Source: Salipiger sp. H15 (GTDB lineage Bacteria; Pseudomonadota; Alphaproteobacteria; Rhodobacterales; Rhodobacteraceae). Taken from it: a stretch of DNA of 64,000 nt. The notes under the pieces are model-generated. The model did not search any database and was not told the DNA's origin. It worked only from the letters and a program-made list of their open reading frames with translations. This document shows positions 1 to 64,000 of this stretch, piece after piece (within the stretch, counting starts at the first letter, position 1; each line of letters begins with the position of its first letter). A program made the position numbers and the translations under genes. The stretch is from assembly GCF_040409955.1 (NCBI RefSeq), contig NZ_CP123387.1, positions 124,001-188,000 on the forward strand. The letters are read 5' to 3'.

Positions 1-551
1 ACATGCAGAACGTGCTGGGCATGGAGCCGCTCGGGGCGGGCCTGCTGCTGCTGCCGGGCGGGCTTGCCATGGGGCTGATGGCGCCCTGGGTCGGGCGCAC
101 CTTCGACCGCATCGGCGCGCGGCGGCTGGTGATCCCCGGCGCGGTGCTGGTCTTCGCCGGGCTCGGCTCGATGGCGCTTCTCGGCACCCAGAGCGCGGTC
201 TGGCAGGTGCTCGCCAGCCACATGCTGCTGAGCATCGGCCTCGCGCTGCTCTTCACCCCGCTCTTCACCTCGGCGCTCGGCTCGCTCCCGCGCGAGCTCT
301 ACTCCTACGGCTCGGCGGTGCTGGGCACGGTGCAGCAGGTGGCGGGCGCGGCGGGGATCGCGCTCTTCGTGTCGATCATGTCGATCCGCATCGGCGCCGA
401 GATGGCCGGCGGCGCCGAGCTGGTGGACGCCACGGCGTCCGGCGTGCGGGCGGGCTTCGTCACCGGAGCGCTCATCGCGCTGGTGATGTTCGCCGCCAGC
501 TTCTTCGTCCGCCGCCCGCCGGTGGTGAAGCCGCAGATGCCGGCGCACTGA
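1..551 (+). CDS. MFS exporter, C-terminal part (DHA2/EmrB-like), partial
   Basis: The gene runs in from the left edge; only about 183 C-terminal residues are present, so the true start is outside the window. Several hydrophobic segments are visible (for example LGAGLLLLPGGLAMGLMAPW and MLLSIGLALLFTPLFTSALG), joined by a short basic loop (GRTFDRIGARR) of the kind that links transmembrane helices in major facilitator proteins. The pattern best fits the last helices of a 14-helix drug:proton antiporter of the DHA2 (EmrB/QacA) family in the inner membrane. It ends with a short hydrophilic tail. The substrate cannot be judged from this part. Confidence 0.75.
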   Translation, partial: MQNVLGMEPLGAGLLLLPGGLAMGLMAPWVGRTFDRIGARRLVIPGAVLVFAGLGSMALLGTQSAVWQVLASHMLLSIGLALLFTPLFTSALGSLPRELYSYGSAVLGTVQQVAGAAGIALFVSIMSIRIGAEMAGGAELVDATASGVRAGFVTGALIALVMFAASFFVRRPPVVKPQMPAH

Positions 552-725
552 GCCCGGCACGTCCGGCCGGGCAAGGCACCCGGCCGGTTCCCCCCGCGCG
601 GCGGCGGCGCTCCGCCGCTCCTGCCCCGCGACACCCTGCCTCGCCCCGGCGATCTTGATTTTGCGCCCCGAGGGGGCTCTGCTGCCGCGCAGAGAGTCCC
701 TTCATTTTCAAAAATCGAGATTGCC

Positions 726-1754
726 ATGTCCCTTCCCAAGACGATGAAGGCCGCCGTCGTCCCGGCGCTCGGCCAGCCGCTGGAAATCCGCGAGGTGCCG
801 GTGCCGCAGGTCGGCCCCGGGCAGGTGCTGATGCGGGTGCGCGCCTCGGGCGTGTGCCACACCGACCTGCATGCCGCCGAGGGCGACTGGCCGGTGAAGC
901 CCACCGCCCCCTTCATCCCCGGCCACGAGGGTGTCGGCGAGGTCGCCGCGATCGGCGCCGGGGTCACCCACCTCAGGGAAGGCGACCGCATCGGCGCGCC
1001 CTGGCTGCACACCGCCTGCGGCCGCTGCGAGCATTGCGTCGGCGGCTGGGAGACGCTCTGCCCCGATCAGCAGATGACCGGCTACACGGTGGACGGCGGC
1101 TATGCCGAGTTCGTCCTCGCCGACGCCAATTTCGTCGGGATACTGCCCGACGGGCTCGACTGGGGCCCCGCCGCGCCGGTGCTCTGCGCCGGGGTCACCG
1201 TCTACAAGGGCCTCAAGGAGACCGAGGCCAAGCCCGGCCAGTGGGTCGCCGTCTCGGGCATCGGCGGGCTCGGCCACATGGCGGTGCAATACGCCGTGGC
1301 CATGGGGCTGCGGGTGATCGCCGTCGACATCTCGGAGGAAAAGCTGGCGCTGGCCCGCAACATGGGGGCCGAGATCGCGCTCAACGCCGCCGAGGTGGAC
1401 GTGGCGCAGGAGGTGCACAAGCTGGTCGGCGGCGCGCATGGCGTGCTGGTCACCGCCGTGTCGAACGCCGCCTTCGCGCAGGCGGTGGGGATGCTCCGCC
1501 GTGGCGGCTTCATGGCGCTGGTCGGCCTGCCGCCGGGGGATTTCCCGCTGCCGATCTTCGACATCGTGCTGCAGCGGATCACCGTGCGCGGCTCGATCGT
1601 CGGCACCCGCAACGACCTGCGCGAGGCGCTGGCCTTCGCCGGGGCGGGCAAGGTCGCCTCGCATTTCAGCTGGGACAGGCTCGAGAACATCAACGCGATC
1701 TTCGACAAGATGCGCGCCGGGCAGATCGACGGGCGGATCGTGCTCGAGATCTGA
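726..1754 (+). CDS. adhP: Zinc-dependent alcohol dehydrogenase, AdhP type
   Basis: 342 aa, the usual length for the family. The cytosolic enzyme oxidises primary alcohols to aldehydes with NAD+. The N-terminal GroES-like domain holds the catalytic zinc site (GVCHTDLHAAEGDWP with Cys and His ligands, then GHEGVGEV), and the structural zinc site is the four-cysteine cluster CGRCEHCVGGWETLC. A Rossmann domain follows, with the dinucleotide motif GIGGLGHMAVQYA. The ATG at 726 gives the canonical N-terminus (MKAAVV near residue 7). The upstream gene is 174 bp away and the next gene is unrelated, so it is probably a single transcription unit. The physiological substrate (ethanol or other short alcohol) is inferred from the family. 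Confidence 0.9.
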   Translation: MSLPKTMKAAVVPALGQPLEIREVPVPQVGPGQVLMRVRASGVCHTDLHAAEGDWPVKPTAPFIPGHEGVGEVAAIGAGVTHLREGDRIGAPWLHTACGRCEHCVGGWETLCPDQQMTGYTVDGGYAEFVLADANFVGILPDGLDWGPAAPVLCAGVTVYKGLKETEAKPGQWVAVSGIGGLGHMAVQYAVAMGLRVIAVDISEEKLALARNMGAEIALNAAEVDVAQEVHKLVGGAHGVLVTAVSNAAFAQAVGMLRRGGFMALVGLPPGDFPLPIFDIVLQRITVRGSIVGTRNDLREALAFAGAGKVASHFSWDRLENINAIFDKMRAGQIDGRIVLEI

Positions 1755-1816
1755 CGCGGCGCGCTGCGACCTTTTCGCGCTTTCCGGGGCGGGCGCGCCG
1801 TGGCATGTGAGCTTCC

Positions 1817-2248
1817 ATGTCGATCCGGCGCGTCCTTCCCGCCTTCGCCTGCGTCCTGGCCCTGCTCCTGGCCCTGACCGGCGTGACCTCGGCCGGGCTG
1901 ATGGCGCCCGACCGGGAGGCAGCCGCGCGCCTTGCCACAGAGCTTGCCTTCGGCCTCGCGCCGGGGGATCTCTGCGCCCCGCGCGACGACCAGGTGGGCC
2001 ATTCCGGCCACCCCGGCCATGCCCCGCCCGGGGAGCACGGCGCCCATGCGGGCCACGAGCCGCACGCGGGCCACGATCACCATTGCCCCTTCTGCCACGG
2101 CCTGCCCGAGGCCCCTGCCCTCTCGCCCGGCGGGCGCGAGGCGCGGCTGGAGCCCCATGACGGCTGGCGGCAGAGCGCCGACCGCCACCGCGCCGCACAG
2201 GCGCGCGACGCCGGCCATGCCCCGAGAGCCCCTCCGACCCCGATCTGA
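1817..2248 (+). CDS. Secreted His-rich small protein with CPFC motif (DUF2946-like)
   Basis: 143 aa. A hydrophobic N-terminal segment (residues 8-26) looks like a signal peptide or membrane anchor. The centre is very rich in His and Gly-His pairs (HSGHPGHAP, HAGHEPHAGHDHH) and runs into HCPFCHG, a combination typical of DUF2946-type proteins that accompany metal or heme-related membrane proteins. It lies 71 bp upstream of a PepSY membrane protein in the same direction, so co-transcription is likely. A role in binding copper or another transition metal in the periplasm is inference. The ribosome site is weak; the start was chosen because it gives the signal peptide. Confidence 0.6.
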   Translation: MSIRRVLPAFACVLALLLALTGVTSAGLMAPDREAAARLATELAFGLAPGDLCAPRDDQVGHSGHPGHAPPGEHGAHAGHEPHAGHDHHCPFCHGLPEAPALSPGGREARLEPHDGWRQSADRHRAAQARDAGHAPRAPPTPI

Positions 2249-2319
2249 GACCTGTGCGCCGCAGGCCTTTCGCCTGCCCCTCTCAGACCCCGCCCCGGCG
2301 GGCCTTTCGGATTGACCCC

Positions 2320-3669
2320 ATGACAGACACCACCCGACGCGCGGCCTCCGCCGCGCTCTACCGCGCCGTCTGGCGCTGGCATTTCATCGCGGGACTGCTC
2401 GTCCTGCCCTTCTTGCTGATCCTCGCCGTCACCGGCGGCATCTACCTCTTCAAGGACGAGATCAACGACGCGGCCTACAGCCGCCTGCGCCTCGTCGCGC
2501 CGGCGGGCGAGATGCTCGCCCCCTCGGCCCTCGCCGCCGCCGCGCTCGCCGCGCATCCCGGCGAGCTCAAGGCCTATACCCCGCCCGCCGCCGCGGACCG
2601 CAGCGCCGAGCTCGACATCCTCGGGCCGGACGGGCTCAAGAACACGGTCTACGTGAACCCCTACAGCGGCGAGGTGCTGGGCACGCTCTGGGACGGCGGC
2701 GCCACCGGGAGCCCGGCGATGTACGTGGTGCGCAAGCTGCACTCGCTGGAATACGTCGGCTGGCTCGGCAACCGGCTGATCGAGGCCGCAGCAGGCTGGA
2801 TGGTGCTGCTGGTCGCCACCGGCACCTACCTCTGGTGGCCGCGCGGCAAGGGGCTTGGGACCACCCGCATCAAGGCCACGCGCGGCAGTCCCTGGTGGCG
2901 CGACCTGCACGCGGTCACGGGGATCTACACCGGGGTCTTCATCGTCTTCCTCGCGATGACCGGCCTGCCCTGGTCGGGTGTCTGGGGAGCCAAGTTCTAC
3001 GACACCGCCAACGCGCTCGGCCTCGGCATGCCCGAGGGCTACTGGTCCGGCCTGCCCGCCTCGACCGTACCGCTGTCCGAGGCCACCGACCGCGCCCCCT
3101 GGATCATCGAGAAACAGCCCGTGCCGCTGTCCGGCACAGCCAGCGGCGTGCCGCAGACGCTCGACCAGGTGGTCGCCACGGTCGAGGAACGCGGCATCGT
3201 GCCCGGCTACTCGGTGTCGATGCCGCGGGGGCCGGAGGGGGTCTTCACCGCCTCGGTCTACCCCGACGACATCACCTACGAGCGGGTGATCCACCTCGAC
3301 CAGTACAGCGGCGCGGTGCTCTACGACGCCGATCTTGCCGATCTCGGCACGCTCGGCCGCTGGGCCGAATGGGGGATCTCGGTGCACATGGGCCAGGAAT
3401 GGGGCCTCGTGAACCAGGTCGTGCTGCTGCTCGCCTGCCTCGCCATGGTCGGGCTCTGCGTCTCGGGCGCGGTGATGTGGTGGAAGCGCCGCCCCTCGGG
3501 CGCGCTCGGCGTGCCGCAGGTGCCCGCCGACTGGCGCATCCCGCGCACGCTGCTGGTCATGGCCGTCGCGGCGGGGGTCTTCTTCCCGCTGGTCGGCCTG
3601 TCGATGCTGCTGCTGGCGGCGGTCGAGATCGCGGTGCACCTGCGCAGCCGCCAGCCCCGCCCGGCCTGA
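2320..3669 (+). CDS. PepSY-associated membrane protein
   Basis: 449 aa from the ATG at 2320; an in-frame start at 2254 would add a non-hydrophobic leader and is less likely. Four membrane helices are visible: WRWHFIAGLLVLPFLLILAV at the N-terminus, one near residue 155, one in DLHAVTGIYTGVFIVFLAM, and a C-terminal pair around residues 365-385 and 405-430. Two large periplasmic PepSY-like regions lie between them. His residues beside the helices (RWHF, DLHAVTG, VHMGQ) resemble the reductase-like PepSY_TM family found with iron uptake and heme systems. It follows a His-rich secreted protein, which supports a metal-related role. The exact function is unknown. Confidence 0.8.
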   Translation: MTDTTRRAASAALYRAVWRWHFIAGLLVLPFLLILAVTGGIYLFKDEINDAAYSRLRLVAPAGEMLAPSALAAAALAAHPGELKAYTPPAAADRSAELDILGPDGLKNTVYVNPYSGEVLGTLWDGGATGSPAMYVVRKLHSLEYVGWLGNRLIEAAAGWMVLLVATGTYLWWPRGKGLGTTRIKATRGSPWWRDLHAVTGIYTGVFIVFLAMTGLPWSGVWGAKFYDTANALGLGMPEGYWSGLPASTVPLSEATDRAPWIIEKQPVPLSGTASGVPQTLDQVVATVEERGIVPGYSVSMPRGPEGVFTASVYPDDITYERVIHLDQYSGAVLYDADLADLGTLGRWAEWGISVHMGQEWGLVNQVVLLLACLAMVGLCVSGAVMWWKRRPSGALGVPQVPADWRIPRTLLVMAVAAGVFFPLVGLSMLLLAAVEIAVHLRSRQPRPA

Positions 3670-3760
3670 GCCGCCCCGGGAGCCCCCGGACAGGAGAACG
3701 CCGGCCGCGCCTGGACGCGACCGGCCCCCCGGGGGTGCGGTGCCCCCGTCCCCGCGTGGT

Positions 3761-3780
3761 GCCCGGTTCCGCAACCGGGC
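3761..3780. terminator. Hairpin between convergent genes
   Basis: Perfect 8-bp stem GCCCGGTT / AACCGGGC with a 4-base loop CCGC, in the 141-bp gap between the stop codons of the convergent PepSY and FG-GAP genes. There is no clear T tract, so it is only a candidate bidirectional terminator. Confidence 0.45.
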
Positions 3781-3810
3781 GCCCCGCATCCCTGTGTCGG
3801 TCCCCCCGTG

Positions 3811-5931
3811 TCAGGCGACCATCATCGGATCGTCGAAATACCCCGTGTAGACATCGGCCCCGAACTGGCGGACCTCGGCGGGAACCTCCGCCACGCCGGC
3901 CGGAACGGCGGTGAAATTCGCCGCCCCGTCGTTGAACAGCACCAGCACCTCGCTCGACGCGTCCCGCGTGGTCAGCAGCATGTCGAGGTCGCCGTCCCCG
4001 TCGAAATCCGCCGCCTCCCGCACCGAGCCCCGGATCGCCGGATCGAACGAGACGATCTCCATCCCGAGCCCGTCCGGGGTCCCGGTGATGTCGAAGACCC
4101 GCAGCCCCGGCTCGAAGCCCTGAGACGGATCGTCGATCCCCGCGGCGACCACCTCGAGCCCCGGCTCCGCATCGAAATTGCCGACCACGAAGAAGCCCGG
4201 GCTCTCGGCCCCGTAGAAGCTTGGACCGGCCCCCGGCGCCTGCGCCCCGGTGCCGTCGTTGAGGTAGGAAAACAGACCCCCACCCTCGCTGACCGCGAGA
4301 TACATCACGTCGTTGTCGCCATCGCCGTCGAGATCGGCCACCGTCTCGAGCGCATTGCCATCGTCGCTCTGCTGCATGTAGCCCGCCGTCTCGAAGCCGC
4401 CAGCCCCGTCGTTGATCAGCACCCATGTCGCGCTCAGCTCGTAGTCCGAGCTCAGCAGCAGGTCCGGCAGCGGATCGCCGTTCATGTCGGCGAGGATCAG
4501 CGCGTTGCCGTAATAGCCCGGCTCCGGCAGCCCGGACGGCAGGTCGATCAGCCGCAGGGTGAAGCTGCCCTCGCCGTCGTTCTCGAACATCGCGATCGCC
4601 TCGCCGGCGACCGAGAAGGCCGGCAGGTCGATGTCGCCGTCGCCGTCCATGTCCCCCGGCGTGCCGAACTCGAGGACTTGCGTCGCGTATTCGAGCCAGC
4701 CGCTCGGGTAGGACTTGAGCGTGAGGCCGAAGCTCTCGGTGGTGCTATGCGCGGTGAAGCTGCCGGTGCCGTCGTTCTCGTAGACCGTGGTGGTCAGCTC
4801 GAAGCTGATCTCCTGCGGCAGATCGGAATACTCCGGCGCCGGGAAGACATCGCTGGTGATCGCGACCGAGAAGAAATCCGTGTCGCCGTCGCCATCCATG
4901 TCGAGGATGCGCAGCCCGTCGCCCGAAGGCACCCCCGTCGCCTGCTCGGTGAAGTGGCCGCTGCCGTCATTCAGCGCGATGCGCATCTCGCCGTCCCGCG
5001 CAAAGGCGAGATCGAGCGAGCGCACCTGCGGCACGGGCCCGCCGGAGCCGCCCTCGACCGCGCTGAACTCGAGGTAATCCACCCGCAGCGGCTCGCCGCC
5101 ATTGCCCTGCCCGCGCAGCTCGATCACGTCGCCCGCCGCGAGGTCCAGCGCCTCGATCACCTGCGAGGCGCGGCTCTGCGTGCTGGCGATGGTCGCGCCC
5201 GTGGCCGCGTCCCAGTCGAACTCGGCGACCACCGCGTCATTGACCAGCACCTGCATCGAGGAGGCCCCGTCGCTCTCGTCGAAATAGCCGATCGCAAGGT
5301 CGAAACTGCCCGCCTGCTGCACCGTGTAGGCCGCGCGCGCCGTGCCGCCCCCCGTGTGCTGAAGCGTCTGCCCGCCCGAGGCGGCGCCATTGCCCGCGAC
5401 GGTGAAGCCCGACAGGATCTGCAGGTCCTCCGCCTCGATGACGAAGCCCTCGCCGAGCGCCGGGGTGGCGCTGGCACGGATGCCGATCGCGTCGGTGCGC
5501 AGCGGCTCGCCGCCATCGCCCTGCCCGCGCAGCTCGATCACGTCGCCCGCCGCCAGCACCAGCCCGCTGACCGTGGTCTCGGCCGCCGACGCCTTCGTGA
5601 CGATCGCCGCCCCCGAGGCGCTCTCCCAGTCGAACGCCGCGACCACCGCGCCGTTCACCAGCACCTCCATGTAGGAGCGGCCGTCGCTCTCGTCGAAATA
5701 GCTGAGGGAAAGGTCGTAAAGCCCTGCGGTGCCGCCGAAAATCCCGCCCGCGCGCGAGCTGGCGCCGCTTGCCTGAAGATAGCTCTCTGCCGAGGCATGG
5801 GGGTTGGCCGCGATGGTGTAACCGTTTGCGATGGTGAGGGTTTCGGCTTCGGTCAGCCCGGGTCCGATGGGTGCGGCAAAGGCAAAGTCAGGAAAATCGA
5901 ACACCGACGCCATGAAGGAAGTCGCGGGCAT
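3811..5931 (-). CDS. FG-GAP/VCBS beta-propeller protein with two CBM-like repeats
   Basis: 706 aa from the ATG at 5931, chosen because CCGGAGG lies about 8 bases upstream; an in-frame ATG at 5970 lacks a good site. Residues about 25-140 and 145-260 are two copies of one domain (shared features: SYFDESDG / GYFDESDG, VLVN-AVVA-FDW, and VIELRGQG-GGEPLR), resembling carbohydrate-binding modules with a jelly-roll fold. From about residue 270 there are six or more FG-GAP/VCBS blades with calcium-type loops (DMDGDGDTD, DMDGDGDID, DLDGDGDND, DFDGDGDLD). Such proteins are surface-exposed or secreted and bind polysaccharides or surfaces. No classical signal peptide is visible, so export may be by a type I system; that is inference. 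Confidence 0.8.
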   Translation of the reverse strand: MPATSFMASVFDFPDFAFAAPIGPGLTEAETLTIANGYTIAANPHASAESYLQASGASSRAGGIFGGTAGLYDLSLSYFDESDGRSYMEVLVNGAVVAAFDWESASGAAIVTKASAAETTVSGLVLAAGDVIELRGQGDGGEPLRTDAIGIRASATPALGEGFVIEAEDLQILSGFTVAGNGAASGGQTLQHTGGGTARAAYTVQQAGSFDLAIGYFDESDGASSMQVLVNDAVVAEFDWDAATGATIASTQSRASQVIEALDLAAGDVIELRGQGNGGEPLRVDYLEFSAVEGGSGGPVPQVRSLDLAFARDGEMRIALNDGSGHFTEQATGVPSGDGLRILDMDGDGDTDFFSVAITSDVFPAPEYSDLPQEISFELTTTVYENDGTGSFTAHSTTESFGLTLKSYPSGWLEYATQVLEFGTPGDMDGDGDIDLPAFSVAGEAIAMFENDGEGSFTLRLIDLPSGLPEPGYYGNALILADMNGDPLPDLLLSSDYELSATWVLINDGAGGFETAGYMQQSDDGNALETVADLDGDGDNDVMYLAVSEGGGLFSYLNDGTGAQAPGAGPSFYGAESPGFFVVGNFDAEPGLEVVAAGIDDPSQGFEPGLRVFDITGTPDGLGMEIVSFDPAIRGSVREAADFDGDGDLDMLLTTRDASSEVLVLFNDGAANFTAVPAGVAEVPAEVRQFGADVYTGYFDDPMMVA

Positions 5932-6075
5932 GCGGATGCCTCCGGAAAAGGAATATCTGAAAAATAGCATTAAAGAATACGCTCACAGACTGCGCTGACG
6001 GCGTCCCAGCGTCAACTCGCCGATGGCGGTCGGCAATTCTTCGCGCAGCTTCCGGGGCCGCCGCGCGGGGCCGGG

Positions 6076-6759
6076 TCAGGCGATGACCTGCACCTCGTCG
6101 ATGCCGGCGTCGATGCCCCGGCAGACGCTCAGCAGGCGCGCCCCGAGATGGCCCGAGACGTAGCTCGCGTGGAAGCGCGAGGGCGCACGCAGCACCAGCC
6201 GCCCCCCTGCCCTCTCGCGCCGCTCGAGCGCCGCGAACCAGGCGGCGTAGAGCGCCGGGTCCTCGGCGTGCAGGATTGCCCGGGCCAGCCCCCAGTCTGA
6301 CTCGTCGCCGAGATCCGGCGCGGGAATTTTTCCCTTGATCGGGAGCGGCACGATTTTCTCGTCCGGCGCCTCGCTGCCGGAGAGGCGCTGCTCGAAATCC
6401 GGGCCGACGTCGCCCCAGCGGTCACGGCTGTCCTCGAGGATGCGCTCGATGGCGAGGGAGTACTCGCTGACCCGGCCGCGCGCGCCCTGGCGCTTCACCC
6501 GCAGCCAGCCCATGGCGCGCAGCTTGGCCATCTCGCGCTTGACCGTGCGCTCGTCGACCATCCACAGCCGGGCGATTTCGCGCTGGCCGACGGCCAGTTC
6601 GTCGCGGGCCCAGTTGTAGCGCGCGGTGATCAGCGTCATGAGCCGCAGCACCAGCACCTGGCGCGCCTTCTCCTGCGCCAGCGCATAGGCCCCCATCACG
6701 GTGAGCAAGTCGTATTTGAGGGCCGAGGCATTGCGCCCGACCGCTTTCGTGGCAAGCAT
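6076..6759 (-). CDS. DnaA-like plasmid replication initiator
   Basis: 227 aa. Residues about 55-105 form a winged helix-turn-helix (EIARLWMVDERTVKREMAKL, then GWLRVKRQGARGRVSEY). The C-terminal 65 residues (DWGLARAILHAEDPALYAAW ... LRAPSRFHASYVSGHL) resemble the N-terminal protein-interaction domain of chromosomal DnaA, which gives this replicase class its name. There is no AAA+ ATPase domain, so it is not chromosomal DnaA. The class is known from Rhodobacterales plasmids, where the gene sits divergently beside parAB, exactly as here. It should bind the origin in the 780-bp gap upstream and start replication of this replicon. GAGGGG lies just before the ATG. Confidence 0.85.
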   Translation of the reverse strand: MLATKAVGRNASALKYDLLTVMGAYALAQEKARQVLVLRLMTLITARYNWARDELAVGQREIARLWMVDERTVKREMAKLRAMGWLRVKRQGARGRVSEYSLAIERILEDSRDRWGDVGPDFEQRLSGSEAPDEKIVPLPIKGKIPAPDLGDESDWGLARAILHAEDPALYAAWFAALERRERAGGRLVLRAPSRFHASYVSGHLGARLLSVCRGIDAGIDEVQVIA

Positions 6760-6989
6760 CCTGCTGCCCCTCGCCTGTGTCTCCGCGGTGTCGCGGTGCC
6801 TCGAAGTATGCAGGCTCTGGCGGCCTGTTGCGTCTTTGGCGGTGAGTGCGAACGCTGCTTTCCGTCAAAACGCAACGCTCTTTCCCAACCTTGAGCTATT
6901 TGCGTCCGCTTTCTCGATTCTGTCAAGCGGTGGGGTCCGATCGCTTTGCCCCCCTTCCCTTTTCCGAATGGAAAAATGGGTATTCTGGT

Positions 6990-7085
6990 ATTGGGGGACA
7001 TGCAGGACGTCCCCTATTGAGGCAAAAATGTCCCCCAATATGTAGCGGAACGCCGGATCGTGTCCCCCATTATTCGGTCCCCCCG
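6990..7085. repeat. Short GTCCCC(C)-AT repeats, candidate iterons
   Basis: Four related elements: ATTGGGGGACAT at 6990-7001 (minus orientation), GTCCCCTATTG at 7009-7019, ATGTCCCCCAAT at 7028-7039 and TGTCCCCCATTAT at 7061-7073, with a partial GGTCCCCCC at 7077-7085. The first and third are perfect 12-bp inverted copies of each other. They differ from the parAB palindrome by lacking its second half, and they lie on the replicase side of the gap, so they are candidates for the replicase binding sites. Confidence 0.5.
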
Positions 7086-7275
7086 CCGACCCGCCGCCGG
7101 GATTTTCCGAATCGGATCCATGCCTTGCAGGACGCTGTTCGACCAGGCTGGGCAGGGAAGACACGCAAATTCGCGGATTCACCGTTCAAAGACTATTAGG
7201 TTTTGCCTTGAATGCAAATTCGGCGTAAATTCCCGAGCATCGGAAATTAGCGTCCCGCGTTTCTTCCGATCAGGC

Positions 7276-7531
7276 TGTCCCCGCGGGGACAAACCGCATC
7301 GGCAAGGCGCACCGGGCTGTCCCCGCGGGGACAGGGCGCGAAGTCCCCCGGCGGGACGACCCGGAAGTCCACCTGTCCCCGCGGGGACAGTATAGAGAGC
7401 AAGGCGTCCCCGCGGGGACAGTGAAGAGCAGATGCGTCCCCGCGGGGACGCGGAGTGGTGAGTGTCCCCGCGGGGACGGACGGAACAAGCGCCCGCAGCG
7501 GCGCGACATTGAAAGCGTCCCCGCGGGGACA
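7276..7531. repeat. Palindrome array upstream of parA (7 copies), putative centromere parS
   Basis: Exact 14-bp cores GTCCCCGCGGGGAC lie at 7277-7290, 7319-7332, 7375-7388, 7406-7419, 7436-7449, 7464-7477 and 7517-7530. The first three carry the full 16-mer TGTCCCCGCGGGGACA. A degenerate 15-bp version sits at 7343-7357. The TGT...ACA ends match the frame of the canonical chromosomal parS palindrome while the core differs. The last copy directly abuts the parA ribosome site (AGGAGG at 7531-7536), so binding there could also repress parAB. Confidence 0.8.
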
Positions 7532-7540
7532 GGAGGCAGG

Positions 7541-8845
7541 ATGTTTACACACGAAGACCTGGCGCGGCTGCAGGCGCAGTCGCTGAAGATGCAGGGCTGG
7601 ATCCGCCAGCAGACCTTCTCGCCCGAGCTCGAGAAGACCCTGCGCCGCTTCTCAAGCTGGGAGGTGGCCGAGCTGATCCTGCAGGTGAACCAGTCGACCC
7701 TGCGGGGCCGCATGGCCGCCGAGCCGCACCTGCCGCAGGGCCTCGTCGAAGAGGACGGCCGCCAGCGCTGGTACTCGCTGGAAGAGATCAACGAGATCCG
7801 CCGCAAGCTGAAGGTCAACCGCAAGAGCCTGATGCCCTACCGCCCGGCGAAGAAGCGGGCCTTCCGGGTGGCCATCTCGAACTTCAAGGGCGGCGCCGGC
7901 AAGTCCACCGTGGCGCTGCACTTCGCCCATGCCGCGGCGCTCGACGGCTACCGCGTGCTCTGCGTCGACTTCGACCCGCAGGCGACGCTTAGCCACTCGA
8001 TGGGCCTGTCGGACGTCACCGAGGAATACACCGTCTGGGGCATCATGGCGCGCGACCTCATCCGCGAGACCGAGCGGATGAACGCCGCCACCCGCGGCGC
8101 CGAGAGCGGCTCCGCCCTGCCCCAGCGCAAGCTGCCCGAGGCGATCACCTCGATGGGCCTGCGCGACCTGCGCGCCGCCGACTTCATCAAGCCGACCTCC
8201 TGGCCGACCATCGACATCATCCCCAGCTGCGCCAACGCGGCCTTCGTCGAGTTCGCCTCGGCGCAGTACCGGCACCTCAACCCGGAGTGGTCGTTCTTCG
8301 CCGCGGTCAGCCGCTACCTCGACAGCCTGCCGCCCGATGCCTATGACCTGGTGATCTTCGACTGCCCGCCCGCCATCGGGTACCAGAGCATGAACGCGGT
8401 CTTCGCCGCCGACATGCTCTACATCCCCTCGGGGCCGGGCTACTGGGAATACGACTCCACCACCTCGTTCATCGGCCAGCTCTCCGAGGCGCTCGGGGAT
8501 CTGTCGGGCTTCGAGGGGGTTGTCCCCGCGGGGACACTCACCCTGCCCAAGGCCTTCCTCGACATCCGCTTCCTGCTCACCCGCTACGAGACCGGCAACG
8601 AGCTGCACCGCGCGATGCGTCAAGCCTTCCAGAAGGTCTGGGAGGACAGGATGACCGAGCACCCGATCGAGATGACCCGCGCGGTCGAGCAGTCCGGGCG
8701 CTTCCTGAGCTCGATCTACGAGATCGACTACCGCGAGATGACGCGGGAAACCTGGCGCCGGGCGCGCGCCTCCTTCGACCGCGCCTACGAGGAATTCCGC
8801 TCCCACGTGCAGGTGGCCTGGGACAAGCTGGAGGATGAGGCATGA
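7541..8845 (+). CDS. parA: Partition ATPase ParA (with N-terminal HTH)
   Basis: 434 aa; the ATG at 7541 follows AGGAGG at 7531-7536. Residues 1-105 contain a MerR-like winged helix used by large (type Ia) ParA proteins to bind their own promoter. The deviant Walker A motif FKGGAGKST is at residues 115-123, followed by VLCVDFDPQATLS (Walker A' region) and LVIFDCPPAIGY (Walker B). With ParB and the palindrome sites it should segregate this replicon to daughter cells. It overlaps parB by ATGA. Codons around 8522-8535 form an exact copy of the palindrome (encoding VPAGT), so a centromere-type site is embedded in the gene. Confidence 0.93.
   Translation: MFTHEDLARLQAQSLKMQGWIRQQTFSPELEKTLRRFSSWEVAELILQVNQSTLRGRMAAEPHLPQGLVEEDGRQRWYSLEEINEIRRKLKVNRKSLMPYRPAKKRAFRVAISNFKGGAGKSTVALHFAHAAALDGYRVLCVDFDPQATLSHSMGLSDVTEEYTVWGIMARDLIRETERMNAATRGAESGSALPQRKLPEAITSMGLRDLRAADFIKPTSWPTIDIIPSCANAAFVEFASAQYRHLNPEWSFFAAVSRYLDSLPPDAYDLVIFDCPPAIGYQSMNAVFAADMLYIPSGPGYWEYDSTTSFIGQLSEALGDLSGFEGVVPAGTLTLPKAFLDIRFLLTRYETGNELHRAMRQAFQKVWEDRMTEHPIEMTRAVEQSGRFLSSIYEIDYREMTRETWRRARASFDRAYEEFRSHVQVAWDKLEDEA
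8521..8536. repeat. Palindrome copy inside parA
   Basis: A full TGTCCCCGCGGGGACA inside the parA reading frame, translated as VPAGT within a segment that is otherwise ordinary ParA sequence. Confidence 0.85.
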
Positions 8846-9939
8846 GCAAGCGACGCGGCTTCGACATCGACTTCCCCGAGACGGCAGACGGGGCCTACAC
8901 CGGCGATCTGCGCAAGCCCAAACCCGAGGAGCCCGCGAAACCCGCGTCCCGGCGGGGACCGATGGCGGCGGCGATCACGGAAAACGCCGAGGCCCTGCGC
9001 GACCGCGCCGAGGCCGAGCGCGCCATCCGCGAAGAGAACGACCGGCTGGCGCATGACTACGTGCGGCTGAAGCGCGCCGGGCTGATCACCGACCTCGTGC
9101 CGATCGACGCGGTGCGGGCCACCAAGCTGACCCGCGACCGCGCCGCCGGGCCCGACCCCGAGATCGAGGAACTGAAGGCCTCGATCCGCGAGGTGGGCCT
9201 CTCGAACCCGATCCGCGTCGAGCCGGTGGGCGACCATTACGAGCTGGTGCAGGGCTTCCGCCGGCTCTCGGCCTACCGCGAGCTCTACGCCGAAACCGGG
9301 GACGAGACCTATGCCCGCATCCCCGCGGGGCTGGTCGCCTCGGGCGAGGCGCTGGTCGATCTCTACCGCAAGATGGTCGACGAGAACCTCGTGCGCCGCG
9401 GCATCTCCTTTGCCGAGATGGCGCAGCTGGCGCTGGCCTTCACCCGCGACGAGGACACCGGCGTCACCGACATCGAGGAGGCGATCACCCTGCTCTACGC
9501 CTCCGCCGGGCGGCAGAAGCGCAGCTACATCCGGCATTTCGCCACGCTGATCGAGGAACTGGGCGAGGACCTGCGCCACGCCGAGGCGATCCCCCGCAAG
9601 CTCGGGCTCGACCTCGTCAAGCGCATGGGGGACGAGGAGGGCTTTGCCTCGGGGCTGCGCGAGATGCTGGCCGGGCAGGGCGAGGTCTCGTCCGATTACG
9701 AGGTGGCGCGGCTCACCGACGCGCTGAAGAGCGCGCCCAAGGCCGGGCCGAAGCCGAAGGGCAGCAGCGCCAATGCGGCCGCCAAGACCACGCTGCGCTG
9801 CACTGTCCCCGCGGGGACAGTGCGCTGCGCGGCGCGCGACGGCCGGGTGGAACTGGCGATGGAGCGCGACTTCTCGAGCATCGACCGCCACCGGCTCGAG
9901 GCCGCGGTCGCCGCCTTCATGGCCGCGCTCGACGACTGA
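8842..9939 (+). CDS. parB: Partition protein ParB
   Basis: 365 aa, overlapping the parA stop by ATGA, so the two are translationally coupled. After a charged N-terminal region (about 1-85), residues about 90-185 form the ParB N-domain (EIEELKASIREVGLSNPIRV ... YELVQGFRRLSAYREL), the CTP-binding clamp region, followed by a helical DNA-binding region (about 195-290) and a C-terminal dimerisation segment. It should bind the TGTCCCCGCGGGGACA sites and load ParA. The linker before the C-terminal domain contains an exact copy of the palindrome (9805-9818) encoding VPAGT. A one-mismatch copy at 8946-8959 lies near the start. Confidence 0.92.
   Translation: MSKRRGFDIDFPETADGAYTGDLRKPKPEEPAKPASRRGPMAAAITENAEALRDRAEAERAIREENDRLAHDYVRLKRAGLITDLVPIDAVRATKLTRDRAAGPDPEIEELKASIREVGLSNPIRVEPVGDHYELVQGFRRLSAYRELYAETGDETYARIPAGLVASGEALVDLYRKMVDENLVRRGISFAEMAQLALAFTRDEDTGVTDIEEAITLLYASAGRQKRSYIRHFATLIEELGEDLRHAEAIPRKLGLDLVKRMGDEEGFASGLREMLAGQGEVSSDYEVARLTDALKSAPKAGPKPKGSSANAAAKTTLRCTVPAGTVRCAARDGRVELAMERDFSSIDRHRLEAAVAAFMAALDD
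8946..8959. repeat. One-mismatch palindrome copy in parB 5' region
   Basis: GTCCCGGCGGGGAC differs from the 14-bp core at a single position. It may be a decayed or weak site. Confidence 0.5.
9800..9823. repeat. Extended 24-bp palindrome inside parB
   Basis: The core at 9805-9818 is extended by five matched bases on each side (GCACT / AGTGC), the longest perfect palindrome of the set, inside the parB reading frame. Confidence 0.85.
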
Positions 9940-9970
9940 CGCTCGCCAAAGCCGCGCCGGGCCGAGGCCC

Positions 9971-9998
9971 CTGTCCCCGCGGGGACAGCGGCTTTTTT
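9971..9998 (+). terminator. Palindrome followed by T tract after parB
   Basis: The first downstream palindrome (9971-9988) can fold as CTGTCCC / GGGACAG with a CGCG loop, and TTTTTT follows four bases later (9993-9998). It may act both as a partition site and as the parAB transcription terminator. Confidence 0.5.
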
Positions 9999-10562
9999 CT
10001 TGCCCGCACCCCGCAGGCCGCGTCCCCCGAAACAACCTGTCCCCGCGGGGACAGGTCCGTGAGCCGCTCCGACCTGCCAGACTGTCCCCGCGGGGACAGC
10101 ACAAAAATCGCCGCACCGCACCGGACCTTTCGTCCCCGCGGGGACAGCGCCCCGATCACATCGGCCGGTGATCGGCATGGCCTGTCCCCGCGGGGACAGC
10201 GACGATCCGGCGCCGCTCTTCCCGGTCGTGTCCCCGCGGGGACAGATCGCAGCGCACCCTTTTCCATGGCCCGCTATCGAGAGGGGAGCGCGCGCCCTCC
10301 AGAGGCATGGGGGCCGGGGCGGGGGCAAAGCCGCTGTCCCCGCGGGGACAAACACTCTCCGGCTGCGCCTCTCTCTCATAGTGTCCCCGCGGGGACAGAA
10401 CAGCGCGGCATGTCTCACGCCGGGGTGTCGTCGGGCCCGAAGCACTCCCTGTCCCCGCGGGGACACCGCTTTTATCACGTGGGGCGGGCCAACTTGGATA
10501 GCTGTCCCCGCGGGGACGGGCTCCGCCGGGCGCCGCCATTCGCGGGTGTCCCCGCGGGGACA
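9972..10562. repeat. Palindrome array downstream of parB (11 copies), putative centromere parS
   Basis: Exact 14-bp cores at 9973-9986, 10039-10052, 10084-10097, 10132-10145, 10184-10197, 10230-10243, 10336-10349, 10383-10396, 10451-10464, 10504-10517 and 10548-10561. Nine of the eleven have the full TGT...ACA 16-mer; the copies at 10132 and 10504 have one altered flank. The copy at 10035-10056 is extended to 22 bp. Centre-to-centre spacing is 44-106 bp and the spacers are unrelated to each other. Confidence 0.85.
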
Positions 10563-10728
10563 GGAGGCGGTTACGAGACTCTCCCATGTATTATGTTCAA
10601 TAAAGGAATCACCGGCCCGCGATCCGTCGGCAAGCCGCCGCTCGCGATGGGCGAGGTTCCGTCAATTCTTTCGCGCCAAGCGGAAATTCGCGCTAAAGTG
10701 GATGAATTCATTTCGTTGCAGGCCTTTG

Positions 10729-12249
10729 ATGTCCAGATTTGCCAGATATCCCGCCGGACTCCCCTCGCTCTTCCTCGTCGAGATGTGGGAACGCTTCAGC
10801 TTCTACGGCATGCGGGCGATCCTCGTGCTCTACCTCGTCGATGCGGTCGCGACCGGGGGCATGGGGCTCGAGACGCCGGCGGCGGTGGCGATCTACGGCA
10901 TCTACTCGGCGGCGGTCTACATCCTCGCGCTTCCGGGCGGCTGGGTCGCGGACCGGTTCTGGGGCGCGCGCAAGGCGATCATCGTCGGGGCGGTGGTGAT
11001 CATCATCGGCCACATCCTCCTCGCGCTCTCGGGCTCGACCGCCTCGATCTTCCTCGCCGGGCTCTGTTGCATCGCGGTGGGGACGGGGCTGCTCAAGCCC
11101 AACATCTCGACCATGGTGGGCGAGCTCTACGACAAGGACGACGTCGGCGGGCGCGACGCGGGCTTTTCCTTCTTCTACATGGGCATCAATGTCGGCGCGA
11201 TCCTCGGCGGCTTCGTCGCGGGCTATCTCGGCGAGGTCTGGGGCTGGCACTGGGGCTTCGGCGCCGCGGCGCTGGCGATGACGCTGGGGCTGATCAACTT
11301 CATCTACGCCGGGCAGCGCTCGCTGCGCGGCAAGGGCGAGCGCCCGCCGCCCAAGGAGGTGGACGCGGCGACGCGGCACCGCGACCACATGGTCAGCCTC
11401 GGGGTGACCGGCGCGGTGGTGGCGCTGCTGGTGCTGCTGATCGGCACCGGGGTGATCGACGTGCGCAGCGCCGAGGGCGTGGCGCAGGCGACGGGCGTGC
11501 TCATCGTGACCATCGCGGTGGCGTTCTTCCTCAACATCTTCATCGCCGGGGATCTCGACGGCTCCGAGAAGAAGCGGATGATCGTGCTGGCCATCCTCTT
11601 CGTCGCGGCGGCGGTGTTCTGGTCGCGCTTCGAGCAGGCGGGCTCGTCTCTGTCGATCTTCGCCGCGGACCTCACCCGCCGCGACCTCGTGGGCTTCGAG
11701 GTGCCGGCCTCGTGGTTCCAGAACCTCAACCCGGCCTTCATCATCCTGCTGACGCCGCTCTTTGCCGCCTTCTGGACCTGGGCGCAGGACCGCGGCTGGG
11801 AGATCTCGGTCTTCGTCAAGTTCGGCCTCGCGCTGGTGCTGGTGGGCCTCGGCTTCTGGATCCTCGTGCCCGCGGCCAAGATCGCGATGACCGGGGCAAA
11901 GGTCTCGGCGCTGTTCCTGATCGCCACCTTCTTCATCCACACCTGCGCCGAGCTGCTGCTGAGCCCGGTCGGGCTCTCGACCTTCTCGCGCCTTGCGCCG
12001 GAGCGCTTCGCCAGCCAGATGATGGGCTTCTGGTTCGTCGCCGCCTCGCTCGGCAACCTGCTGGCCGGGCTGCTGGCGGCGGGCATGGACACCGAGACGC
12101 CCTCGGCGCTGCCGGGGCTCTTCAACCAGCTCTTCTACGGCAGCGCCATCGCCGGGGTCGTGCTGATCGCGCTGTCCTGGCCGCTGAGCCGGTGGGCGAT
12201 GGCGGGCAAGGCGGCCCCGGCAGAGACCGCCGGCACCGAGGTCCGGTAG
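10729..12249 (+). CDS. POT/PTR-family proton-coupled peptide transporter
   Basis: 506 aa from the ATG at 10729; another in-frame ATG at 10702 is possible and neither has a strong ribosome site. The N-terminus reads LPSLFLVEMWERFSFYGMRA, the hallmark of proton-dependent oligopeptide transporters (the E-x-x-E-R-F-x-x-Y-G motif), followed by twelve or more membrane helices; the second POT signature region lies around residues 135-170 (GFSFFYMGINVGAILGGFVA). It imports di- and tripeptides across the inner membrane with protons. It is the first gene after the partition array and is transcribed alone, convergent with the next gene. Confidence 0.9.
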   Translation: MSRFARYPAGLPSLFLVEMWERFSFYGMRAILVLYLVDAVATGGMGLETPAAVAIYGIYSAAVYILALPGGWVADRFWGARKAIIVGAVVIIIGHILLALSGSTASIFLAGLCCIAVGTGLLKPNISTMVGELYDKDDVGGRDAGFSFFYMGINVGAILGGFVAGYLGEVWGWHWGFGAAALAMTLGLINFIYAGQRSLRGKGERPPPKEVDAATRHRDHMVSLGVTGAVVALLVLLIGTGVIDVRSAEGVAQATGVLIVTIAVAFFLNIFIAGDLDGSEKKRMIVLAILFVAAAVFWSRFEQAGSSLSIFAADLTRRDLVGFEVPASWFQNLNPAFIILLTPLFAAFWTWAQDRGWEISVFVKFGLALVLVGLGFWILVPAAKIAMTGAKVSALFLIATFFIHTCAELLLSPVGLSTFSRLAPERFASQMMGFWFVAASLGNLLAGLLAAGMDTETPSALPGLFNQLFYGSAIAGVVLIALSWPLSRWAMAGKAAPAETAGTEVR

Positions 12250-12259
12250 GGCAGGGGGC

Positions 12260-13054
12260 TCAGCTGCTGCCGCGGACCGCCCAGACCCGCGCGGCGAGCA
12301 GGATGCGTCCGTCCGGGTCGGTGGGCAGGCCTTGCTCGAGCCGGGCGCGGAGCGCCTCGCGCTGCGCCTCGCCGAGCCCGGCGCAATAGCCGGGCGCGGG
12401 GCCGACCCCCGACAGGAACGGCGTCCAGTAATCGTCGAAATCGGCAAAGGGCGTGGCGATGTCGATCGCCGCGCAGGTGACCTCGCCAAGCCCCGCCGAG
12501 CGGAACAGCGCCTCGAGCGCGTCCGGGTGGCAGACCGGGAAGCGCCGCCCCTCGTCGAGCGCCTGCGCGCCCGGGTCGAGCGCGACGGCCGCGTCCCAGA
12601 ACCGGCGCATGAACTGCGCGTGCCCGGCGTAGTCCCAGACATAGGCCGCCACCGTCCCGCCGGGGCTTGTGCAGCGCCGCAGCTCGGCCAGCGCGCGGTC
12701 CTTGTCGGGGATGAAGTTCAGCACCAGCCCCGAGACCGCGCAGTCGGCGGCACCGTCGCCGAGCGGGATCGTCTCGCCGTCGCCCTGCACGAAGCGCACC
12801 CTCGGGTCGGTGATCCGGCGCCCGGCGAGCGCGAGGAAGTCCTGCGAGGGCTCGACCCCGGTGACCGAGGCGGGCGCGCAGCCTTGCACGATCTGCTCGG
12901 TCAGCGCGCCGGTGCCGCAGCCGAGGTCGAGCCAGCGCAGACCATCCGGCATGTCCAGCCAGCCGAGGAAGTCGCGCCCGGCCTTCCGGCTCCACCGGCC
13001 GACGTACATTTCATAGGCATCCGCCCCGAGCCATTTGTCCATCATCGTCGTCAC
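12260..13054 (-). CDS. Class I SAM-dependent methyltransferase
   Basis: 264 aa. The Rossmann-type fold is marked by motif I LRWLDLGCGTGALTEQI (about residues 39-55), the acidic residue after strand 2 (VTGVEPS), and DPRVRFVQGDGETIPLGDGA before motif IV (DCAVSGLVLNFIPDK). The N-terminal AYEMYVGRWSRKAGRDF is typical of the UbiE/COQ5-like Methyltransf_11 group. Small-molecule methylation is likely but the substrate is not predictable. Its stop is 11 bp from the stop of the convergent transporter gene. Confidence 0.85.
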   Translation of the reverse strand: MTTMMDKWLGADAYEMYVGRWSRKAGRDFLGWLDMPDGLRWLDLGCGTGALTEQIVQGCAPASVTGVEPSQDFLALAGRRITDPRVRFVQGDGETIPLGDGAADCAVSGLVLNFIPDKDRALAELRRCTSPGGTVAAYVWDYAGHAQFMRRFWDAAVALDPGAQALDEGRRFPVCHPDALEALFRSAGLGEVTCAAIDIATPFADFDDYWTPFLSGVGPAPGYCAGLGEAQREALRARLEQGLPTDPDGRILLAARVWAVRGSS

Positions 13055-13514
13055 CCTCCCTCTGCTGCCGGGACGAGGGTAGCACGGATCGCGCCCCGCG
13101 TCCGCGCCGCCGGTCCGGGCCGGACGGTGCGGGCCGCGCCCAAGTCACGGGCAGCGCAGCGCAAAGCCGGCGCCCTCCGGGGTCGGCAATGTTCGATCAA
13201 GGCAGTTTTGTGGTGGAAACTCACGTCTTCTCGTGACGCGGGGGCATTTTCGATATACCTATGGATGCAGTGCGTCGTGTCTTCGCCGGAAAAGCCGGGG
13301 GTGTTACCAACCCGCGGCCGGTCCGGGGCCGGAAAATGGCGCAGAGTTTTGAACGAACCGTTTAATTGAAGTGAATTTTCTGCGCCGCGCGGCGCGCCCG
13401 AGCCATTTGATGGGCGCCCGTACCGGCTCGATCATGTGTCTTGTGCGTGCGGCCCGGGGCGGGACGCCCCGCCGGGTGAAGGCGCCCGGCCGTCATTTTG
13501 AATGGAGAGATTTC
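13055..13514. other. 460-bp intergenic region between divergent genes
   Basis: It separates the methyltransferase and the TetR-hydrolase fusion, which are divergently transcribed, so both promoters should be here. An AT-richer patch at about 13235-13265 and another at 13345-13375 are the most promoter-like parts. No gene or strong palindrome was seen. Confidence 0.4.
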
Positions 13515-15188
13515 ATGGAGGATGTCATAGTGACCAATCGCGACCCGGCTACCGACGGCGATGGCGAGGGGGTGGCGCGGCGTCATTGGAAGCAGAACCC
13601 CGAAGCGGTGCGCGCCAATATCCTCGATGTCGCGCGCAAGGCCTTCGTGGCGCATGGTCTGACCGGGGCGAAGATCGACGACATCGCCGCCGGGACCGAG
13701 ACCTCGAAGCGGATGATCTACTACTACTTCGGCGACAAGGAAGGGCTCTACCGCGCGGTGCTCGAGGACACCTACGCCCGCGTGCGCGCGGCGGAGGACA
13801 GGCTCGACCTGGCCAGCCTGCACCCGGTCGAGGCGCTGCGGCGGCTGGCGGAATTCACCTTCGACCACCATGCCGAGAACACCGATTTCATCCGGCTCGT
13901 CATGGTCGAAAACCTGCACAATGCCGCGCACATGGAAAAGGTCGAGGACATCGCCGGCAAGAATGTCTCGGCGGTCGGGCTGCTCGACGAGATCTACCAG
14001 CGCGGCTGCGCCGAGGGGCTGTTCCGGCGCGGGCTCACGGCGCTGGAGCTGCGCTGGCACATCTCGGCGCTGGCCTTCTTCAACGTCGCCAACCGGCCGA
14101 CCTTCTCGCATCTCTACGGCGACTCGCTGTTCGACCCGAAGGGCCAGCAGCAGCTCAGGCGGCACATCGGCGACATGCTGCTGCGCTTCGTGATGAAGCC
14201 GGGGCTCTCGGTCGAGGAGGCGGCGGTGCGCCCGGTGACCGAGACCCGCGCCATCCATCCCGACATCTACCGTTTCCGCGAGACCTGGGACGCCACCTGG
14301 GCGACCCTGCCGACCGAGGGCGACGCCACCACGCGGCGGCTGCATTTCGAATCCGTGTCGCGCTCTCTGCGCCTGCCCAGCCCCGAGGGAGTCGAGACCG
14401 ACGAGGAGCACTGGATCGACACCGAGAGCGGCCCGGTGCGGGTGCGGCTGTTCCGCCCGCCGGACCCCGAGCCGCTGCCTGCCGTCGTCTACCTGCACGG
14501 CGGGGCCTGGCGGCAGGGCAGCCCCGAGACCCACTGGAACATCACCTCGCGCATGGCCGCCTGGTCGGGGCACCTGGTGATCTCGGTGGATTACGCGCTG
14601 GCGCCCGAGGCGGCCTATCCGGCGGCGCTGCACCAGATTCCGGCGGTGCTGACCTGGGCGCGCGACCATGCCTCGATGCTGGGCATCGACCCGGAGCGGC
14701 TGTCGATCGCCGGCGACGGGGCAGGGGGGAACCTTGCCGCGGCGGTGGCGCTGATGTGCCGCGACGCCGGGCTGCCGCTGGCGGCGCAGCTGCTGATCTA
14801 CCCGATCTGCGACTTCGACACCTCGCGCCCGTCCTGCTCGGAATATGCCGAGGGCCCGCTCTGGACCCTGGCGCAGCTGCTCTCGGCGCACGCGGGCTAT
14901 TGCCCGGACGTGACGCTGCGCCTGTCCGACCCGCTGGTCGCGCCGCTGCTGGCCTCCAGCCACGAGGGGCTGCCGCCCTGCTACCTCGCGCTGGCCGAGC
15001 ATGACCCGATGCGCGACAGCGGTGCCGCCTATGGCGAGGCGCTGCGGGCGGCGGGCGTGCCGGTGCAGGTCGATCCGGGCGTCGGGCTGGTGCGCGACTA
15101 CCTGCAGGCCATCGGCTTCGGCACCGCCGCCGAGGACCGGCTGCGCGAGATGAGCGCCTGGCTCAAGGAGGAGGTGGCGGCGCGCTGA
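13515..15188 (+). CDS. TetR-family regulator fused to a catalytically degenerate HSL-type alpha/beta-hydrolase domain
   Basis: 557 aa; the ATG at 13515 has GGAGAG at 13504-13509. Residues about 28-220 are a full TetR regulator: the HTH GAKIDDIAAGTETSKRMIYYYF is split here as GAKIDDIAAGTETSK and RMIYYYFGDKEGLY, followed by a helical ligand/dimer domain. Residues about 250-557 are an HSL (hormone-sensitive lipase) family hydrolase fold with the oxyanion motif HGGAW (328-332). The nucleophile elbow reads GDGAGG with Gly402 where Ser is expected, and the catalytic His position reads GLVRDY with Arg527, while the Asp (EHDP, Asp497) is kept. Seen: one uninterrupted frame. Inferred: the hydrolase fold is a ligand sensor, not an enzyme. 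Target genes are unknown. Confidence 0.85.
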   Translation: MEDVIVTNRDPATDGDGEGVARRHWKQNPEAVRANILDVARKAFVAHGLTGAKIDDIAAGTETSKRMIYYYFGDKEGLYRAVLEDTYARVRAAEDRLDLASLHPVEALRRLAEFTFDHHAENTDFIRLVMVENLHNAAHMEKVEDIAGKNVSAVGLLDEIYQRGCAEGLFRRGLTALELRWHISALAFFNVANRPTFSHLYGDSLFDPKGQQQLRRHIGDMLLRFVMKPGLSVEEAAVRPVTETRAIHPDIYRFRETWDATWATLPTEGDATTRRLHFESVSRSLRLPSPEGVETDEEHWIDTESGPVRVRLFRPPDPEPLPAVVYLHGGAWRQGSPETHWNITSRMAAWSGHLVISVDYALAPEAAYPAALHQIPAVLTWARDHASMLGIDPERLSIAGDGAGGNLAAAVALMCRDAGLPLAAQLLIYPICDFDTSRPSCSEYAEGPLWTLAQLLSAHAGYCPDVTLRLSDPLVAPLLASSHEGLPPCYLALAEHDPMRDSGAAYGEALRAAGVPVQVDPGVGLVRDYLQAIGFGTAAEDRLREMSAWLKEEVAAR

Positions 15189-15203
15189 GGCGCCGCCGCC
15201 GCT

Positions 15204-16550
15204 TCAGAAGGCGCTGGTCAGCCCGGCGCTGATCGTCAGGTCGTCGTAGCTGTAGGCGTCGATCGAGCTGTCGCGCCGCGCCACGCCGATCTGCAGGTAG
15301 GGGGTGAGCCGCCCGAAGACGAAGCTGTCGGTCTTGTCGAGCCGCAGGTCGAGCCCGTACTCGGTCTCGTATCGTGGCTCGCCGAGGCCGGGCGTCGCGC
15401 CGACCTGGTCGAAGGCGGCGGCATAGACCGAGGGCTCGATGAGGAACCCCCCGCCGAGCTCGGTCCGCCCGCCGAGGCGCAGCTCGGCATAGTCGTAGGA
15501 GAGATCGTCGCGCGCCGCGTCCTGGTGCTGCAGCGAGAGGCTCCCGGCGACCTGGGCGCGGCCGCGCAGCGGGCGGATCACCGAGAGCTGCGCGCTGGCG
15601 CGGGTCACCTCGGTGTCGGGGTAGCGCTCGAGCGTCACGTCCACCAGCTCGGCCTCGAGCGTCGTGGTCAGGCCCGCGGCGCTGCGCCAGCTCACCCCGG
15701 CGCCGAGCCCGAGCCGTTCCTCGACCATGTCGCCGCCGAAATAGTCGGTGCCGGCGATGAGCTCGGCCCAGGCGGTGGTCTGCGGCCAGGTGAGCTGCAG
15801 CCCGGCGCTGAGGTCGGCGCCGAGCTCGTCCCAGTCGCTGCCCGAGGTCTGGTAGATCTCGCCCTCGGCCTGCAGGTAGCCGGTCAGCGTGGCGCCGCCC
15901 GCGGCGCTGCGCAGCGGCCATTGCTTGCGGATCGTCCCGCCGAGCTCGATGCCGGTCTGCGGCGCCTCCTCGCGGTTCATCGTCAGCACCATCGGCCCGT
16001 AGCCGAGATCGGCCTCGACCTTGTCGGTGTCATAGCTGCGCCCGGCGCCCTCGGGGGCGCGGAGCGCGAAGGAAAAGCGCGTGCGCAGCCCCTGCCGCTC
16101 GTCGATGGCGCGCAGGAAGCGCAGCACGTTGGTGCGCACCATGGGCGGCAGGTCGGGGCTCGAGAGCACGATGCGGAACTGCTCGCGCGACTGCGCGTAG
16201 TCGCCCGCCTCGAAGAGCGCGCGCGCCAGCTCGAGCCGGACGCGCAGCAGGCCGGGATCCTGTGCGAGCAGCTTGCGCAGAAGCCGCACGGCGGCATCGG
16301 GCTGGCCCTGAACCACGGCGGCGAGCGCCTGCTGGAAGCCGGCCTCCATCTCGGCGCCGGTGGCGGCGGCGGAAGGGGTGGGGGACGCAACAGGGAGCGG
16401 GGCCGGGCCCTGCTGCGCCTGCGCCGCCGGGGCGGGAAGAAGAACCGCGGCGAGCGCGACCGCGACGGGCAGCGCCCGCCACGGAAGCGACCGGGCCGCG
16501 GGACGGCAATGCGTCCGGCGGCCCGGCCCGGGGAATGTCCGGGCAGTCAT
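15204..16550 (-). CDS. SLAM-like outer membrane protein (TPR + DUF560 barrel)
   Basis: 448 aa. The signal peptide ends near AAQAQQ (about residue 46). Residues about 65-150 are TPR-like (GFQQALAAVVQGQPDAAVRL, RLELARALFEAGDYAQSREQ), and residues about 155-448 are alternating amphipathic strands ending in a C-terminal Phe, a beta-barrel signature. TPR plus barrel is the architecture of surface lipoprotein assembly modulators (SLAM, DUF560), which carry lipoproteins to the cell surface. It starts 3 bp after the stop of a TbpB-like lipoprotein gene, which is the expected client. SLAM function in this group is inferred from architecture and pairing. Confidence 0.8.
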   Translation of the reverse strand: MTARTFPGPGRRTHCRPAARSLPWRALPVAVALAAVLLPAPAAQAQQGPAPLPVASPTPSAAATGAEMEAGFQQALAAVVQGQPDAAVRLLRKLLAQDPGLLRVRLELARALFEAGDYAQSREQFRIVLSSPDLPPMVRTNVLRFLRAIDERQGLRTRFSFALRAPEGAGRSYDTDKVEADLGYGPMVLTMNREEAPQTGIELGGTIRKQWPLRSAAGGATLTGYLQAEGEIYQTSGSDWDELGADLSAGLQLTWPQTTAWAELIAGTDYFGGDMVEERLGLGAGVSWRSAAGLTTTLEAELVDVTLERYPDTEVTRASAQLSVIRPLRGRAQVAGSLSLQHQDAARDDLSYDYAELRLGGRTELGGGFLIEPSVYAAAFDQVGATPGLGEPRYETEYGLDLRLDKTDSFVFGRLTPYLQIGVARRDSSIDAYSYDDLTISAGLTSAF

Positions 16551-16552
16551 GG

Positions 16553-17449
16553 TCAGCGGCTGGCGTCGACCGCGCCGAAGGCGCCCACGTAGGTGCTGGT
16601 CGCGGTGGTGCCCGAGAAGGTGCCCCCCACTTCCTGCGCGTTGCCGCCATAGAACTGCCCGTCGAGCGCGCCGGTCAGCGTGCCCGTGTCGATGTCCGCC
16701 GAGAAGCCCGAGCCGCTGACCGCGCCTTCGGCGTAGAAGTCGAGGTCGGGACGGGTGGCGATGGTCGCGCCGGTCGTCGGATCGGCGGTGACGGTGTTGC
16801 TGCTGTAGACCTCGACAGTGTCGAAGTCGGTGTCCACGGCGACGTAGGAGGTGGTGACCGCCACGTCTCCGCCGGTGATCACCTGCCCGAGGCTGTCGCC
16901 GTAGTAGCTGGCGGTGCCGGTGGTGGGCATCTGGCTGGCCGAGGTGCGTGCCCCGACCGAGCCGGCGCCGGCCCTGCGCGAGGTACCGGTGAGCCCGGTC
17001 TGCCAGGTGCCGAAGGTCTGGTACTCGTAGCCCTGCTTGTCGGGATCGGCGATCAGCAGGGTCTTGTCGCCGTCGGCGCTGGCAATCAGCAGCCCGCCGG
17101 AGACGGTGGTGACGTCGAAGACGTCACCGTTGGCGGCAGAGAGGATGATCTTGCCCTGGTCGGTCTTCACGGTGACGCCGGTCAGCTCGCCGCCCTCGTA
17201 GGTGAGCAGGGCGGTGATGTCATCCTGGGTCACCGGGGTGTTGACCTTGGTGACGGTGCCATCGGCGTTGGTCTTGTAACTGGTGGTGACGGCCAGGCCA
17301 CTGGCGCTGTAGGTGCCGTCGCCTTTCGTCGCGACGTCGGAGAACGAGATGAAACCGGTGGTGCCCGACGACTTGCTGGAACTGGTGTGACCGTCGCTGC
17401 AGGCGGCAGCAAGAGACAAAGCGGCCATACTGGCAAAGAGATATTTCAT
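16553..17449 (-). CDS. TbpB-like surface lipoprotein, likely SLAM client
   Basis: 298 aa. The lipobox LAAACSD places the lipidated Cys at residue 17, followed by a Ser-rich linker. The C-terminal 100 residues form a beta-rich domain ending with GQFYGGNAQEVGGTFSG, which matches the transferrin-binding-protein-B-type eight-stranded barrel motif (FYG-x-x-A-x-E-x-GG-x-F). Such barrels are found in host-ligand, heme or other surface-binding lipoproteins. The ribosome site GAGGAA precedes the ATG. It is the first gene of a two-gene operon with the SLAM-like protein. The ligand is unknown; no TonB receptor is adjacent. Confidence 0.8.
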   Translation of the reverse strand: MKYLFASMAALSLAAACSDGHTSSSKSSGTTGFISFSDVATKGDGTYSASGLAVTTSYKTNADGTVTKVNTPVTQDDITALLTYEGGELTGVTVKTDQGKIILSAANGDVFDVTTVSGGLLIASADGDKTLLIADPDKQGYEYQTFGTWQTGLTGTSRRAGAGSVGARTSASQMPTTGTASYYGDSLGQVITGGDVAVTTSYVAVDTDFDTVEVYSSNTVTADPTTGATIATRPDLDFYAEGAVSGSGFSADIDTGTLTGALDGQFYGGNAQEVGGTFSGTTATSTYVGAFGAVDASR

Positions 17450-17663
17450 AATTCCTCACAATAAAAAACGTAAAGTCAAAGGCTTGTGGTCACCATCGGC
17501 CGGTTGGAAATTGACCGGCTTCGGCTGGCGTCTCCGCCGGGGGCGGCGCGTCGGAACTGTAGGCAGACCTGGAAGAGGAAGACCCTTGGGAGTAAATGGC
17601 GCGCCGTGCGGACTCGCCTCGACAGGTAACCACACACGCTAGGGATTTGTAAAGAATTCTGCG

Positions 17664-18146
17664 CTACGCGCTGTCGGCGAGCGCGGAGCGGTGCCGGCGG
17701 AGCAGGGCGGTCTGCCGGTAGTCCCTGTCATGCGTCACCTCGACCCCAAGCCAGGGCGGCCGCGCAAAGGCGGCGTCCTCCGAGGGCAGCTCGATCTCGG
17801 CGATCAGCGTGCCGGCGAGCGGGCCGTGGTACTCGTCGATGGTCCAGCTGCGGCCGTCGTGGCGCAGGTGGTGGCGGGTCTTGCGGATCGGCGGCCCGTC
17901 GCAGTGGTGCTCGATCAGCACAAGCCCGTCCTCGCGCGGGATCGGGTATTCGAACTCGTCGCGCGACATGCCCGAGCGCGGGCCCTTGACGCAGAGCGTC
18001 ACGCGCTCCTCGCCGTAGAAGCGCACGCGCACCTTGCGCCCCTCGTGCAGGGCAAGGATGCCGTCCCGCAGCTCGACCCGGTGCGAGACATGGGCGCGCC
18101 AGTCGTCGGAGGCGACCAGAAACTTGCGTTCGATTTCCCGTGCCAT
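17664..18146 (-). CDS. CYTH-domain protein (adenylate cyclase CyaB/triphosphatase-like)
   Basis: 160 aa from the ATG at 18146, which gives the canonical MAREIERKFLV N-terminus (ExExK motif of the triphosphate tunnel); longer in-frame starts at 18152 and 18203 exist. Further tunnel residues lie in KVRVRFYGEERVTLCVKG and EFEYPI. It is a cytosolic member of the CYTH superfamily, which hydrolyses tripolyphosphate or nucleoside triphosphates; the true substrate cannot be set from sequence. It is a single gene, apart from its neighbours. Confidence 0.85.
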   Translation of the reverse strand: MAREIERKFLVASDDWRAHVSHRVELRDGILALHEGRKVRVRFYGEERVTLCVKGPRSGMSRDEFEYPIPREDGLVLIEHHCDGPPIRKTRHHLRHDGRSWTIDEYHGPLAGTLIAEIELPSEDAAFARPPWLGVEVTHDRDYRQTALLRRHRSALADSA

Positions 18147-18297
18147 CGGCATCCCGGCGTTGTCGATGCCGACAATCTGTCCGAAAGCGGGCGGAAAAAT
18201 CAAGGCGACATCGTGCCCCGCCCGGGGGATCGCGGGCGGGAGCGGGGGCGTGCCGAAATGCCGGGCGACTCCGCGCGGGGCCGGTGCGGCCGGCGGA

Positions 18298-18717
18298 TCA
18301 GGCGGGAATGCGCAGCACCTGCCCGGGGTAGATCTTGTCGGGATCGCTCAGCATCGGCTTGTTGGCCTCGAAGATCTCGGTGTAGCGCGAGCCCTCGCCC
18401 AGCGTCGCCTCGGCGATCTTCCAGAGGTTCTCGCCCTCCTTCACCTCGTGGAACACCGGCGCCGGGCCCTCGGCCTCGTCCTCGACCTCGGCCACGCCCT
18501 CGATGTTGCCGACCGCGAGGATCATCTTCTCGCGGGTTTCCTGGTCCTTGGGCTGGCCCTTGATCTTCACCCTCGAGCTGTCCGGGTCGACCTCGATGTC
18601 GACGCCGGTCTTGTCGAGGCCGAGCGTGTCGAGTTCCGCCTCGAGCGACGCCTTGGCCGGGGTGGCCGAGTCGTCGAGCTTCTTGCCCTTGCCCTTGAGG
18701 AAGCTGAAAAGTCCCAT
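18298..18717 (-). CDS. BON-LysM protein (YgaU/Kbp-like)
   Basis: 139 aa from the ATG at 18717 (MGLFSFLKGKGKK), which has GGAG 8-11 bases upstream; a start at 18750 is possible. An N-terminal BON domain (about 25-80) is followed by a LysM domain (about 88-139: HEVKEGENLWKIAEATLGEG ... IYPGQVLRIPA). The same order occurs in the E. coli potassium-binding protein Kbp (YgaU), which responds to osmotic or K+ stress. No signal peptide is seen, consistent with that family. Confidence 0.85.
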   Translation of the reverse strand: MGLFSFLKGKGKKLDDSATPAKASLEAELDTLGLDKTGVDIEVDPDSSRVKIKGQPKDQETREKMILAVGNIEGVAEVEDEAEGPAPVFHEVKEGENLWKIAEATLGEGSRYTEIFEANKPMLSDPDKIYPGQVLRIPA

Positions 18718-18850
18718 GTCGAAATCTCCGGTGAAATGCCTGGGGGTCAATGGCCGGAGTGTCGCGCAGGCGCGTCACGCCAGCCACCGGAAAATATTCC
18801 GGTGGCGGGAGTTGGCCTGTCGGCCGCGCGGGCAGGGGAGGGGGCGCGGA

Positions 18851-19765
18851 TTACTCGAAGAGCGTGAGGATGCCCTGCGGCTGCGCGTTGGCGATCGACA
18901 GGGCCTGCGTTGCCAGCTGCTGCTGGATCTGCAGCGCCTGCAGGCGCGCGGCCTCTTCCTCCATGTCGGCATCGACCATGGCGCCGACGCTGGTGTCGAG
19001 CGTGTCCACCAGCGCGGCGAGGAAGTCCTGCTGGCTGTTGATGCTCTTCTCGACCACTCCGAGCCGCGTCGCGGCATCGACCGCGCCGGACTGCAGCGTG
19101 TCGACCTCGGCGAGGATGTTGGCAAGGAAGGTGGGCCCGGTCGTGGCGGTGGCATTGGCCTCGAACCCGTCCGCGATCGCCGCGAAGCTGGCCTGAAGCC
19201 GGGTGAGGTCGACCGTCTCGAAATTGATCGCCGTGGTTCCGTAGCTGCCGCCGCTGCGGCTGATGCCGGTGACGAGGCGGCGGGTCTCGGTCACCTCGGC
19301 GCCGGCGGTGAGCACGCCGAGCGGGCTGACCGTCGGCGTGGCGGCGAGCGTGCCGGCGGCATTGACCAGATCGTCGCCGTTGAAGGTGGAGGCGGAGATC
19401 ACCGCGGTCATCTCGGTCACCAGCCCCTTCAGATCGCCGGCGATCGCCGCCATGCCGCCCTCGGCGTTCTGGGCAAAGGCGATGCGCTCGGCGAATCTGT
19501 CGACGAGGTCGAGGAAGCTTTCGGCGCCGAGCCGGGCGGTCGCGACGGAATTCGCCGAGAGGGTGAGCCCCTCGCTGATCGAGGCATAGGCCGAGCTGTC
19601 GCCGCGCATCCGCTCCGAGAGCGCGTAATAGGCGGCGTTGTCCTTGCCGGTCTCGACCCTCAGGCCCGAGGAGATCCGCTTCTGCGTCATCTCGAGCTGC
19701 TTGCCGATATTGCCGAGGCTCCGCAGGGCGGCCATCGAGGATAAATTCGTGAGTACCGAAGTCAC
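18851..19765 (-). CDS. Flagellin
   Basis: 304 aa. Both conserved ends are present: the N-terminal coiled-coil D0/D1 region (ALRSLGNIGKQLEMTQKRIS, SGLRVETGKDNAAYYALSER) and the C-terminal D1/D0 region (LGVVEKSINSQQDFLAALVD ... QQQLATQALSIANAQPQGIL). The central domain is short, typical of alphaproteobacterial flagellins. Exported through the flagellar type III apparatus to form the filament. No other flagellar genes are in the window, so this is an orphan flagellin locus, either the main or an additional filament subunit. Confidence 0.88.
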   Translation of the reverse strand: MTSVLTNLSSMAALRSLGNIGKQLEMTQKRISSGLRVETGKDNAAYYALSERMRGDSSAYASISEGLTLSANSVATARLGAESFLDLVDRFAERIAFAQNAEGGMAAIAGDLKGLVTEMTAVISASTFNGDDLVNAAGTLAATPTVSPLGVLTAGAEVTETRRLVTGISRSGGSYGTTAINFETVDLTRLQASFAAIADGFEANATATTGPTFLANILAEVDTLQSGAVDAATRLGVVEKSINSQQDFLAALVDTLDTSVGAMVDADMEEEAARLQALQIQQQLATQALSIANAQPQGILTLFE

Positions 19766-20160
19766 TGATAAGGCTCCAAAGACACTGGGACCGAAACGCC
19801 ATTCTGGCGCTTGGCCGGAGGCGCAACAAATTCGCTTCCAATGGGCTATATTGAATTCAAAGGTTAAGCGCAGGTAAACGAGTGGAATTATATATATGTC
19901 GCCATGGCGACACTTATGGGGAAACGGAGGAATGAATATCTAGGGTATATTCCCATAGGTTGTTTCACCCAATTGAATTGTCGCGCATAAGGAGGTGAAA
20001 TCTTTCCGGCGGTACATTTGACGCCGCCGCGTCCGCCTCCGCGGGGCCGGTGGGCACGCCGGACGCCCGTTTTCCGGGCATCCGGGCAGGTTCCGCCGCG
20101 CCGGGGACCCTGCTGTCGCGCCGCGGCTTGACGTCCTCCGAGCCGCTGCCTAAGGGTTCG
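19766..20160. other. 395-bp intergenic region, AT-rich centre
   Basis: It lies between the divergent flagellin gene and the FMN riboswitch. The centre (about 19840-19990) is clearly richer in A/T than the window and contains an ATATATAT run and a perfect 16-bp palindrome (19897-19912). No gene is supported. Confidence 0.5.
19897..19912. promoter_or_regulatory. Perfect palindrome upstream of flagellin gene
   Basis: TGTCGCCATGGCGACA is a perfect 16-bp palindrome about 130 bp upstream of the flagellin start, next to an AT run. It shares the TGT...ACA frame and 12 of 16 bases with the parAB palindrome but belongs to a single site. Likely a regulator-binding site. Confidence 0.45.
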
Positions 20161-20287
20161 ACGTTCTCAGGGCGGGGTGAAATTCCCCACCGGCGGTCAT
20201 AGCCCGCGAGCGCCGCCCTCATGGCGGGTCAGCAGACACCGGTGGAATTCCGGGGCCGACGGTCAAAGTCCGGATGGAAGAGAATGT
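20161..20287 (+). promoter_or_regulatory. FMN riboswitch (RFN element)
   Basis: All conserved RFN blocks are present in order: AGGGCGGGGTGAAATTCCCC at 20169, CCGGCGGT, AGCCCGCGAGC, GGTGGAATTCCGG, CCGACGG and AAAGTCCGGATGG. The P1 stem pairs ACGTTCTC (20161-20168) with GAGAATGT (20280-20287). It lies 71 bp ahead of the lumazine synthase start. FMN binding should turn off riboflavin synthesis. No T tract follows the next hairpin, so control is more likely at translation start. Confidence 0.93.
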
Positions 20288-20292
20288 GGTCA

Positions 20293-20308
20293 CGCGCCGT
20301 TCGGCGCG
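20293..20308 (+). promoter_or_regulatory. Hairpin in the riboswitch expression platform
   Basis: CGCGCC-GTTC-GGCGCG forms a perfect 6-bp stem just after the RFN element and about 33 bases before the ribosome site GGAAAGGA (20342-20349). No U-tract follows. Confidence 0.45.
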
Positions 20309-20357
20309 GGTCTGCAGATGTGCTCTGGGATCTTGTCATTTGGAAAGGATCTGAGCC

Positions 20358-20828
20358 GTGACAAAATCCCCTACCTTCGCCTTCATCAAGGCTCGCTGGC
20401 ATGCCGAGATCGTCGATCAGGCCTTTGCCGGCTTCACCCAGCGCCTCGCCGAGCTGCTGCCCGGCGCCGAGGTCGAGAGCTTCGACGTGCCCGGCGCCTT
20501 CGAGATGCCGCTGCTTGCCAAGAAGCTCGGCGAGACCGGCCGTTTCGACGGCATCGCCGCCGCCGCGCTGGTGGTCGATGGCGGCATCTACCGGCATGAC
20601 TTCGTCGCGCAGGCGGTGGTCTCGGGGCTGATGGATGCGCAGCTGGCGACCGGCGTGCCGGTCTTCTCGGTCTCGCTGACGCCGCACCACTTCCAGCCGA
20701 AGGGCGAGCACGAGACCTTCTACCACGCGCATTTCGTCCACAAGGGACGCGAGGCGGCGGATGCGGCGGTACAGATCTACAGGCTGAACGCGCAGGTCTT
20801 CGGCCCGGCGGTCAGCGCCGCGGCCTGA
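20358..20828 (+). CDS. ribH2: 6,7-dimethyl-8-ribityllumazine synthase, type II (RibH2)
   Basis: 156 aa from a GTG start at 20358 preceded by GGAAAGGA. It condenses ribulose-derived dihydroxybutanone phosphate with the pyrimidinedione to make lumazine, the step before riboflavin. The sequence follows the type II (RibH2) pattern: FAFIKARWHAEIVDQAF, FDVPGAFEMPLLAKKL, VVDGGIYRHDFVAQAVVSGL and LTPHHF. Type II enzymes are a second, decameric lumazine synthase known mainly from Rhizobiales and relatives. It is a single gene under an FMN riboswitch; no other riboflavin gene is nearby. Confidence 0.9.
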   Translation: MTKSPTFAFIKARWHAEIVDQAFAGFTQRLAELLPGAEVESFDVPGAFEMPLLAKKLGETGRFDGIAAAALVVDGGIYRHDFVAQAVVSGLMDAQLATGVPVFSVSLTPHHFQPKGEHETFYHAHFVHKGREAADAAVQIYRLNAQVFGPAVSAAA

Positions 20829-20865
20829 GTGCTGACACGTGGCGCCGGTCCCGGACCGGCGCCGC

Positions 20866-21639
20866 TCACTTCGCGATCAGCACCTCGATGCCGCGAAGCT
20901 CGAACTCCTTGGCGGTGGCGTCCGAGATGCCGTCGTCGGTGATGAAGGAATGGATCAGCTCGAGCGCGCCCAGCCGGGTGAAGGACGAGCGCCCGATCTT
21001 GGTGCTGTCGGCCACGAGGTAGACGTGGCTCGCGGCGCGGATCATCGCCTCTTTCAATTGCAGGTCGGCAAAGCTGGGGTAGGTGAGCCCGGTGTCGAGC
21101 GCGACCCCCGCCGTGGCGAGGAAGAGTTTCCCGGCAAAGATCGAGCGGAAGTAGTCCACCGACTTGTCGCCCGAGAGCGACAGGGTCGGCGGCTTGAACT
21201 GCCCGCCCGGCATGTGCACCGCGTTGCCGGGGATCGAGCCGAGGATCACCGCGATGTTGAGCGCGTTGGTGATCACCGTGAGGTTGCTGCGCGAGGTGAG
21301 CCGCACCGCGACCTCGGTGGTGGTGGTGCCCGCGTCGAGGATCAGCGTCTCGCCATCGGTCACAAGGTCGGCCGCCAGCGCGCCGATCTTGCGCTTGCGG
21401 TCCATGTTCTCCTGGTGGTGCAGGGACATGCTGGCCGATTGGGTGCGGACGGAACTGAGGTAGGCGCCGCCGTGCTCGCGGGTGATCTGGCCGTCGCGCT
21501 CGAGCCGCTCGAGATCCTGCCGGATGGTGGCCTCGGAGACCTCGAAGGCCGCCGACAGGTCGCGCACCCGGGCCGAGCCCTCTTCCTCGATCCACTCGAG
21601 GATGCGCTGCCGCCGCGGTTCCGCCAGCAGCCGCGCCAT
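20866..21639 (-). CDS. DeoR-family sugar-responsive repressor
   Basis: 257 aa from the ATG at 21639; a GTG at 21675 with GGGCGGAAGA upstream is an alternative. The N-terminal winged HTH (RRQRILEWIEEEGSARVRDL, FEVSEATIRQDLERLERDG) is the classic DeoR signature, followed by the sugar-phosphate-binding isomerase-like domain (LILDAGTTTTEVA, VITNALNIAVIL, YLVADSTKIGRSSFTRLG). It is the last gene of the importer operon and probably regulates the divergent sugar genes, with a phosphorylated intermediate as effector. Confidence 0.87.
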   Translation of the reverse strand: MARLLAEPRRQRILEWIEEEGSARVRDLSAAFEVSEATIRQDLERLERDGQITREHGGAYLSSVRTQSASMSLHHQENMDRKRKIGALAADLVTDGETLILDAGTTTTEVAVRLTSRSNLTVITNALNIAVILGSIPGNAVHMPGGQFKPPTLSLSGDKSVDYFRSIFAGKLFLATAGVALDTGLTYPSFADLQLKEAMIRAASHVYLVADSTKIGRSSFTRLGALELIHSFITDDGISDATAKEFELRGIEVLIAK

Positions 21640-21769
21640 GCTCTCGTTCCGCTCCGCGCTGTGTTTCTCGGCCACTCTTCCGCCCTTTCGGTCGGCGGGC
21701 CGGGGCCCGCCGGAATTTTCCCCTCGTACCGTCAATCCCGGGTCGGAACAAGCGCCCCGCCCGCGGGGC

Positions 21770-22834
21770 TCAGCGTCCGGCCGCGGCCTCTTGCGACAGG
21801 GCCACACGCGCCTGCAGCCGGCTTTGCGCCTGGTCGATGACCACGGCGGCGATGATGACCAGCCCCTTGATGACCATCTGCCAGAAGGACGAGACGCCCA
21901 TCATGATCAGCCCGTCCGACAGGATGCCGATGACGAAGGCGCCGACGATGGTGCCGCCGATCCGCCCGCGCCCGCCCGACATCGAGGTGCCGCCGAGCAC
22001 CGCCGCGGCGATGGCGTTGAGCTCGAAGAACTCGCCCGTTGCCGGGTGCGCGGCCTTCAGCTGCGAGGCGATGATGAGACCCACCAGCGCCGCCATCAGC
22101 CCCGAGAACATGTAGACGAACATCTTCACCCGCCGCACCCGCACGCCCGAGAGCGCGGCGCCGCGCTCGTTGCCGCCGACCGCGTAGATGTGCCGCCCCA
22201 GAGGCGTGCGGCTGGCGATGTAGGAGGCACCGACGGTGACGAGGATCAGCATCCAGATCATCACCGGGATGCCGAGGACACTGCCCGCGCCGATCGTCGG
22301 GAAGCTGGCCGAGCCGTAGTCGGCATGGCCGTTCAGGTTGGGGAAGGTGCGCCCCTCGGAGGAGAGCAGCGCCGTGCCGCGCGCCACGTAGAGCATGCCG
22401 AGCGTGGCGATGAAGGGGGCGACGTTGAAGCGCGTGATCAGCATGCCGTTGATCCAGCCGACGAAGATGCCGACGAGGCAGACGATGAGCATGACCTCGA
22501 AGGTGTTGAACTGGATCGACCAGCCGAGCCCGAAGTCGACGCCGTAGAGCAGCAGCCAGCCCGCGACCATGCCGCAGAGCCCGACGACCGAGCCGACGGA
22601 AAGGTCGATCCCCCCGGTGATGATGACGAAGGTCATGCCGATGGCGAGGAAGGCGTTGATCGCCACGTGTTTCGACACCAGCACGGCGTTGGCGGTGCTG
22701 AGGAAGTTCGGCGCGGCAAACGAGAAGTAGCCCAGCACGAGGATCAGCGCCACGAAGGTGCGCGCCTTGAGCAGCAGCAGCAGCCAGTTGATCTTCTGCG
22801 GCGCCTTGGCGGCGGAGGCGGTGGTGGCGGTCAT
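21770..22834 (-). CDS. Sugar ABC transporter permease (RbsC family)
   Basis: 354 aa; its ATG overlaps the stop of the ATPase gene (ATGA at 22831-22834). About ten hydrophobic segments, with the family motif ITGGIDLSVGSVVGL and the cytoplasmic loop YAVGGNERGAALSGVRV that contacts the ATPase. It forms the membrane channel of a RbsABC-type importer for pentoses or other small sugars. It is third in the order binding protein, DUF2291 lipoprotein, ATPase, permease, DeoR. Confidence 0.9.
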   Translation of the reverse strand: MTATTASAAKAPQKINWLLLLLKARTFVALILVLGYFSFAAPNFLSTANAVLVSKHVAINAFLAIGMTFVIITGGIDLSVGSVVGLCGMVAGWLLLYGVDFGLGWSIQFNTFEVMLIVCLVGIFVGWINGMLITRFNVAPFIATLGMLYVARGTALLSSEGRTFPNLNGHADYGSASFPTIGAGSVLGIPVMIWMLILVTVGASYIASRTPLGRHIYAVGGNERGAALSGVRVRRVKMFVYMFSGLMAALVGLIIASQLKAAHPATGEFFELNAIAAAVLGGTSMSGGRGRIGGTIVGAFVIGILSDGLIMMGVSSFWQMVIKGLVIIAAVVIDQAQSRLQARVALSQEAAAGR

Positions 22835-24369
22835 GCTGCGTGTCCTTTTCGGGTCTTGTCCGGCGTCGCGGCGGCGATCACCTGCGCGGCATCGGCGCCC
22901 TTGGGGAATTCGCCGGTCACCCTTCCGTCGGCCATGACGAGGATGCGGTCGGAAAGCCCCAGCACTTCCTCGAGGTCGGAGGTGACGAAGATGATGCCGA
23001 TGCCCTCGGCGGCGAGCTGGCGCATCGTGCGGTAGATCTCGGCCTTGGCGCCGATGTCGATCCCGCGCGAGGGCTCGTCCATCATCAGCACCTTGGGTCC
23101 GGTCATCAGCGCCTTGCCGATGACCACCTTCTGCTGGTTGCCGCCCGAGAGCGACGAGACCGGGTTCTCGGGGCTGGCGACCTTGATGGTCAGGCGGCGG
23201 ATGTAGTCGCGCGCCCGCTCGGCCTCGGCGGCGAGGCTCATGTGGAAGAGCCGGGTGAAGCTTTTCAGCGACGAGAGGGTGAGGTTCTCGCGGATCGACA
23301 TGATCTGGATGAGCCCGTCGCGCTTGCGGTCCTCGGGCACCAGCGCGATGCCGCGCGCGATGCGCCCCTCGACCGAGCGCTCGCGCATCTCGCGGCCCTC
23401 GACGAAGAAGCTGCCGCCCGAGCCCGGGTGCTGGGCCATGACGCATTCGAGGAATTCCGAGCGCCCGGCGCCCATCAGCCCGTAGACGCCGAGGATCTCG
23501 CCGGCGCGCAGCGACAGCGACACGTCGTCGACCAGCCAGCCGCCGCCCATCTTCGGCAGGGTGATGTGCTCGGCGCGGAACACCTCGGCGCCGAAGTCGT
23601 GGCTCACGCCCTGGGAGTAGTCCTTGGACTTCTCGCCGATCATCGCGCGCACGATCCAGGGGATGTCGACGCCCTCCATCGGGCGCGATCCGGTGATCTC
23701 GCCGTCGCGCAGCACAGTGATGTAGTCGCCCACCCGGATCAGTTCCTCGAGCCGGTGCGAGATGTAGACGATGCCGACGCCCTGCGCCTTCAGCTCGTCG
23801 ATGATGCGGAAGAGCACCTCGACCTCGGCGGCGGAAAGGGCGGAGGTGGGCTCGTCGAGGATCAGGATCCGCGCGTCCTCGGCCAGCGCCTTGGCGATCT
23901 CGACGATCTGCTGCTGGCCGATGCGCAGGAAGCCGAGCTGCATCTCGGGGTCGATGTCCTGCTCGAGCCGCTGCAAAAGCTCGCGGGTGCGGCGCACGAC
24001 GGCGCGCCTGTCGATGTCGACGCCCATGCGCAGCGGCTCGCGCCCCATGAAAACGTTCTCGGCGACGCTGAGCTCGGGGAAGAGGTTCAGCTCCTGGAAG
24101 ACGATGCCGATGCCATGCGCCACGGCGTCGTCCTTGCGGTGGAAGGTGACGGGCTTGCCGCCGATGAGGATCTCGCCCTCGGTCAGGTTCTCGACCCCGG
24201 CGATCACCTTCATCAGCGTCGACTTGCCCGCGCCGTTCTCGCCCACCAGCACGTTGACCGCGCCCATGCGGATGTCGAAGTCGACGCCCTTGAGCGCGCG
24301 GGTGCCGGGGTAGACCTTGACCGCGTTGCGGATCGAGAGGCCGACGGGATGCGCCTCGCCCGGGGTCAT
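22831..24369 (-). CDS. Sugar ABC transporter ATPase (RbsA family, two ABC domains)
   Basis: 512 aa, the usual double-domain length. The first domain has Walker A GENGAGKSTL, signature LRIGQQQIVEIAKAL and Walker [12 protein letters not shown]; the second has the degenerate GLMGAGRSE in place of Walker A, signature SLSGGNQQKVVIGKAL and VLMMDEPSRGIDIGAKAE. It powers the importer. The start at 24369 overlaps the stop of the DUF2291 gene by ATGA, and its stop overlaps the permease start, so the three are tightly coupled. Confidence 0.92.
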   Translation of the reverse strand: MTPGEAHPVGLSIRNAVKVYPGTRALKGVDFDIRMGAVNVLVGENGAGKSTLMKVIAGVENLTEGEILIGGKPVTFHRKDDAVAHGIGIVFQELNLFPELSVAENVFMGREPLRMGVDIDRRAVVRRTRELLQRLEQDIDPEMQLGFLRIGQQQIVEIAKALAEDARILILDEPTSALSAAEVEVLFRIIDELKAQGVGIVYISHRLEELIRVGDYITVLRDGEITGSRPMEGVDIPWIVRAMIGEKSKDYSQGVSHDFGAEVFRAEHITLPKMGGGWLVDDVSLSLRAGEILGVYGLMGAGRSEFLECVMAQHPGSGGSFFVEGREMRERSVEGRIARGIALVPEDRKRDGLIQIMSIRENLTLSSLKSFTRLFHMSLAAEAERARDYIRRLTIKVASPENPVSSLSGGNQQKVVIGKALMTGPKVLMMDEPSRGIDIGAKAEIYRTMRQLAAEGIGIIFVTSDLEEVLGLSDRILVMADGRVTGEFPKGADAAQVIAAATPDKTRKGHAA

Positions 24370-25010
24370 GGCGCCACCTCGATCTCGGTCGGGGTGACGG
24401 TGAGCGGCTCGGTGGCCGACTTCAGCGGCACGACCCCGGTGAAGGTCACGCTGCGGCCGACAAGATCGCCCTCGGGCACGGTGATGCGCTCCGCCAGCTG
24501 GTCGTTGATCGCACGGCCGAGCTTGGCGAACTCGATCTGGTCGCGGAAATCGTCGAAATTGTAGAAGGGGGCCACGTCGCGCATGGCACTGCCCTTGATC
24601 ACCGGGCCGAGCTGCAGCGTCACGTCGCTGCTGCCGTCGCCGTCGGTGTCGAGCCCGAGCGTGCGGGCGCGGCTGTCGAGCTTGGCCTCGACCACGCGGC
24701 CCTCGCCCGAGACGGCGAAGTTCCATGCCGCCCCGGCGCCCGCGCCGCGGTTGCCATGTGCCTTGCCGGCGGCGTCGAGCCCGCCCGCAAGCGCGGCGCG
24801 CAGCTCGGGCAGGGGCAGGGCTGTGTCATGGACGAGCGGCAGGAGCTTGCTGTCGAACGTGTCGGCGATGCGCTGCGCGGTGCGGGCGTCGTCGCCGCTG
24901 GCATCGGCGGGGATCGCCTTCTCGTCCTCGGCCACGTCCTTGACGATCTTGCATCCGGCAAGCGCGAGGCCCGCCGCGAGTCCGAGCGCGAGCAGGGGGG
25001 TCGGTTTCAT
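24366..25010 (-). CDS. DUF2291 lipoprotein of sugar importer
   Basis: 214 aa. The signal ends in the lipobox LALAGC (Cys at residue 20). The rest fits DUF2291, a periplasmic lipoprotein family that sits between the binding protein and ATPase genes of certain RbsABC-type importers; the exact role is unknown but it is assumed to aid the importer. It overlaps the ATPase gene by ATGA. Confidence 0.85.
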   Translation of the reverse strand: MKPTPLLALGLAAGLALAGCKIVKDVAEDEKAIPADASGDDARTAQRIADTFDSKLLPLVHDTALPLPELRAALAGGLDAAGKAHGNRGAGAGAAWNFAVSGEGRVVEAKLDSRARTLGLDTDGDGSSDVTLQLGPVIKGSAMRDVAPFYNFDDFRDQIEFAKLGRAINDQLAERITVPEGDLVGRSVTFTGVVPLKSATEPLTVTPTEIEVAP

Positions 25011-25094
25011 GCTGTCACCTTGTCGGTCAGGTCCGGCGCGCGGAGGGGCTCCGCGCGCCGGCAGTCTGGGGAAACGGGATCGACCCGCCCCGGA

Positions 25095-26375
<1,281 letters not shown>

Positions 26376-27842
26376 GTGATCAGAACCGTGAACCGCAGGG
26401 TGTCGCTGGGTGTCGTCATCGGCAGCCGCGCCTTTTTCAGCCCCGCCCCCTGCCGCGATGCGCGCGAGCAGGTGCTGGCCCAGCTCGAGGCGCTGGGGAT
26501 CGACGCCGTGACGCTGCCCTTCGAGGCGACCGAGAACGGTGCCGTGCAGTCCATCGCCGATGCCAAGCTCTATGCCGAGCATTTCAAGGCGCAGCGCGAC
26601 AGCATCGACGGGCTGGTGATCTGCCTGCCCAACTTCGGCGACGAGATCGCCATTGCCGAGCTGGTGAACCGCGCCAAGCTGGGTGTGCCGATCCTGCTGC
26701 AGGCCAGCAACGACGAGATCGACAAGGTCGACGTGCATTCCCGCCGCGACGCCTTCTGCGGAAAGATCTCGGTCTCGAACAACTTCTGGCAATACGGCGT
26801 GCCCTTCACCGAGACCGCGCAGCACACCTGCGACGTGGACGGCGAGGGCTTCCGTGCCGACCTCGACCGCTTTGCCCGGCTCTGCCGCACGGTGAAGGGT
26901 CTGCGAAACGCCCGCATCGGCGCGATCGGCGCGCGCACCGGCCCGTTCCAGACCATGCGCTACTCGGAGAAGCTGCTGCAGGCGACCGGCATGACCGTGG
27001 TCACCGCCGACCTTTCCGAGCTCATCGCCGCCGCCGGCGCGATCCCCGACGAGGACGCGGAACTGCAGGAAAAGCTCAAGCGGATCAAGGGTTACGGCAA
27101 GATCCCCGGCTACATCCGCGACGCGCAGATCCTCAAGCAGGGCAAGTGGACGCTGGCGGTGAACCGCTGGATCGACGAGAACGAATGCGACGCCTCGGCG
27201 ATCCAGTGCTGGCGCTCGCTGCAGGACAACTTCGGCTGCGCCACGTGCCTGACCATGTCGATGATGGGCGAGGATCTGATGCCCTCGGCCTGCGAGGTCG
27301 ACGTGATGGGCGCGATCTCGATGTACGCGCTGACGCTGGCCTCGGGCGCCCCCGCCGCGATCCTCGACTGGAACAACAACTACGGCGACGCGGTCGACAC
27401 CTGTGTCTGCACCCATTGCGGCAACTACCCCAAGAGCTTCCTCGGCGAGACGCCCGAGGTCTCGGAGCTTGACGTGCTGGGCGAGACCATCGGGCGCGAG
27501 AAATGCTTCGGCGCGGTCAAGGGCAAGGTGCAGCCCGGCCCGCTCACCTATTTCCGCCTTTCGAGCGACGACCGCAACGGCGTGCTCAAGGCCTATGTCG
27601 GCGAGGGCGACTTCACCGACGATCCCTTCGGCATGGACGGCGGCATCGCGGTCACCAGGATCCGCGACCTGCGCACGCTGATGCGCTTCGTCACGCAGAA
27701 CGGCTTCGAGCATCACGTCGCCATGGTACGCGGCCACCATGCCGACATCGTCACCGAGGCGGCCACCCGCTACCTCGGCTGGCCCATCTACCACCACAAC
27801 GGCATCCCCGAGCCCCGGCTCGTCCTGCCCAACCGCTTTTGA
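26376..27842 (+). CDS. L-fucose-isomerase-family sugar isomerase, candidate D-apiose isomerase
   Basis: 488 aa from a GTG start with GGGAGGA upstream. The fold matches the L-fucose/L-arabinose isomerase superfamily: an N-terminal Rossmann-like domain (VSLGVVIGSRAFFSP ... LVICLPNFGDE), a central domain with acidic and Cys residues (ENECDASAIQCWRS, CEVDVMGAISM) and a C-terminal FucI_C-like domain ending in RGHHADIVTEAATRY. It interconverts an aldose and a ketose. In the D-apiose transketolase pathway the first step is such an isomerisation; the gene set downstream fits that pathway, so apsI-type function is proposed with moderate confidence. L-fucose or a pentose are alternatives. Confidence 0.75.
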   Translation: MIRTVNRRVSLGVVIGSRAFFSPAPCRDAREQVLAQLEALGIDAVTLPFEATENGAVQSIADAKLYAEHFKAQRDSIDGLVICLPNFGDEIAIAELVNRAKLGVPILLQASNDEIDKVDVHSRRDAFCGKISVSNNFWQYGVPFTETAQHTCDVDGEGFRADLDRFARLCRTVKGLRNARIGAIGARTGPFQTMRYSEKLLQATGMTVVTADLSELIAAAGAIPDEDAELQEKLKRIKGYGKIPGYIRDAQILKQGKWTLAVNRWIDENECDASAIQCWRSLQDNFGCATCLTMSMMGEDLMPSACEVDVMGAISMYALTLASGAPAAILDWNNNYGDAVDTCVCTHCGNYPKSFLGETPEVSELDVLGETIGREKCFGAVKGKVQPGPLTYFRLSSDDRNGVLKAYVGEGDFTDDPFGMDGGIAVTRIRDLRTLMRFVTQNGFEHHVAMVRGHHADIVTEAATRYLGWPIYHHNGIPEPRLVLPNRF

Positions 27843-27850
27843 GGTGTCCC

Positions 27851-28687
27851 ATGACAACTGCCCTGCGCAATGACGCCGGCTCGCCGGACCTGATCCGGGA
27901 AAAGGCGCTGTGGATGCGGCGCACCGCGCTGAAGATGGTCTACGACAAGCAGCTTGGCCATATCGGCGGCGACTACTCGGCGACCGACATCCTTGCCACG
28001 CTCTACTTCGGGGTGCTGCGCTACGACTCGGCGCGCCCCGACTGGGAGGCGCGGGACCGGTTCGTCATGTCGAAGGGCCACGCCACCGGGGTGCTCTACT
28101 CGGCGCTCTGCGCGGCGGGCTATTTCCCCGAGGACTGGCTCGGCACCTACATGGGCCCGCACTCGAAGCTGAACGGCCACCCCAACCGAAACTACCTGCC
28201 CGGGGTCGAGACCAACACCGGCCCGCTCGGCCATGGCTTTCCCGTGGCGCTCGGCATCGCCATTGCCGGGCAGATCACCGGCGCGGAGTACCGCACCTAC
28301 GTGCTGACCGGCGACGGCGAGCAGCAGGAGGGCTCGAACTGGGAGGCGGCGATGACCGCCGGGCACCGGAAGGTGGCCAATCTCACGCTGATCGTCGACC
28401 GCAACCGGCTGCAGCAGGGCGCGGGCACCGAGGAGACCAGCGCGCTCGACCCGCTCGACGAGAAGTACCGCGCCTTCGGCTGGGAGGTGGTCGAGGTGGA
28501 CGGGCACGACATCCCGGCGCTCCTGGAGGTGCTGGGCAGCCCGGTCGGGTCGCGCAAGAAGCCGCTCTGCGTCATCGCCAACACCGTCAAGGGCAAGGGC
28601 GTGTCCTTCATGGAGGGGCTGGCGAAATGGCACCACGGCGTGCCGAGCGCCGAGCAATACGAACAGGCAATGAAGGAGCTGGTCTGA
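27851..28687 (+). CDS. aptA: Split transketolase, N-terminal subunit
   Basis: 278 aa, only the TPP-binding half of a transketolase. Motifs: KQLGHIGGDYSATDILATLY, MSKGHATGVLYSAL, and the TPP site GDGEQQEGSNWEAAM with NRLQQGAG some 25 residues on. With the next gene it forms a complete enzyme that transfers a two-carbon ketol. In the D-apiose pathway the split pair AptA/AptB acts on apulose 4-phosphate to give dihydroxyacetone phosphate and xylulose 5-phosphate. The symbol is given on gene-order grounds. Overlaps the next gene by TGATG. Confidence 0.75.
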   Translation: MTTALRNDAGSPDLIREKALWMRRTALKMVYDKQLGHIGGDYSATDILATLYFGVLRYDSARPDWEARDRFVMSKGHATGVLYSALCAAGYFPEDWLGTYMGPHSKLNGHPNRNYLPGVETNTGPLGHGFPVALGIAIAGQITGAEYRTYVLTGDGEQQEGSNWEAAMTAGHRKVANLTLIVDRNRLQQGAGTEETSALDPLDEKYRAFGWEVVEVDGHDIPALLEVLGSPVGSRKKPLCVIANTVKGKGVSFMEGLAKWHHGVPSAEQYEQAMKELV

Positions 28688-29649
28688 TGGCCGAGGCAGC
28701 GACCCTTACCCCCGAGACCTTCGACTGCCGCAAGGCCTGGGCCGAGACGATCGAGGCGCTGGCGGCAGCGGACGCGCGCATCACCGTGGTGGTGAACGAC
28801 AGCGTCGGCTCGTCCAACCTCGGCGGTTTCCGCGAGAAGTTCCCCGACCGGCTGATCAACGTCGGCATCGCCGAGCAGAACATGGTCGGCGTCGGCGCGG
28901 GGCTGGCGAACGGCGGGCGCATCCCGTTCGTGTCGGCGGCGGGCTGCTTCCTGACCGGGCGCGCGCTCGAGCAGATCAAGGCCGATGTCGCCTATGCCGG
29001 GTTCAACGTGAAGCTGGTCGGCCAGTCGCCGGGCATCGCCTATGGCGAGCTTGGCGCGACGCACCATTCGATCGAGGATTTCGCCTGGCTGCGGGCGCTG
29101 GGGCCGATCACCATCGTCGCGCCCTCGGACCCGTGGGAGACCGCCGAGGCGGTGAAATGGGCCGCCGCGCACGAGGGGCCGGTCTACCTGCGGATCTCGC
29201 GCATGAAGGTGCCGGGGCTCAACGTGCCGGGCCGGGTCTTCACCCCGGGCAAGGCCGAGCCGCTGGCCGAAGGCGCGGACGTGACGCTGATCGCCAACGG
29301 CACCACGGTGCATCTTGCGCTGGCGGCCTCCGGGGTACTGGCGGGCGAGGGGGTCTCGGCGCGGGTGCTCAACATGCACACGGTCGCGCCGCTCGACGAT
29401 GCGGCGGTGCTGGCGGCGGCCGAGGAGACCGGCGCGCTGGTCACCGTGGAAGAGGCGCTGGTGCGCGGCGGGCTTGGCGGCGCGGTGGCAGAGCTCACCT
29501 CGGCCAACAAGCCGGTGCCGCTCGAGCGGGTCGGCTTCCCGGGCTTCATGCCGACGGGCTCGGTCGACTTCCTCTTCGCGGAATTCGGCCTGTCCGCCGC
29601 GGGTATCGCCGCCGCCGCGCGGCGGGCGCTGGCGCGCAAGAGCGGCTGA
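28687..29649 (+). CDS. aptB: Split transketolase, C-terminal subunit
   Basis: 320 aa, the pyrimidine-binding and C-terminal domains of transketolase. The Glu that activates TPP is in INVGIAEQNMVGVGAGLANG; the C-terminal domain spans about 195-320. It overlaps the aptA-like gene by one base (TGATG), so the subunits are co-translated. With AptA-like protein it forms the enzyme, and its product would feed the pentose phosphate pathway. Symbol inferred from the locus. Confidence 0.75.
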   Translation: MAEAATLTPETFDCRKAWAETIEALAAADARITVVVNDSVGSSNLGGFREKFPDRLINVGIAEQNMVGVGAGLANGGRIPFVSAAGCFLTGRALEQIKADVAYAGFNVKLVGQSPGIAYGELGATHHSIEDFAWLRALGPITIVAPSDPWETAEAVKWAAAHEGPVYLRISRMKVPGLNVPGRVFTPGKAEPLAEGADVTLIANGTTVHLALAASGVLAGEGVSARVLNMHTVAPLDDAAVLAAAEETGALVTVEEALVRGGLGGAVAELTSANKPVPLERVGFPGFMPTGSVDFLFAEFGLSAAGIAAAARRALARKSG

Positions 29650-29652
29650 GCC

Positions 29653-31116
29653 ATGCGCATCCTCGCGCTCGACCAGGGCACCACCAACACCAAGGCGCTG
29701 GTGGTGGACGCAAGCGGCGCAATACTTGCCCGCGCCGCCACCGGCACCAGCACCGACTATCCCCGGCCGGGCTGGGCCGAGCAATCCGCCGCCGCCATCT
29801 GGGCGGCGACGCGGCAGGTCATCGGCAGCGTGGTCGAGGCGGTGGGGTCGGGCACGATCGACGGCATCGCGATCTCGAACCAGCGCGAGACGCTGGTGCT
29901 CTGGGATGCCGCCACCTCCGAGCCGGTCGGCCCGGCGATCCTCTGGCAGTGCCGCCGCACCGCGCCGGACTGCGCGGCGCTGATCGCGGCGGGGCGGAAC
30001 GCCGAGGTCGAGGCGGCGACGGGGCTCGGCATCAACCCGCTCTTCCCGGCGTCGAAACTCGGCTGGGCGCTGCGCGAGCGCCCCGAGGCCCGCGCCCTGC
30101 TGGCGCAGGGCCGGCTGCGGGCGGGCACGGTCGATGCCTGGCTGCTGTGGAACCTCTCGGGCGGCGCGGCCTTCGCGACCGACCATTCCAACGCCTCGCG
30201 CACGCAGCTTTTCGACACGGCAAGGCTGGCGTGGGACCCGGATCTCACGGCGCTCTTCGGTGCCAGCCTCGAGGCGCTGCCCGCGCCCATGCCCTCGGAC
30301 AGCCGCTTCGGCGAGACCGCGCCGGGCGCGACCGCGCTGCCCGGCGGCGTGCCGGTGCTGGCGATGATGGGCGACAGCCACGCGGCGCTCTACGGCCACG
30401 GCGTGCGCGGCCCGGGGCCGGTCAAGGCGACCTACGGCACCGGCTCGTCGCTGATGACCCTGACCGAGGGGCGCGTGCATTCGCGCCACGGGCTCTCGAG
30501 CACCATCGCCTGGACAGACCGGCACGGCACGGCCTACGCGCTCGAGGGCAACATCACCGTCTCGGCGCAGGCGGCGGCCTTCATGGCGGGGATCCTCGGG
30601 CTGCCCGATGCACGGGCGCTGTCGGATCTCGCGCAGACCGTGCCCGACTCCGGCGGCGTTGCCTTCGTGCCGGCGCTGGCCGGGCTCGGCGCGCCGCATT
30701 GGGACGATGCCGCGACCGGGCTCGTCACCGGCATGACCCATGGCACCAGCCGCGCCCATCTTGCCCGCGCGACGCTCGAGGCGATCGTGCTGCAGGTGGC
30801 GGATGTCTTCGGCGCGATGGAGGCGGACCGGGGCGCGCCGCTCGAGGGGATCAGCGCTGACGGCGGCGCCTCGTCGAACGGGTTCCTGATGCAGCTTCAG
30901 GCCGAGGTGCTTGGCCGTCCGGTCTCCGTCACCGGGGCCGAGGAGGTGGGGGCGCTGGGTGCGGCGGCCATGGCCTTTGCCGGGCTCGGCGTGTCGCTGC
31001 CGCCGCCCGGCGGAGAGACCCGCTACGCCCCGGCCCAGACGGACGGAACGGCCCGCGCGGCGCTGCGCGCCGGGTGGCGGGCGGCGGTGGAACGCTGCCG
31101 GTTCCAGCCAGGCTGA
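29653..31116 (+). CDS. aplK: FGGY-family carbohydrate kinase, candidate apulose kinase
   Basis: 487 aa. N-terminal FGGY domain with ILALDQGTTNTKALVVDASG (phosphate loop) and the C-terminal domain with GDSHAALYGHG, KATYGTGSSLM and SADGGASSNGFLMQLQAEVL. It uses ATP to phosphorylate a sugar or polyol, in the same family as glycerol and xylulose kinases. It starts 3 bp after the transketolase stop, closing the operon isomerase, transketolase A, B, kinase. That set matches D-apiose catabolism (apulose to apulose 4-phosphate); glycerol, erythritol or xylulose kinase are alternatives. Confidence 0.72.
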   Translation: MRILALDQGTTNTKALVVDASGAILARAATGTSTDYPRPGWAEQSAAAIWAATRQVIGSVVEAVGSGTIDGIAISNQRETLVLWDAATSEPVGPAILWQCRRTAPDCAALIAAGRNAEVEAATGLGINPLFPASKLGWALRERPEARALLAQGRLRAGTVDAWLLWNLSGGAAFATDHSNASRTQLFDTARLAWDPDLTALFGASLEALPAPMPSDSRFGETAPGATALPGGVPVLAMMGDSHAALYGHGVRGPGPVKATYGTGSSLMTLTEGRVHSRHGLSSTIAWTDRHGTAYALEGNITVSAQAAAFMAGILGLPDARALSDLAQTVPDSGGVAFVPALAGLGAPHWDDAATGLVTGMTHGTSRAHLARATLEAIVLQVADVFGAMEADRGAPLEGISADGGASSNGFLMQLQAEVLGRPVSVTGAEEVGALGAAAMAFAGLGVSLPPPGGETRYAPAQTDGTARAALRAGWRAAVERCRFQPG

Positions 31117-31338
31117 GGCGCGCGCGGCCGGGGTCCGACCGCGCGAACCGGCGCAAAACGATGAGCGCCCACCTCTCCCGGAGAAAGCCGCCTATCCCTT
31201 CGGAGAGCGGCGCGCCCAACAGTCACTCCCGGCCATCCCTGCGCGGATCTGGAGCGATTGCGGCCTTTCGAGCTAGGTTTGATCAACGCCACACGGAACC
31301 TCCGGTGGCTGGCAACGCAGCTCGAAAGGGGACATCAA

Positions 31339-31509
31339 ATGGTTCAAGGACTCCTGAAACTGGCCGGGTATCGCGTCGAGTATGTCTGCGACTGGGGCAC
31401 CTACGAGCGCCGCTACGGGGACATGGAATACTACGTCAACCTTCCGATCACCCGCGACATGAAGGTTGCACCGCCCTGGGCCGAGAAGCGCATCGTCCGC
31501 AAGGCCTGA
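31339..31509 (+). CDS. Small protein of 56 aa, unknown
   Basis: The ATG at 31339 follows AAAGGGGAC (31325-31333). The 56-residue product starts MVQGLLKLAGYRVEYV and is rich in aromatic and basic residues (CDWGTYERRYGDMEYYVNLP), ending KRIVRKA. It resembles no family I can name. The ribosome site and codon use favour a real gene. It stands alone between the apiose-like operon and the convergent GntR operon. Confidence 0.5.
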   Translation: MVQGLLKLAGYRVEYVCDWGTYERRYGDMEYYVNLPITRDMKVAPPWAEKRIVRKA

Positions 31510-31548
31510 GCCGGGTCGGCAAAGTGAAGGACGGGTTCCGCGCGGGCC

Positions 31549-31803
31549 TCAGGCGATGCGCGAGACCACCGAGAAGTCGGAACCGCTGAACCTAAGCCGC
31601 CAGGACCTGGCGTCGATCCCGGTTCCCGCCGCCGTCCGGTGGCCCGCCACGGCGAGCGTCTCGCCGGTGAGCCGCGCCCCGGCAACCCCGCCATCGGAAA
31701 AATGCACCCGCGCGGCGCTCTCGCCGCCCTCCGGCGGCGCCGAGATCAGCCGGCCCCTCGCACCCGGGTAGAGATGGGTGTGAAAGGCCTCGAGCTCGAC
31801 CAT
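31549..31803 (-). CDS. Small protein of 84 aa, coupled to GntR gene
   Basis: It begins at 31803 with an ATG that shares one base with the GntR stop (TGATG), a coupling pattern that supports expression. The product has no clear signal or membrane helix; it is a short beta-rich soluble protein (VELEAFHTHLYPGARGRLIS). Function unknown. Confidence 0.5.
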   Translation of the reverse strand: MVELEAFHTHLYPGARGRLISAPPEGGESAARVHFSDGGVAGARLTGETLAVAGHRTAAGTGIDARSWRLRFSGSDFSVVSRIA

Positions 31804-32462
31804 CAGAACCCGCTCAGCGCGTCCAGCACGATGCCCATGGTCGTGGTGATATGCGCGCGCGCCAGCTCCTCGGCCCGCAGGTCGTCCTGCGCCTCGATCG
31901 CGTCGATGATCTCGACGTGCTGGACGTTCGACACCTCGACCTGCTCGCGGGTGAAGAGGATCGGCAGGCGCAGGTTCCAGTAGTTGTACTGGGTGCGCTC
32001 GTGCATCTCGATGAAGAAGGCGTTGCCCGAGGCCTCGACGATCAGGCGGTGGAACTCGCGGTCGAGCGCGTTCAGCTCGGCGCGGCTGAGGCCGGAGAAG
32101 TTGGTCATCTTCTCGGTCAGCCCGCGCAGCGTGGCGATCAGCGTGTAGGGCCGGCGCTTGGCGGCGAGCCGGGTGGCGTAGCCCTCGATGGCGATCCGGC
32201 TCTCGAACAGCATCGGCACGTCGGCCGGGTCGATCTCGTCGACGACCCAGCCCTTTTCGCGAGCCACGAAGCCTTCGCCCTGCAGCCGCAGCAGCGCCTC
32301 GCGCACCGGCGTGCGCCCGACGCCGAGCGTCTCGCTGATCTCGTCCTCGACCAGCCGGGTGCCCGGCTTGTATTCCAGCGTCAGGATCTTCTGCCGCAGG
32401 ATGTCGTGGACGTTCGCCGCGAGAAGCTTGCTGCCGTTCTTTCTGACCATGTCGTGTCCCAT
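31803..32462 (-). CDS. GntR-family regulator, FCD (FadR-like) type
   Basis: 219 aa; an in-frame ATG at 32450 is an alternative start. N-terminal winged HTH (LAANVHDILRQKILTLEYKP, TLGVGRTPVREALLRLQGEG) and a helical FCD effector domain (ELNALDREFHRLIVEASGNA, QHVEIIDAIEAQDDLRAEEL) whose Asp and His residues form the metal site of this family. It lies directly downstream of the amino-acid importer ATPase gene (18-bp gap) and probably regulates that operon. Confidence 0.87.
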   Translation of the reverse strand: MGHDMVRKNGSKLLAANVHDILRQKILTLEYKPGTRLVEDEISETLGVGRTPVREALLRLQGEGFVAREKGWVVDEIDPADVPMLFESRIAIEGYATRLAAKRRPYTLIATLRGLTEKMTNFSGLSRAELNALDREFHRLIVEASGNAFFIEMHERTQYNYWNLRLPILFTREQVEVSNVQHVEIIDAIEAQDDLRAEELARAHITTTMGIVLDALSGF

Positions 32463-32480
32463 GTCCCTGCCTTGCGTGTG

Positions 32481-33257
32481 TTAATGGGCCGAATCCGCAT
32501 AGTGATCAAGGAACTGCCGCGTGCGCGCCTCGCGCGGGGCGGCAAAGAACTCGGCCGCGGGGCGATCCTCGACGACGTGCCCGTCGCACATGAACACAGC
32601 CCGGTCGCAGAAGCTGGCGGCGATCGACATCTCGTGCGTCGCGATCATCATCGTGTAGCCGAGGTCCGCGAGGCCGCGGATGGTCGAGATCACCTCCTTG
32701 CTGAGCTCAGGGTCGAGCGCGCTGGTCGGCTCGTCGAGCAGCAGCACCTTGGGCTCCATCGCCAGCGTCCGGGCGATTGCGACGCGCTGTTGCTGCCCGC
32801 CCGAAAGCTGGCTGGGATAGGCCCCGGCCTTCTCGGCCAGCCCGACGAGCGCAAGCAATTCCAGCGCCTTGACCCGCGCCTCCTCGCGGCTGCGGCGCAG
32901 CACCTGCACCGGGCCGGACATGACATTGTCGAGCACGGTCATGTGGCGGAAGAGGTTGAAGCTCTGGAACACCATGCCGATGGCGCGGCGCTGGCGGGCG
33001 ATCTGACGGTCGGGCAGCTGGTGCAGCCGCGTGCCGCGCGCCTCGTAGCCGATGAGCTCGCCGTTCACGTGGATGCGACCGCCGTTGATCGTCTCGAGGT
33101 GGTTGATGCAGCGCAGCAGGGTGGACTTGCCCGAGCCCGACGGCCCGAGCAGCGCGACGACCTGGCCGCGCGGCACCTTGAGCGAGATGCCCTTCAGCAC
33201 CTCGAGCGGGCCGTAGGACTTGCGCACGTTGTCGATGGAAATGATGGCTTGGGTCAT
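32481..33257 (-). CDS. Polar amino acid ABC transporter ATPase
   Basis: 258 aa from the ATG at 33257 (GGTGAG upstream); a GTG at 33266 overlapping the permease stop is also possible. Walker [11 protein letters not shown], signature [16 protein letters not shown], Walker [15 protein letters not shown] and the switch His in IATHEMSIA. It belongs to the HisP/GlnQ group that energises importers of polar amino acids. Located between the permease and the GntR regulator. Confidence 0.9.
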
Positions 33258-33262
33258 GGGGC

Positions 33263-34120
33263 TCACCGCAGGGGGAAGGTCTTTTCCAGCACCGTCTGGA
33301 TGCCGGTCGCGAAGGCGGTCATCACCAGGTACCAGACCGCCGCGACGGTCAGCAGCTCGACCACGAGGAAGTTCGACGAGTAGATGTCGGTGGCGATGCG
33401 CAGCAGCTCGAGATAGCCGATGGCCGAGGCGAGCGAGGTGGACTTCAGCATCATGATGTACTGGTTGCCGCCCGCCGGAAGGATGATCCGCGCCGCCTGC
33501 GGGATCACCACGCGGCGCATCACCTGCGCCCGCGTCATGCCGAGCGCCCGCGCCGCCGCCTGCTGGCCCTGGTCCACCGCCTGGATGCCGGTGCGGATGA
33601 TCTCGGACATGTAGCCCGCCTCGGCCAGCGACAGGCCGATCAGCGCCGCGACGAAGGGGGTGACGAGCTGCGTCGTCTGCGCCTGCAGCAGCAGGACGTC
33701 GGTGAAGGGCAGGGGGATGCGGATCTCGCCGAACATGATCGGTACGGCGTTGAACCAGAACAAGAGCTGGATCAGCATCGGCGTGCCGCGGAAGAAGTAG
33801 ACGTAGATGGCGGCGAGCGAGGCCATGATCGGGTTGCCCGAGACCCGCATCAGCGCCACCACCAGCCCGACGCCGCAGGCCAGCACCATGGCGAGCGAGC
33901 CCAGCACCAGCGCGTTGCGCGCGCCGATCAGGATCTGCCGGCTGAAGAGGTATTGCACGAAGAGCCCGGGGTCGAGGATGCGCGCCTCGATCCCGGCGCG
34001 CAGGATGGCAAGGACGAGGCCGAGGCAGAGGAAACCGAGGAGCCAGGCCCCCCAGTTCCGCCGATGCACGACCTCCTGCGCCGGTTCCGGCGCGAGGTGT
34101 GACTGTGCTGCGGTCATCAT
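33263..34120 (-). CDS. Polar amino acid ABC transporter permease (HisMQ type)
   Basis: 285 aa with about five membrane helices. The ATPase-contact loop EAGYMSEIIRTGIQAVDQGQ, ending in QQAAARALGM, is the typical EAA motif of HisMQ permeases; FFRGTPMLIQLLFWFNAVPI is also characteristic. It is the only permease in the operon, so it probably works as a homodimer. Its start is 13 bp after the stop of the frameshifted binding protein. Confidence 0.9.
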   Translation of the reverse strand: MMTAAQSHLAPEPAQEVVHRRNWGAWLLGFLCLGLVLAILRAGIEARILDPGLFVQYLFSRQILIGARNALVLGSLAMVLACGVGLVVALMRVSGNPIMASLAAIYVYFFRGTPMLIQLLFWFNAVPIMFGEIRIPLPFTDVLLLQAQTTQLVTPFVAALIGLSLAEAGYMSEIIRTGIQAVDQGQQAAARALGMTRAQVMRRVVIPQAARIILPAGGNQYIMMLKSTSLASAIGYLELLRIATDIYSSNFLVVELLTVAAVWYLVMTAFATGIQTVLEKTFPLR

Positions 34121-34133
34121 CAGCGATCGGTCC

Positions 34134-35010
34134 TCAGCGCTTGCTTGCGGGCAGGTTGATCGAGATCTCGGGCAGCGCCGCGCCCTGCATCCCCCACTCC
34201 TCGAGGATGGCGAGGTAGCTGCCGTCCTCGAGCATGCCCTGCACCACCTCCTGGAAGAGCGGGGTCAGCGGGCTTTCCTTGGGGAAGGCCCAGGAGGTGA
34301 CGTATTTCACCAGCAGGTAGTTGCCGTCGGCGATGACATAGGTGTCGGGCGTGCCCGAGAGCATGAAGACCAGCGCCGGGAAGTCGCCGATGTAGCCGTT
34401 GACCCGCTTGAGGTCGAGCTGCATGCGGCTGTCGGGCGCGCCGGGCAGCTGCTCGGCGGTGATCGGTCCCTTGCCGGCGCTCTCGCAGGGCGGCCGCCGA
34501 GGCCGCCTCGACCGCCGCCATGATCGTCCGCCCGCCCAGCATGGTAGAGACGGAGTCGCCGCAGAAGTCCATGATCGTGCTGTACTTCCCCTCGTCCTCC
34601 TTGCGCAGCAGGATCGAGGCGCCGGACATCATGTAGTTGACGAAATCGACCTTCTGCTCGCGCTCCTCGGTGTCGGAGATGCCGCCCGAGGCCATGTCGA
34701 AGCGTTTCGCCTCGAGCCCGGGGATCAGCGCCGAGTAGTCGGCCTGGCGGTATTCGAGCCTGAGCCCGAGCCGGTCGGTGATCTCGGCCAGCAGCCCGGC
34801 CGAGACGCCCACGGGCACGTCCTCGCCGTCGCGCCGGTACTCGACCGGCGGGAAGGTCTGCTGCGAGCCGACGGTCAGCACGCCCGCGGCCCTGATCCCG
34901 GCGGGCAGCTTGGCGGCAAGCTCGGGGATGACCCCGGCGCCGGCCGCGCCCGCCATCCCGAGGAGGGCGGACAGGGCCGCGATGGTCAGCGTGTTCTTGA
35001 TCTTGTTCAT
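34134..35010 (-). pseudogene. Polar amino acid binding protein, frameshifted
   Basis: Two reading frames together give one periplasmic binding protein of about 290 aa. Frame one starts at 35010 with a signal peptide (cleavage near AAGAGV) and carries the SBP_bac_3 N-domain (GVLTVGSQQTFPPVEYRRDG, YSALIPGLEAKRFDMASGGI). Homology continues in the next frame as CESAGKG ... QLDLKRVNGYIGDFPALV and IADGNYLLVKYVTSWAF, ending at 34134. The break is an extra base in the CCC run at 34488-34490 (minus strand), beside a GCGGCCGC block. Either the gene is inactivated or this is a sequencing or assembly error; the rest of the operon looks intact, so an error is quite possible. Confidence 0.8.
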
Positions 35011-35037
35011 CTTTTTCTCTCCCTGTTGTCTGGCGGG

Positions 35038-35541
35038 TCAGCGCGTCGCGGCGGATTTTCCGGGGATCTTCGACGGGTTGGGCCGGTCCGCGTCGGGGCA
35101 TTCGGCAGCGGCCTCGAAGGTGTCGATCACCGAGCGGATGTAGGGCTCGGGGAAGCCGTGGGCGCGCAGGCCGGTCGGGATGTGGTCCCAGTAGTAATGC
35201 GGCGGGCGCATCGGGATGTCCGGGGTGATCAGCCGGTAGGTCCAGCAGTCGTAGGTGCGGCCGTCCTCGCCCAGCACGGTGACCGTGCAGCGCTCGAAGT
35301 CGTCGTACTCGTCGTTGAAGTGGATGCCGTCGTGCTCGAACACCATGCCGAGCGCGTCGTTGCCCCAGGCGTCCTTGCAGCTGTTGTTGAAGTGGCACCA
35401 GCCGCGGTCGGCGCGGTCGCCCGCGGCGTGGAAGGTCAGCCGGTGGTTCGGCGCCTTGGCCTTGGTCACCAGTGTCGCGTTGGGCATGAAACGGCGGAGT
35501 TCGGCGTCGTCGAGCCAGGTGCAGTAGCCAAAGTAGTACAT
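35038..35541 (-). CDS. Gamma-glutamylcyclotransferase-like (GGCT/AIG2) protein
   Basis: 167 aa. The N-terminus MYYFGYCTWLDDAELRRFMP corresponds to the YFAYGSNL nucleotide-like loop of the GGCT fold, altered in the YGSNL part (FGYCTWL), with a central GMVFEHDGIHFNDEYDDFE strand region that could hold the catalytic Glu. GGCT enzymes release 5-oxoproline from gamma-glutamyl amino acids. It is the first gene of the operon with an amino-acid importer, which suggests a gamma-glutamyl compound or related amino acid as substrate. Direct repeats upstream (35649-35678) may control it. Confidence 0.7.
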   Translation of the reverse strand: MYYFGYCTWLDDAELRRFMPNATLVTKAKAPNHRLTFHAAGDRADRGWCHFNNSCKDAWGNDALGMVFEHDGIHFNDEYDDFERCTVTVLGEDGRTYDCWTYRLITPDIPMRPPHYYWDHIPTGLRAHGFPEPYIRSVIDTFEAAAECPDADRPNPSKIPGKSAATR

Positions 35542-35648
35542 GACAATCCTTCATCCTTTGCGGGCCCGGCCATCGCCGGAGCCCGCAGTATCCTTGGGTG
35601 TTTCGGGCCGCTGGGCCCGGTCGTTGCGAGAGCATCGCGCCTAAGCGC

Positions 35649-35678
35649 ATACGACAACATATACGAAGAAATATACGA
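35649..35678. repeat. Three ATACGA direct repeats, 12-bp period
   Basis: ATACGA at 35649-35654, 35661-35666 and 35673-35678, exactly 12 bp apart; the last two are within ATATACGAA. They lie about 110 bp upstream of the GGCT-like gene, in an AT-rich gap. The same half-site forms a palindrome at 36226-36241 ahead of the next gene, so a shared regulator is likely. Confidence 0.6.
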
Positions 35679-35727
35679 AACAAGACGGTATTTTGCGCCC
35701 CGGGATTTCCTCGTCAAGCATCTGTTT

Positions 35728-36186
35728 TCAGGCGGTTTTCTTCTGGTCTTCCGGGGTCCTGCGGATCTCGAGCACGACGCCGGCGCGGGCCTTGGTGTCG
35801 AAGTAGCAGAAGCCGGATTCGTCGGTCTTGCGGCCGCGCGCGACCACGCCGAGCCCCAGGGCCCGGCCCTCCGTCTCGGCCGCGGAGAGGTCCGGCACCT
35901 CGAAGCCGAGCTGGTAGAGACCTTCGCCATGCGCATCGAGGTGGCGCTTCTGCGGGCTGTCGAGACGGCCGGGATCGCAAAGCTGGATCTGCACGTTGTC
36001 GAGGTCGCAGCACATGTAGCGCATGGCTTTCGATGCGGCCTCGTTGGGCACCTCGAAGTCGCGATAGGTGCCGGTCTTGGGGTAATCGTACCACGGACCG
36101 ATGCCGACGCTTTCGTAGAAGCGCTGCGTGGCCTCGAGATCGTGGACCAGGATGCAGACGTGGTGGAGTTGCTTGAAGATGGGCAT
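35728..36186 (-). CDS. VOC-family (glyoxalase/epimerase-like) protein
   Basis: 152 aa, two beta-alpha-beta-beta-beta modules. The metal ligands of the fold are seen as His in KQLHHVCILVHDL, Gln or Glu in the middle (VQIQLCDPG) and a C-terminal Glu (VVLEIRRTP). The pattern is closest to methylmalonyl-CoA epimerase-type proteins, but the substrate is unknown. It lies upstream of the GGCT-amino-acid importer genes on the same strand and shares their ATACGA operator. Confidence 0.8.
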   Translation of the reverse strand: MPIFKQLHHVCILVHDLEATQRFYESVGIGPWYDYPKTGTYRDFEVPNEAASKAMRYMCCDLDNVQIQLCDPGRLDSPQKRHLDAHGEGLYQLGFEVPDLSAAETEGRALGLGVVARGRKTDESGFCYFDTKARAGVVLEIRRTPEDQKKTA

Positions 36187-36225
36187 TTTTGGCCTTTCAC
36201 TGCCGATGTGCGTGGATTTGCAACA

Positions 36226-36241
36226 TATACGAAGTCGTATA
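36226..36241. promoter_or_regulatory. TATACGA-AG-TCGTATA operator
   Basis: Two perfect 7-bp inverted arms, TATACGA and TCGTATA, separated by AG, 40 bp upstream of the VOC gene start. The half-site equals the ATACGA repeats at 35649-35678. A GntR-family regulator (the HutC-type gene at 36369-37112 or the FCD-type gene at 31803-32462) is the natural candidate. Confidence 0.6.
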
Positions 36242-36368
36242 CTGTTATTGGCGCCGCAGGGATGTCAAACCGGACGAGAGGATCCGGCGTGGGGCGGGGC
36301 GATGCCATGCCGAAGCGGCCCGCGCCCGATGGGGCGGTTCCGGAGGAGCTCGGAAGGGGAGCGGAGGT

Positions 36369-37112
36369 CTAGCGGGCGCTGCCCGACAGGCGGTAGCGCG
36401 GCCCGGGGTGCAGGGCATAGACCTGCGTCACCACGCGGTCGTTGTTCCAGGTACGCCGCTGCAGCAGCAGGCAGGGATCGCCGCGCGAGATCTGCAGCAT
36501 CTCCGCCTCGTCCTCGTCCGGCAGCACCGCCTCGACGATGACGTCGATGTTGGTGATCGCCGCGCAGCGCGTGAGATAGGCGTTGGGCGTCTCGGTGCGG
36601 AAATCCTGCGCGAGGTAGTCCGGCGCCACCGCCGGGTTCACGTAGCGGTTCTCGATCTGGATCGGCGTGCCGTTCTCGGAATGCACGATCACCGAGTGGA
36701 AGAGCTCGGCCTCGGCCCCCAGCCCGAAGGCCTCGCGCAGCCGGGCCGGGGCGGCGATCCGCTCGAGCAGCGCGACTCGCATGTCATGGCGATGCCCGCG
36801 CTCGCGGATCTCCTCGGCGATGTTGCGCACGTCGAGCATGGCCGAGCTGGGCTTGGGCTCCGAGACGAAGGAGCCGACGCCGTGGATGCGGGTGATCTTG
36901 CCCTCGGCGGCCAGCTCGCGCAGCGCGCGGTTGGCGGTCATCCGGCTGACGCCGAGCCCGGCGACGATCTCGTTCTCGGAGGGGATGCGGTCGTTCGGGG
37001 CCAGCACGCCGGTGCGGATCTGCGCCTCGAGGTAGAGCTTCACCGCCTCGTAGAGCGGAACGCCCTGCGAGAACCGCCTGAACTCCTGCTCTGCCGCCGA
37101 CTTTCCGGGCAC
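36369..37112 (-). CDS. GntR-family regulator, HutC/UTRA type
   Basis: 247 aa from a GTG at 37112 with GGAGGA about 5 bases upstream; in-frame ATG codons further upstream (37160, 37211) lack this. Winged HTH (VPLYEAVKLYLEAQIRTG, LGVSRMTANRALRELAAEGK) followed by a UTRA effector domain (VALLERIAAPARLREAF, IENRYVNPAVAPDYLAQDF, LLLQRRTWNNDRVVTQV). The domain order is that of HutC repressors. There are no histidine-utilisation genes nearby; the nearest possible targets carry ATACGA-type operators (36226-36241 and 35649-35678). Confidence 0.87.
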   Translation of the reverse strand: MPGKSAAEQEFRRFSQGVPLYEAVKLYLEAQIRTGVLAPNDRIPSENEIVAGLGVSRMTANRALRELAAEGKITRIHGVGSFVSEPKPSSAMLDVRNIAEEIRERGHRHDMRVALLERIAAPARLREAFGLGAEAELFHSVIVHSENGTPIQIENRYVNPAVAPDYLAQDFRTETPNAYLTRCAAITNIDVIVEAVLPDEDEAEMLQISRGDPCLLLQRRTWNNDRVVTQVYALHPGPRYRLSGSAR

Positions 37113-37314
37113 TGCTTCCTCCGCTGCCTGCCGCGCCCCTCCGGGCGCCGTGCGGACCATGCCACCAAGCGGCGCGGCGATCCACCGCAAAGCACATGGT
37201 TCCCTATACATCCTTGCGCCGCCTGACCCAGCGGCAGCCGGGGCAGGGCGAGCGACGCAGTCAATTGCGCCATTGTGCGGCTGTGATAGCCTCGCCCCGG
37301 GGAGGAGTTCGCAG

Positions 37315-38466
37315 GTGCTCGAGTTCAGTCACGATCCTTGGTTGGTTGCGGCGTCATTCGCCGTGGCCCTGTTTGCGGGTTTCAGCGGGCTGTCGCTGCT
37401 GCGCGGCGCGTCGGGCCTTCCGCCCGGCCAGCGCAAGAAGCTGGTGGTGCTCGCCGCGGTGGTGCTGGGCGGCGGCATCTGGTCGATGCATTTCGTCGCC
37501 ATGCTCGGGCTGCAGCTGCCGGTGCTCTTCTTCTACGACGGGCTGGCCACGCTGATCTCGGCGCTGGTGGCGATCCTGATGGTGGGGCTGGCGCTGCTGC
37601 TGCTGCATTTCGGCCGCCGCACGCGGCCGCGGATGGCGCTGGCCGGGGCGGTGCTCGGCGGCGGCATCGCGGCGATGCACTATATCGGCATGCTGGGGAT
37701 GGAGCTCTGCGGGCCGGTGTTCGGCCCGGCAGGGGTGGTGGTGGCGCTGCTCGCGGCGGTGGGGCTGTCGAACCTCGCGATCTGGACCGCCTATGGCACG
37801 CGCACGCGCGGGCACATCCTGCTTGGCACGCTGTGCTTTGCCGTGGCGGTGGTCAGCATGCATTTCATCGCAATGGCCGGGACCGAGTTCTCGCGCGAGG
37901 CGGTGGCAAGCAGCGCGGGACCGGCGCTGAGCAATGCCCTGCTCGCCATGCTGGTCACGCTCTCGTCCTTCGTCATCAGCGGCGTCGCGCTGCTGAGCGG
38001 GGTCTCCTTCTTCACGCCCGCCGAGGCGCAGGAGACCGGGGTCCGCGCCGTGCCGCCGATGCCCGCTATCCCGGCTCCGGACAGCCCGGCTCCGGCAGCC
38101 GCCGCGCGGGCGCCGTCCGGGGCGCAGGCAAGCTCGCTGCCGGTGCCTTTCGAGCGCGACGGCAAGATCCATTTCGCGGAATCCTCGGCGATCGCGGCGA
38201 TCCGGGCCGAGGGGCATTACACGGTGATCTACACCGGCAAGCAGAAGCATCTCAGCCCCTGGTCGATCACCGAGGCCTGCGCCCGGCTTGAGCCCTACCG
38301 CTTCATCAGGGTGCATCGTTCCTACCTGATCAACCCCGCCCACGTCAGCCATTTCCAGCGCACCAAGGACACCGGGGTCTGCTTCTTCAAGGGGATCGAG
38401 ACCTTGGCCAAGGCGCCGGTAAGCCGCTCGCGGCTGGCCGATGTGAAGTCCGCGCTCGGCGTCTGA
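37315..38466 (+). CDS. coxC: MHYT-LytTR membrane regulator of CO oxidation (CoxC-like)
   Basis: 383 aa from a GTG with GGAGGAG at 37301-37307. The N-terminal 220 residues hold about seven helices with MHYT repeats (WSMHFVAMLGLQLP, AMHYIGMLGMELCG, VSMHFIAMAGTEFS), thought to bind CO or a diatomic gas through metal-coordinating Met and His. A linker rich in Pro and Ala leads to a C-terminal LytTR DNA-binding domain (AIRAEGHYTVIYTGKQKHLS, RFIRVHRSYLINPAHVSHFQ). The same architecture occurs in CoxC and CoxH of the Oligotropha cox cluster. It lies directly upstream of coxMSL and may bind the 13-bp repeats at 38468-38500. Confidence 0.85.
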   Translation: MLEFSHDPWLVAASFAVALFAGFSGLSLLRGASGLPPGQRKKLVVLAAVVLGGGIWSMHFVAMLGLQLPVLFFYDGLATLISALVAILMVGLALLLLHFGRRTRPRMALAGAVLGGGIAAMHYIGMLGMELCGPVFGPAGVVVALLAAVGLSNLAIWTAYGTRTRGHILLGTLCFAVAVVSMHFIAMAGTEFSREAVASSAGPALSNALLAMLVTLSSFVISGVALLSGVSFFTPAEAQETGVRAVPPMPAIPAPDSPAPAAAARAPSGAQASSLPVPFERDGKIHFAESSAIAAIRAEGHYTVIYTGKQKHLSPWSITEACARLEPYRFIRVHRSYLINPAHVSHFQRTKDTGVCFFKGIETLAKAPVSRSRLADVKSALGV

Positions 38467-38467
38467 C

Positions 38468-38500
38468 TTCGCATTTCGTGCAAGCAGTTCGCATTTCGTG
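38468..38500. promoter_or_regulatory. Direct repeat upstream of coxM, candidate LytTR operator
   Basis: Two identical 13-bp copies of TTCGCATTTCGTG at 38468-38480 and 38488-38500, 20 bp apart (two helical turns), about 105-135 bp before the coxM start. LytTR proteins typically bind pairs of direct repeats with about this spacing. Confidence 0.65.
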
Positions 38501-38602
38501 AACGAAACACCGGCATTCGCGTCCCGGCATTAGGAGGCCCGCGCGACTTGTCCGAAACTCCCGCCAACGGCATCGCCACGTATGCCGCAGGGAGGACACA
38601 TC

Positions 38603-39436
38603 ATGATACCAGCCGGGTTCGAATACCATCGACCCGCCGATCTCGCGTCGGCGGTGGCGCTCCTGCAGGAGCACGGGGACGAGGCGCGCGTGGTCGCGGG
38701 CGGCCACAGCCTGATCCCGATGATGAAGCTGCGCATGGCAGAGCTTGGCCACCTCGTCGATCTGCAGGACATCGGCGAGCTGAAGGGCATCGAGGTCGGC
38801 GGCACGAGCGTCACGCTCGGCGCGATGACCACCCAGCACGAGCTGATCTCGCACGCCGGGCTGGCCGCGGCGATCCCGCTGCTGCGCGAGGCGGCGCTGC
38901 AGATCGCCGATCCGCAGGTGCGCTACCTCGGCACCGTCGGCGGCAACGTGGCGAACGGCGATCCGGGCAACGACATGCCCGGGCTGATGCAGTGCCTCGG
39001 CGCGAGCTTCGAGCTGCACGGCCCCGGGGGCACCCGGCAGGTCGCGGCGCGTGACTTCTACGAGGCGGCCTATTTCACCGCCCGCGAGGAGGACGAGATC
39101 CTTACCCGCGTGATCATCCCCGTGCCCGCGCCCGGCACCGGCTACGCCTATGCCAAGCAGAAGCGCAAGATCGGCGACTATGCCACCGCCGCGGCGGCGG
39201 TGCTGGTCGGCACGAGCGGCGCCTCGGTGGCGATGACCAACCTTTCCGACACGCCGGTCTGGTCCGAGGAGGCCGGGGATGCGCTGGCGGCGGGCGACGT
39301 CGAAGGCTGCGTCGCGGCGATGCTGGCGGCGATCGACCCGCAGGAGGACATGCGCGGGCCCATCGCCTTCAAGAGACACGTGGCGGCGGTGATCCTGCGC
39401 CGCGCCGTAGGCAGCGCGCTCGCGCGCCGGACGTAA
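38603..39436 (+). CDS. coxM: Aerobic CO dehydrogenase, FAD (medium) subunit
   Basis: 277 aa from the ATG at 38603 with AGGGAGGA at 38589-38596. The FAD-binding motifs of this family are clear: VVAGGHSLIPMMKLRMA and LGTVGGNVANGDPGND. In the heterohexameric (CoxMSL)2 enzyme this subunit takes electrons from the Fe-S clusters and passes them on to the quinone pool. The first structural gene of the operon; M-S-L order is typical of form I clusters. Confidence 0.95.
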   Translation: MIPAGFEYHRPADLASAVALLQEHGDEARVVAGGHSLIPMMKLRMAELGHLVDLQDIGELKGIEVGGTSVTLGAMTTQHELISHAGLAAAIPLLREAALQIADPQVRYLGTVGGNVANGDPGNDMPGLMQCLGASFELHGPGGTRQVAARDFYEAAYFTAREEDEILTRVIIPVPAPGTGYAYAKQKRKIGDYATAAAAVLVGTSGASVAMTNLSDTPVWSEEAGDALAAGDVEGCVAAMLAAIDPQEDMRGPIAFKRHVAAVILRRAVGSALARRT

Positions 39437-39448
39437 GGGGGGAATTCC

Positions 39449-39943
39449 ATGAGCAAGATGCACGTCAAGTTCACGCTGAACGGCCAGGAGGTCGAGGGGC
39501 TCGCCGAGCCGCGGATGCTGCTGATCCACTTCCTGCGCGAGAACCTCAAGGTCACCGGCCCGCACATCGGCTGCGAGACCAGCCATTGCGGCGCCTGCAC
39601 CGTCGACATGAACGGCAAGTCGGTGAAGTCCTGCACGGTCTTCGCCTGCCAGGCCGAAGGGGCCGAGATCACCACGGTCGAGGGGCTGACCAACCCCGAC
39701 GGCACGCTCGGCGTGCTGCAGGAGATGTTCCGCGAGCACCACGGGCTGCAATGCGGCTTCTGCACGCCGGGGATGATCACCCGCGCGCACCGGCTGCTGC
39801 AGGAGAACCCGACGCCGACCGAGGAGGAGGTGCGCTTCGGCATGTCCGGAAACCTCTGCCGCTGCACCGGCTACCAGAACATCGTCAAGGCGATCCTCGC
39901 CGCGGCGGACCAGCTCAACTCCCACCAGGAGGCCGCGGAATGA
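39449..39943 (+). CDS. coxS: Aerobic CO dehydrogenase, Fe-S (small) subunit
   Basis: 164 aa. Two [2Fe-2S] clusters: the plant-ferredoxin type with [14 protein letters not shown], and the four-helix type with QCGFCTPGM and [10 protein letters not shown]. It carries electrons from the Mo-Cu site to FAD. It is preceded by AAGGGGGGAA and overlaps coxL by ATGA. Confidence 0.96.
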
Positions 39944-42360
39944 AGGACGAGGTTCAATCCCCCGAAGAGCGCAGCGCCGGCCTGAAGGGCATGGGCTGCT
40001 CGCGCAAGCGGGTCGAGGACGTGCGCTTCACGCAGGGGCGCGGCAACTACGTCGACGACATCAAGCTCGACGGCATGCTGCAGGGCGACTTCGTGCGCTC
40101 GCCCTATGCCCATGCGCGCATCGTCTCGATCGACACATCGGCGGCGCTGGCGGTGCCGGGCGTGCTGGCGGTGCTGACCGCCGCCGATCTCGCGCCGCTG
40201 GGCCTGCACTGGATGCCGACGCTCGCGGGTGACAAGCAGATGGTGCTGGCCGACGGCAAGGTGCTCTTCCAGGGCCAGGAGGTCGCCTACGTCGTCGCCA
40301 GGGACCGCTACGCCGCCGCCGATGGCATCGCCGCGGTGGTCGTCGATTACGAGGACCTGCCGGTCGTCACCGACCCGTTCAAGGCGATGGCCCCGGACGC
40401 GCCGGTGCTGCGCGAGGATCTCGCCGGCCAGACCGAGGGCGCGCATGGTCCGCGCCGCCACCACAACCACATCTTCACCTGGGAGCAGGGCGACAAGGAG
40501 GCCACCGAGGCGGTCCTCGCCGGCGCCGACGTGGTGGCCGAGGAGATGGTCTACTACCACCGCACCCATCCGATGCCGCTGGAAACCTGCGGCTGCGTGG
40601 CGTCCATGGACAAGGTCACCGGCAAGCTGACGCTCTGGGGCACCTTCCAGGCGCCGCACGCGGTGCGCACCGTGGCCTCGCTGATCTCGGGCATCGCCGA
40701 GCACAACATCCGCGTCATCAGCCCCGACATTGGCGGCGGCTTCGGCAACAAGGTGGGGGTCTACCCGGGCTACGTCTGCTCGATCGTCGCCTCGATCGTC
40801 ACCGGCAAGCCGGTGAAATGGGTCGAGAGCCGGATGGACAACCTGATGTCCACCGCCTTTGCCCGCGATTACTGGATGCAGGGCAAGATCGCCGCCACCA
40901 AGGAGGGCAGGATCACCGGGCTGTGGTGCCACACCACCGCCGACCACGGCGGCTTCGATGCCTGCGCCGATCCCACCAAGTTCCCCGCGGGCTTCATGAA
41001 CATCTGCACCGGGTCGTATGACATCCCGGTGGCCTATCTGGCGGTGGATGGCGTCTACACCAACAAGGCGCCGGGCGGGGTGGCCTACCGCTGCTCGTTC
41101 CGCGTGACCGAGGCGGCGTATTTCATCGAGCGGATGATCGAGGTCCTCGCGATCAAGCTGAACATGGACGCGGCCGAGCTGCGGCGGATCAACTTCATCC
41201 GCAAGGACCAGTTCCCCTACCAGTCGGCGCTCGGCTGGGAATACGACAGCGGCGACTATCACACCGCCTGGGAAAAGGCCCTGAACGCCGTCGGTTACGA
41301 GGCGCTGCGCAAGGAGCAGGCCGAGCGGCTGGAAGCCTTCAAGCGCGGCGAGACCCGAAAGCTGATCGGCATCGGGCTGACGCATTTCACCGAGATCGTC
41401 GGCGCGGGCCCGGTGAAGAACTGCGACATCCTCGGGCTCGGCATGTTCGACAGCTGCGAGATCCGCATCCACCCCACCGGCTCGGCCATCGCCCGGCTCG
41501 GCACGATCAGCCAGGGGCAGGGCCACGCCACGACCTTCGCGCAGATCATCGCCTCCGAGATCGGCATTCCCGCCGATGACATCACGCTCGAGGAGGGCGA
41601 CACCGACACCGCGCCCTACGGGCTTGGCACCTACGGCTCGCGTTCCACCCCGGTCGCCGGGGCGGCCACGGCCATGGCGGCGCGCAAGATCCGCGCCAAG
41701 GCGCAGATGATCGCCGCCTACCTGCTGGAGGTGCATGACGACGACGTCGAGTTCGAGGTCGACCGCTTCGTGGTCAAGGGCGCACCCGAGCGCTTCAAGA
41801 CGATGAAGGAGATCGCCTTCGCCTCCTACAACCAGGCCATCCCGGGGGTGGAGCCGGGGCTCGAGGCGGTCAGCTACTACGACCCGCCCAACATGACCTA
41901 TCCCTTCGGCGCCTACATCTGCGTCATGGAGATCGACGTCGACACCGGCGAGCACGAGGTGCGCAGCTTCTACGCGCTCGACGACTGCGGCACCCGGATC
42001 AACCCGATGATCATCGAGGGCCAGGTGCATGGCGGCGCGACCGAGGGCTATGCCATCGCGATGGGGCAGGAGATCGCCTACGACGAGATGGGCAACCACA
42101 AGACCGCGACGCTGATGGACTTCTTCGTGCCGACCGCCTGGGAGACGCCGCACTATACCACCGATTTCACCGTCACCCCGAGCCCGCATCACCCGATCGG
42201 CGCGAAGGGCGTGGGCGAAAGCCCGAACGTCGGATCGGTGCCGTGCTTCTCCAACGCCGTGCACGATGCCTTCCGGCCCTTCGGGCTGGTGCAGAGCCAC
42301 ATGCCGCACGACCACTGGCGGATCTGGAAGATCGCCGAGGATCTCGGCCTGCACGCCTGA
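39940..42360 (+). CDS. coxL: Form I aerobic CO dehydrogenase, Mo-Cu (large) subunit
   Basis: 806 aa, close to the Oligotropha CoxL length. The active-site loop reads [13 protein letters not shown], the form I signature AYXCSFR, with Cys385 as the ligand of the copper of the Mo-Cu centre; form II enzymes have AYRGAGR instead. Molybdopterin-cytosine-dinucleotide contacts include [10 protein letters not shown] and [11 protein letters not shown], and the conserved catalytic Glu is in [12 protein letters not shown]. It oxidises CO to CO2 with water. Coupled to coxS by ATGA overlap. This is strong evidence of a true CO oxidiser. Confidence 0.97.
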
Positions 42361-42569
42361 GGCGTGCCGCGCGGCGGCGGGCGCTGAGCCTGCCACCGCG
42401 ACACCGGCAATCGGGGCGCGCAACTCGGGATGGGGACCCGGCGCGCTCCTGCCCGTGCCACGCAGGGTGGTGGGACATGTCCGCCCATGCCGTGGCCGGG
42501 TCGGCTCGGGGCGCGTCGTGGGAAGGGGACATCCCGCGGCGCGCTCCGGGTCCATGAACGAGGAACCTT

Positions 42570-43433
42570 ATGACCACCGCACCGCAGACAGAGCTGAAGC
42601 GCGCCCTCGCGGCCGCCGGTTACGTGGCCGACGACACGCTGGCCATGGCGCTGCACCTCGCCGTGACGCTGGGCCGTCCGCTGCTGCTCGAGGGCCCGGC
42701 GGGGGTGGGCAAGACAGAGATCGCCAAGGCGCTGGCCGAGGTCCGGCAGGCGCGGCTGATCCGGCTGCAATGCTACGAGGGGCTCGACGCCTCGCACGCG
42801 ATCTACGAGTGGAACTACCAGCGCCAGCTGCTCGCCATCCGGGCCGACGGCGCGCGCGAGGAGACGCTGTTCTCCGACCGCTTCCTGCTCCGGCGCCCGC
42901 TGCTCGAGGCGATCACGCAGGCCGAGCCGCCAGTGCTGCTGATCGACGAGATCGACCGCGCCGACGAGGAGTTCGAGGCCTACCTGCTGGAGATCCTCTC
43001 GGAGTTCCAGATCACCATCCCCGAGCTCGGCACCATCACGGCGACGACGCGGCCGCTGGTCATCCTCACCGCAAACGGCACGCGCGACCTGTCGGACGCG
43101 CTGCGGCGGCGCTGCCTCTATGCCTATGTCGACTACCCGGACCGCGACACCGAGCTGGCGATCCTCGCCCGGCGCGGCCCGGCGCTCGAGGCGCGGCTGG
43201 CGCGGCAGATCGTCGGCGTGGTGCAGGCGCTGCGCCGCGAGGAGCTGGAGAAGAAGCCCGGCATTGCCGAGATGCTGGACTGGGCGGCGGCGCTTTCGGG
43301 GCTCGGGATCAACGACCTGACCGAGGACCGCGCCGCGCTGCAGGCGACGCTGGTCTGCCTTCTGAAGACCGCCGCCGACCGCGACGCGGCCCCGCCCGAG
43401 CTGCTCGACCGCATCATCGGCAAGGTGGCGTGA
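42570..43433 (+). CDS. coxD: MoxR-type AAA+ ATPase CoxD
   Basis: 287 aa. Walker A EGPAGVGKTEIAKAL, Walker B VLLIDEIDRADEEFEAY, sensor and arginine residues (LTANGTRDLSDALRRRCLY). In the Oligotropha system CoxD is the AAA+ chaperone needed to insert sulfur and copper into the Mo centre of the large subunit. 209 bp separate it from coxL, with no gene in between. It overlaps coxE by one base (TGATG). Confidence 0.93.
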   Translation: MTTAPQTELKRALAAAGYVADDTLAMALHLAVTLGRPLLLEGPAGVGKTEIAKALAEVRQARLIRLQCYEGLDASHAIYEWNYQRQLLAIRADGAREETLFSDRFLLRRPLLEAITQAEPPVLLIDEIDRADEEFEAYLLEILSEFQITIPELGTITATTRPLVILTANGTRDLSDALRRRCLYAYVDYPDRDTELAILARRGPALEARLARQIVGVVQALRREELEKKPGIAEMLDWAAALSGLGINDLTEDRAALQATLVCLLKTAADRDAAPPELLDRIIGKVA

Positions 43434-44614
43434 TGCAGGCGACCCGCTTTCCCGCCCGCGCCGAGGGTCTGGCCGACCGGATGACCGGCTTCGTCGCGCA
43501 TCTGCGGATGAACGGCCTGAAGCTCGGCCCGCAGGAGACTTCGGACGCGCTGGCGGTGCTGGCCGAGGTCGAGGCGACCGACCCGGATCAGGCGCGGCAG
43601 GCGCTGAAGGTGCTGCTGGTGCCGGATGCCGAGGGCTGGCGGAATTTCGACGCGCTTTTCGACGCCTACTGGTTCAACGCCGGCCGCACCCGGCAGCGCA
43701 GCACCAGCGCCCATGTGCGCACCCAGTCGGCGCGCCCGCAGCTCTGGCAGGCGCATCTTGGCGGCGATGCCGGCGGGGCGGAGGGCGAGGGCGAGACGGC
43801 GCCCGGCAGCGGCGAGGGCGCGGCCGAGGGCATCGACGGCCGGCTGATCGCCACCCGCACGCAGAACCTGCGCAAGCGCGACCTGCGCGAACTGATGGAC
43901 GAGGAGAGCCGCCGCGCCGCCGAGCGTGCGGCCCGTGATCTCGCCCGCGCCATCCGCGACCGCCGCTCGCGCCGCCGCCGGCAGGCGCTGCGCGGCTCCC
44001 AGCTCGACCTGCGCCGGATCCTGCGCGCCTCGCTCGCGCGGGGCGGCGAGCCGCTGGACCTGCACCGCCGGACCCGGCCCGAGCGGCCGATGCGCATCGT
44101 CGCGCTCTGCGACGTGTCGGGCTCGATGACGGTCTACGCGCGGGTCTTCCTCGCCTTCATCAAGGGGCTGGTCGACGCCGACACCACCGCCGACGCCTAC
44201 CTCTTCCACACCCGGCTGTTGCGCGTCACCCCGGCGCTGCGCGACCGCGACAGCCTGCGCGCCGCCGGGCGGCTGAGCCTGATGGCCGAGGGCTTCGGCG
44301 GTGGCACCGACATCGGCGCCTCGCTTGCGGCCTTCGCCGATGCCTACGCGGCGCGGGCGCTGTCGCGCCGGACGGTCGTGATCGTTCTTTCGGACGGCTA
44401 CTGCACCGGCACGCCCGAGGCGCTGGCCGCCGCGCTCGCGCGCATCCGGCGCAGGGCGCGGCGCATCGTCTGGCTGAACCCGCTGCTCGGCTGGACGGGC
44501 TACGCGCCTGTCGCCGCCGCCATGGCCGCCGCGCTGCCGCATCTCGACGCGCATCTGCCTGCCAACACCATCGACGCGCTTGCCGCGCTCGAGACCGAAT
44601 TCGCACGGCTCTGA
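43433..44614 (+). CDS. coxE: VWA-domain CODH maturation protein CoxE
   Basis: 393 aa. The C-terminal von Willebrand A domain carries the MIDAS motif ALCDVSGSMTVY plus later Thr and Asp positions (GGGTDIGASL, VVIVLSDGYC). The middle (about 115-200) is Gly-rich then strongly Arg-rich. CoxE works with CoxD in maturing the Mo-Cu site. One-base overlap with coxD. Confidence 0.92.
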   Translation: MQATRFPARAEGLADRMTGFVAHLRMNGLKLGPQETSDALAVLAEVEATDPDQARQALKVLLVPDAEGWRNFDALFDAYWFNAGRTRQRSTSAHVRTQSARPQLWQAHLGGDAGGAEGEGETAPGSGEGAAEGIDGRLIATRTQNLRKRDLRELMDEESRRAAERAARDLARAIRDRRSRRRRQALRGSQLDLRRILRASLARGGEPLDLHRRTRPERPMRIVALCDVSGSMTVYARVFLAFIKGLVDADTTADAYLFHTRLLRVTPALRDRDSLRAAGRLSLMAEGFGGGTDIGASLAAFADAYAARALSRRTVVIVLSDGYCTGTPEALAAALARIRRRARRIVWLNPLLGWTGYAPVAAAMAAALPHLDAHLPANTIDALAALETEFARL

Positions 44615-44629
44615 GAGGAGAGGAGCACA

Positions 44630-45442
44630 ATGTCAGGGTTCGACTTCTTCGACGAGATCGACCGCCAGCGCCGCAGCGGCCGGCCGTTCTGCGTCGCCAC
44701 CGTGGTGCGCACCGCGGATGTCACCTCGGCCAAGGCCGGGGCCAAGGCGGTGGTGACCGAGGGCGGCGAGATCCTCGGCCATCTCGGCGGCGCCTGCGTC
44801 AAGCGCGCGGTGCTCAGCGCCGGGCGCGAGGCGCTGGCCAGCGGCCAGACCCGGCTGATCCGGGTGAAGCCCTCGGACAAGGTCGTGACGCTCACCGATG
44901 CCGACGGCGCGCAGGTGTTCCGCAGCGGCTGCCCGTCGGGCGGCACGGTGGACCTGCTGCTGGAACCCTACGAGCTGCCGCCGCTGCTGGTGATCTTCGG
45001 CGACACGCCGATCAGCCGGGCGCTGGCGCGGCACGCGGCGCTGGCGGGCTACCGGCTGGCGCTGCCCGAGGGCAGCGAGGGGCCCGACAGCGCGGCGCGC
45101 TTCGTGGGGGCTGATCTCTCGGGGCTGCAGATCGGGCCGCGCGATTTCGTCGTGGTGGCGAGCCAGGGCGTGCAGGACCTTGCCTGCCTGCGGGCGGCGC
45201 TGGAAAGCCCGGCCGAGCGGGTCTCGATGGTGGCCTCGCGGCGCAAGGCGGGCACGCTCTGCGACAAGCTGGCCGGCGCGGGGCTCGAGGGCGGCCACAT
45301 CGCCCGGCTGAAGTCGCCCGCCGGGCTGAACATCCACGCCATCGACCCGCAGGAGATCGCGCTCTCGGTGCTCGCCGAGATCGTCCTGTGGCGCAACACC
45401 GACCGCGCGCGAGAGGGAGACCACCATGAAAGCCTTGCGTAG
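44630..45442 (+). CDS. coxF: XdhC-family CODH maturation protein CoxF
   Basis: 270 aa, preceded by GAGAGGAGAGGA. N-terminal XdhC/CoxI domain (FCVATVVRTADVTSAKAGAK, GHLGGACVKRAVL) and C-terminal Rossmann domain (LLVIFGDTPISRALARHAAL, VASQGVQDLACLRAAL, MVASRRKAGTLC). Relatives bind molybdenum cofactor and help to sulfurate it; CoxF is needed for the copper step in CODH. Its 3' end overlaps a 35-aa ORF. Confidence 0.9.
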   Translation: MSGFDFFDEIDRQRRSGRPFCVATVVRTADVTSAKAGAKAVVTEGGEILGHLGGACVKRAVLSAGREALASGQTRLIRVKPSDKVVTLTDADGAQVFRSGCPSGGTVDLLLEPYELPPLLVIFGDTPISRALARHAALAGYRLALPEGSEGPDSAARFVGADLSGLQIGPRDFVVVASQGVQDLACLRAALESPAERVSMVASRRKAGTLCDKLAGAGLEGGHIARLKSPAGLNIHAIDPQEIALSVLAEIVLWRNTDRAREGDHHESLA

Positions 45443-45533
45443 CTGGCTGCGCCGCTTCCGGGCCGCGCCTGCGCCGCTCACCCCCGAGGAGCAGGAGCGC
45501 ATCCTGCTCGAGAGCCACCCCAGATGCTGCTGA
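45426..45533 (+). CDS. 35-aa ORF between coxF and coxG, ends in Cys-Cys
   Basis: It starts at 45426 inside the 3' end of coxF, with a good ribosome site (GAGAGGGAGA at 45411-45420). The product starts MKALRSWLRRFRAAPAP, continues LTPEEQERILLESHPRCC and stops 18 bp before coxG. The N-terminus is basic and amphipathic and the last two residues are Cys. Position and ribosome site favour translation. It could be a small metal-related or membrane-associated accessory peptide; function unknown. Confidence 0.55.
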   Translation: MKALRSWLRRFRAAPAPLTPEEQERILLESHPRCC

Positions 45534-45551
45534 AGAAAGGCTGACCGCACC

Positions 45552-46004
45552 ATGGAACTAAACGACGACCTGATCATCCCGGCCCCGAAGGAGACCGTCT
45601 TCGCGGCGATCCGCGATCCCGAGGTGCTGCGCCGCTGCATCCCCGGCTGCGAGGAGCTGGTGCAGCTCGCCCCCGAGGAATTCGAGGCGGCGGTGGTGCT
45701 GAAGATCGGCCCGGTCAAGGCGCGGTTCGGCGGCAGGGTGGTGCTGGACACGGCGGGCGGTCCCGACCGGTTCAGCCTCACCGGCGAGGGCAAGGGCGGC
45801 GCCGCCGGGTTCGCCAAGGGCGGCGCGGATGTCACCCTGACCGAGGTCGAGGGCGGCACGCGCCTCAGCTACGCGGCCAAGGCCGAGGTCGGCGGCAAGA
45901 TCGCCCAGCTTGGCAGCCGGCTCATCCAGGGCACGGCCAAGAAGCTTTCCGACAAGTTCTTCACCGCCTTCGCGGCGGAGGTGACCGAGAGCCGCGTCGA
46001 GTGA
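45552..46004 (+). CDS. coxG: CoxG-family SRPBCC protein
   Basis: 150 aa. The START-like (SRPBCC) fold of CoxG is seen throughout: DLIIPAPKETVFAAIRDPEV, CIPGCEELVQLAPEEFEAAV and AAKAEVGGKIAQLGSRLIQG. CoxG links the enzyme to the membrane; recent work indicates that it ferries quinone to CODH. Unlike longer family members, this one has no C-terminal hydrophobic anchor. Last gene of the cox operon. Confidence 0.9.
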   Translation: MELNDDLIIPAPKETVFAAIRDPEVLRRCIPGCEELVQLAPEEFEAAVVLKIGPVKARFGGRVVLDTAGGPDRFSLTGEGKGGAAGFAKGGADVTLTEVEGGTRLSYAAKAEVGGKIAQLGSRLIQGTAKKLSDKFFTAFAAEVTESRVE

Positions 46005-46012
46005 GGCGGGGA

Positions 46013-46035
46013 GGGCGGGGCTGACGGCCCCGCCC
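46013..46035. terminator. Hairpin between coxG and convergent pdxA2
   Basis: Perfect 9-bp stem GGGCGGGGC / GCCCCGCCC with loop TGACG in the 38-bp gap between the two convergent stops. No T tract; probably a bidirectional terminator. Confidence 0.5.
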
Positions 46036-46042
46036 GGCCGGC

Positions 46043-47032
46043 TCAGGCCGCGAGCTTGCGCTTCGCCGCCGCCAGCTTGCCCGCGTAGTCGAGCGCGGCG
46101 AGCATGTTGACGTGGTTGGCCTTGCCGGTCCCGGCGATGTCGAAGGCGGTGCCATGGTCGACCGAGCAACGGTCGATCGGCAGGCCGAGCGAGACGTTCA
46201 CCGCCGTGTCGAAGGCGATGAGCTTGATCGGGATGTGGCCCTGGTCGTGGTACTGCGCGATCACGAGGTCGAAGGCCCCGGTGTTGGCGCGGTGGTAGAC
46301 CGTGTCGGCCGAGATCGGCCCCTGCACGTTGATCCCCTCGGCCTTTGCCATCTCGACGCCGGGCGCGATCTGCCTGTCGTCCTCGCTGCCGAAGAGCCCG
46401 CCCTCGCCGCAATGCGGGTTGATGCCGGCGACCGCGATGCGCGGGTTCTCCAGCCCCATGCGGCGCAGGTGGTTGTGGCCGATGCGGATGGTCTCGAGCA
46501 CGCGCTCGGGCGTCGCGCGGGTGATCGCGTCCTTGAGCGAGACGTGGGTCGAGACGTGCAGCACGTTCAGCGTCGGCGAGGCGAGCAGCATCCAGCTCGA
46601 CTTGCAGCCGGTGAGATGCGCCAGCATGCCGGTGTGGCCGTCGTAATGGTGCCCCGCCGCGTTCAGCGCCGCCTTGTTGATCGGCGCGGTGACGATGCAC
46701 GAGGCCGCGCCCGAGCTGGTCAGTTCGACGGCCTTGTTGATGTACTGGAACGAGGCCTCGCCGCAGGCGTCGGAAAGCACGCCGAACTTGCCCGGAAGGC
46801 CATCCACCGGCACGTGGATGACCTGCAGCGCGTCTCCGGCGCCGGTGCCCTGCGGGCGCAGCTTCAGGTCGAGATCGCAGGCCCGGACGGCGCGGGCCAG
46901 CGTGTCCTCGTCGCCGATCACGGCGTAGCGGGCGCGCTCGGCGGGCGAGAGCCCGGCCATGGCCTTGACGGTGACCTCGGCGCCGACCCCGGAGGGGTCG
47001 CCCATGGTGATGACAATCGGGTGTTCGGACAT
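46043..47032 (-). CDS. pdxA2: PdxA2: 4-phospho-D-threonate/erythronate dehydrogenase
   Basis: 329 aa, preceded by GGAGGGA. PdxA-family motifs: [50 protein letters not shown], and [11 protein letters not shown] with YHRANTG (metal and substrate His and Asp residues). The copy is in a catabolic cluster with a DUF1537 kinase and acid-type transporter rather than with vitamin B6 genes, which points to PdxA2: oxidation of 4-phosphothreonate or 4-phosphoerythronate to an unstable keto acid that yields dihydroxyacetone phosphate and CO2. Last gene of the operon. Confidence 0.85.
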
Positions 47033-47064
47033 GGTGGTCCCTCCGGTAAGATCGTGGCGCGCCC

Positions 47065-48045
47065 TCAGCGGGGCGGCAGGTCGCTGGCGTTGAGGCAGCG
47101 CGGCGGCATGTCGCCGGCAAAGAGCGCGTCGAGGCTGTCGATCACCATGAGGCCGACATTCTCGAGCGCCTCCTTGGTATCGGCCCCGGAGTGCGGCGTG
47201 AAGACCGCTCGGGGATGGGCGAAGACCGGGTGCGACACGTCGGGCGGCTCGGAGACATAGGCGTCGATGGCGACAGCGCCGAGCCGGTCCGCGGCCAGCG
47301 CCGCGGCCACGGCGTCGAGATCCACCACCTCGCCGCGGGCGAGGTTGATGAGCTTGGCGTCGGGCTTCATCAGCGCGAGGGTCTCGGCGTTGATCAGCGC
47401 GGCATTGCCGTCGCCGCCGAAGACGTGCAGCGAGACGTAATCGGCCCGCGCCAGCAGCTCTTCGAGCGGCAGGAAGGTGATGCCGTGCTGGGCGGCGAAG
47501 GTCTCGTCTGGGTACTTGTCGGTGGCGATGACCGTCATGCCGAGACCCAGCGCCAGCTTCGCCAGCCGCTTGCCGATGTTGCCGAGCCCGACGATGCCGA
47601 GCGTCTTGCCGCCGAGCTGCGTGCCGATGCGCCGCTCCCAGCCGCCGCTCGTCACCGAGACATGGCCCTGCGGGATCCAGCGCGCCATCGAGAACATCAG
47701 CCCCACCGCCAGCTCGGCCACCGCGTCGGCGTTGGCGGCGGGCGTGTTGCAGACCGGCAGGCCCGCGGCGGTGCAGGCGGGGATGTCGATGTTGTCGACA
47801 CCCACGCCGTGCTTGATCACCGCGCGCAGGTTCGGCCCCTGCGCCAGCGTCTCGGCGGTGACCGGCACGAGGCCGACCACCAGCGCGTCGGCGCGGGCGA
47901 TGTGCTCGGACAGGCCGCCGTCGGGCAGGCTGGTGTCGGTGCAGCGGATGAACTCCCAGCCGCGCGCCGCGATCAGCTCGGGCACCCGCCCATGCTTGCC
48001 GAAGCCGGGCGAGGTGGTGACGACGACGGGTCTTGGCGCGACCAT
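47065..48045 (-). CDS. D-2-hydroxyacid dehydrogenase (PGDH/GyaR-like)
   Basis: 326 aa. NAD-binding motif [20 protein letters not shown], followed by the catalytic Arg ([15 protein letters not shown]), Glu (VSEPPDVS) and His ([12 protein letters not shown]) region of the family. It reversibly reduces a 2-oxo acid to a D-2-hydroxy acid. Start overlaps the stop of the DapA-like gene by one base, so they are coupled. A role in acid-sugar breakdown is inferred from the operon. Confidence 0.88.
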
Positions 48046-48932
48046 CAGAAGAGCTCGTATTTCTTCAGGATGGCCTCGATCTGCTTGTCCTGCTCGGGGT
48101 CGGGCAGCAGCGCGGGCTGGCGCGAGGCGCCGACCGAGTGGTCCATGACCCAGAGCGCGCGTTTCACCAGCGCCGGCGGGAAGCCCAGCTTGTAGAGGTC
48201 GGTGCGGAAGGCGCCGTAGATCGCCTGCGCCTCGGCCGCGCCGGCCTCGTCCCCGGCGTTGAAGCAGCGGACGATCTTCGCGAGCACTTCGGGCATCACG
48301 TTGCCGAGCCCCGAGATCGCGCCCTTGGCGCCGTTCTGGAACGACCAGTGCACGAGGTGGTCGGGGCCGGAATAGACGTCGAAGCCCGCTTCCTCGCGGC
48401 CGACGGCCATGTACTGCTCGAGCGTCTCCTGCGCGCCGCCGGAATCCTTGATCCCGGCGATGTTCGGGTGCTTCGACAGGATGCGCGCGGTCTCGGGCTC
48501 GATGTGGTTCTGGGTGCGGGCGGGGATGTCGTAGAGGTAGACGGGCGTCTCCACCGCGTCGGCGACGGTGGTGAAGTGGCGCACCAGCCCGTCCTGCGTG
48601 CAGGCGATGAAGAACGGGGTGATCACCGCGATGCCGTCGACGCCGATGCGGTCGAATTCGCGGGCCAGCGCGACCGTCTCGAAAGTCGCGGGCATGCCGG
48701 CGTTGACGATCACCTTGGCGCGGCCGGCCACCTCGTCCACCACCTCGCCGGTCAGCTTCACCTTCTCGTCGAAGGTCAGCGCCGAGAAGTCGCCGTTGGT
48801 GCCGGCGCACATGATGTTGTTGCCGGCGGCCACCTGGCGGCGCACCTGGGCGCGGGTGGCGTCGAAGTTGATCGTCTCGTCGTCGTTGAAGCAGGTGACC
48901 AGCGCGACGAAGGCTTCTTTTTGCGAAGTCAT
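48045..48932 (-). CDS. DapA/NanA-family lyase or aldolase
   Basis: 295 aa TIM-barrel protein of the dihydrodipicolinate synthase/N-acetylneuraminate lyase superfamily. Schiff-base Lys in [13 protein letters not shown], Tyr in [13 protein letters not shown], and the substrate carboxylate loop [16 protein letters not shown]. In this context it is probably a keto-acid aldolase or dehydratase of acid-sugar catabolism and not lysine biosynthesis. Coupled with the downstream hydroxyacid dehydrogenase by TGATG. Confidence 0.85.
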
Positions 48933-48944
48933 GGGATTTCCTGG

Positions 48945-50429
48945 TTATTGGTGCTGCGTGGCGCGGTCACGGACGATCGCGCGCGAGATGTAGGGCCAGG
49001 CCGCCGAGAGCACGGTGAGCCCGAGGAACAGCAGGGTGATCGGCGTCGAGATGAACGAGAGCACGTTGTCCTGGTTCTGCAGCAGGCCCCGGCGCAGGTT
49101 GGATTCGAGCAGCGGGCCGAGGATCAGCGCGATGCAGAGCGCGGCCTGGCTGAAGCCGAATTTCTGCATGCCCCAGCCCAGCACGCCGAAGCCCACCATG
49201 GTGTAGAGATCGACCGGGTTGAGGTTGATCGAGAAGGCGCCGATGAAGCAGAACACCACGATCGACATGGCCAGCAGGCGGCGCGGGATCATCAGAATGC
49301 GGCTGAAGACCGGGATCAGCGCCATGCCGAAGATGAACATGAAGATGGTCGCGATGAAGGTGCCGCCGAACATGCCGACCACCACGTCGGGGTTGGTCTG
49401 GAACAGCATCGGTCCCGGTGCGAGGCCCTGGATCAGCAGCCCGCCCATCAGCACCGCGGTCACCACGTCGCCGGGGATGCCGAGCGCCAGCAGCGGGATC
49501 AGCGCGGCGGCGCAGACGGCGTTGTTGGCGGATTCCGTGGCGGCGATGCCGGGGGCGTAGCCGGTGCCGAACTTCTCGGGGGTCTTCGAGGCGCGGCGCG
49601 CCTCGTTGTAGGCGATCCACGAGGCGGTGCCCGAGCCGGTGCCCGGCACGATGCCGATCAGCGTGCCGATGATCGAGCCGCGGATCAGCGCGCCCTTGCT
49701 CTCGGACATCTCGGCGCGGGTCGGCCAGCGGCCCGAGACGCTCTTGATCGGCTCCTCGCCGCCGGCGATGCGCTCCATCTGGGTGAAGACCTCGGAGAGC
49801 GCGAAGAGGCCGATCAGCGCGGGGGTGAAGGCAAAGCCCGAGGCAAAGCCGTGGATGCCGAAGGTGTAGCGCATGACGCCCGAGATGGGATCGGCGCCGA
49901 CGGTCGAGATGAGGATGCCGAGCAGGCCCGAGATCGCGCCCTTCAGCAGGTCGCCCGAGAGCGAGGCGATGATGGTCAGGCCGAAGAGGGCGAGGGCGAA
50001 ATATTCCGGCGCGCCGAACTCGAGCGCGATGCCGGCCAGCTGCGGCGCGAGCGTCGCGAGCACGACCGCGGCGATGAGCCCGCCGATGGTCGAGGCGATG
50101 GTCGCCATGCCGAGCGCGCGTCCCGCCGCGCCCTTCTGCGCCATCGGGTAGCCGTCAAGCACGGTGGCCGCCGAGGCCGGGGTGCCGGGGGTGCGCAGCA
50201 GGATCGACGAGACGCAGCCGCCGTAGATGCCGCCGATGTAGATGCCGATCAGCATGTTGAGCCCCATCACCGGGCTCATGCCGAAGGTCATCGGGATCAG
50301 CAGCGCGACGCCCATCGTCGCGGTCAGCCCGGGAAGCGCGCCGATGACCAGCCCCCCGAAGGTTCCGAGCGCGATGGTCAGCAGGACCTGCGGCGCGAAG
50401 AGAGGTGCGAGAAAGGCGATTGTGTCCAT
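48945..50429 (-). CDS. tctA: Tripartite tricarboxylate transporter, large permease (TctA)
   Basis: 494 aa with about twelve membrane helices. Family motifs: VIGALPGLTATMGVALLIP near the N-terminus, GGIYGGCVSSILLRTPGTPA, and the repeated inverted form GIVPGTGSGTASWIAYNEAR. It is the Na+/H+-driven channel of a TTT importer for carboxylic acids. It lies between the binding protein and the enzyme genes of the operon. Confidence 0.93.
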   Translation of the reverse strand: MDTIAFLAPLFAPQVLLTIALGTFGGLVIGALPGLTATMGVALLIPMTFGMSPVMGLNMLIGIYIGGIYGGCVSSILLRTPGTPASAATVLDGYPMAQKGAAGRALGMATIASTIGGLIAAVVLATLAPQLAGIALEFGAPEYFALALFGLTIIASLSGDLLKGAISGLLGILISTVGADPISGVMRYTFGIHGFASGFAFTPALIGLFALSEVFTQMERIAGGEEPIKSVSGRWPTRAEMSESKGALIRGSIIGTLIGIVPGTGSGTASWIAYNEARRASKTPEKFGTGYAPGIAATESANNAVCAAALIPLLALGIPGDVVTAVLMGGLLIQGLAPGPMLFQTNPDVVVGMFGGTFIATIFMFIFGMALIPVFSRILMIPRRLLAMSIVVFCFIGAFSINLNPVDLYTMVGFGVLGWGMQKFGFSQAALCIALILGPLLESNLRRGLLQNQDNVLSFISTPITLLFLGLTVLSAAWPYISRAIVRDRATQHQ

Positions 50430-50543
50430 GACGACCCTGCATCCGTGTCGATGCGCCGCGGCGGGCGGCGCGAGAGGGGAAGGACCGGGGCGGTGGGCGC
50501 CCCGGTCCGGTGTCGATGGCCGGGCACGGGGCCCGGCGACCGA

Positions 50544-51500
50544 TCAGTTGTTCATGCCGAGCATCTCGAGCTTCTCGAGCACGCTGCGCGAGGTCTCGAG
50601 CTCGCCGCGGGCACGGGCCTCGAAGGCGGCTGCGTCCTCGTAGGTGACGAATTCGCCCATGTCGGTGAGGGTCTTCTTGAACTCCTCGTCCTCGGCGACC
50701 TGCTTCACCGCGTCGCGCAGCCAGGCGAGGGTTTCCTCGTCCATGCCCTTCGGCCCGATCAGGCCCTTCCACGAGGACCAGGTGAAGTCGACGCCCTTCT
50801 CGACCGCGGTCGGGGTGTCGGGGAAGAGGTCGATGCGTTCGTCCTCCATCACGAAGAGCGGGGTCATCTGGCCCGACTCCGACGCCGCCTTGGCCTCGGC
50901 GGGCGAGGCGACCATCGCGTCGATGTGGCCACCGATGCAGGCGGTGCGCGCCTCGGACGAGCCGTTGAAGGGCACGGATTCGATCGCGATGCCCGCGGCG
51001 TCGGCAAAGGCCTCGGCCGAGATCTGGTTGGCACCGCCGGCGCCCGAGTTGCCGATCTGCGGCGCCTTGGTCTTGGCGTATTCGATGAACCCGTCATAGT
51101 CCGAGAAGGGCGCGTCGGCGCAGGCGACCATCAGTTGCAGCGAGCGGGCGAAGAGGCCGATGAACTCGACATCGTCGAACTGGTAGTCGGTGCCGCCGAT
51201 CAGCGGCAGGATGACCAGCGGGCCCTGCGCGCCCGCGGCCAGCGTGTAGCCGTCGGGGCGGGCGTGGATCGCCGCCGAGGAGCCGATGCCGCCGCCGCCG
51301 CCGGGCTGGTTGCGCACCACCATCTGGCCGTCGAACAGGCGCTCGAACGTGTCGGCCACCACCCGCATCGACAGGTCGGTGGAGCCGCCCGCGGAATAGG
51401 GGACGACCAGCTGCACCGGGCGCTGCGGGAAGTCCGCGGCACCGGCGGCACCGGCGGTCAGGGCCGCGACGGCGGCCGCGGTGAAAGTCGCTTTGATCAT
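50544..51500 (-). CDS. tctC: Tripartite tricarboxylate transporter, binding protein (TctC)
   Basis: 318 aa with a signal peptide (cleavage near AGAADFP). TctC signatures: FPQRPVQLVVPYSAGGSTDL, VVRNQPGGGGGIGS, and GNSGAGGANQISAEAFADAA. Periplasmic; captures the carboxylate and delivers it to TctAB. The 113-bp gap to tctA on the 3' side holds no gene. Confidence 0.93.
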   Translation of the reverse strand: MIKATFTAAAVAALTAGAAGAADFPQRPVQLVVPYSAGGSTDLSMRVVADTFERLFDGQMVVRNQPGGGGGIGSSAAIHARPDGYTLAAGAQGPLVILPLIGGTDYQFDDVEFIGLFARSLQLMVACADAPFSDYDGFIEYAKTKAPQIGNSGAGGANQISAEAFADAAGIAIESVPFNGSSEARTACIGGHIDAMVASPAEAKAASESGQMTPLFVMEDERIDLFPDTPTAVEKGVDFTWSSWKGLIGPKGMDEETLAWLRDAVKQVAEDEEFKKTLTDMGEFVTYEDAAAFEARARGELETSRSVLEKLEMLGMNN

Positions 51501-51557
51501 GAAGTGTTCCTCCCTTCAGACAGGTTTGTCTTCTCGTTTCTCTTGCTTTTCAGGATC

Positions 51558-52013
51558 TCAGGGCAGCCAGACTGCCAGGAGCTTGGTGAAGCCGAAGTAG
51601 ATCGACAGCGTCATTCCCACCGGGAAGAGCACGACCAGCAGCCAGTTCCGCTCGCCCAGCAGGATCAGCCCCAGGATGAAGGCGACCAGCGTCGAGGCGA
51701 GGTATCCGACCGGCATGAAGGCGATGGCATAGCCGATCATCAGCAGCGTGAAGGCCGCCATGGCCAGCAGCACGCGCTTGCCCGGCATGGTGATGTCGGT
51801 CGCCGGGTCATGCTCGGCGCGCAGGGCGCGGATGATCATCATCACCGAAAGCACCGCGATCAGCGAGACCACCAGCCAGGGCAGGAAGCTCGGTCCCGCG
51901 GCGGTCTGGCTGAAGCCCTGCTTGATGTAGGTTGCGCGCCAGCCTGCAAAGCCGCAAAGGGCCAGCAGCCCGCAGCCGACCCAGAGGTCCGCCTTCGCTT
52001 CGCGTATGATCAT
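51558..52013 (-). CDS. tctB: Tripartite tricarboxylate transporter, small permease (TctB)
   Basis: 151 aa from the ATG at 52013, with GGGAGGA about 7 bases upstream; a start at 52034 is less likely. Four hydrophobic helices (for example VGCGLLALCGFAGWRATYI, VLLAMAAFTLLMIGYAIAFM). It is the small membrane component of the TTT importer and the first gene of the operon tctB-tctC-tctA-dapA-like-hydroxyacid dehydrogenase-pdxA2. Confidence 0.88.
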   Translation of the reverse strand: MIIREAKADLWVGCGLLALCGFAGWRATYIKQGFSQTAAGPSFLPWLVVSLIAVLSVMMIIRALRAEHDPATDITMPGKRVLLAMAAFTLLMIGYAIAFMPVGYLASTLVAFILGLILLGERNWLLVVLFPVGMTLSIYFGFTKLLAVWLP

Positions 52014-52394
52014 GCGTCTGTCCTCCCGGCGCATGGCACGCCGGTGGGGCGTGCCGAGTCTCGCCTCGCAACATGCAGTCGAGATGACAACATGTCAATT
52101 CGGTAACTGGATTTTTGCGGTTGCTTGCCGATTTTTCTGCGTGGTTGCGCTATCAACCGCGCTTGGGTGCCTGCTTAACCGTGCTTAAAACTCTCTATTT
52201 ACAGAGGTTTTTATGATTACCTCGCGCGGGCCACTCTGCGCGCGGGGTCGCCTTCGATGGCAGGTCGCGGTTCTTCATCAATTGACAAGTTGTAAAATAT
52301 CAATCAGGTGTTCATCCTCGAGACGGTCTGCCCCCTGCAGCACCGACATGAGAATCGCACCGGACGCGCCCGGCGTCCCAGAGGAGGATCCCGC
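52014..52394. promoter_or_regulatory. Divergent promoter region of the acid-sugar locus, candidate FadR-type operators
   Basis: 381 bp between the divergent tctB and alcohol dehydrogenase genes, AT-rich in the middle (about 52080-52310). Two dyads stand out: TGACA-ACA-TGTCA at 52085-52097 and ACAAGTTGT at 52285-52293, in the style of FCD-type GntR operators (TnGTnnnACnA). The regulator gene at 54597 is the natural candidate. No gene was found here. Confidence 0.45.
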
Positions 52395-53513
52395 ATGCAC
52401 ACCCTCACGACCCCGATCGAACTGCGCCGCCCCGCGCTTGTCCATTTTGGCAGCGGCACGCTGGCGCGGCTCGCCGACTGGGTTGCCGAGGGCGGCTACG
52501 CGGCGCCCTTCGTGATCGCCGATCCGGTGAACGCGGCGCGGCTCCCGGCGCTGGGGCTGGGCGAGGTCGCCTGCTTCGGCGAGGTGGTGCCCGAGCCCGG
52601 CATCGACAACCTGAACGCCGCCGTCGCGGCGGCCGCGGGGGCGGACCTGGTGATCGGCTTCGGCGGCGGCTCGGCGATGGATCTCGCCAAGCTCGTCGCG
52701 GTGATGGTCGGGCAGGGCGTCGCGCTCTCCGAGATCAGCGGCCCGAACCGCGCCCCCGCGCGCAAGGTCGGCCTCGTGCAGATCCCGACCACCGCCGGCA
52801 CCGGGTCCGAGGTCGGCACCCGCGCGCTGGTCACCGATCCTGCCACCAACAGCAAGGTCGCGACCGAAAGCCCGCACATGCTGGCCGATCTCGCCATCGT
52901 CGATCCCGACCTCACCATGACCGTGCCGCCCCATGTCACCGCGGCCACCGGCGTCGATGCCATGGCGCATTGCGTCGAGGCCTTCACCTCGAAACGCGCG
53001 CATCCGCTGGTCGACGGCTATGCGCTGCAAGGGATCGAGCTGGTCGGCCGCTACCTGCGCCGCGCCGTCGAGAACGGCGATGACGCCGAGGCGCGGGCCG
53101 GGCTGTCGCTTGCCGCGCTCTACGGCGGCGTCTGCCTCGGGCCGGTCAACACCACGGCCGGCCACGCCCTCAGCTATCCGCTCGGCACCCGCTACAAGCT
53201 GCCGCACGGCATTGCCAACGCGCTGATCTTCCCGCACGTTCTGGCGGCGAACGCCGGGGCGCGGCCGGAGAAGACGGCGCTGGTCGCGGCGGCGCTCGGC
53301 TTCGAGGCGGGCAGCGAGGCGCAGATCCGCGAGGGGGCCACCGCCTTCTGCGCGGCGCTCGGGCTCGACATGCGGCTGCGCGCGCACGGGGTCGAGGAGG
53401 GATGCCTGCGGGCGATGGCCGAGGAGGCGCACGCCATCCGCCGCCTGCTCGACTGGAACCCGCGCGACCTGTCGGTGGACGAGATCGAGGAGATCTACCG
53501 CCGCGCGTATTGA
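52395..53513 (+). CDS. Iron-containing (group III) alcohol dehydrogenase
   Basis: 372 aa, ribosome site GAGGAGGA. NAD(P) motif GFGGGSAMDLAKL, and IPTTAGTGSEV; metal-binding residues lie in TGVDAMAHCVEAFTSKRAHP and NTTAGHALSYPLGTRYKLPH. The enzyme probably oxidises a hydroxyl of a small acid or polyol. It is the first gene of a three-gene unit with the DUF1537 kinase and GntR gene, divergent from the transporter operon. Confidence 0.88.
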   Translation: MHTLTTPIELRRPALVHFGSGTLARLADWVAEGGYAAPFVIADPVNAARLPALGLGEVACFGEVVPEPGIDNLNAAVAAAAGADLVIGFGGGSAMDLAKLVAVMVGQGVALSEISGPNRAPARKVGLVQIPTTAGTGSEVGTRALVTDPATNSKVATESPHMLADLAIVDPDLTMTVPPHVTAATGVDAMAHCVEAFTSKRAHPLVDGYALQGIELVGRYLRRAVENGDDAEARAGLSLAALYGGVCLGPVNTTAGHALSYPLGTRYKLPHGIANALIFPHVLAANAGARPEKTALVAAALGFEAGSEAQIREGATAFCAALGLDMRLRAHGVEEGCLRAMAEEAHAIRRLLDWNPRDLSVDEIEEIYRRAY

Positions 53514-53536
53514 GCGCGGCGCGGGGAGGGACAGCC

Positions 53537-54562
53537 ATGGCTCGCGAGCGGGTCTTCATCGTTGCGGACGACCTGACCGGGGCGCTCGACAGCGCCGCGG
53601 GCTTTGCCGAGCGCGGCGCGCGGGTGCGCGTCGCCTGCCGGCCGCGCGACCTGCCGGCGGCGCTCGGCTCGGCGGCCGAGGTCATCGCCGTGGCCACCGG
53701 CACCCGCGACGGGACCGAGGCCGAGGCTGCGCGCGTCGCCGCGGCGGTTGCGCGTGACCTTGCCGGGCATTCCGGAATTCTTTTCAAGAAGATAGATAGC
53801 CGCCTCAAGGGCCATGTCGCGGCCGAGCTGGCACCGCTCGCGGCTTCCGGCGCGCGGCTCGTGGTCAATCCCGCGATCCCCGCCCTTGGCCGGCTCTGCC
53901 TGCAGGGCGCGGTCTGCGGCGCGGGGGTCGAGGTGCCGATCCCGGTCGCCCCGCGGATCGGCCGCGCGCTGCAGATCCCCGACACCCGGACACAGGCCGA
54001 CCTTGCCGCGCAGCTGCCCGAAGACCTCTCGGAGGCGGTCTACGTCGGCGCGGCGGGGCTCGCCGAGGCGCTGGCGGACCGGCTCTGGCCCGGCGGCGCG
54101 GCGCGGCCCCTGCCGCGGCTCGAGCTGCCGGCGCTGCTGGCCATCGGCTCGCGCGATCCCGTGACGCTGGCGCAGGTCGACGCGCTGCGGGACGTGCCGG
54201 TGCTCGAGGCGCCCAACGGCGCCTGCCCCGAACTGCCGGACGCGCCGCTGCTGCTGATCCGCATGACCCCGGGCGCCGAGGAGATCCCCGGCGACGCCGC
54301 GGCCGCGGCCTTTGCCGGAACGCTCGCCGAGGCGCAGCGCCACGTGCGGCCCGCCACGCTCTTCGCCTGCGGTGGCGAAAGCGCCGCGGCGCTGCTGGCG
54401 CGGCTCGGAATTGGACAACTCGACGTGCTGGGACAAATCCTTCCCGGGGTGCCCGTTGCCCGGACCGCCGAAGGCGCGCCCCTTGTGATAATTACCAAAT
54501 CCGGCGGTTTCGGGCCGCCTGACAGTCTCGTGAAACTTGTAAAATTCCTGCCGACGGTTTAA
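53537..54562 (+). CDS. dtnK: Four-carbon acid sugar kinase (DUF1537)
   Basis: 341 aa, ribosome site GGGGAGGGA; somewhat shorter than the usual 400 or so residues. N-terminal domain: VFIVADDLTGALDSAAGFAE, FKKIDSRLKGHVAAEL and VVNPAIPALGRLCLQGAV; C-terminal nucleotide domain: ACGGESAAALLARLGI and LVIITKSGGFGPPDSLVKL. DUF1537 kinases phosphorylate D-threonate, D-erythronate or related acids, and act with PdxA2 (here 46043-47032) to yield dihydroxyacetone phosphate. The symbol follows that pathway; exact substrate unproven. Confidence 0.85.
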   Translation: MARERVFIVADDLTGALDSAAGFAERGARVRVACRPRDLPAALGSAAEVIAVATGTRDGTEAEAARVAAAVARDLAGHSGILFKKIDSRLKGHVAAELAPLAASGARLVVNPAIPALGRLCLQGAVCGAGVEVPIPVAPRIGRALQIPDTRTQADLAAQLPEDLSEAVYVGAAGLAEALADRLWPGGAARPLPRLELPALLAIGSRDPVTLAQVDALRDVPVLEAPNGACPELPDAPLLLIRMTPGAEEIPGDAAAAAFAGTLAEAQRHVRPATLFACGGESAAALLARLGIGQLDVLGQILPGVPVARTAEGAPLVIITKSGGFGPPDSLVKLVKFLPTV

Positions 54563-54596
54563 GCGGTATTTTCAGCCCCTAGCGGAAACAGACAAC

Positions 54597-55316
54597 GTGC
54601 CAGGCAAGACCAGAACGCGAATGCCCCTTGCGGACAAGGTATATCACTCGCTGCGCGCCCGTATCACCAACGGCGACTACGTGGCGAATGACAAGCTGCC
54701 GTCCGAGCTTCAGCTCGCCGAGGAATTCGGCGTGTCGCGGCCGGTGCTGCGCACGGCGCTCGAGCGGCTGCGCGAGGAGGGGGCGGTGGTCTCGCGCCAG
54801 GGGGCGGGCAACTTCGTGCGCGAGACGCTGAAGAGCGTGCCCATCGGCTTTGCCCGGGTCGAGACGCTGGCCGACGTGCAGCGCTGCTACGAGTTCCGCA
54901 TCAACCTCGAGACCGAGGCGGCGGCGCTGGCCGCCGAGCGCCGCAACGCCGCGCTGCTGGGCGAGATCGAGCAGGCGCTGGAGCTGCTGCGCGCGGCGAC
55001 CGGCTCGCTGCAGCACCGCGAGGACGCGGATTTCATGTTCCACGGCAGCATCGCCCGCGCCTCGAACAACCAGTATTTCGAGGCCACCTTCCGCGCGCTG
55101 CGCGACCACGTGAACGTCGGGATGAAGCTGCATGGCGAGTCGCTGATGAACGACGGGCGCAAGGGGCTCGAGGAGGTGCTCGAGGAGCACACCAAGATCT
55201 TCGAGGCGATCCGCACGCAGGATCCCGAGCGCGCCCGGAGCGAGATGGGCCAGCACCTCCGGCATTCGCGCGACCGGCTGTTCGGCGGCGGGCTGCTGGA
55301 TCTCAAGATGCGCTGA
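54597..55316 (+). CDS. GntR-family regulator, FCD (FadR) type
   Basis: 239 aa from a GTG at 54597; the ATG at 54621 is an alternative. HTH DKLPSELQLAEEFGVSRPVL, RTALERLREEGAVVSRQG; FCD helices with metal-site His and Asp residues (DADFMFHGSIARASNNQYFE, EVLEEHTKIFEAI). It lies just after the kinase gene and probably senses an acid sugar or its phosphate and represses both divergent units. Confidence 0.87.
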   Translation: MPGKTRTRMPLADKVYHSLRARITNGDYVANDKLPSELQLAEEFGVSRPVLRTALERLREEGAVVSRQGAGNFVRETLKSVPIGFARVETLADVQRCYEFRINLETEAAALAAERRNAALLGEIEQALELLRAATGSLQHREDADFMFHGSIARASNNQYFEATFRALRDHVNVGMKLHGESLMNDGRKGLEEVLEEHTKIFEAIRTQDPERARSEMGQHLRHSRDRLFGGGLLDLKMR

Positions 55317-55364
55317 GGATGCGCCGGCCCGACCCGCCGTGGCGGGGCCGGACCGTGCCTCGGC

Positions 55365-57731
55365 TCAGGCGACGACCGAGCCGACGGTCAGCTGGGTGAC
55401 CGCCCGCGCGAGGCTGTCGCGGTCCAGCCCGAAATGCCGGTAGAGATCGCCGATGGTGCCGGTCTGGCCGAAATGCTCGACCCCGTGCGGGATCACCCGG
55501 TGCCCCGCGACCGCGCCCAGCCACGAGAGCGTCGCCGGGTGGCCGTCGATCACCGTGACCAGCGTGCAATGCCGCGGCAGCCCGCCGAGCAGGCTTTCCA
55601 CATGCGAGCGCGCCTGCGCGTTGCCGCGCGCCCGGTCGCGCTGCGCCGCGGTCCAGCCGGCGTTGAGCCGGTCGGCCGAGGTCACCGCCAGCACGCCCAC
55701 GTCGCGCCGGTGCTCGCCGATCATGCCCGCCGCGGCGATGGCCTCGTCGGCGACCGCGCCCTGGTAGGCGATCACCACCGAGCAGTTGGGCCCCGGCCTG
55801 CGCAGCCAGTAGCCGCCGTCGATCGCGCCCTGCACGAAGGCGTCGTCGTTGCGCTTGCCGGGCTGCTCGAGCGGCTTGGTGGTCAGGCGCAGGTAGACCG
55901 ATCCGCCGGTCTCGTCGCGCAGCCATGTCCGCTCGTCGGGATCGCCGGCGCCGTCGCGCTGCAGGTAGTCGAAGGCCCATTCCATGATCACCGCCAGCTC
56001 GTCGGCGAAGGCGGGCTCGAAGGCGGCGAGCCCGTCCTGGCTCATGCCGATCAGCGGCGTGCCGATCGACTGGTGCGCGCCGCCCTCGGGGGCGAGCGTG
56101 ACACCCGAGGGCGTGCCGACGATCATGAAACGCGCGTCCTGGTAGCAGGCGTAGTTCAGCGCATCGAGGCCGCGGGCGACGAAGGGGTCGTAGACCGTGC
56201 CGATGGGGATCACCCGCTTGCCGAAGAGGCTGTGCGACAGCCCCGCCGCGCCGAGCAGCAGGAAGAGGTTCATCTCGGCGATGCCAAGCTCGAGGTGCTG
56301 GCCCTCGGGGGCGAAGTTCCACTTGGCGGTCGACGGGATGCGGTGCTCGATGAAGGCGTCGTCCTGCGCCTTGCGGGCAAAGAGCTTGCGCCGGTTCACC
56401 CACGGGCCGAGCCCGGTTGTGCCGGTCACGTCGGGCGAGGTGGTCATGATCCGCGCCGCAAGCTCGCTGTCGCCGCGCGCGAGCTCATCGAGGATCTTGC
56501 CGAAGGCCATCTGGGTCGAGATCTCGCGGCTGGTGTCCACCGCGACCGCGGGCACCCTGAGCCGGGCGTCGCTGTAACGCCGCGCGCCCTTGGCGAAGAA
56601 CGGCACGCGCGCGAGGAACTGCTGCAGCGCGGCGGGGTCCGTCACCGTGGCGAAGGGCTCCCATTCCTCGCCCTCGGCGACGCCCATGCGCGCCTGCCAC
56701 TCGGCCATCTGCGCCTTGGTCATCAGCCCGCCATGGTTGTCCTTGTGCCCGGCGATGGGCGTGCCCCAGCCCTTGATCGTATAGGCGAGGAAGCAGACCG
56801 GCCGGTCGTGGTCCACGGCGGCAAAGGCCTCGGCCATGGTCGCGACGCAGTTGCCGCCGAGGTTCTCCATCAGCGCCGCCAGCTCGGCATCGCTGCGCCG
56901 CTCGATGAGCGCGCTCACCTCGCCCTGATCGCCCAGATCCTCCATCAGCCGCTCGCGCCAGACCGCGCCGCCGCGATAGGTGAGGGCCGAGTATTCGGCG
57001 TTGGGGCAGGCGTCGATCCAGTCCCGCAGCCGCGTGCCGCCGGGCTCGGCAAAGGCCGCCTGCTGCAGCGCGCCGTATTTCACCCGCACCACGTCCCAGC
57101 CGAAGGCCTCGAAGATCTTCTCGACCCGCTCGAAGAGCCCCTCGCGCACGATGCCGTCGAGCGACTGGCGGTTGTAGTCGATCACCCACCAGCAGTTGCG
57201 CAGGTCATTCTTCCAGCCCTCCTGCAGCACCTCGTAGATATTGCCCTCGTCGAGCTCGGCATCGCCCACAAGCGCGACCATGCGGCCCGCCTCGACCCCG
57301 GCACCCCAGTCCTTGCCGCGGATGAAGTCCTGCACCATCGAGGCCAGCGCGGTGATCCCGACGCCGAGCCCGACCGAGCCGGTCGAGAAATCGACGTCGT
57401 CGATGTCCTTGGTGCGGCTGGGATAGCTCTGCACGCCGCCGTAGCCGCGGAAGTTCTCCATCTTCTCGCGCGTCTGGTTGCCCATCAGGTACTGCATTGC
57501 ATGGAAGATCGGCGAGGCGTGGGGCTTCACCGCCACCCGGTCCTCGGGGCGCAGCACCGAGAAGTAGAGCGCGGTCATGATCGACACCATCGAGGCCGAC
57601 GAGGCCTGGTGCCCGCCGATCTTGATCCCGTCCTCCTTGGGGCGGATGTGATTGGCGTTGTGGATCATCCAGTGCGACAGCCAAAGCAGTCGCTGCTCGA
57701 TCACCTTGAGGTGCTGCGCGTCGTTGGTCAT
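55365..57731 (-). CDS. Homodimeric E1 2-oxoacid dehydrogenase (AceE/MdeB-like)
   Basis: 788 aa, preceded by GGGAGG. TPP-site GDAELDEGNIYEVLQEGWKN with NRQSLD, early KIGGHQASSASMVSIMTALY, and the activating Glu in HLELGIAEMNLFLLLGAAG. The whole-length similarity is to single-chain E1 of pyruvate dehydrogenase (AceE) and to MdeB, the 2-oxobutyrate enzyme of Pseudomonas putida, more than to ordinary transketolases. It stands alone, without E2 or E3 genes, beside a divergent Lrp regulator, as in the mde arrangement. The keto-acid substrate is unproven; transketolase activity is an alternative. Confidence 0.75.
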   Translation of the reverse strand: MTNDAQHLKVIEQRLLWLSHWMIHNANHIRPKEDGIKIGGHQASSASMVSIMTALYFSVLRPEDRVAVKPHASPIFHAMQYLMGNQTREKMENFRGYGGVQSYPSRTKDIDDVDFSTGSVGLGVGITALASMVQDFIRGKDWGAGVEAGRMVALVGDAELDEGNIYEVLQEGWKNDLRNCWWVIDYNRQSLDGIVREGLFERVEKIFEAFGWDVVRVKYGALQQAAFAEPGGTRLRDWIDACPNAEYSALTYRGGAVWRERLMEDLGDQGEVSALIERRSDAELAALMENLGGNCVATMAEAFAAVDHDRPVCFLAYTIKGWGTPIAGHKDNHGGLMTKAQMAEWQARMGVAEGEEWEPFATVTDPAALQQFLARVPFFAKGARRYSDARLRVPAVAVDTSREISTQMAFGKILDELARGDSELAARIMTTSPDVTGTTGLGPWVNRRKLFARKAQDDAFIEHRIPSTAKWNFAPEGQHLELGIAEMNLFLLLGAAGLSHSLFGKRVIPIGTVYDPFVARGLDALNYACYQDARFMIVGTPSGVTLAPEGGAHQSIGTPLIGMSQDGLAAFEPAFADELAVIMEWAFDYLQRDGAGDPDERTWLRDETGGSVYLRLTTKPLEQPGKRNDDAFVQGAIDGGYWLRRPGPNCSVVIAYQGAVADEAIAAAGMIGEHRRDVGVLAVTSADRLNAGWTAAQRDRARGNAQARSHVESLLGGLPRHCTLVTVIDGHPATLSWLGAVAGHRVIPHGVEHFGQTGTIGDLYRHFGLDRDSLARAVTQLTVGSVVA

Positions 57732-57858
57732 GGTGCCTCCCTTTCGCGCGAGGATACACCCGCGTCTGCGGCGAAACCTGTCTTTGCGCTTGCCAGCATG
57801 GCAGATTCGTAGTGGAAACGAGCGTCACACAGGCATTCGGCGGCGGAAACCAGCGCAA

Positions 57859-58323
57859 ATGGACCAGACCCTCGACGAGATCGACCGCAAGATCCTCCGC
57901 GAGCTGCAGAAGTCCGCGCGGCTTGGGCATCAGGAACTGGGCGAGCGGATCGGGCTTTCCGCCTCGCCCTGCGCGCGGCGGATCCGCAGGCTCGAGGCCG
58001 AGGGCTACATCACCGGCTACGGCGCGCGCATCGACGAGCGCAAGCTCGGCTTCGACTTCAGCGTGTTCATCTCGGTGCGGCTCGACCGGCAGATCGACGA
58101 CCGGCTCGAGGCCTTCGAGGCCGAGGTCCGGCGCTGTCCCGAGATCGTCGACTGCTGGCTGATGACCGGCAGTTTCGACTACCTGCTGCGCATCTCGGTG
58201 CGCGATCTCGCCGAGTACGAGCGCTTCCTCACCGGGCGGTTGACCAAGCTGCCGGGGGTGGCCTCGCTGGAATCCTCGATCCCCATCCGCCGGGTGAAGG
58301 ACCAGCCCGCGCGGCTGGACTGA
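57859..58323 (+). CDS. Lrp/AsnC-family regulator
   Basis: 154 aa. N-terminal HTH (DEIDRKILRELQKSARLGHQ, RIGLSASPCARRIRRLEAEG) and C-terminal ligand-binding RAM domain (VRRCPEIVDCWLMTGSFDYL). Members respond to amino acids. Divergent from the E1-like gene (127 bp between starts), which is the likely target, in analogy to MdeR. Confidence 0.88.
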   Translation: MDQTLDEIDRKILRELQKSARLGHQELGERIGLSASPCARRIRRLEAEGYITGYGARIDERKLGFDFSVFISVRLDRQIDDRLEAFEAEVRRCPEIVDCWLMTGSFDYLLRISVRDLAEYERFLTGRLTKLPGVASLESSIPIRRVKDQPARLD

Positions 58324-58451
58324 ACCGGACCCTTTCCCGCACGGCATGTCTTGTCCTTGCGTCAACATGCGGCTATCCCCTCGGCCCGACCGCCGGTGTC
58401 GTCAAACCGACACAGAAGGCCGGACCGCGGACCCTGAGGAGGAGCAGGTTC

Positions 58452-59504
58452 ATGCTCGACCAGACGACCATCGCCGAGACGCTCGGCCAGCACTACGACC
58501 TTGCCCCCTCGCTCGAGGCGGCGGAGCGGCTGAGCGGGCTCTACGCCACCATGAGCCGCGTGGTCAGCCCCGCCGACTGGGCGATCCACGCCCCCTATGT
58601 CGAGGCGATCAACCGGCTCAAGAAAGAGCGCAACGCGGTCATCCTCGCGCATAACTACATGACCCCGCAGATCTACCACGGCATCGCCGACGTGGTGGGC
58701 GACAGCCTGCAGCTCGCCATCGAGGCGACGCGGGTCGAGGCGGACGTGATCGTGCAGTGCGGCGTGCATTTCATGGCCGAGACCTCGAAGGTCCTCAGCC
58801 CCGAGAAGACCGTGCTGATCCCCGACATGAATGCCGGCTGCTCGCTGGCGGAAAGCATCACCCCCGAGGGCATCGCCGAGATGCGCCGCCGCTACCCGGG
58901 CGCGCCGGTGGTCACCTACGTGAACACCTCGGCCGCGGTGAAGGCCGCCTCTGACATCTGCTGCACCTCGTCGAACGCGGCGCAGATCGTCGCCGCGCTG
59001 GACGCCGAGACGGTGATCATGACGCCGGACAAGTACCTCGCGCAGAACGTCGCGAAGCAGGTGCCGCAGAAGAACATCGTCTGGTACGACGGGTCCTGCA
59101 TCGTGCACGAGCGCTTCACCGCCGCCGAGCTGCGCGACTTCCGCAGCTGGCAGCCCGACACCCGCATCATCGCCCATCCCGAGTGCCCGCCCGACGTGGT
59201 GGCCGAGGCGGATTTCTCGGGCTCCACCGCCGGGATCATCGACTACGTCACCCGCGAGCAGCCGCAGAAGGCGATGCTGGTCACCGAATGCTCGATGGCC
59301 TCGAACATCTCGGACGCGCTGCCCGGGATCGAGTTCGTCGGCCCCTGCAACATGTGCCCCTACATGAAGATGATCACGCTCGAGAAGGTGCTCTGGTCGC
59401 TGCACAGCATGGAGGGCGTGGTCGAGGTCGATGCCTCGGTCGCGACAGGCGCGCGCCTCGCCGTGCAGCGGATGATCGACCTGTCGCAGCGCAAGGCGGC
59501 CTGA
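58452..59504 (+). CDS. nadA: Quinolinate synthase
   Basis: 350 aa, ribosome site GAGGAGGAG. Three Cys for the [4Fe-4S] cluster are in IVQCGVHFMAETSKV, ISDALP...NMCPYMKMI (CNMCPYM) and DICCTSSNA; MIDLSQRKAA closes the protein. It condenses iminoaspartate with dihydroxyacetone phosphate to quinolinate, a step of de novo NAD synthesis. First gene of nadA-nadB-nadC. Confidence 0.95.
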   Translation: MLDQTTIAETLGQHYDLAPSLEAAERLSGLYATMSRVVSPADWAIHAPYVEAINRLKKERNAVILAHNYMTPQIYHGIADVVGDSLQLAIEATRVEADVIVQCGVHFMAETSKVLSPEKTVLIPDMNAGCSLAESITPEGIAEMRRRYPGAPVVTYVNTSAAVKAASDICCTSSNAAQIVAALDAETVIMTPDKYLAQNVAKQVPQKNIVWYDGSCIVHERFTAAELRDFRSWQPDTRIIAHPECPPDVVAEADFSGSTAGIIDYVTREQPQKAMLVTECSMASNISDALPGIEFVGPCNMCPYMKMITLEKVLWSLHSMEGVVEVDASVATGARLAVQRMIDLSQRKAA

Positions 59505-59508
59505 GCCC

Positions 59509-61070
59509 GTGCAGCAGGTCACGACCGGCCGCGTGGTCATCCTCGGCGCGGGTCTGGCCGCGCTCTACGCCGCGCTGGCTCTGGCGCCGCGCCCGGTGCT
59601 GCTGGTCTCGCCCGACCCGCTCGGCACCGGCGCAAGCTCGGCCTGGGCGCAGGGCGGGGTCGCCGCCGCCATGACGCATCCCGACAGCCCCGAGTCCCAT
59701 GCGCTCGACACGCTGCGGGCGGGTGCGGGGATCGTCGATCCCGAGGTCGCCCGCTCGGTCACCCGCGAGGCGCGCGAGCACATCCTGTCGCTGACCCGGC
59801 TCGGCGCGCCCTTCGACCGCGACGCGGCGGGGGGCTACCTGCTCTCGCGCGAGGCGGCGCATGCCTTCGCCCGCGTCGTGCGGGTGCGCGGCGATCAGGC
59901 CGGGGCCGAGATCATGCGCGCGCTGGTCGCGCAGGTGCGGCGCGCGCCCTCGGTGCAGGTGCTCGAGGGCTGGCTGGCGACCGGGCTGCGCAGCGCCGCG
60001 GGCCGCGTCACCGGCGTCGAGCTGGCGGCTTCCGGGGGCGGCGCGCCTGTCGCGGTGACCGCCCCGGCGGTGCTGCTGGCGGGCGGCGGCTCGGGCGGGC
60101 TCTACGCGCTCACGACCAACCCCGCGCGCATCCGCGGGCAGGTCGCGGGGCTGGCGGCACGGGCCGGTGCGGTGATGGCCGACATGGAATTCGTGCAGTT
60201 CCACCCCACCGCCATGGACATCGGGCTCGACCCCGCGCCGCTCGCCACCGAGGCGCTGCGGGGCGAGGGGGCGGTGCTGGTCAACCGGCTGGGGCAGCGC
60301 TTCATGGAAGGGCAGCACCCGGACCTCGAGCTTGCCCCGCGCGACGTCGTCGCCCGCGCCGTCTACGCGCAGAGCCAGTCCGGCCTGCGCCCCATGCTCG
60401 ACACCCGCGCCGCGCTCGGCTCCCGGATCCGCGAGGAGTTCCCGGGGGTTGCCGCCGCCTGCGATCGCGCCGGGATCGACCCCGTCACCCAGCCCATCCC
60501 CGTCGCCGCCGCCGCGCATTACCACATGGGCGGGATCGCCACGGATGCCGCCGGGCGCGCCTCGCTCGCCGGGCTCTGGGCCTGCGGCGAGGTCGCCTCG
60601 ACCGGGCTCCACGGCGCGAACCGGCTGGCGTCGAACGGGCTCCTCGAGGCGCTGGTCTACGCCCGCCGCTGCGCGTCGGGCATCGCGCAGGCGCTTGGCG
60701 AGGTCGCCGCGACCCCCGAGATATCGCTGCCGCGCACCGGCGCTGCCGACCTGCCCGATCCGGCGCTCGTCAACCGCCTGCGCCATGCCATGACCGCGGG
60801 GGCGGGGGTGATCCGCAGCGCCGAGGGACTGACCGCCTGCCTGCGCGAGATCGCCGCCGTCGAAGCGGCGCAGCCGCATTGCGCGGCGCTCGCCAACATG
60901 ACCGCCACGGCGACGCTCATCGCCGCCGCCGCGCTGACCCGGCGCGAGAGCCGCGGCGCGCATTTCCGCTCCGACGCCAGCGAGGCAACCGCCGAGACCG
61001 GCTCCCGCAGCCGCATGACCCTGACGGAGGCGCTGGCCCTCCGCGACACGCTCCAGAAGGAACCCGCCTG

Positions 61071-61071
<1 letters not shown>
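59509..61071 (+). CDS. nadB: L-aspartate oxidase
   Basis: 520 aa from a GTG at 59509, 5 bp after the nadA stop. FAD site VVILGAGLAALYAALALAPR, then SSAWAQGGVAAAM, FVQFHPTA and ATTGLHGANRLASNGLLEAL as in succinate dehydrogenase-type flavoproteins (the latter read as STGLHGANRLASN). It oxidises aspartate to iminoaspartate for NadA. It overlaps nadC by TGATG. Confidence 0.95.
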
Positions 61072-61919
<848 letters not shown>

Positions 61920-61935
61920 GGGGAGGGGGCCGTGG

Positions 61936-62214
61936 CTAGACCCAGGTCGCCTCGACACGGTGCAAGAAGCGCTTCAGCGGCCGCGTGACGAGCGCCATGA
62001 CGAGCGCGAAGCAGACCCCGCAGGCCGGTGCCCAGATCGCCGGGTCGCCGGTTTCGAGCCAGAGGGACAGGGCCTTGCCGCCACTGTTGCCGACGTCCCA
62101 GCCCCATTTCCCGAGCCCGATGATCGCGAGCCAGTTCGGCAGGACGCTGGTGAAGATCCAGACGAGACAAAAGATCAGCGGCACGAAGATGATGTAGAGC
62201 AGGATGTCGATCAT
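61936..62214 (-). CDS. Small membrane protein, unknown
   Basis: 92 aa from the ATG at 62214; an upstream in-frame start at 62301 would add a hydrophilic leader. Two hydrophobic segments (DILLYIIFVPLIFCLVWIFT near the N-terminus and a second around residues 55-78, PACGVCFALVMALV). Basic C-terminus. No family recognised. Convergent with nadC. Confidence 0.6.
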   Translation of the reverse strand: MIDILLYIIFVPLIFCLVWIFTSVLPNWLAIIGLGKWGWDVGNSGGKALSLWLETGDPAIWAPACGVCFALVMALVTRPLKRFLHRVEATWV

Positions 62215-62344
62215 TGCGGTCCCACGGAAATTCGGCGGGATCGTGCCATGAAGCCCCTTGATTTCAAAGAAAATTCCTTGGGGTCCGACGCTCCGCCGCA
62301 TCGGGGGCCGAAGCGCGCTGCCCGGCCCCCTCTCGGCGTGCTCC

Positions 62345-63646
62345 TCAGGCGGTCGCTGCTGCCAGCCCCTGGTCGAGGTCGGCGATGATGTCGGCCACGT
62401 CCTCGATGCCGATCGAGATGCGCACCACGTTGGGCGCGGCCCCCGCCTTCACCTGCTGCTCGGGCTCGAGCTGGCGGTGGGTGGTCGAGGCGGGATGGAT
62501 GATCAGGCTGCGCGTGTCGCCGAGGTTGGCGACGTGGCTCAGCAGCTTGAGGCTGTCCACCAGCTTCACGCAGGCGTCGTAGCCGCCCTTCAGCGACACG
62601 GTGAAGAGCGCCCCGGCCCCCTTCGGCACGACCCGCTGCGCCCGCTCGTGCCAGGGCGAGGAGGGCAGGCCGGCGTAGGTCACCGCCTCGACGCGCGGGT
62701 CCTTTTCCAGCCACTCGGCCACCGCCTGCGCGTTCTTCACGTGACGCTCCATGCGCAGGCCCAGCGTCTCGATCCCCATCAGCGTGTAATGCGCGCCCTG
62801 TGGGTTCATCGTCATGCCGAGGTCGCGCAGCCCCACCGCGATCGAATGGAAGGTGAAGGCCATCGGCCCCAGCGCCGCGTGGAAGGTCAGCCCGTGATAG
62901 GCCGGCTCGGGCTGCGACAGCGACGGGAACTTGTCCGAGGCGGACCAGTCGAACTTGCCCGAATCCACCACGATGCCGCCGGTCACCGTGCCGTTGCCGG
63001 TCAGGTACTTGGTGGCCGAATGCACCACCAGCGTCGCGCCGTGCTCGATCGGCTTGCAGAGCCACGGCGTCGCGGTGGTGTTGTCGACGATGAGCGGGAT
63101 CCCGGCCTCGTCGGCGATCTTCGCCAGCGCGCCAAGGTCGGTGACGTAGCCGCCGGGGTTGGCGATGGTCTCGCAGAAGAGCGCGCGGGTGTTCCCGTCG
63201 ATCGCCGCCTTCACCGCGTCGAGGTCGTCGGTGTCGACGAAGGTGGCGGACCAGCCGAAGCGGCGGATGGTCTGGCTGAACTGGGTGATCGTGCCGCCGT
63301 AGAGCCGCGAGGACGAGACGATGTTGCAGCCCGGCCCCATCAGCGGGAAAAGCGCCATGATCTGCGCCGCGTGGCCCGACGAGCAGGCGATGCCGCCCGC
63401 GCCGCCCTCGAGCGCGGTGACCCGGGCCGCCAGCGCCGAGACCGTGGGATTGGTCAGGCGCGAGTAGATGTAGCCCACCTCCTCGAGGTTGAAGAGCCGC
63501 GCCGCGTGGTCGGCGTCGCGGAAGACGTAGGACGTGGTCTGGTAGATCGGCACCTGCCGCGCGCCGGTGGCGGGGTCGGGTGCGGTGCCGGCATGCACGG
63601 CAAGCGTGTCGAAGCCGGGGGCCTTGCCGGGGGTCGTCTCTGTCAT
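62345..63646 (-). CDS. metY: O-acetylhomoserine sulfhydrylase-type PLP enzyme
   Basis: 433 aa, ribosome site AAGGAGGA. Cys/Met metabolism PLP-family features: FDTLAVHAGTAPDPATGARQ at the start, YSRLTNPTVSALAARV, the PLP Lys in VVHSATKYLTGNGTV, and SIGIEDVADIIADLDQGLA near the C-terminus. It makes homocysteine from O-acetylhomoserine and sulfide; closely related lyases cannot be fully excluded. A single gene. Confidence 0.88.
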   Translation of the reverse strand: MTETTPGKAPGFDTLAVHAGTAPDPATGARQVPIYQTTSYVFRDADHAARLFNLEEVGYIYSRLTNPTVSALAARVTALEGGAGGIACSSGHAAQIMALFPLMGPGCNIVSSSRLYGGTITQFSQTIRRFGWSATFVDTDDLDAVKAAIDGNTRALFCETIANPGGYVTDLGALAKIADEAGIPLIVDNTTATPWLCKPIEHGATLVVHSATKYLTGNGTVTGGIVVDSGKFDWSASDKFPSLSQPEPAYHGLTFHAALGPMAFTFHSIAVGLRDLGMTMNPQGAHYTLMGIETLGLRMERHVKNAQAVAEWLEKDPRVEAVTYAGLPSSPWHERAQRVVPKGAGALFTVSLKGGYDACVKLVDSLKLLSHVANLGDTRSLIIHPASTTHRQLEPEQQVKAGAAPNVVRISIGIEDVADIIADLDQGLAAATA

Positions 63647-63717
63647 GGATAGGTTCCTCCTTACCTTGCGGCAGGTTAGGCAAGCGGCGCGGCGGCGGCA
63701 ATGGCAAGCGTGGGGGC

Positions 63718-64000
63718 TCAGCCCGGCCCGGTCACCCGCTGCCAGGCCAGCATCGCCGCGCCTTTCGCGCCGAGCCGCCCGTCGCCCTGCGCCGTGCAGA
63801 TCTGCAGCCGCTCGGTGGCGAGCGGCAGGCAGCGCTGGTAGATGCGCTCGCGGATGCCGGCGAGCATGGCCTCGCCCGCGCCGGAAAGCGTGCCGCCGAT
63901 CACCAGCATCTGCGGATTGAGCACCGCCACGAGATCGGCCCCCACTGTGCCGATGATCCGGCTGCCCGCGTTGACCAGCGCCCGGCATTCCGGCGCGCCG
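63718..64000 (-). CDS. ROK-family protein, C-terminal part, partial
   Basis: The gene runs off the right edge; about 94 C-terminal residues remain (NPQMLVIGGTLSGAGEAML, QGDGRLGAKGAAMLAWQRV). These match the end of ROK-family sugar kinases and repressors. Whether it had an N-terminal HTH cannot be seen. Confidence 0.75.
   Translation of the reverse strand, partial: GAPECRALVNAGSRIIGTVGADLVAVLNPQMLVIGGTLSGAGEAMLAGIRERIYQRCLPLATERLQICTAQGDGRLGAKGAAMLAWQRVTGPG

Follow-up and report, generated by a model that had tools for sequence, protein, structure and literature searches.

A TetR-type regulator fused to an esterase-like domain without catalytic serine and histidine in Salipiger and Alloyangia

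Why would a transcriptional regulator carry a hydrolase domain that lacks the residues for catalysis? The question is raised by an open reading frame at 13515..15188 of the window, the 64,000-nucleotide stretch of DNA from a marine bacterium that was analyzed here. The frame encodes a 557-aa protein that joins a TetR regulator to a hydrolase of the hormone-sensitive lipase (HSL) family. A preliminary description, made from the letters alone, proposed that the dead esterase pocket of this protein serves as a ligand sensor, comparable to the plant gibberellin receptor GID1. Its further statement that no such regulator has been described agrees with our literature search, where no regulator of this architecture appeared among the open-licence PMC titles and abstract starts listed, themselves a partial set. 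The gene, its promoter elements and all codons given below lie on the forward strand unless noted otherwise.

All three Pfam domains of the fusion score above their cut-offs. The helix-turn-helix domain TetR_N (residues 36-82, segment TETSKRMIYYYF; 13620..13760, E 9.2e-12) reaches 45.0 bits against a cut-off of 24 and has its conserved positions as in stand-alone relatives, and TetR_C_29 (residues 104-221; 13824..14177, E 2.3e-40) reaches 137.9 bits against 26.2, so the TetR domain pair is present. The hydrolase core matches Abhydrolase_3 (residues 324-521; 14484..15077, E 1.6e-57). Ahead of this core, the AlphaFold2 model predicts helices at residues 249-262 and 271-284, in a region (residues 249-286; 14259..14372) that we take, from knowledge of the family, to be the HSL cap. 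The model has a mean pLDDT of 92.7, and its pTM of 0.70 makes the predicted arrangement of the domains uncertain. Foldseek retrieved HSL esterases at 27-36% identity among the matches listed, and phmmer among solved TetRs matched 3npi. Alignment to the solved HSL esterases 6k34 and the Est2 forms 2hm7 and 1evq places Gly402 (14718..14720) at the position of the nucleophile serine, Asp497 (15003..15005) at the catalytic acid and Arg527 (15093..15095) at the catalytic histidine. The window protein has the HSL fold, the oxyanion motif (HGGAW) and the acid, and the Ser-Asp-His triad is absent from it. In these respects the preliminary description read the single frame and its residues correctly.

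An artificial join of two separate genes by sequencing or assembly, which that description had raised against itself, can be ruled out because six further genomes of the genus encode this fusion intact, with no stops, at 78-84% identity; in addition, full-length fusions make up 100 of the 120 homologues listed. Of the 20 genus genomes searched, 7 have the fusion, and it is absent from the other 41 genomes of the same search. Plasmid records that contain the dead form come from Alloyangia pacifica (two) and Salipiger sp. CCB-MM3. We prefer the start at 13515 over an upstream GTG at 13371 since a GGAG-type element before the ATGGAGGA start is conserved in the seven aligned promoters. In the window this element is the Shine-Dalgarno-like TGGAG at 13503..13507, upstream of the ATG.

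We then have to consider whether the architecture as such implies a dead sensor, as the preliminary description assumed. The homologue set consists of the best 120 of 1093 homologues, with 100 full-length fusions, 5 partial ones and 15 stand-alone hydrolases. Among the full-length fusions, 87 of 100 have an intact Ser-Asp-His, as do all five partial ones, the very finding that the description had named as speaking against its proposal, and the TetR/HSL architecture is therefore not in itself a dead sensor. The 13 fusions with a dead triad have Gly/Asp/Arg (seven, the clade of the window protein), Gly/Asp/His (five) or Asn/Asp/His (one). Together with a second search (best 120 of 5815), the triad is intact in 101 of 102 stand-alone hydrolases, a rate not directly comparable with that of the fusions because the two sets were drawn by similarity to a live and a dead query, respectively. 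In a tree of 150 hydrolase halves, built by quick search with 45 of the 102 stand-alone hydrolases and with the two trait columns taken out, the live/dead trait changes six times. The six triad losses map to the window's clade and the P0008/P0013/P0111 group (support 100 for each) and to P0015, P0032, P0048 and P0095. By this comparison the dead form is a derived subclade of an architecture that appears to be mostly an enzyme-regulator.

The genomic context of related TetRs suggests what this regulator type originally controlled. The scan of the genome collection (best 80 of 582 relatives) returned mostly stand-alone TetRs. QuiC (3-dehydroshikimate dehydratase) or shikimate dehydrogenase (SDH) was found nearby in 63 of 75 stand-alone-TetR loci (QuiC in 57, SDH in 58) at a threshold of at least 60 bits, which lets in distant matches, with proteins of live-fusion loci as probes. 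These loci span Pseudomonas, Rhizobium, Comamonadaceae and actinobacteria. With a stricter cut (38% identity for QuiC or 42% for SDH), 51 of the 75 loci remain, 43 of them with QuiC. QuiC is the firmer marker, as the SDH probe may also match biosynthetic AroE. The probes match Shikimate_dh_N, DctM, DctQ, DctP and the QuiC model NF042435, the last with 683.9 bits, which is below its curated cut-off of 1200. Neither QuiC nor SDH was found in 12 of the 75 stand-alone loci, seven of which lie on stretches shorter than 15 kb.

Live fusions have similar surroundings. QuiC or SDH is present in six of seven live-fusion loci (QuiC in three, SDH in six) and the TRAP permease gene dctM in six of seven; one locus (L126) has neither QuiC, SDH nor TRAP context. 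A live fusion from outside the host's family (L165) is accompanied by QuiC, SDH and a TRAP system, and a Sagittula plasmid locus (L150) encodes a TRAP permease at 90% identity along with an annotated type II 3-dehydroquinate dehydratase. A DUF3237 protein is encoded in five loci with fused or unfused TetR and hydrolase (L124 at 8430-8933, L127 near 8534, L128 near 8442, L022 at 10966 and L023 at 4601), and a gene resembling SMP-30/gluconolactonase recurs in L023, L121, L122, L123, L129 and L150. Given QuiC or SDH in 63 of 75 stand-alone and six of seven live-fusion loci, the ancestral fusion looks like a repressor of quinate/shikimate catabolism joined to an esterase. The context of these relatives points to quinate/shikimate-type compounds in place of the terpenoid-like ligand that was first suggested. 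No account of a quinate/shikimate role for this TetR family was found in the listed portion of open-licence PMC titles and abstract starts, a scope outside which most subscription papers fall. The TetR half of the window protein agrees with the TetR type of these loci in sequence family, recognition-helix positions and operator type. The seven dead-fusion loci have no QuiC or SDH, and a TRAP system is present in a single one of them (L115), where it is distant (DctM 36%).

Several loci show the two genes in states other than a fusion. In L127, TetR and hydrolase share one frame with a single stop between them, and one codon separates this stop from the likely hydrolase start. The two genes overlap in different frames in L130 and L131, and a 43-aa TetR remnant directly precedes an intact stand-alone hydrolase in L129. 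Fused and stand-alone TetRs are interleaved in the TetR tree with six changes and several weak branches, and the hydrolase tree has 16 changes between fusion and stand-alone; neither count distinguishes a fusion event from a fission, and cut contigs may account for some of the stand-alone rows. The interleaved TetR tree and the L129 remnant imply that the fusion arose more than once or was undone. Among 394 genomes of the family sample, 14 match at 1e-90, with six fusions (the window's included), one unfused pair and seven with the hydrolase part only. In the class sample, 3 of 385 genomes match at 1e-80; two of these are fusions, one being the window's own.

The upstream regions of these TetRs contain sites of the form TGWAC-N6-GTTMAT, and several loci (e.g. 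L021, L023, L028, L031, L121 and L124) have two copies 30-31 bp apart. We trained a weight matrix on 51 sites, drawn from 38 of the 88 non-dead loci and excluding the dead clade; the training sites matched a preset pattern, which yielded no sites from Pseudomonas and Streptomyces loci. The top match of this matrix in the 64-kb window is a predicted operator at 13347..13369 (core TTGAACGAACCGTTTAA at 13349-13365) in the fusion's own promoter. It scores 16.2 bits, compared with 12.5 for the next site and 11.9 for the best of 20 shuffles that preserve 2-base blocks only. The site lies some 150 bp ahead of the start codon. It aligns across the clade as one of the few conserved blocks in an otherwise diverged promoter. 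The own-promoter site also ranks first in five of six related dead loci; in the sixth (L119) the fusion operator comes second at 10.4 bits, and the leading site (11.8 bits) is a different one immediately upstream of the fusion frame.

Pattern searches of whole genomes were also made. TTKAAC-N5-GTTTAA has exactly one match per genome in six of the seven dead-fusion genomes, always before the fusion, and the reversed-pattern control has one match in the window's genome (G000) and one in G005. The seventh dead-fusion genome (G014) has TGTACAAATTCGTTCAT before its fusion. In the window's genome, TTGAAC-N5-GTTTAA with one mismatch allowed occurs at three places versus four for the reversed control, and WTGWAC-N6-GTTMATW at five, the fusion's site included, versus none. 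Elsewhere in the promoter, an AATGTTC half-site at 13188..13194 may be a degenerate second operator, since AATGTWC aligns in six of the seven dead-clade promoters and L116 and L118 have a fuller form. A partly conserved block, CGTGAC...TATACC at 13232..13259, resembles a promoter in the seven-promoter alignment and is tentatively assigned as such. The clearest predicted target of the dead fusion is its own gene.

Other candidate targets in the window's genome are less convincing. Weaker sites lie near 319,399 of contig C2 (15.0 bits) and at C1:856136 and C2:882519. The second match in the window, at 39937 (12.5 bits against 11.9 for the best shuffle), is in a tightly packed stretch where the gene calls conflict (either a frame at 39586-42360 or one that ends near 39943), and is probably due to chance. 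Control of the neighboring POT transporter gene (match from 10708) was considered and rejected, with no standout site upstream of it in the window. One weak match (8.2 bits with a dead-clade matrix) is found at 7027 in L115, just before the POT gene, and we take the conserved synteny with this gene as shared surroundings. The same genome also has a QuiC and SDH-like locus (C2:372873-374747, L152). Control of this locus in trans is unlikely, as there is no operator in the surrounding 20 kb (best -0.4 bits) and genes read from their translations as LysR-like are found there. The quinate-type TetR loci of the six other genomes have their own tandem sites, most of them ending in GGTTAAW, which suggests that the dead-fusion regulator and the quinate-type TetR are insulated from each other.

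The neighborhood of the fusion has some further features. A class I methyltransferase-like gene on the reverse strand (12260-13054) lies between the POT transporter and the fusion, and it has no match in the six related loci. On the other side, convergent to the fusion, the reverse strand at 15204-17449 encodes a Slam-type surface lipoprotein assembly modifier (SlipAM, TPR) and, after it, a lipoprotein resembling TbpB that may depend on Slam. The Slam-type gene is present in all seven dead-fusion loci and the TbpB-like gene in six. At 7276-10562 of the window there are 19 copies (at most one mismatch) of the palindrome TGTCCCCGCGGGGACA, with none in 100 shuffles. They surround the genes at 7421-8845 and 8842-9939, whose positions match those of the AAA-ATPase and ParB-type genes annotated in an Alloyangia pacifica plasmid, and the array is likely a parS-like plasmid partition array. 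Such palindromes also precede the POT gene in L115, L116 and L118.

We consider it probable that the gene derives from a TetR of the quinate/shikimate-catabolism type that was joined in frame to an esterase gene just downstream, and that in the Salipiger/Alloyangia clade it is an autoregulated repressor carrying a non-catalytic pseudo-esterase. In most lineages the fusion would probably be bifunctional, repressing itself along with divergent genes for TRAP uptake, shikimate dehydrogenase and QuiC, while its live HSL esterase would free the pathway acid from an ester. Based on the context, the ancestral ligand and substrate would be a quinate/shikimate-pathway acid and its ester, with chlorogenate-like esters as one candidate substrate that we propose. 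In the Salipiger/Alloyangia clade the gene is located away from catabolic genes, on plasmids where records show it, and the serine and histidine are lost. There the TetR half is predicted to bind the operator in its own promoter and to autoregulate; as established for TetR regulators, a dimer would occupy the site, and a ligand in TetR_C_29 would trigger its release. The dead hydrolase would stay as a non-catalytic module, most likely as a ligand-binding modulator of the repressor or a structural part.

In the TetR half, conserved positions among the 85 stand-alone TetR rows, a set that counts the L129 remnant and TetRs from unfused pairs, comprise T63, K65, R66, M67, Y69, Y70, H118, R127, E132, N133, S184, N193 and F197. 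At the conserved positions the majority residue is identical in stand-alone, live-fusion and dead-fusion proteins, except for E43 and R53, which differ. H118, R127, E132, N133, S184, N193 and F197 may line a candidate ligand pocket. Since the recognition helix and the candidate pocket residues of the 85 stand-alone relatives are also found in the TetR half, the esterase pocket need not be the sensor.

The hydrolase half is under a different degree of constraint. In the dead clade, the hydrolase has a mean pairwise dN/dS of 0.267, compared with 0.128 for the TetR half. The nonsynonymous ratio of hydrolase to TetR averages 1.71 (1.14-2.05) in the dead clade versus 0.93 (0.68-1.42) in seven live fusions, with overlapping ranges and most live pairs more diverged than the dead ones. 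These seven are from eight loci tried, the other (L127) being an unfused pair. Of the hydrolase positions, 94 show at least 95% conservation across 188 live sequences. All seven dead members retain 76 of them and have lost another 10, and the remaining 8 are mixed. From dN/dS and the hydrolase/TetR ratio, the dead hydrolase half appears relaxed yet constrained by purifying selection. The initial interpretation stands to the extent that a TetR/HSL fusion without serine and histidine is under purifying selection, but not as an account of the architecture, which is mostly live. Of 21 clade-specific substitutions, 20 are invariant, which carries no evidential weight because shared ancestry accounts for it.

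The faster evolution of the hydrolase relative to the TetR half also fits a decaying relic, an inert passenger kept through its joining to a working TetR or as a folding aid. We regard this as possible, though rather unlikely. The 10 positions lost in all dead members and the distance of the gene from the catabolic locus agree with it, and the TetR remnant beside an intact hydrolase in L129 demonstrates that the halves can decay apart. On the other hand, the six other dead-clade copies among the homologues listed are all full length and 77-86% identical to the window protein, and dN/dS is well below 1 across the hydrolase half.

The proposal that this is a one-component sensor, in which the dead pocket binds an ester and acts as the main sensor much as the HSL-fold GID1 does with gibberellin, is in our view doubtful. 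The retained oxyanion motif, Asp497 and 76 strongly conserved positions argue for it, as do the hydrolase dN/dS of 0.267 and the roughly six triad losses on the hydrolase tree, with fusions making up 13 of the 14 dead rows. It is weakened by the candidate pocket that the TetR half retains for itself, by a hydrolase constraint weaker than in live fusions, and by the absence from the window protein of the serine with which GID1 contacts its hormone. A staged version of this idea, in which live fusions cleave the ester precursor of the inducer in cis, the nucleophile is then lost repeatedly and independently, and the dead pocket becomes an ester sensor controlling TetR, is just as speculative. 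If true, bacteria would have a counterpart of GID1 in a single chain, and its live ancestors would still exist. That the whole dead-fusion gene is a functionless plasmid-borne leftover is very improbable. In favor of this reading, the clearest operator is the one before the gene itself, and no functionally linked neighbor was found at the loci; against it, the operator is aligned in an otherwise diverged promoter and the TetR half has a dN/dS of 0.128.

The autoregulated repressor with a pseudo-esterase thus remains our preferred explanation. The analysis also suggests, for this family of TetRs, an operator and a role in the catabolism of quinate and shikimate. Enzyme-derived sensors are usually recognized only after the fact, and the dead-fusion group may show the change from enzyme to sensor. 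Since unfused neighbors, live fusions, dead fusions and a predicted operator and pathway are all found in one family, the steps of fusion, catalytic loss and change of ligand can be put in order by direct tests.

Each half of the protein has counterparts among known proteins. The TetR_C_29 regulators beside QuiC and SDH are 43-58% identical to the window's TetR half, with the same recognition-helix positions and, in 38 of 88 non-dead loci, the same operator type; they differ in being stand-alone proteins at a catabolic locus with no esterase domain. The esterases Est2, Est8 and EstS1 share the fold of the hydrolase half at 27-36% identity among the matches listed, and esterases of this family are matched by sequence search as well, whereas the window protein is without their serine and histidine and bears a TetR domain. 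GID1 is a plant protein that acts through DELLA and an SCF complex and is not known to have a DNA-binding domain. It is reported to be an HSL-fold receptor that has lost its catalytic histidine and uses its serine and aspartate to contact the hormone (PMC3531792). The preliminary comparison with GID1 is apt for an HSL-family fold without catalysis, which in GID1 became a receptor; GID1 keeps its serine, however, and the parallel is loose because this residue is also gone from the window protein. NrtR is described as a Nudix hydrolase fused to a helix-turn-helix domain, with dual-function prototypes and other members that lost activity yet repress (PMC6800001). As in the family of the window protein, a hydrolase is joined to a DNA-binding domain with both active and dead members. 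In NrtR the pair is Nudix and winged HTH, while the TetR half of the window fusion has its own C-terminal domain as a possible ligand binder; by Pfam the window protein has no Nudix and no NrtR HTH domain, so the likeness is in the way of working only. MocR/GabR regulators are likewise reported to be transcription factors whose sensory part is an enzyme fold, and differ in combining a PLP aminotransferase-like fold with a GntR wHTH, compared to a TetR/HSL family in which 87 of 100 fusions retain the full triad. By analogy, the dead fusion is nearest as an idea to NrtR and to MocR/GabR.
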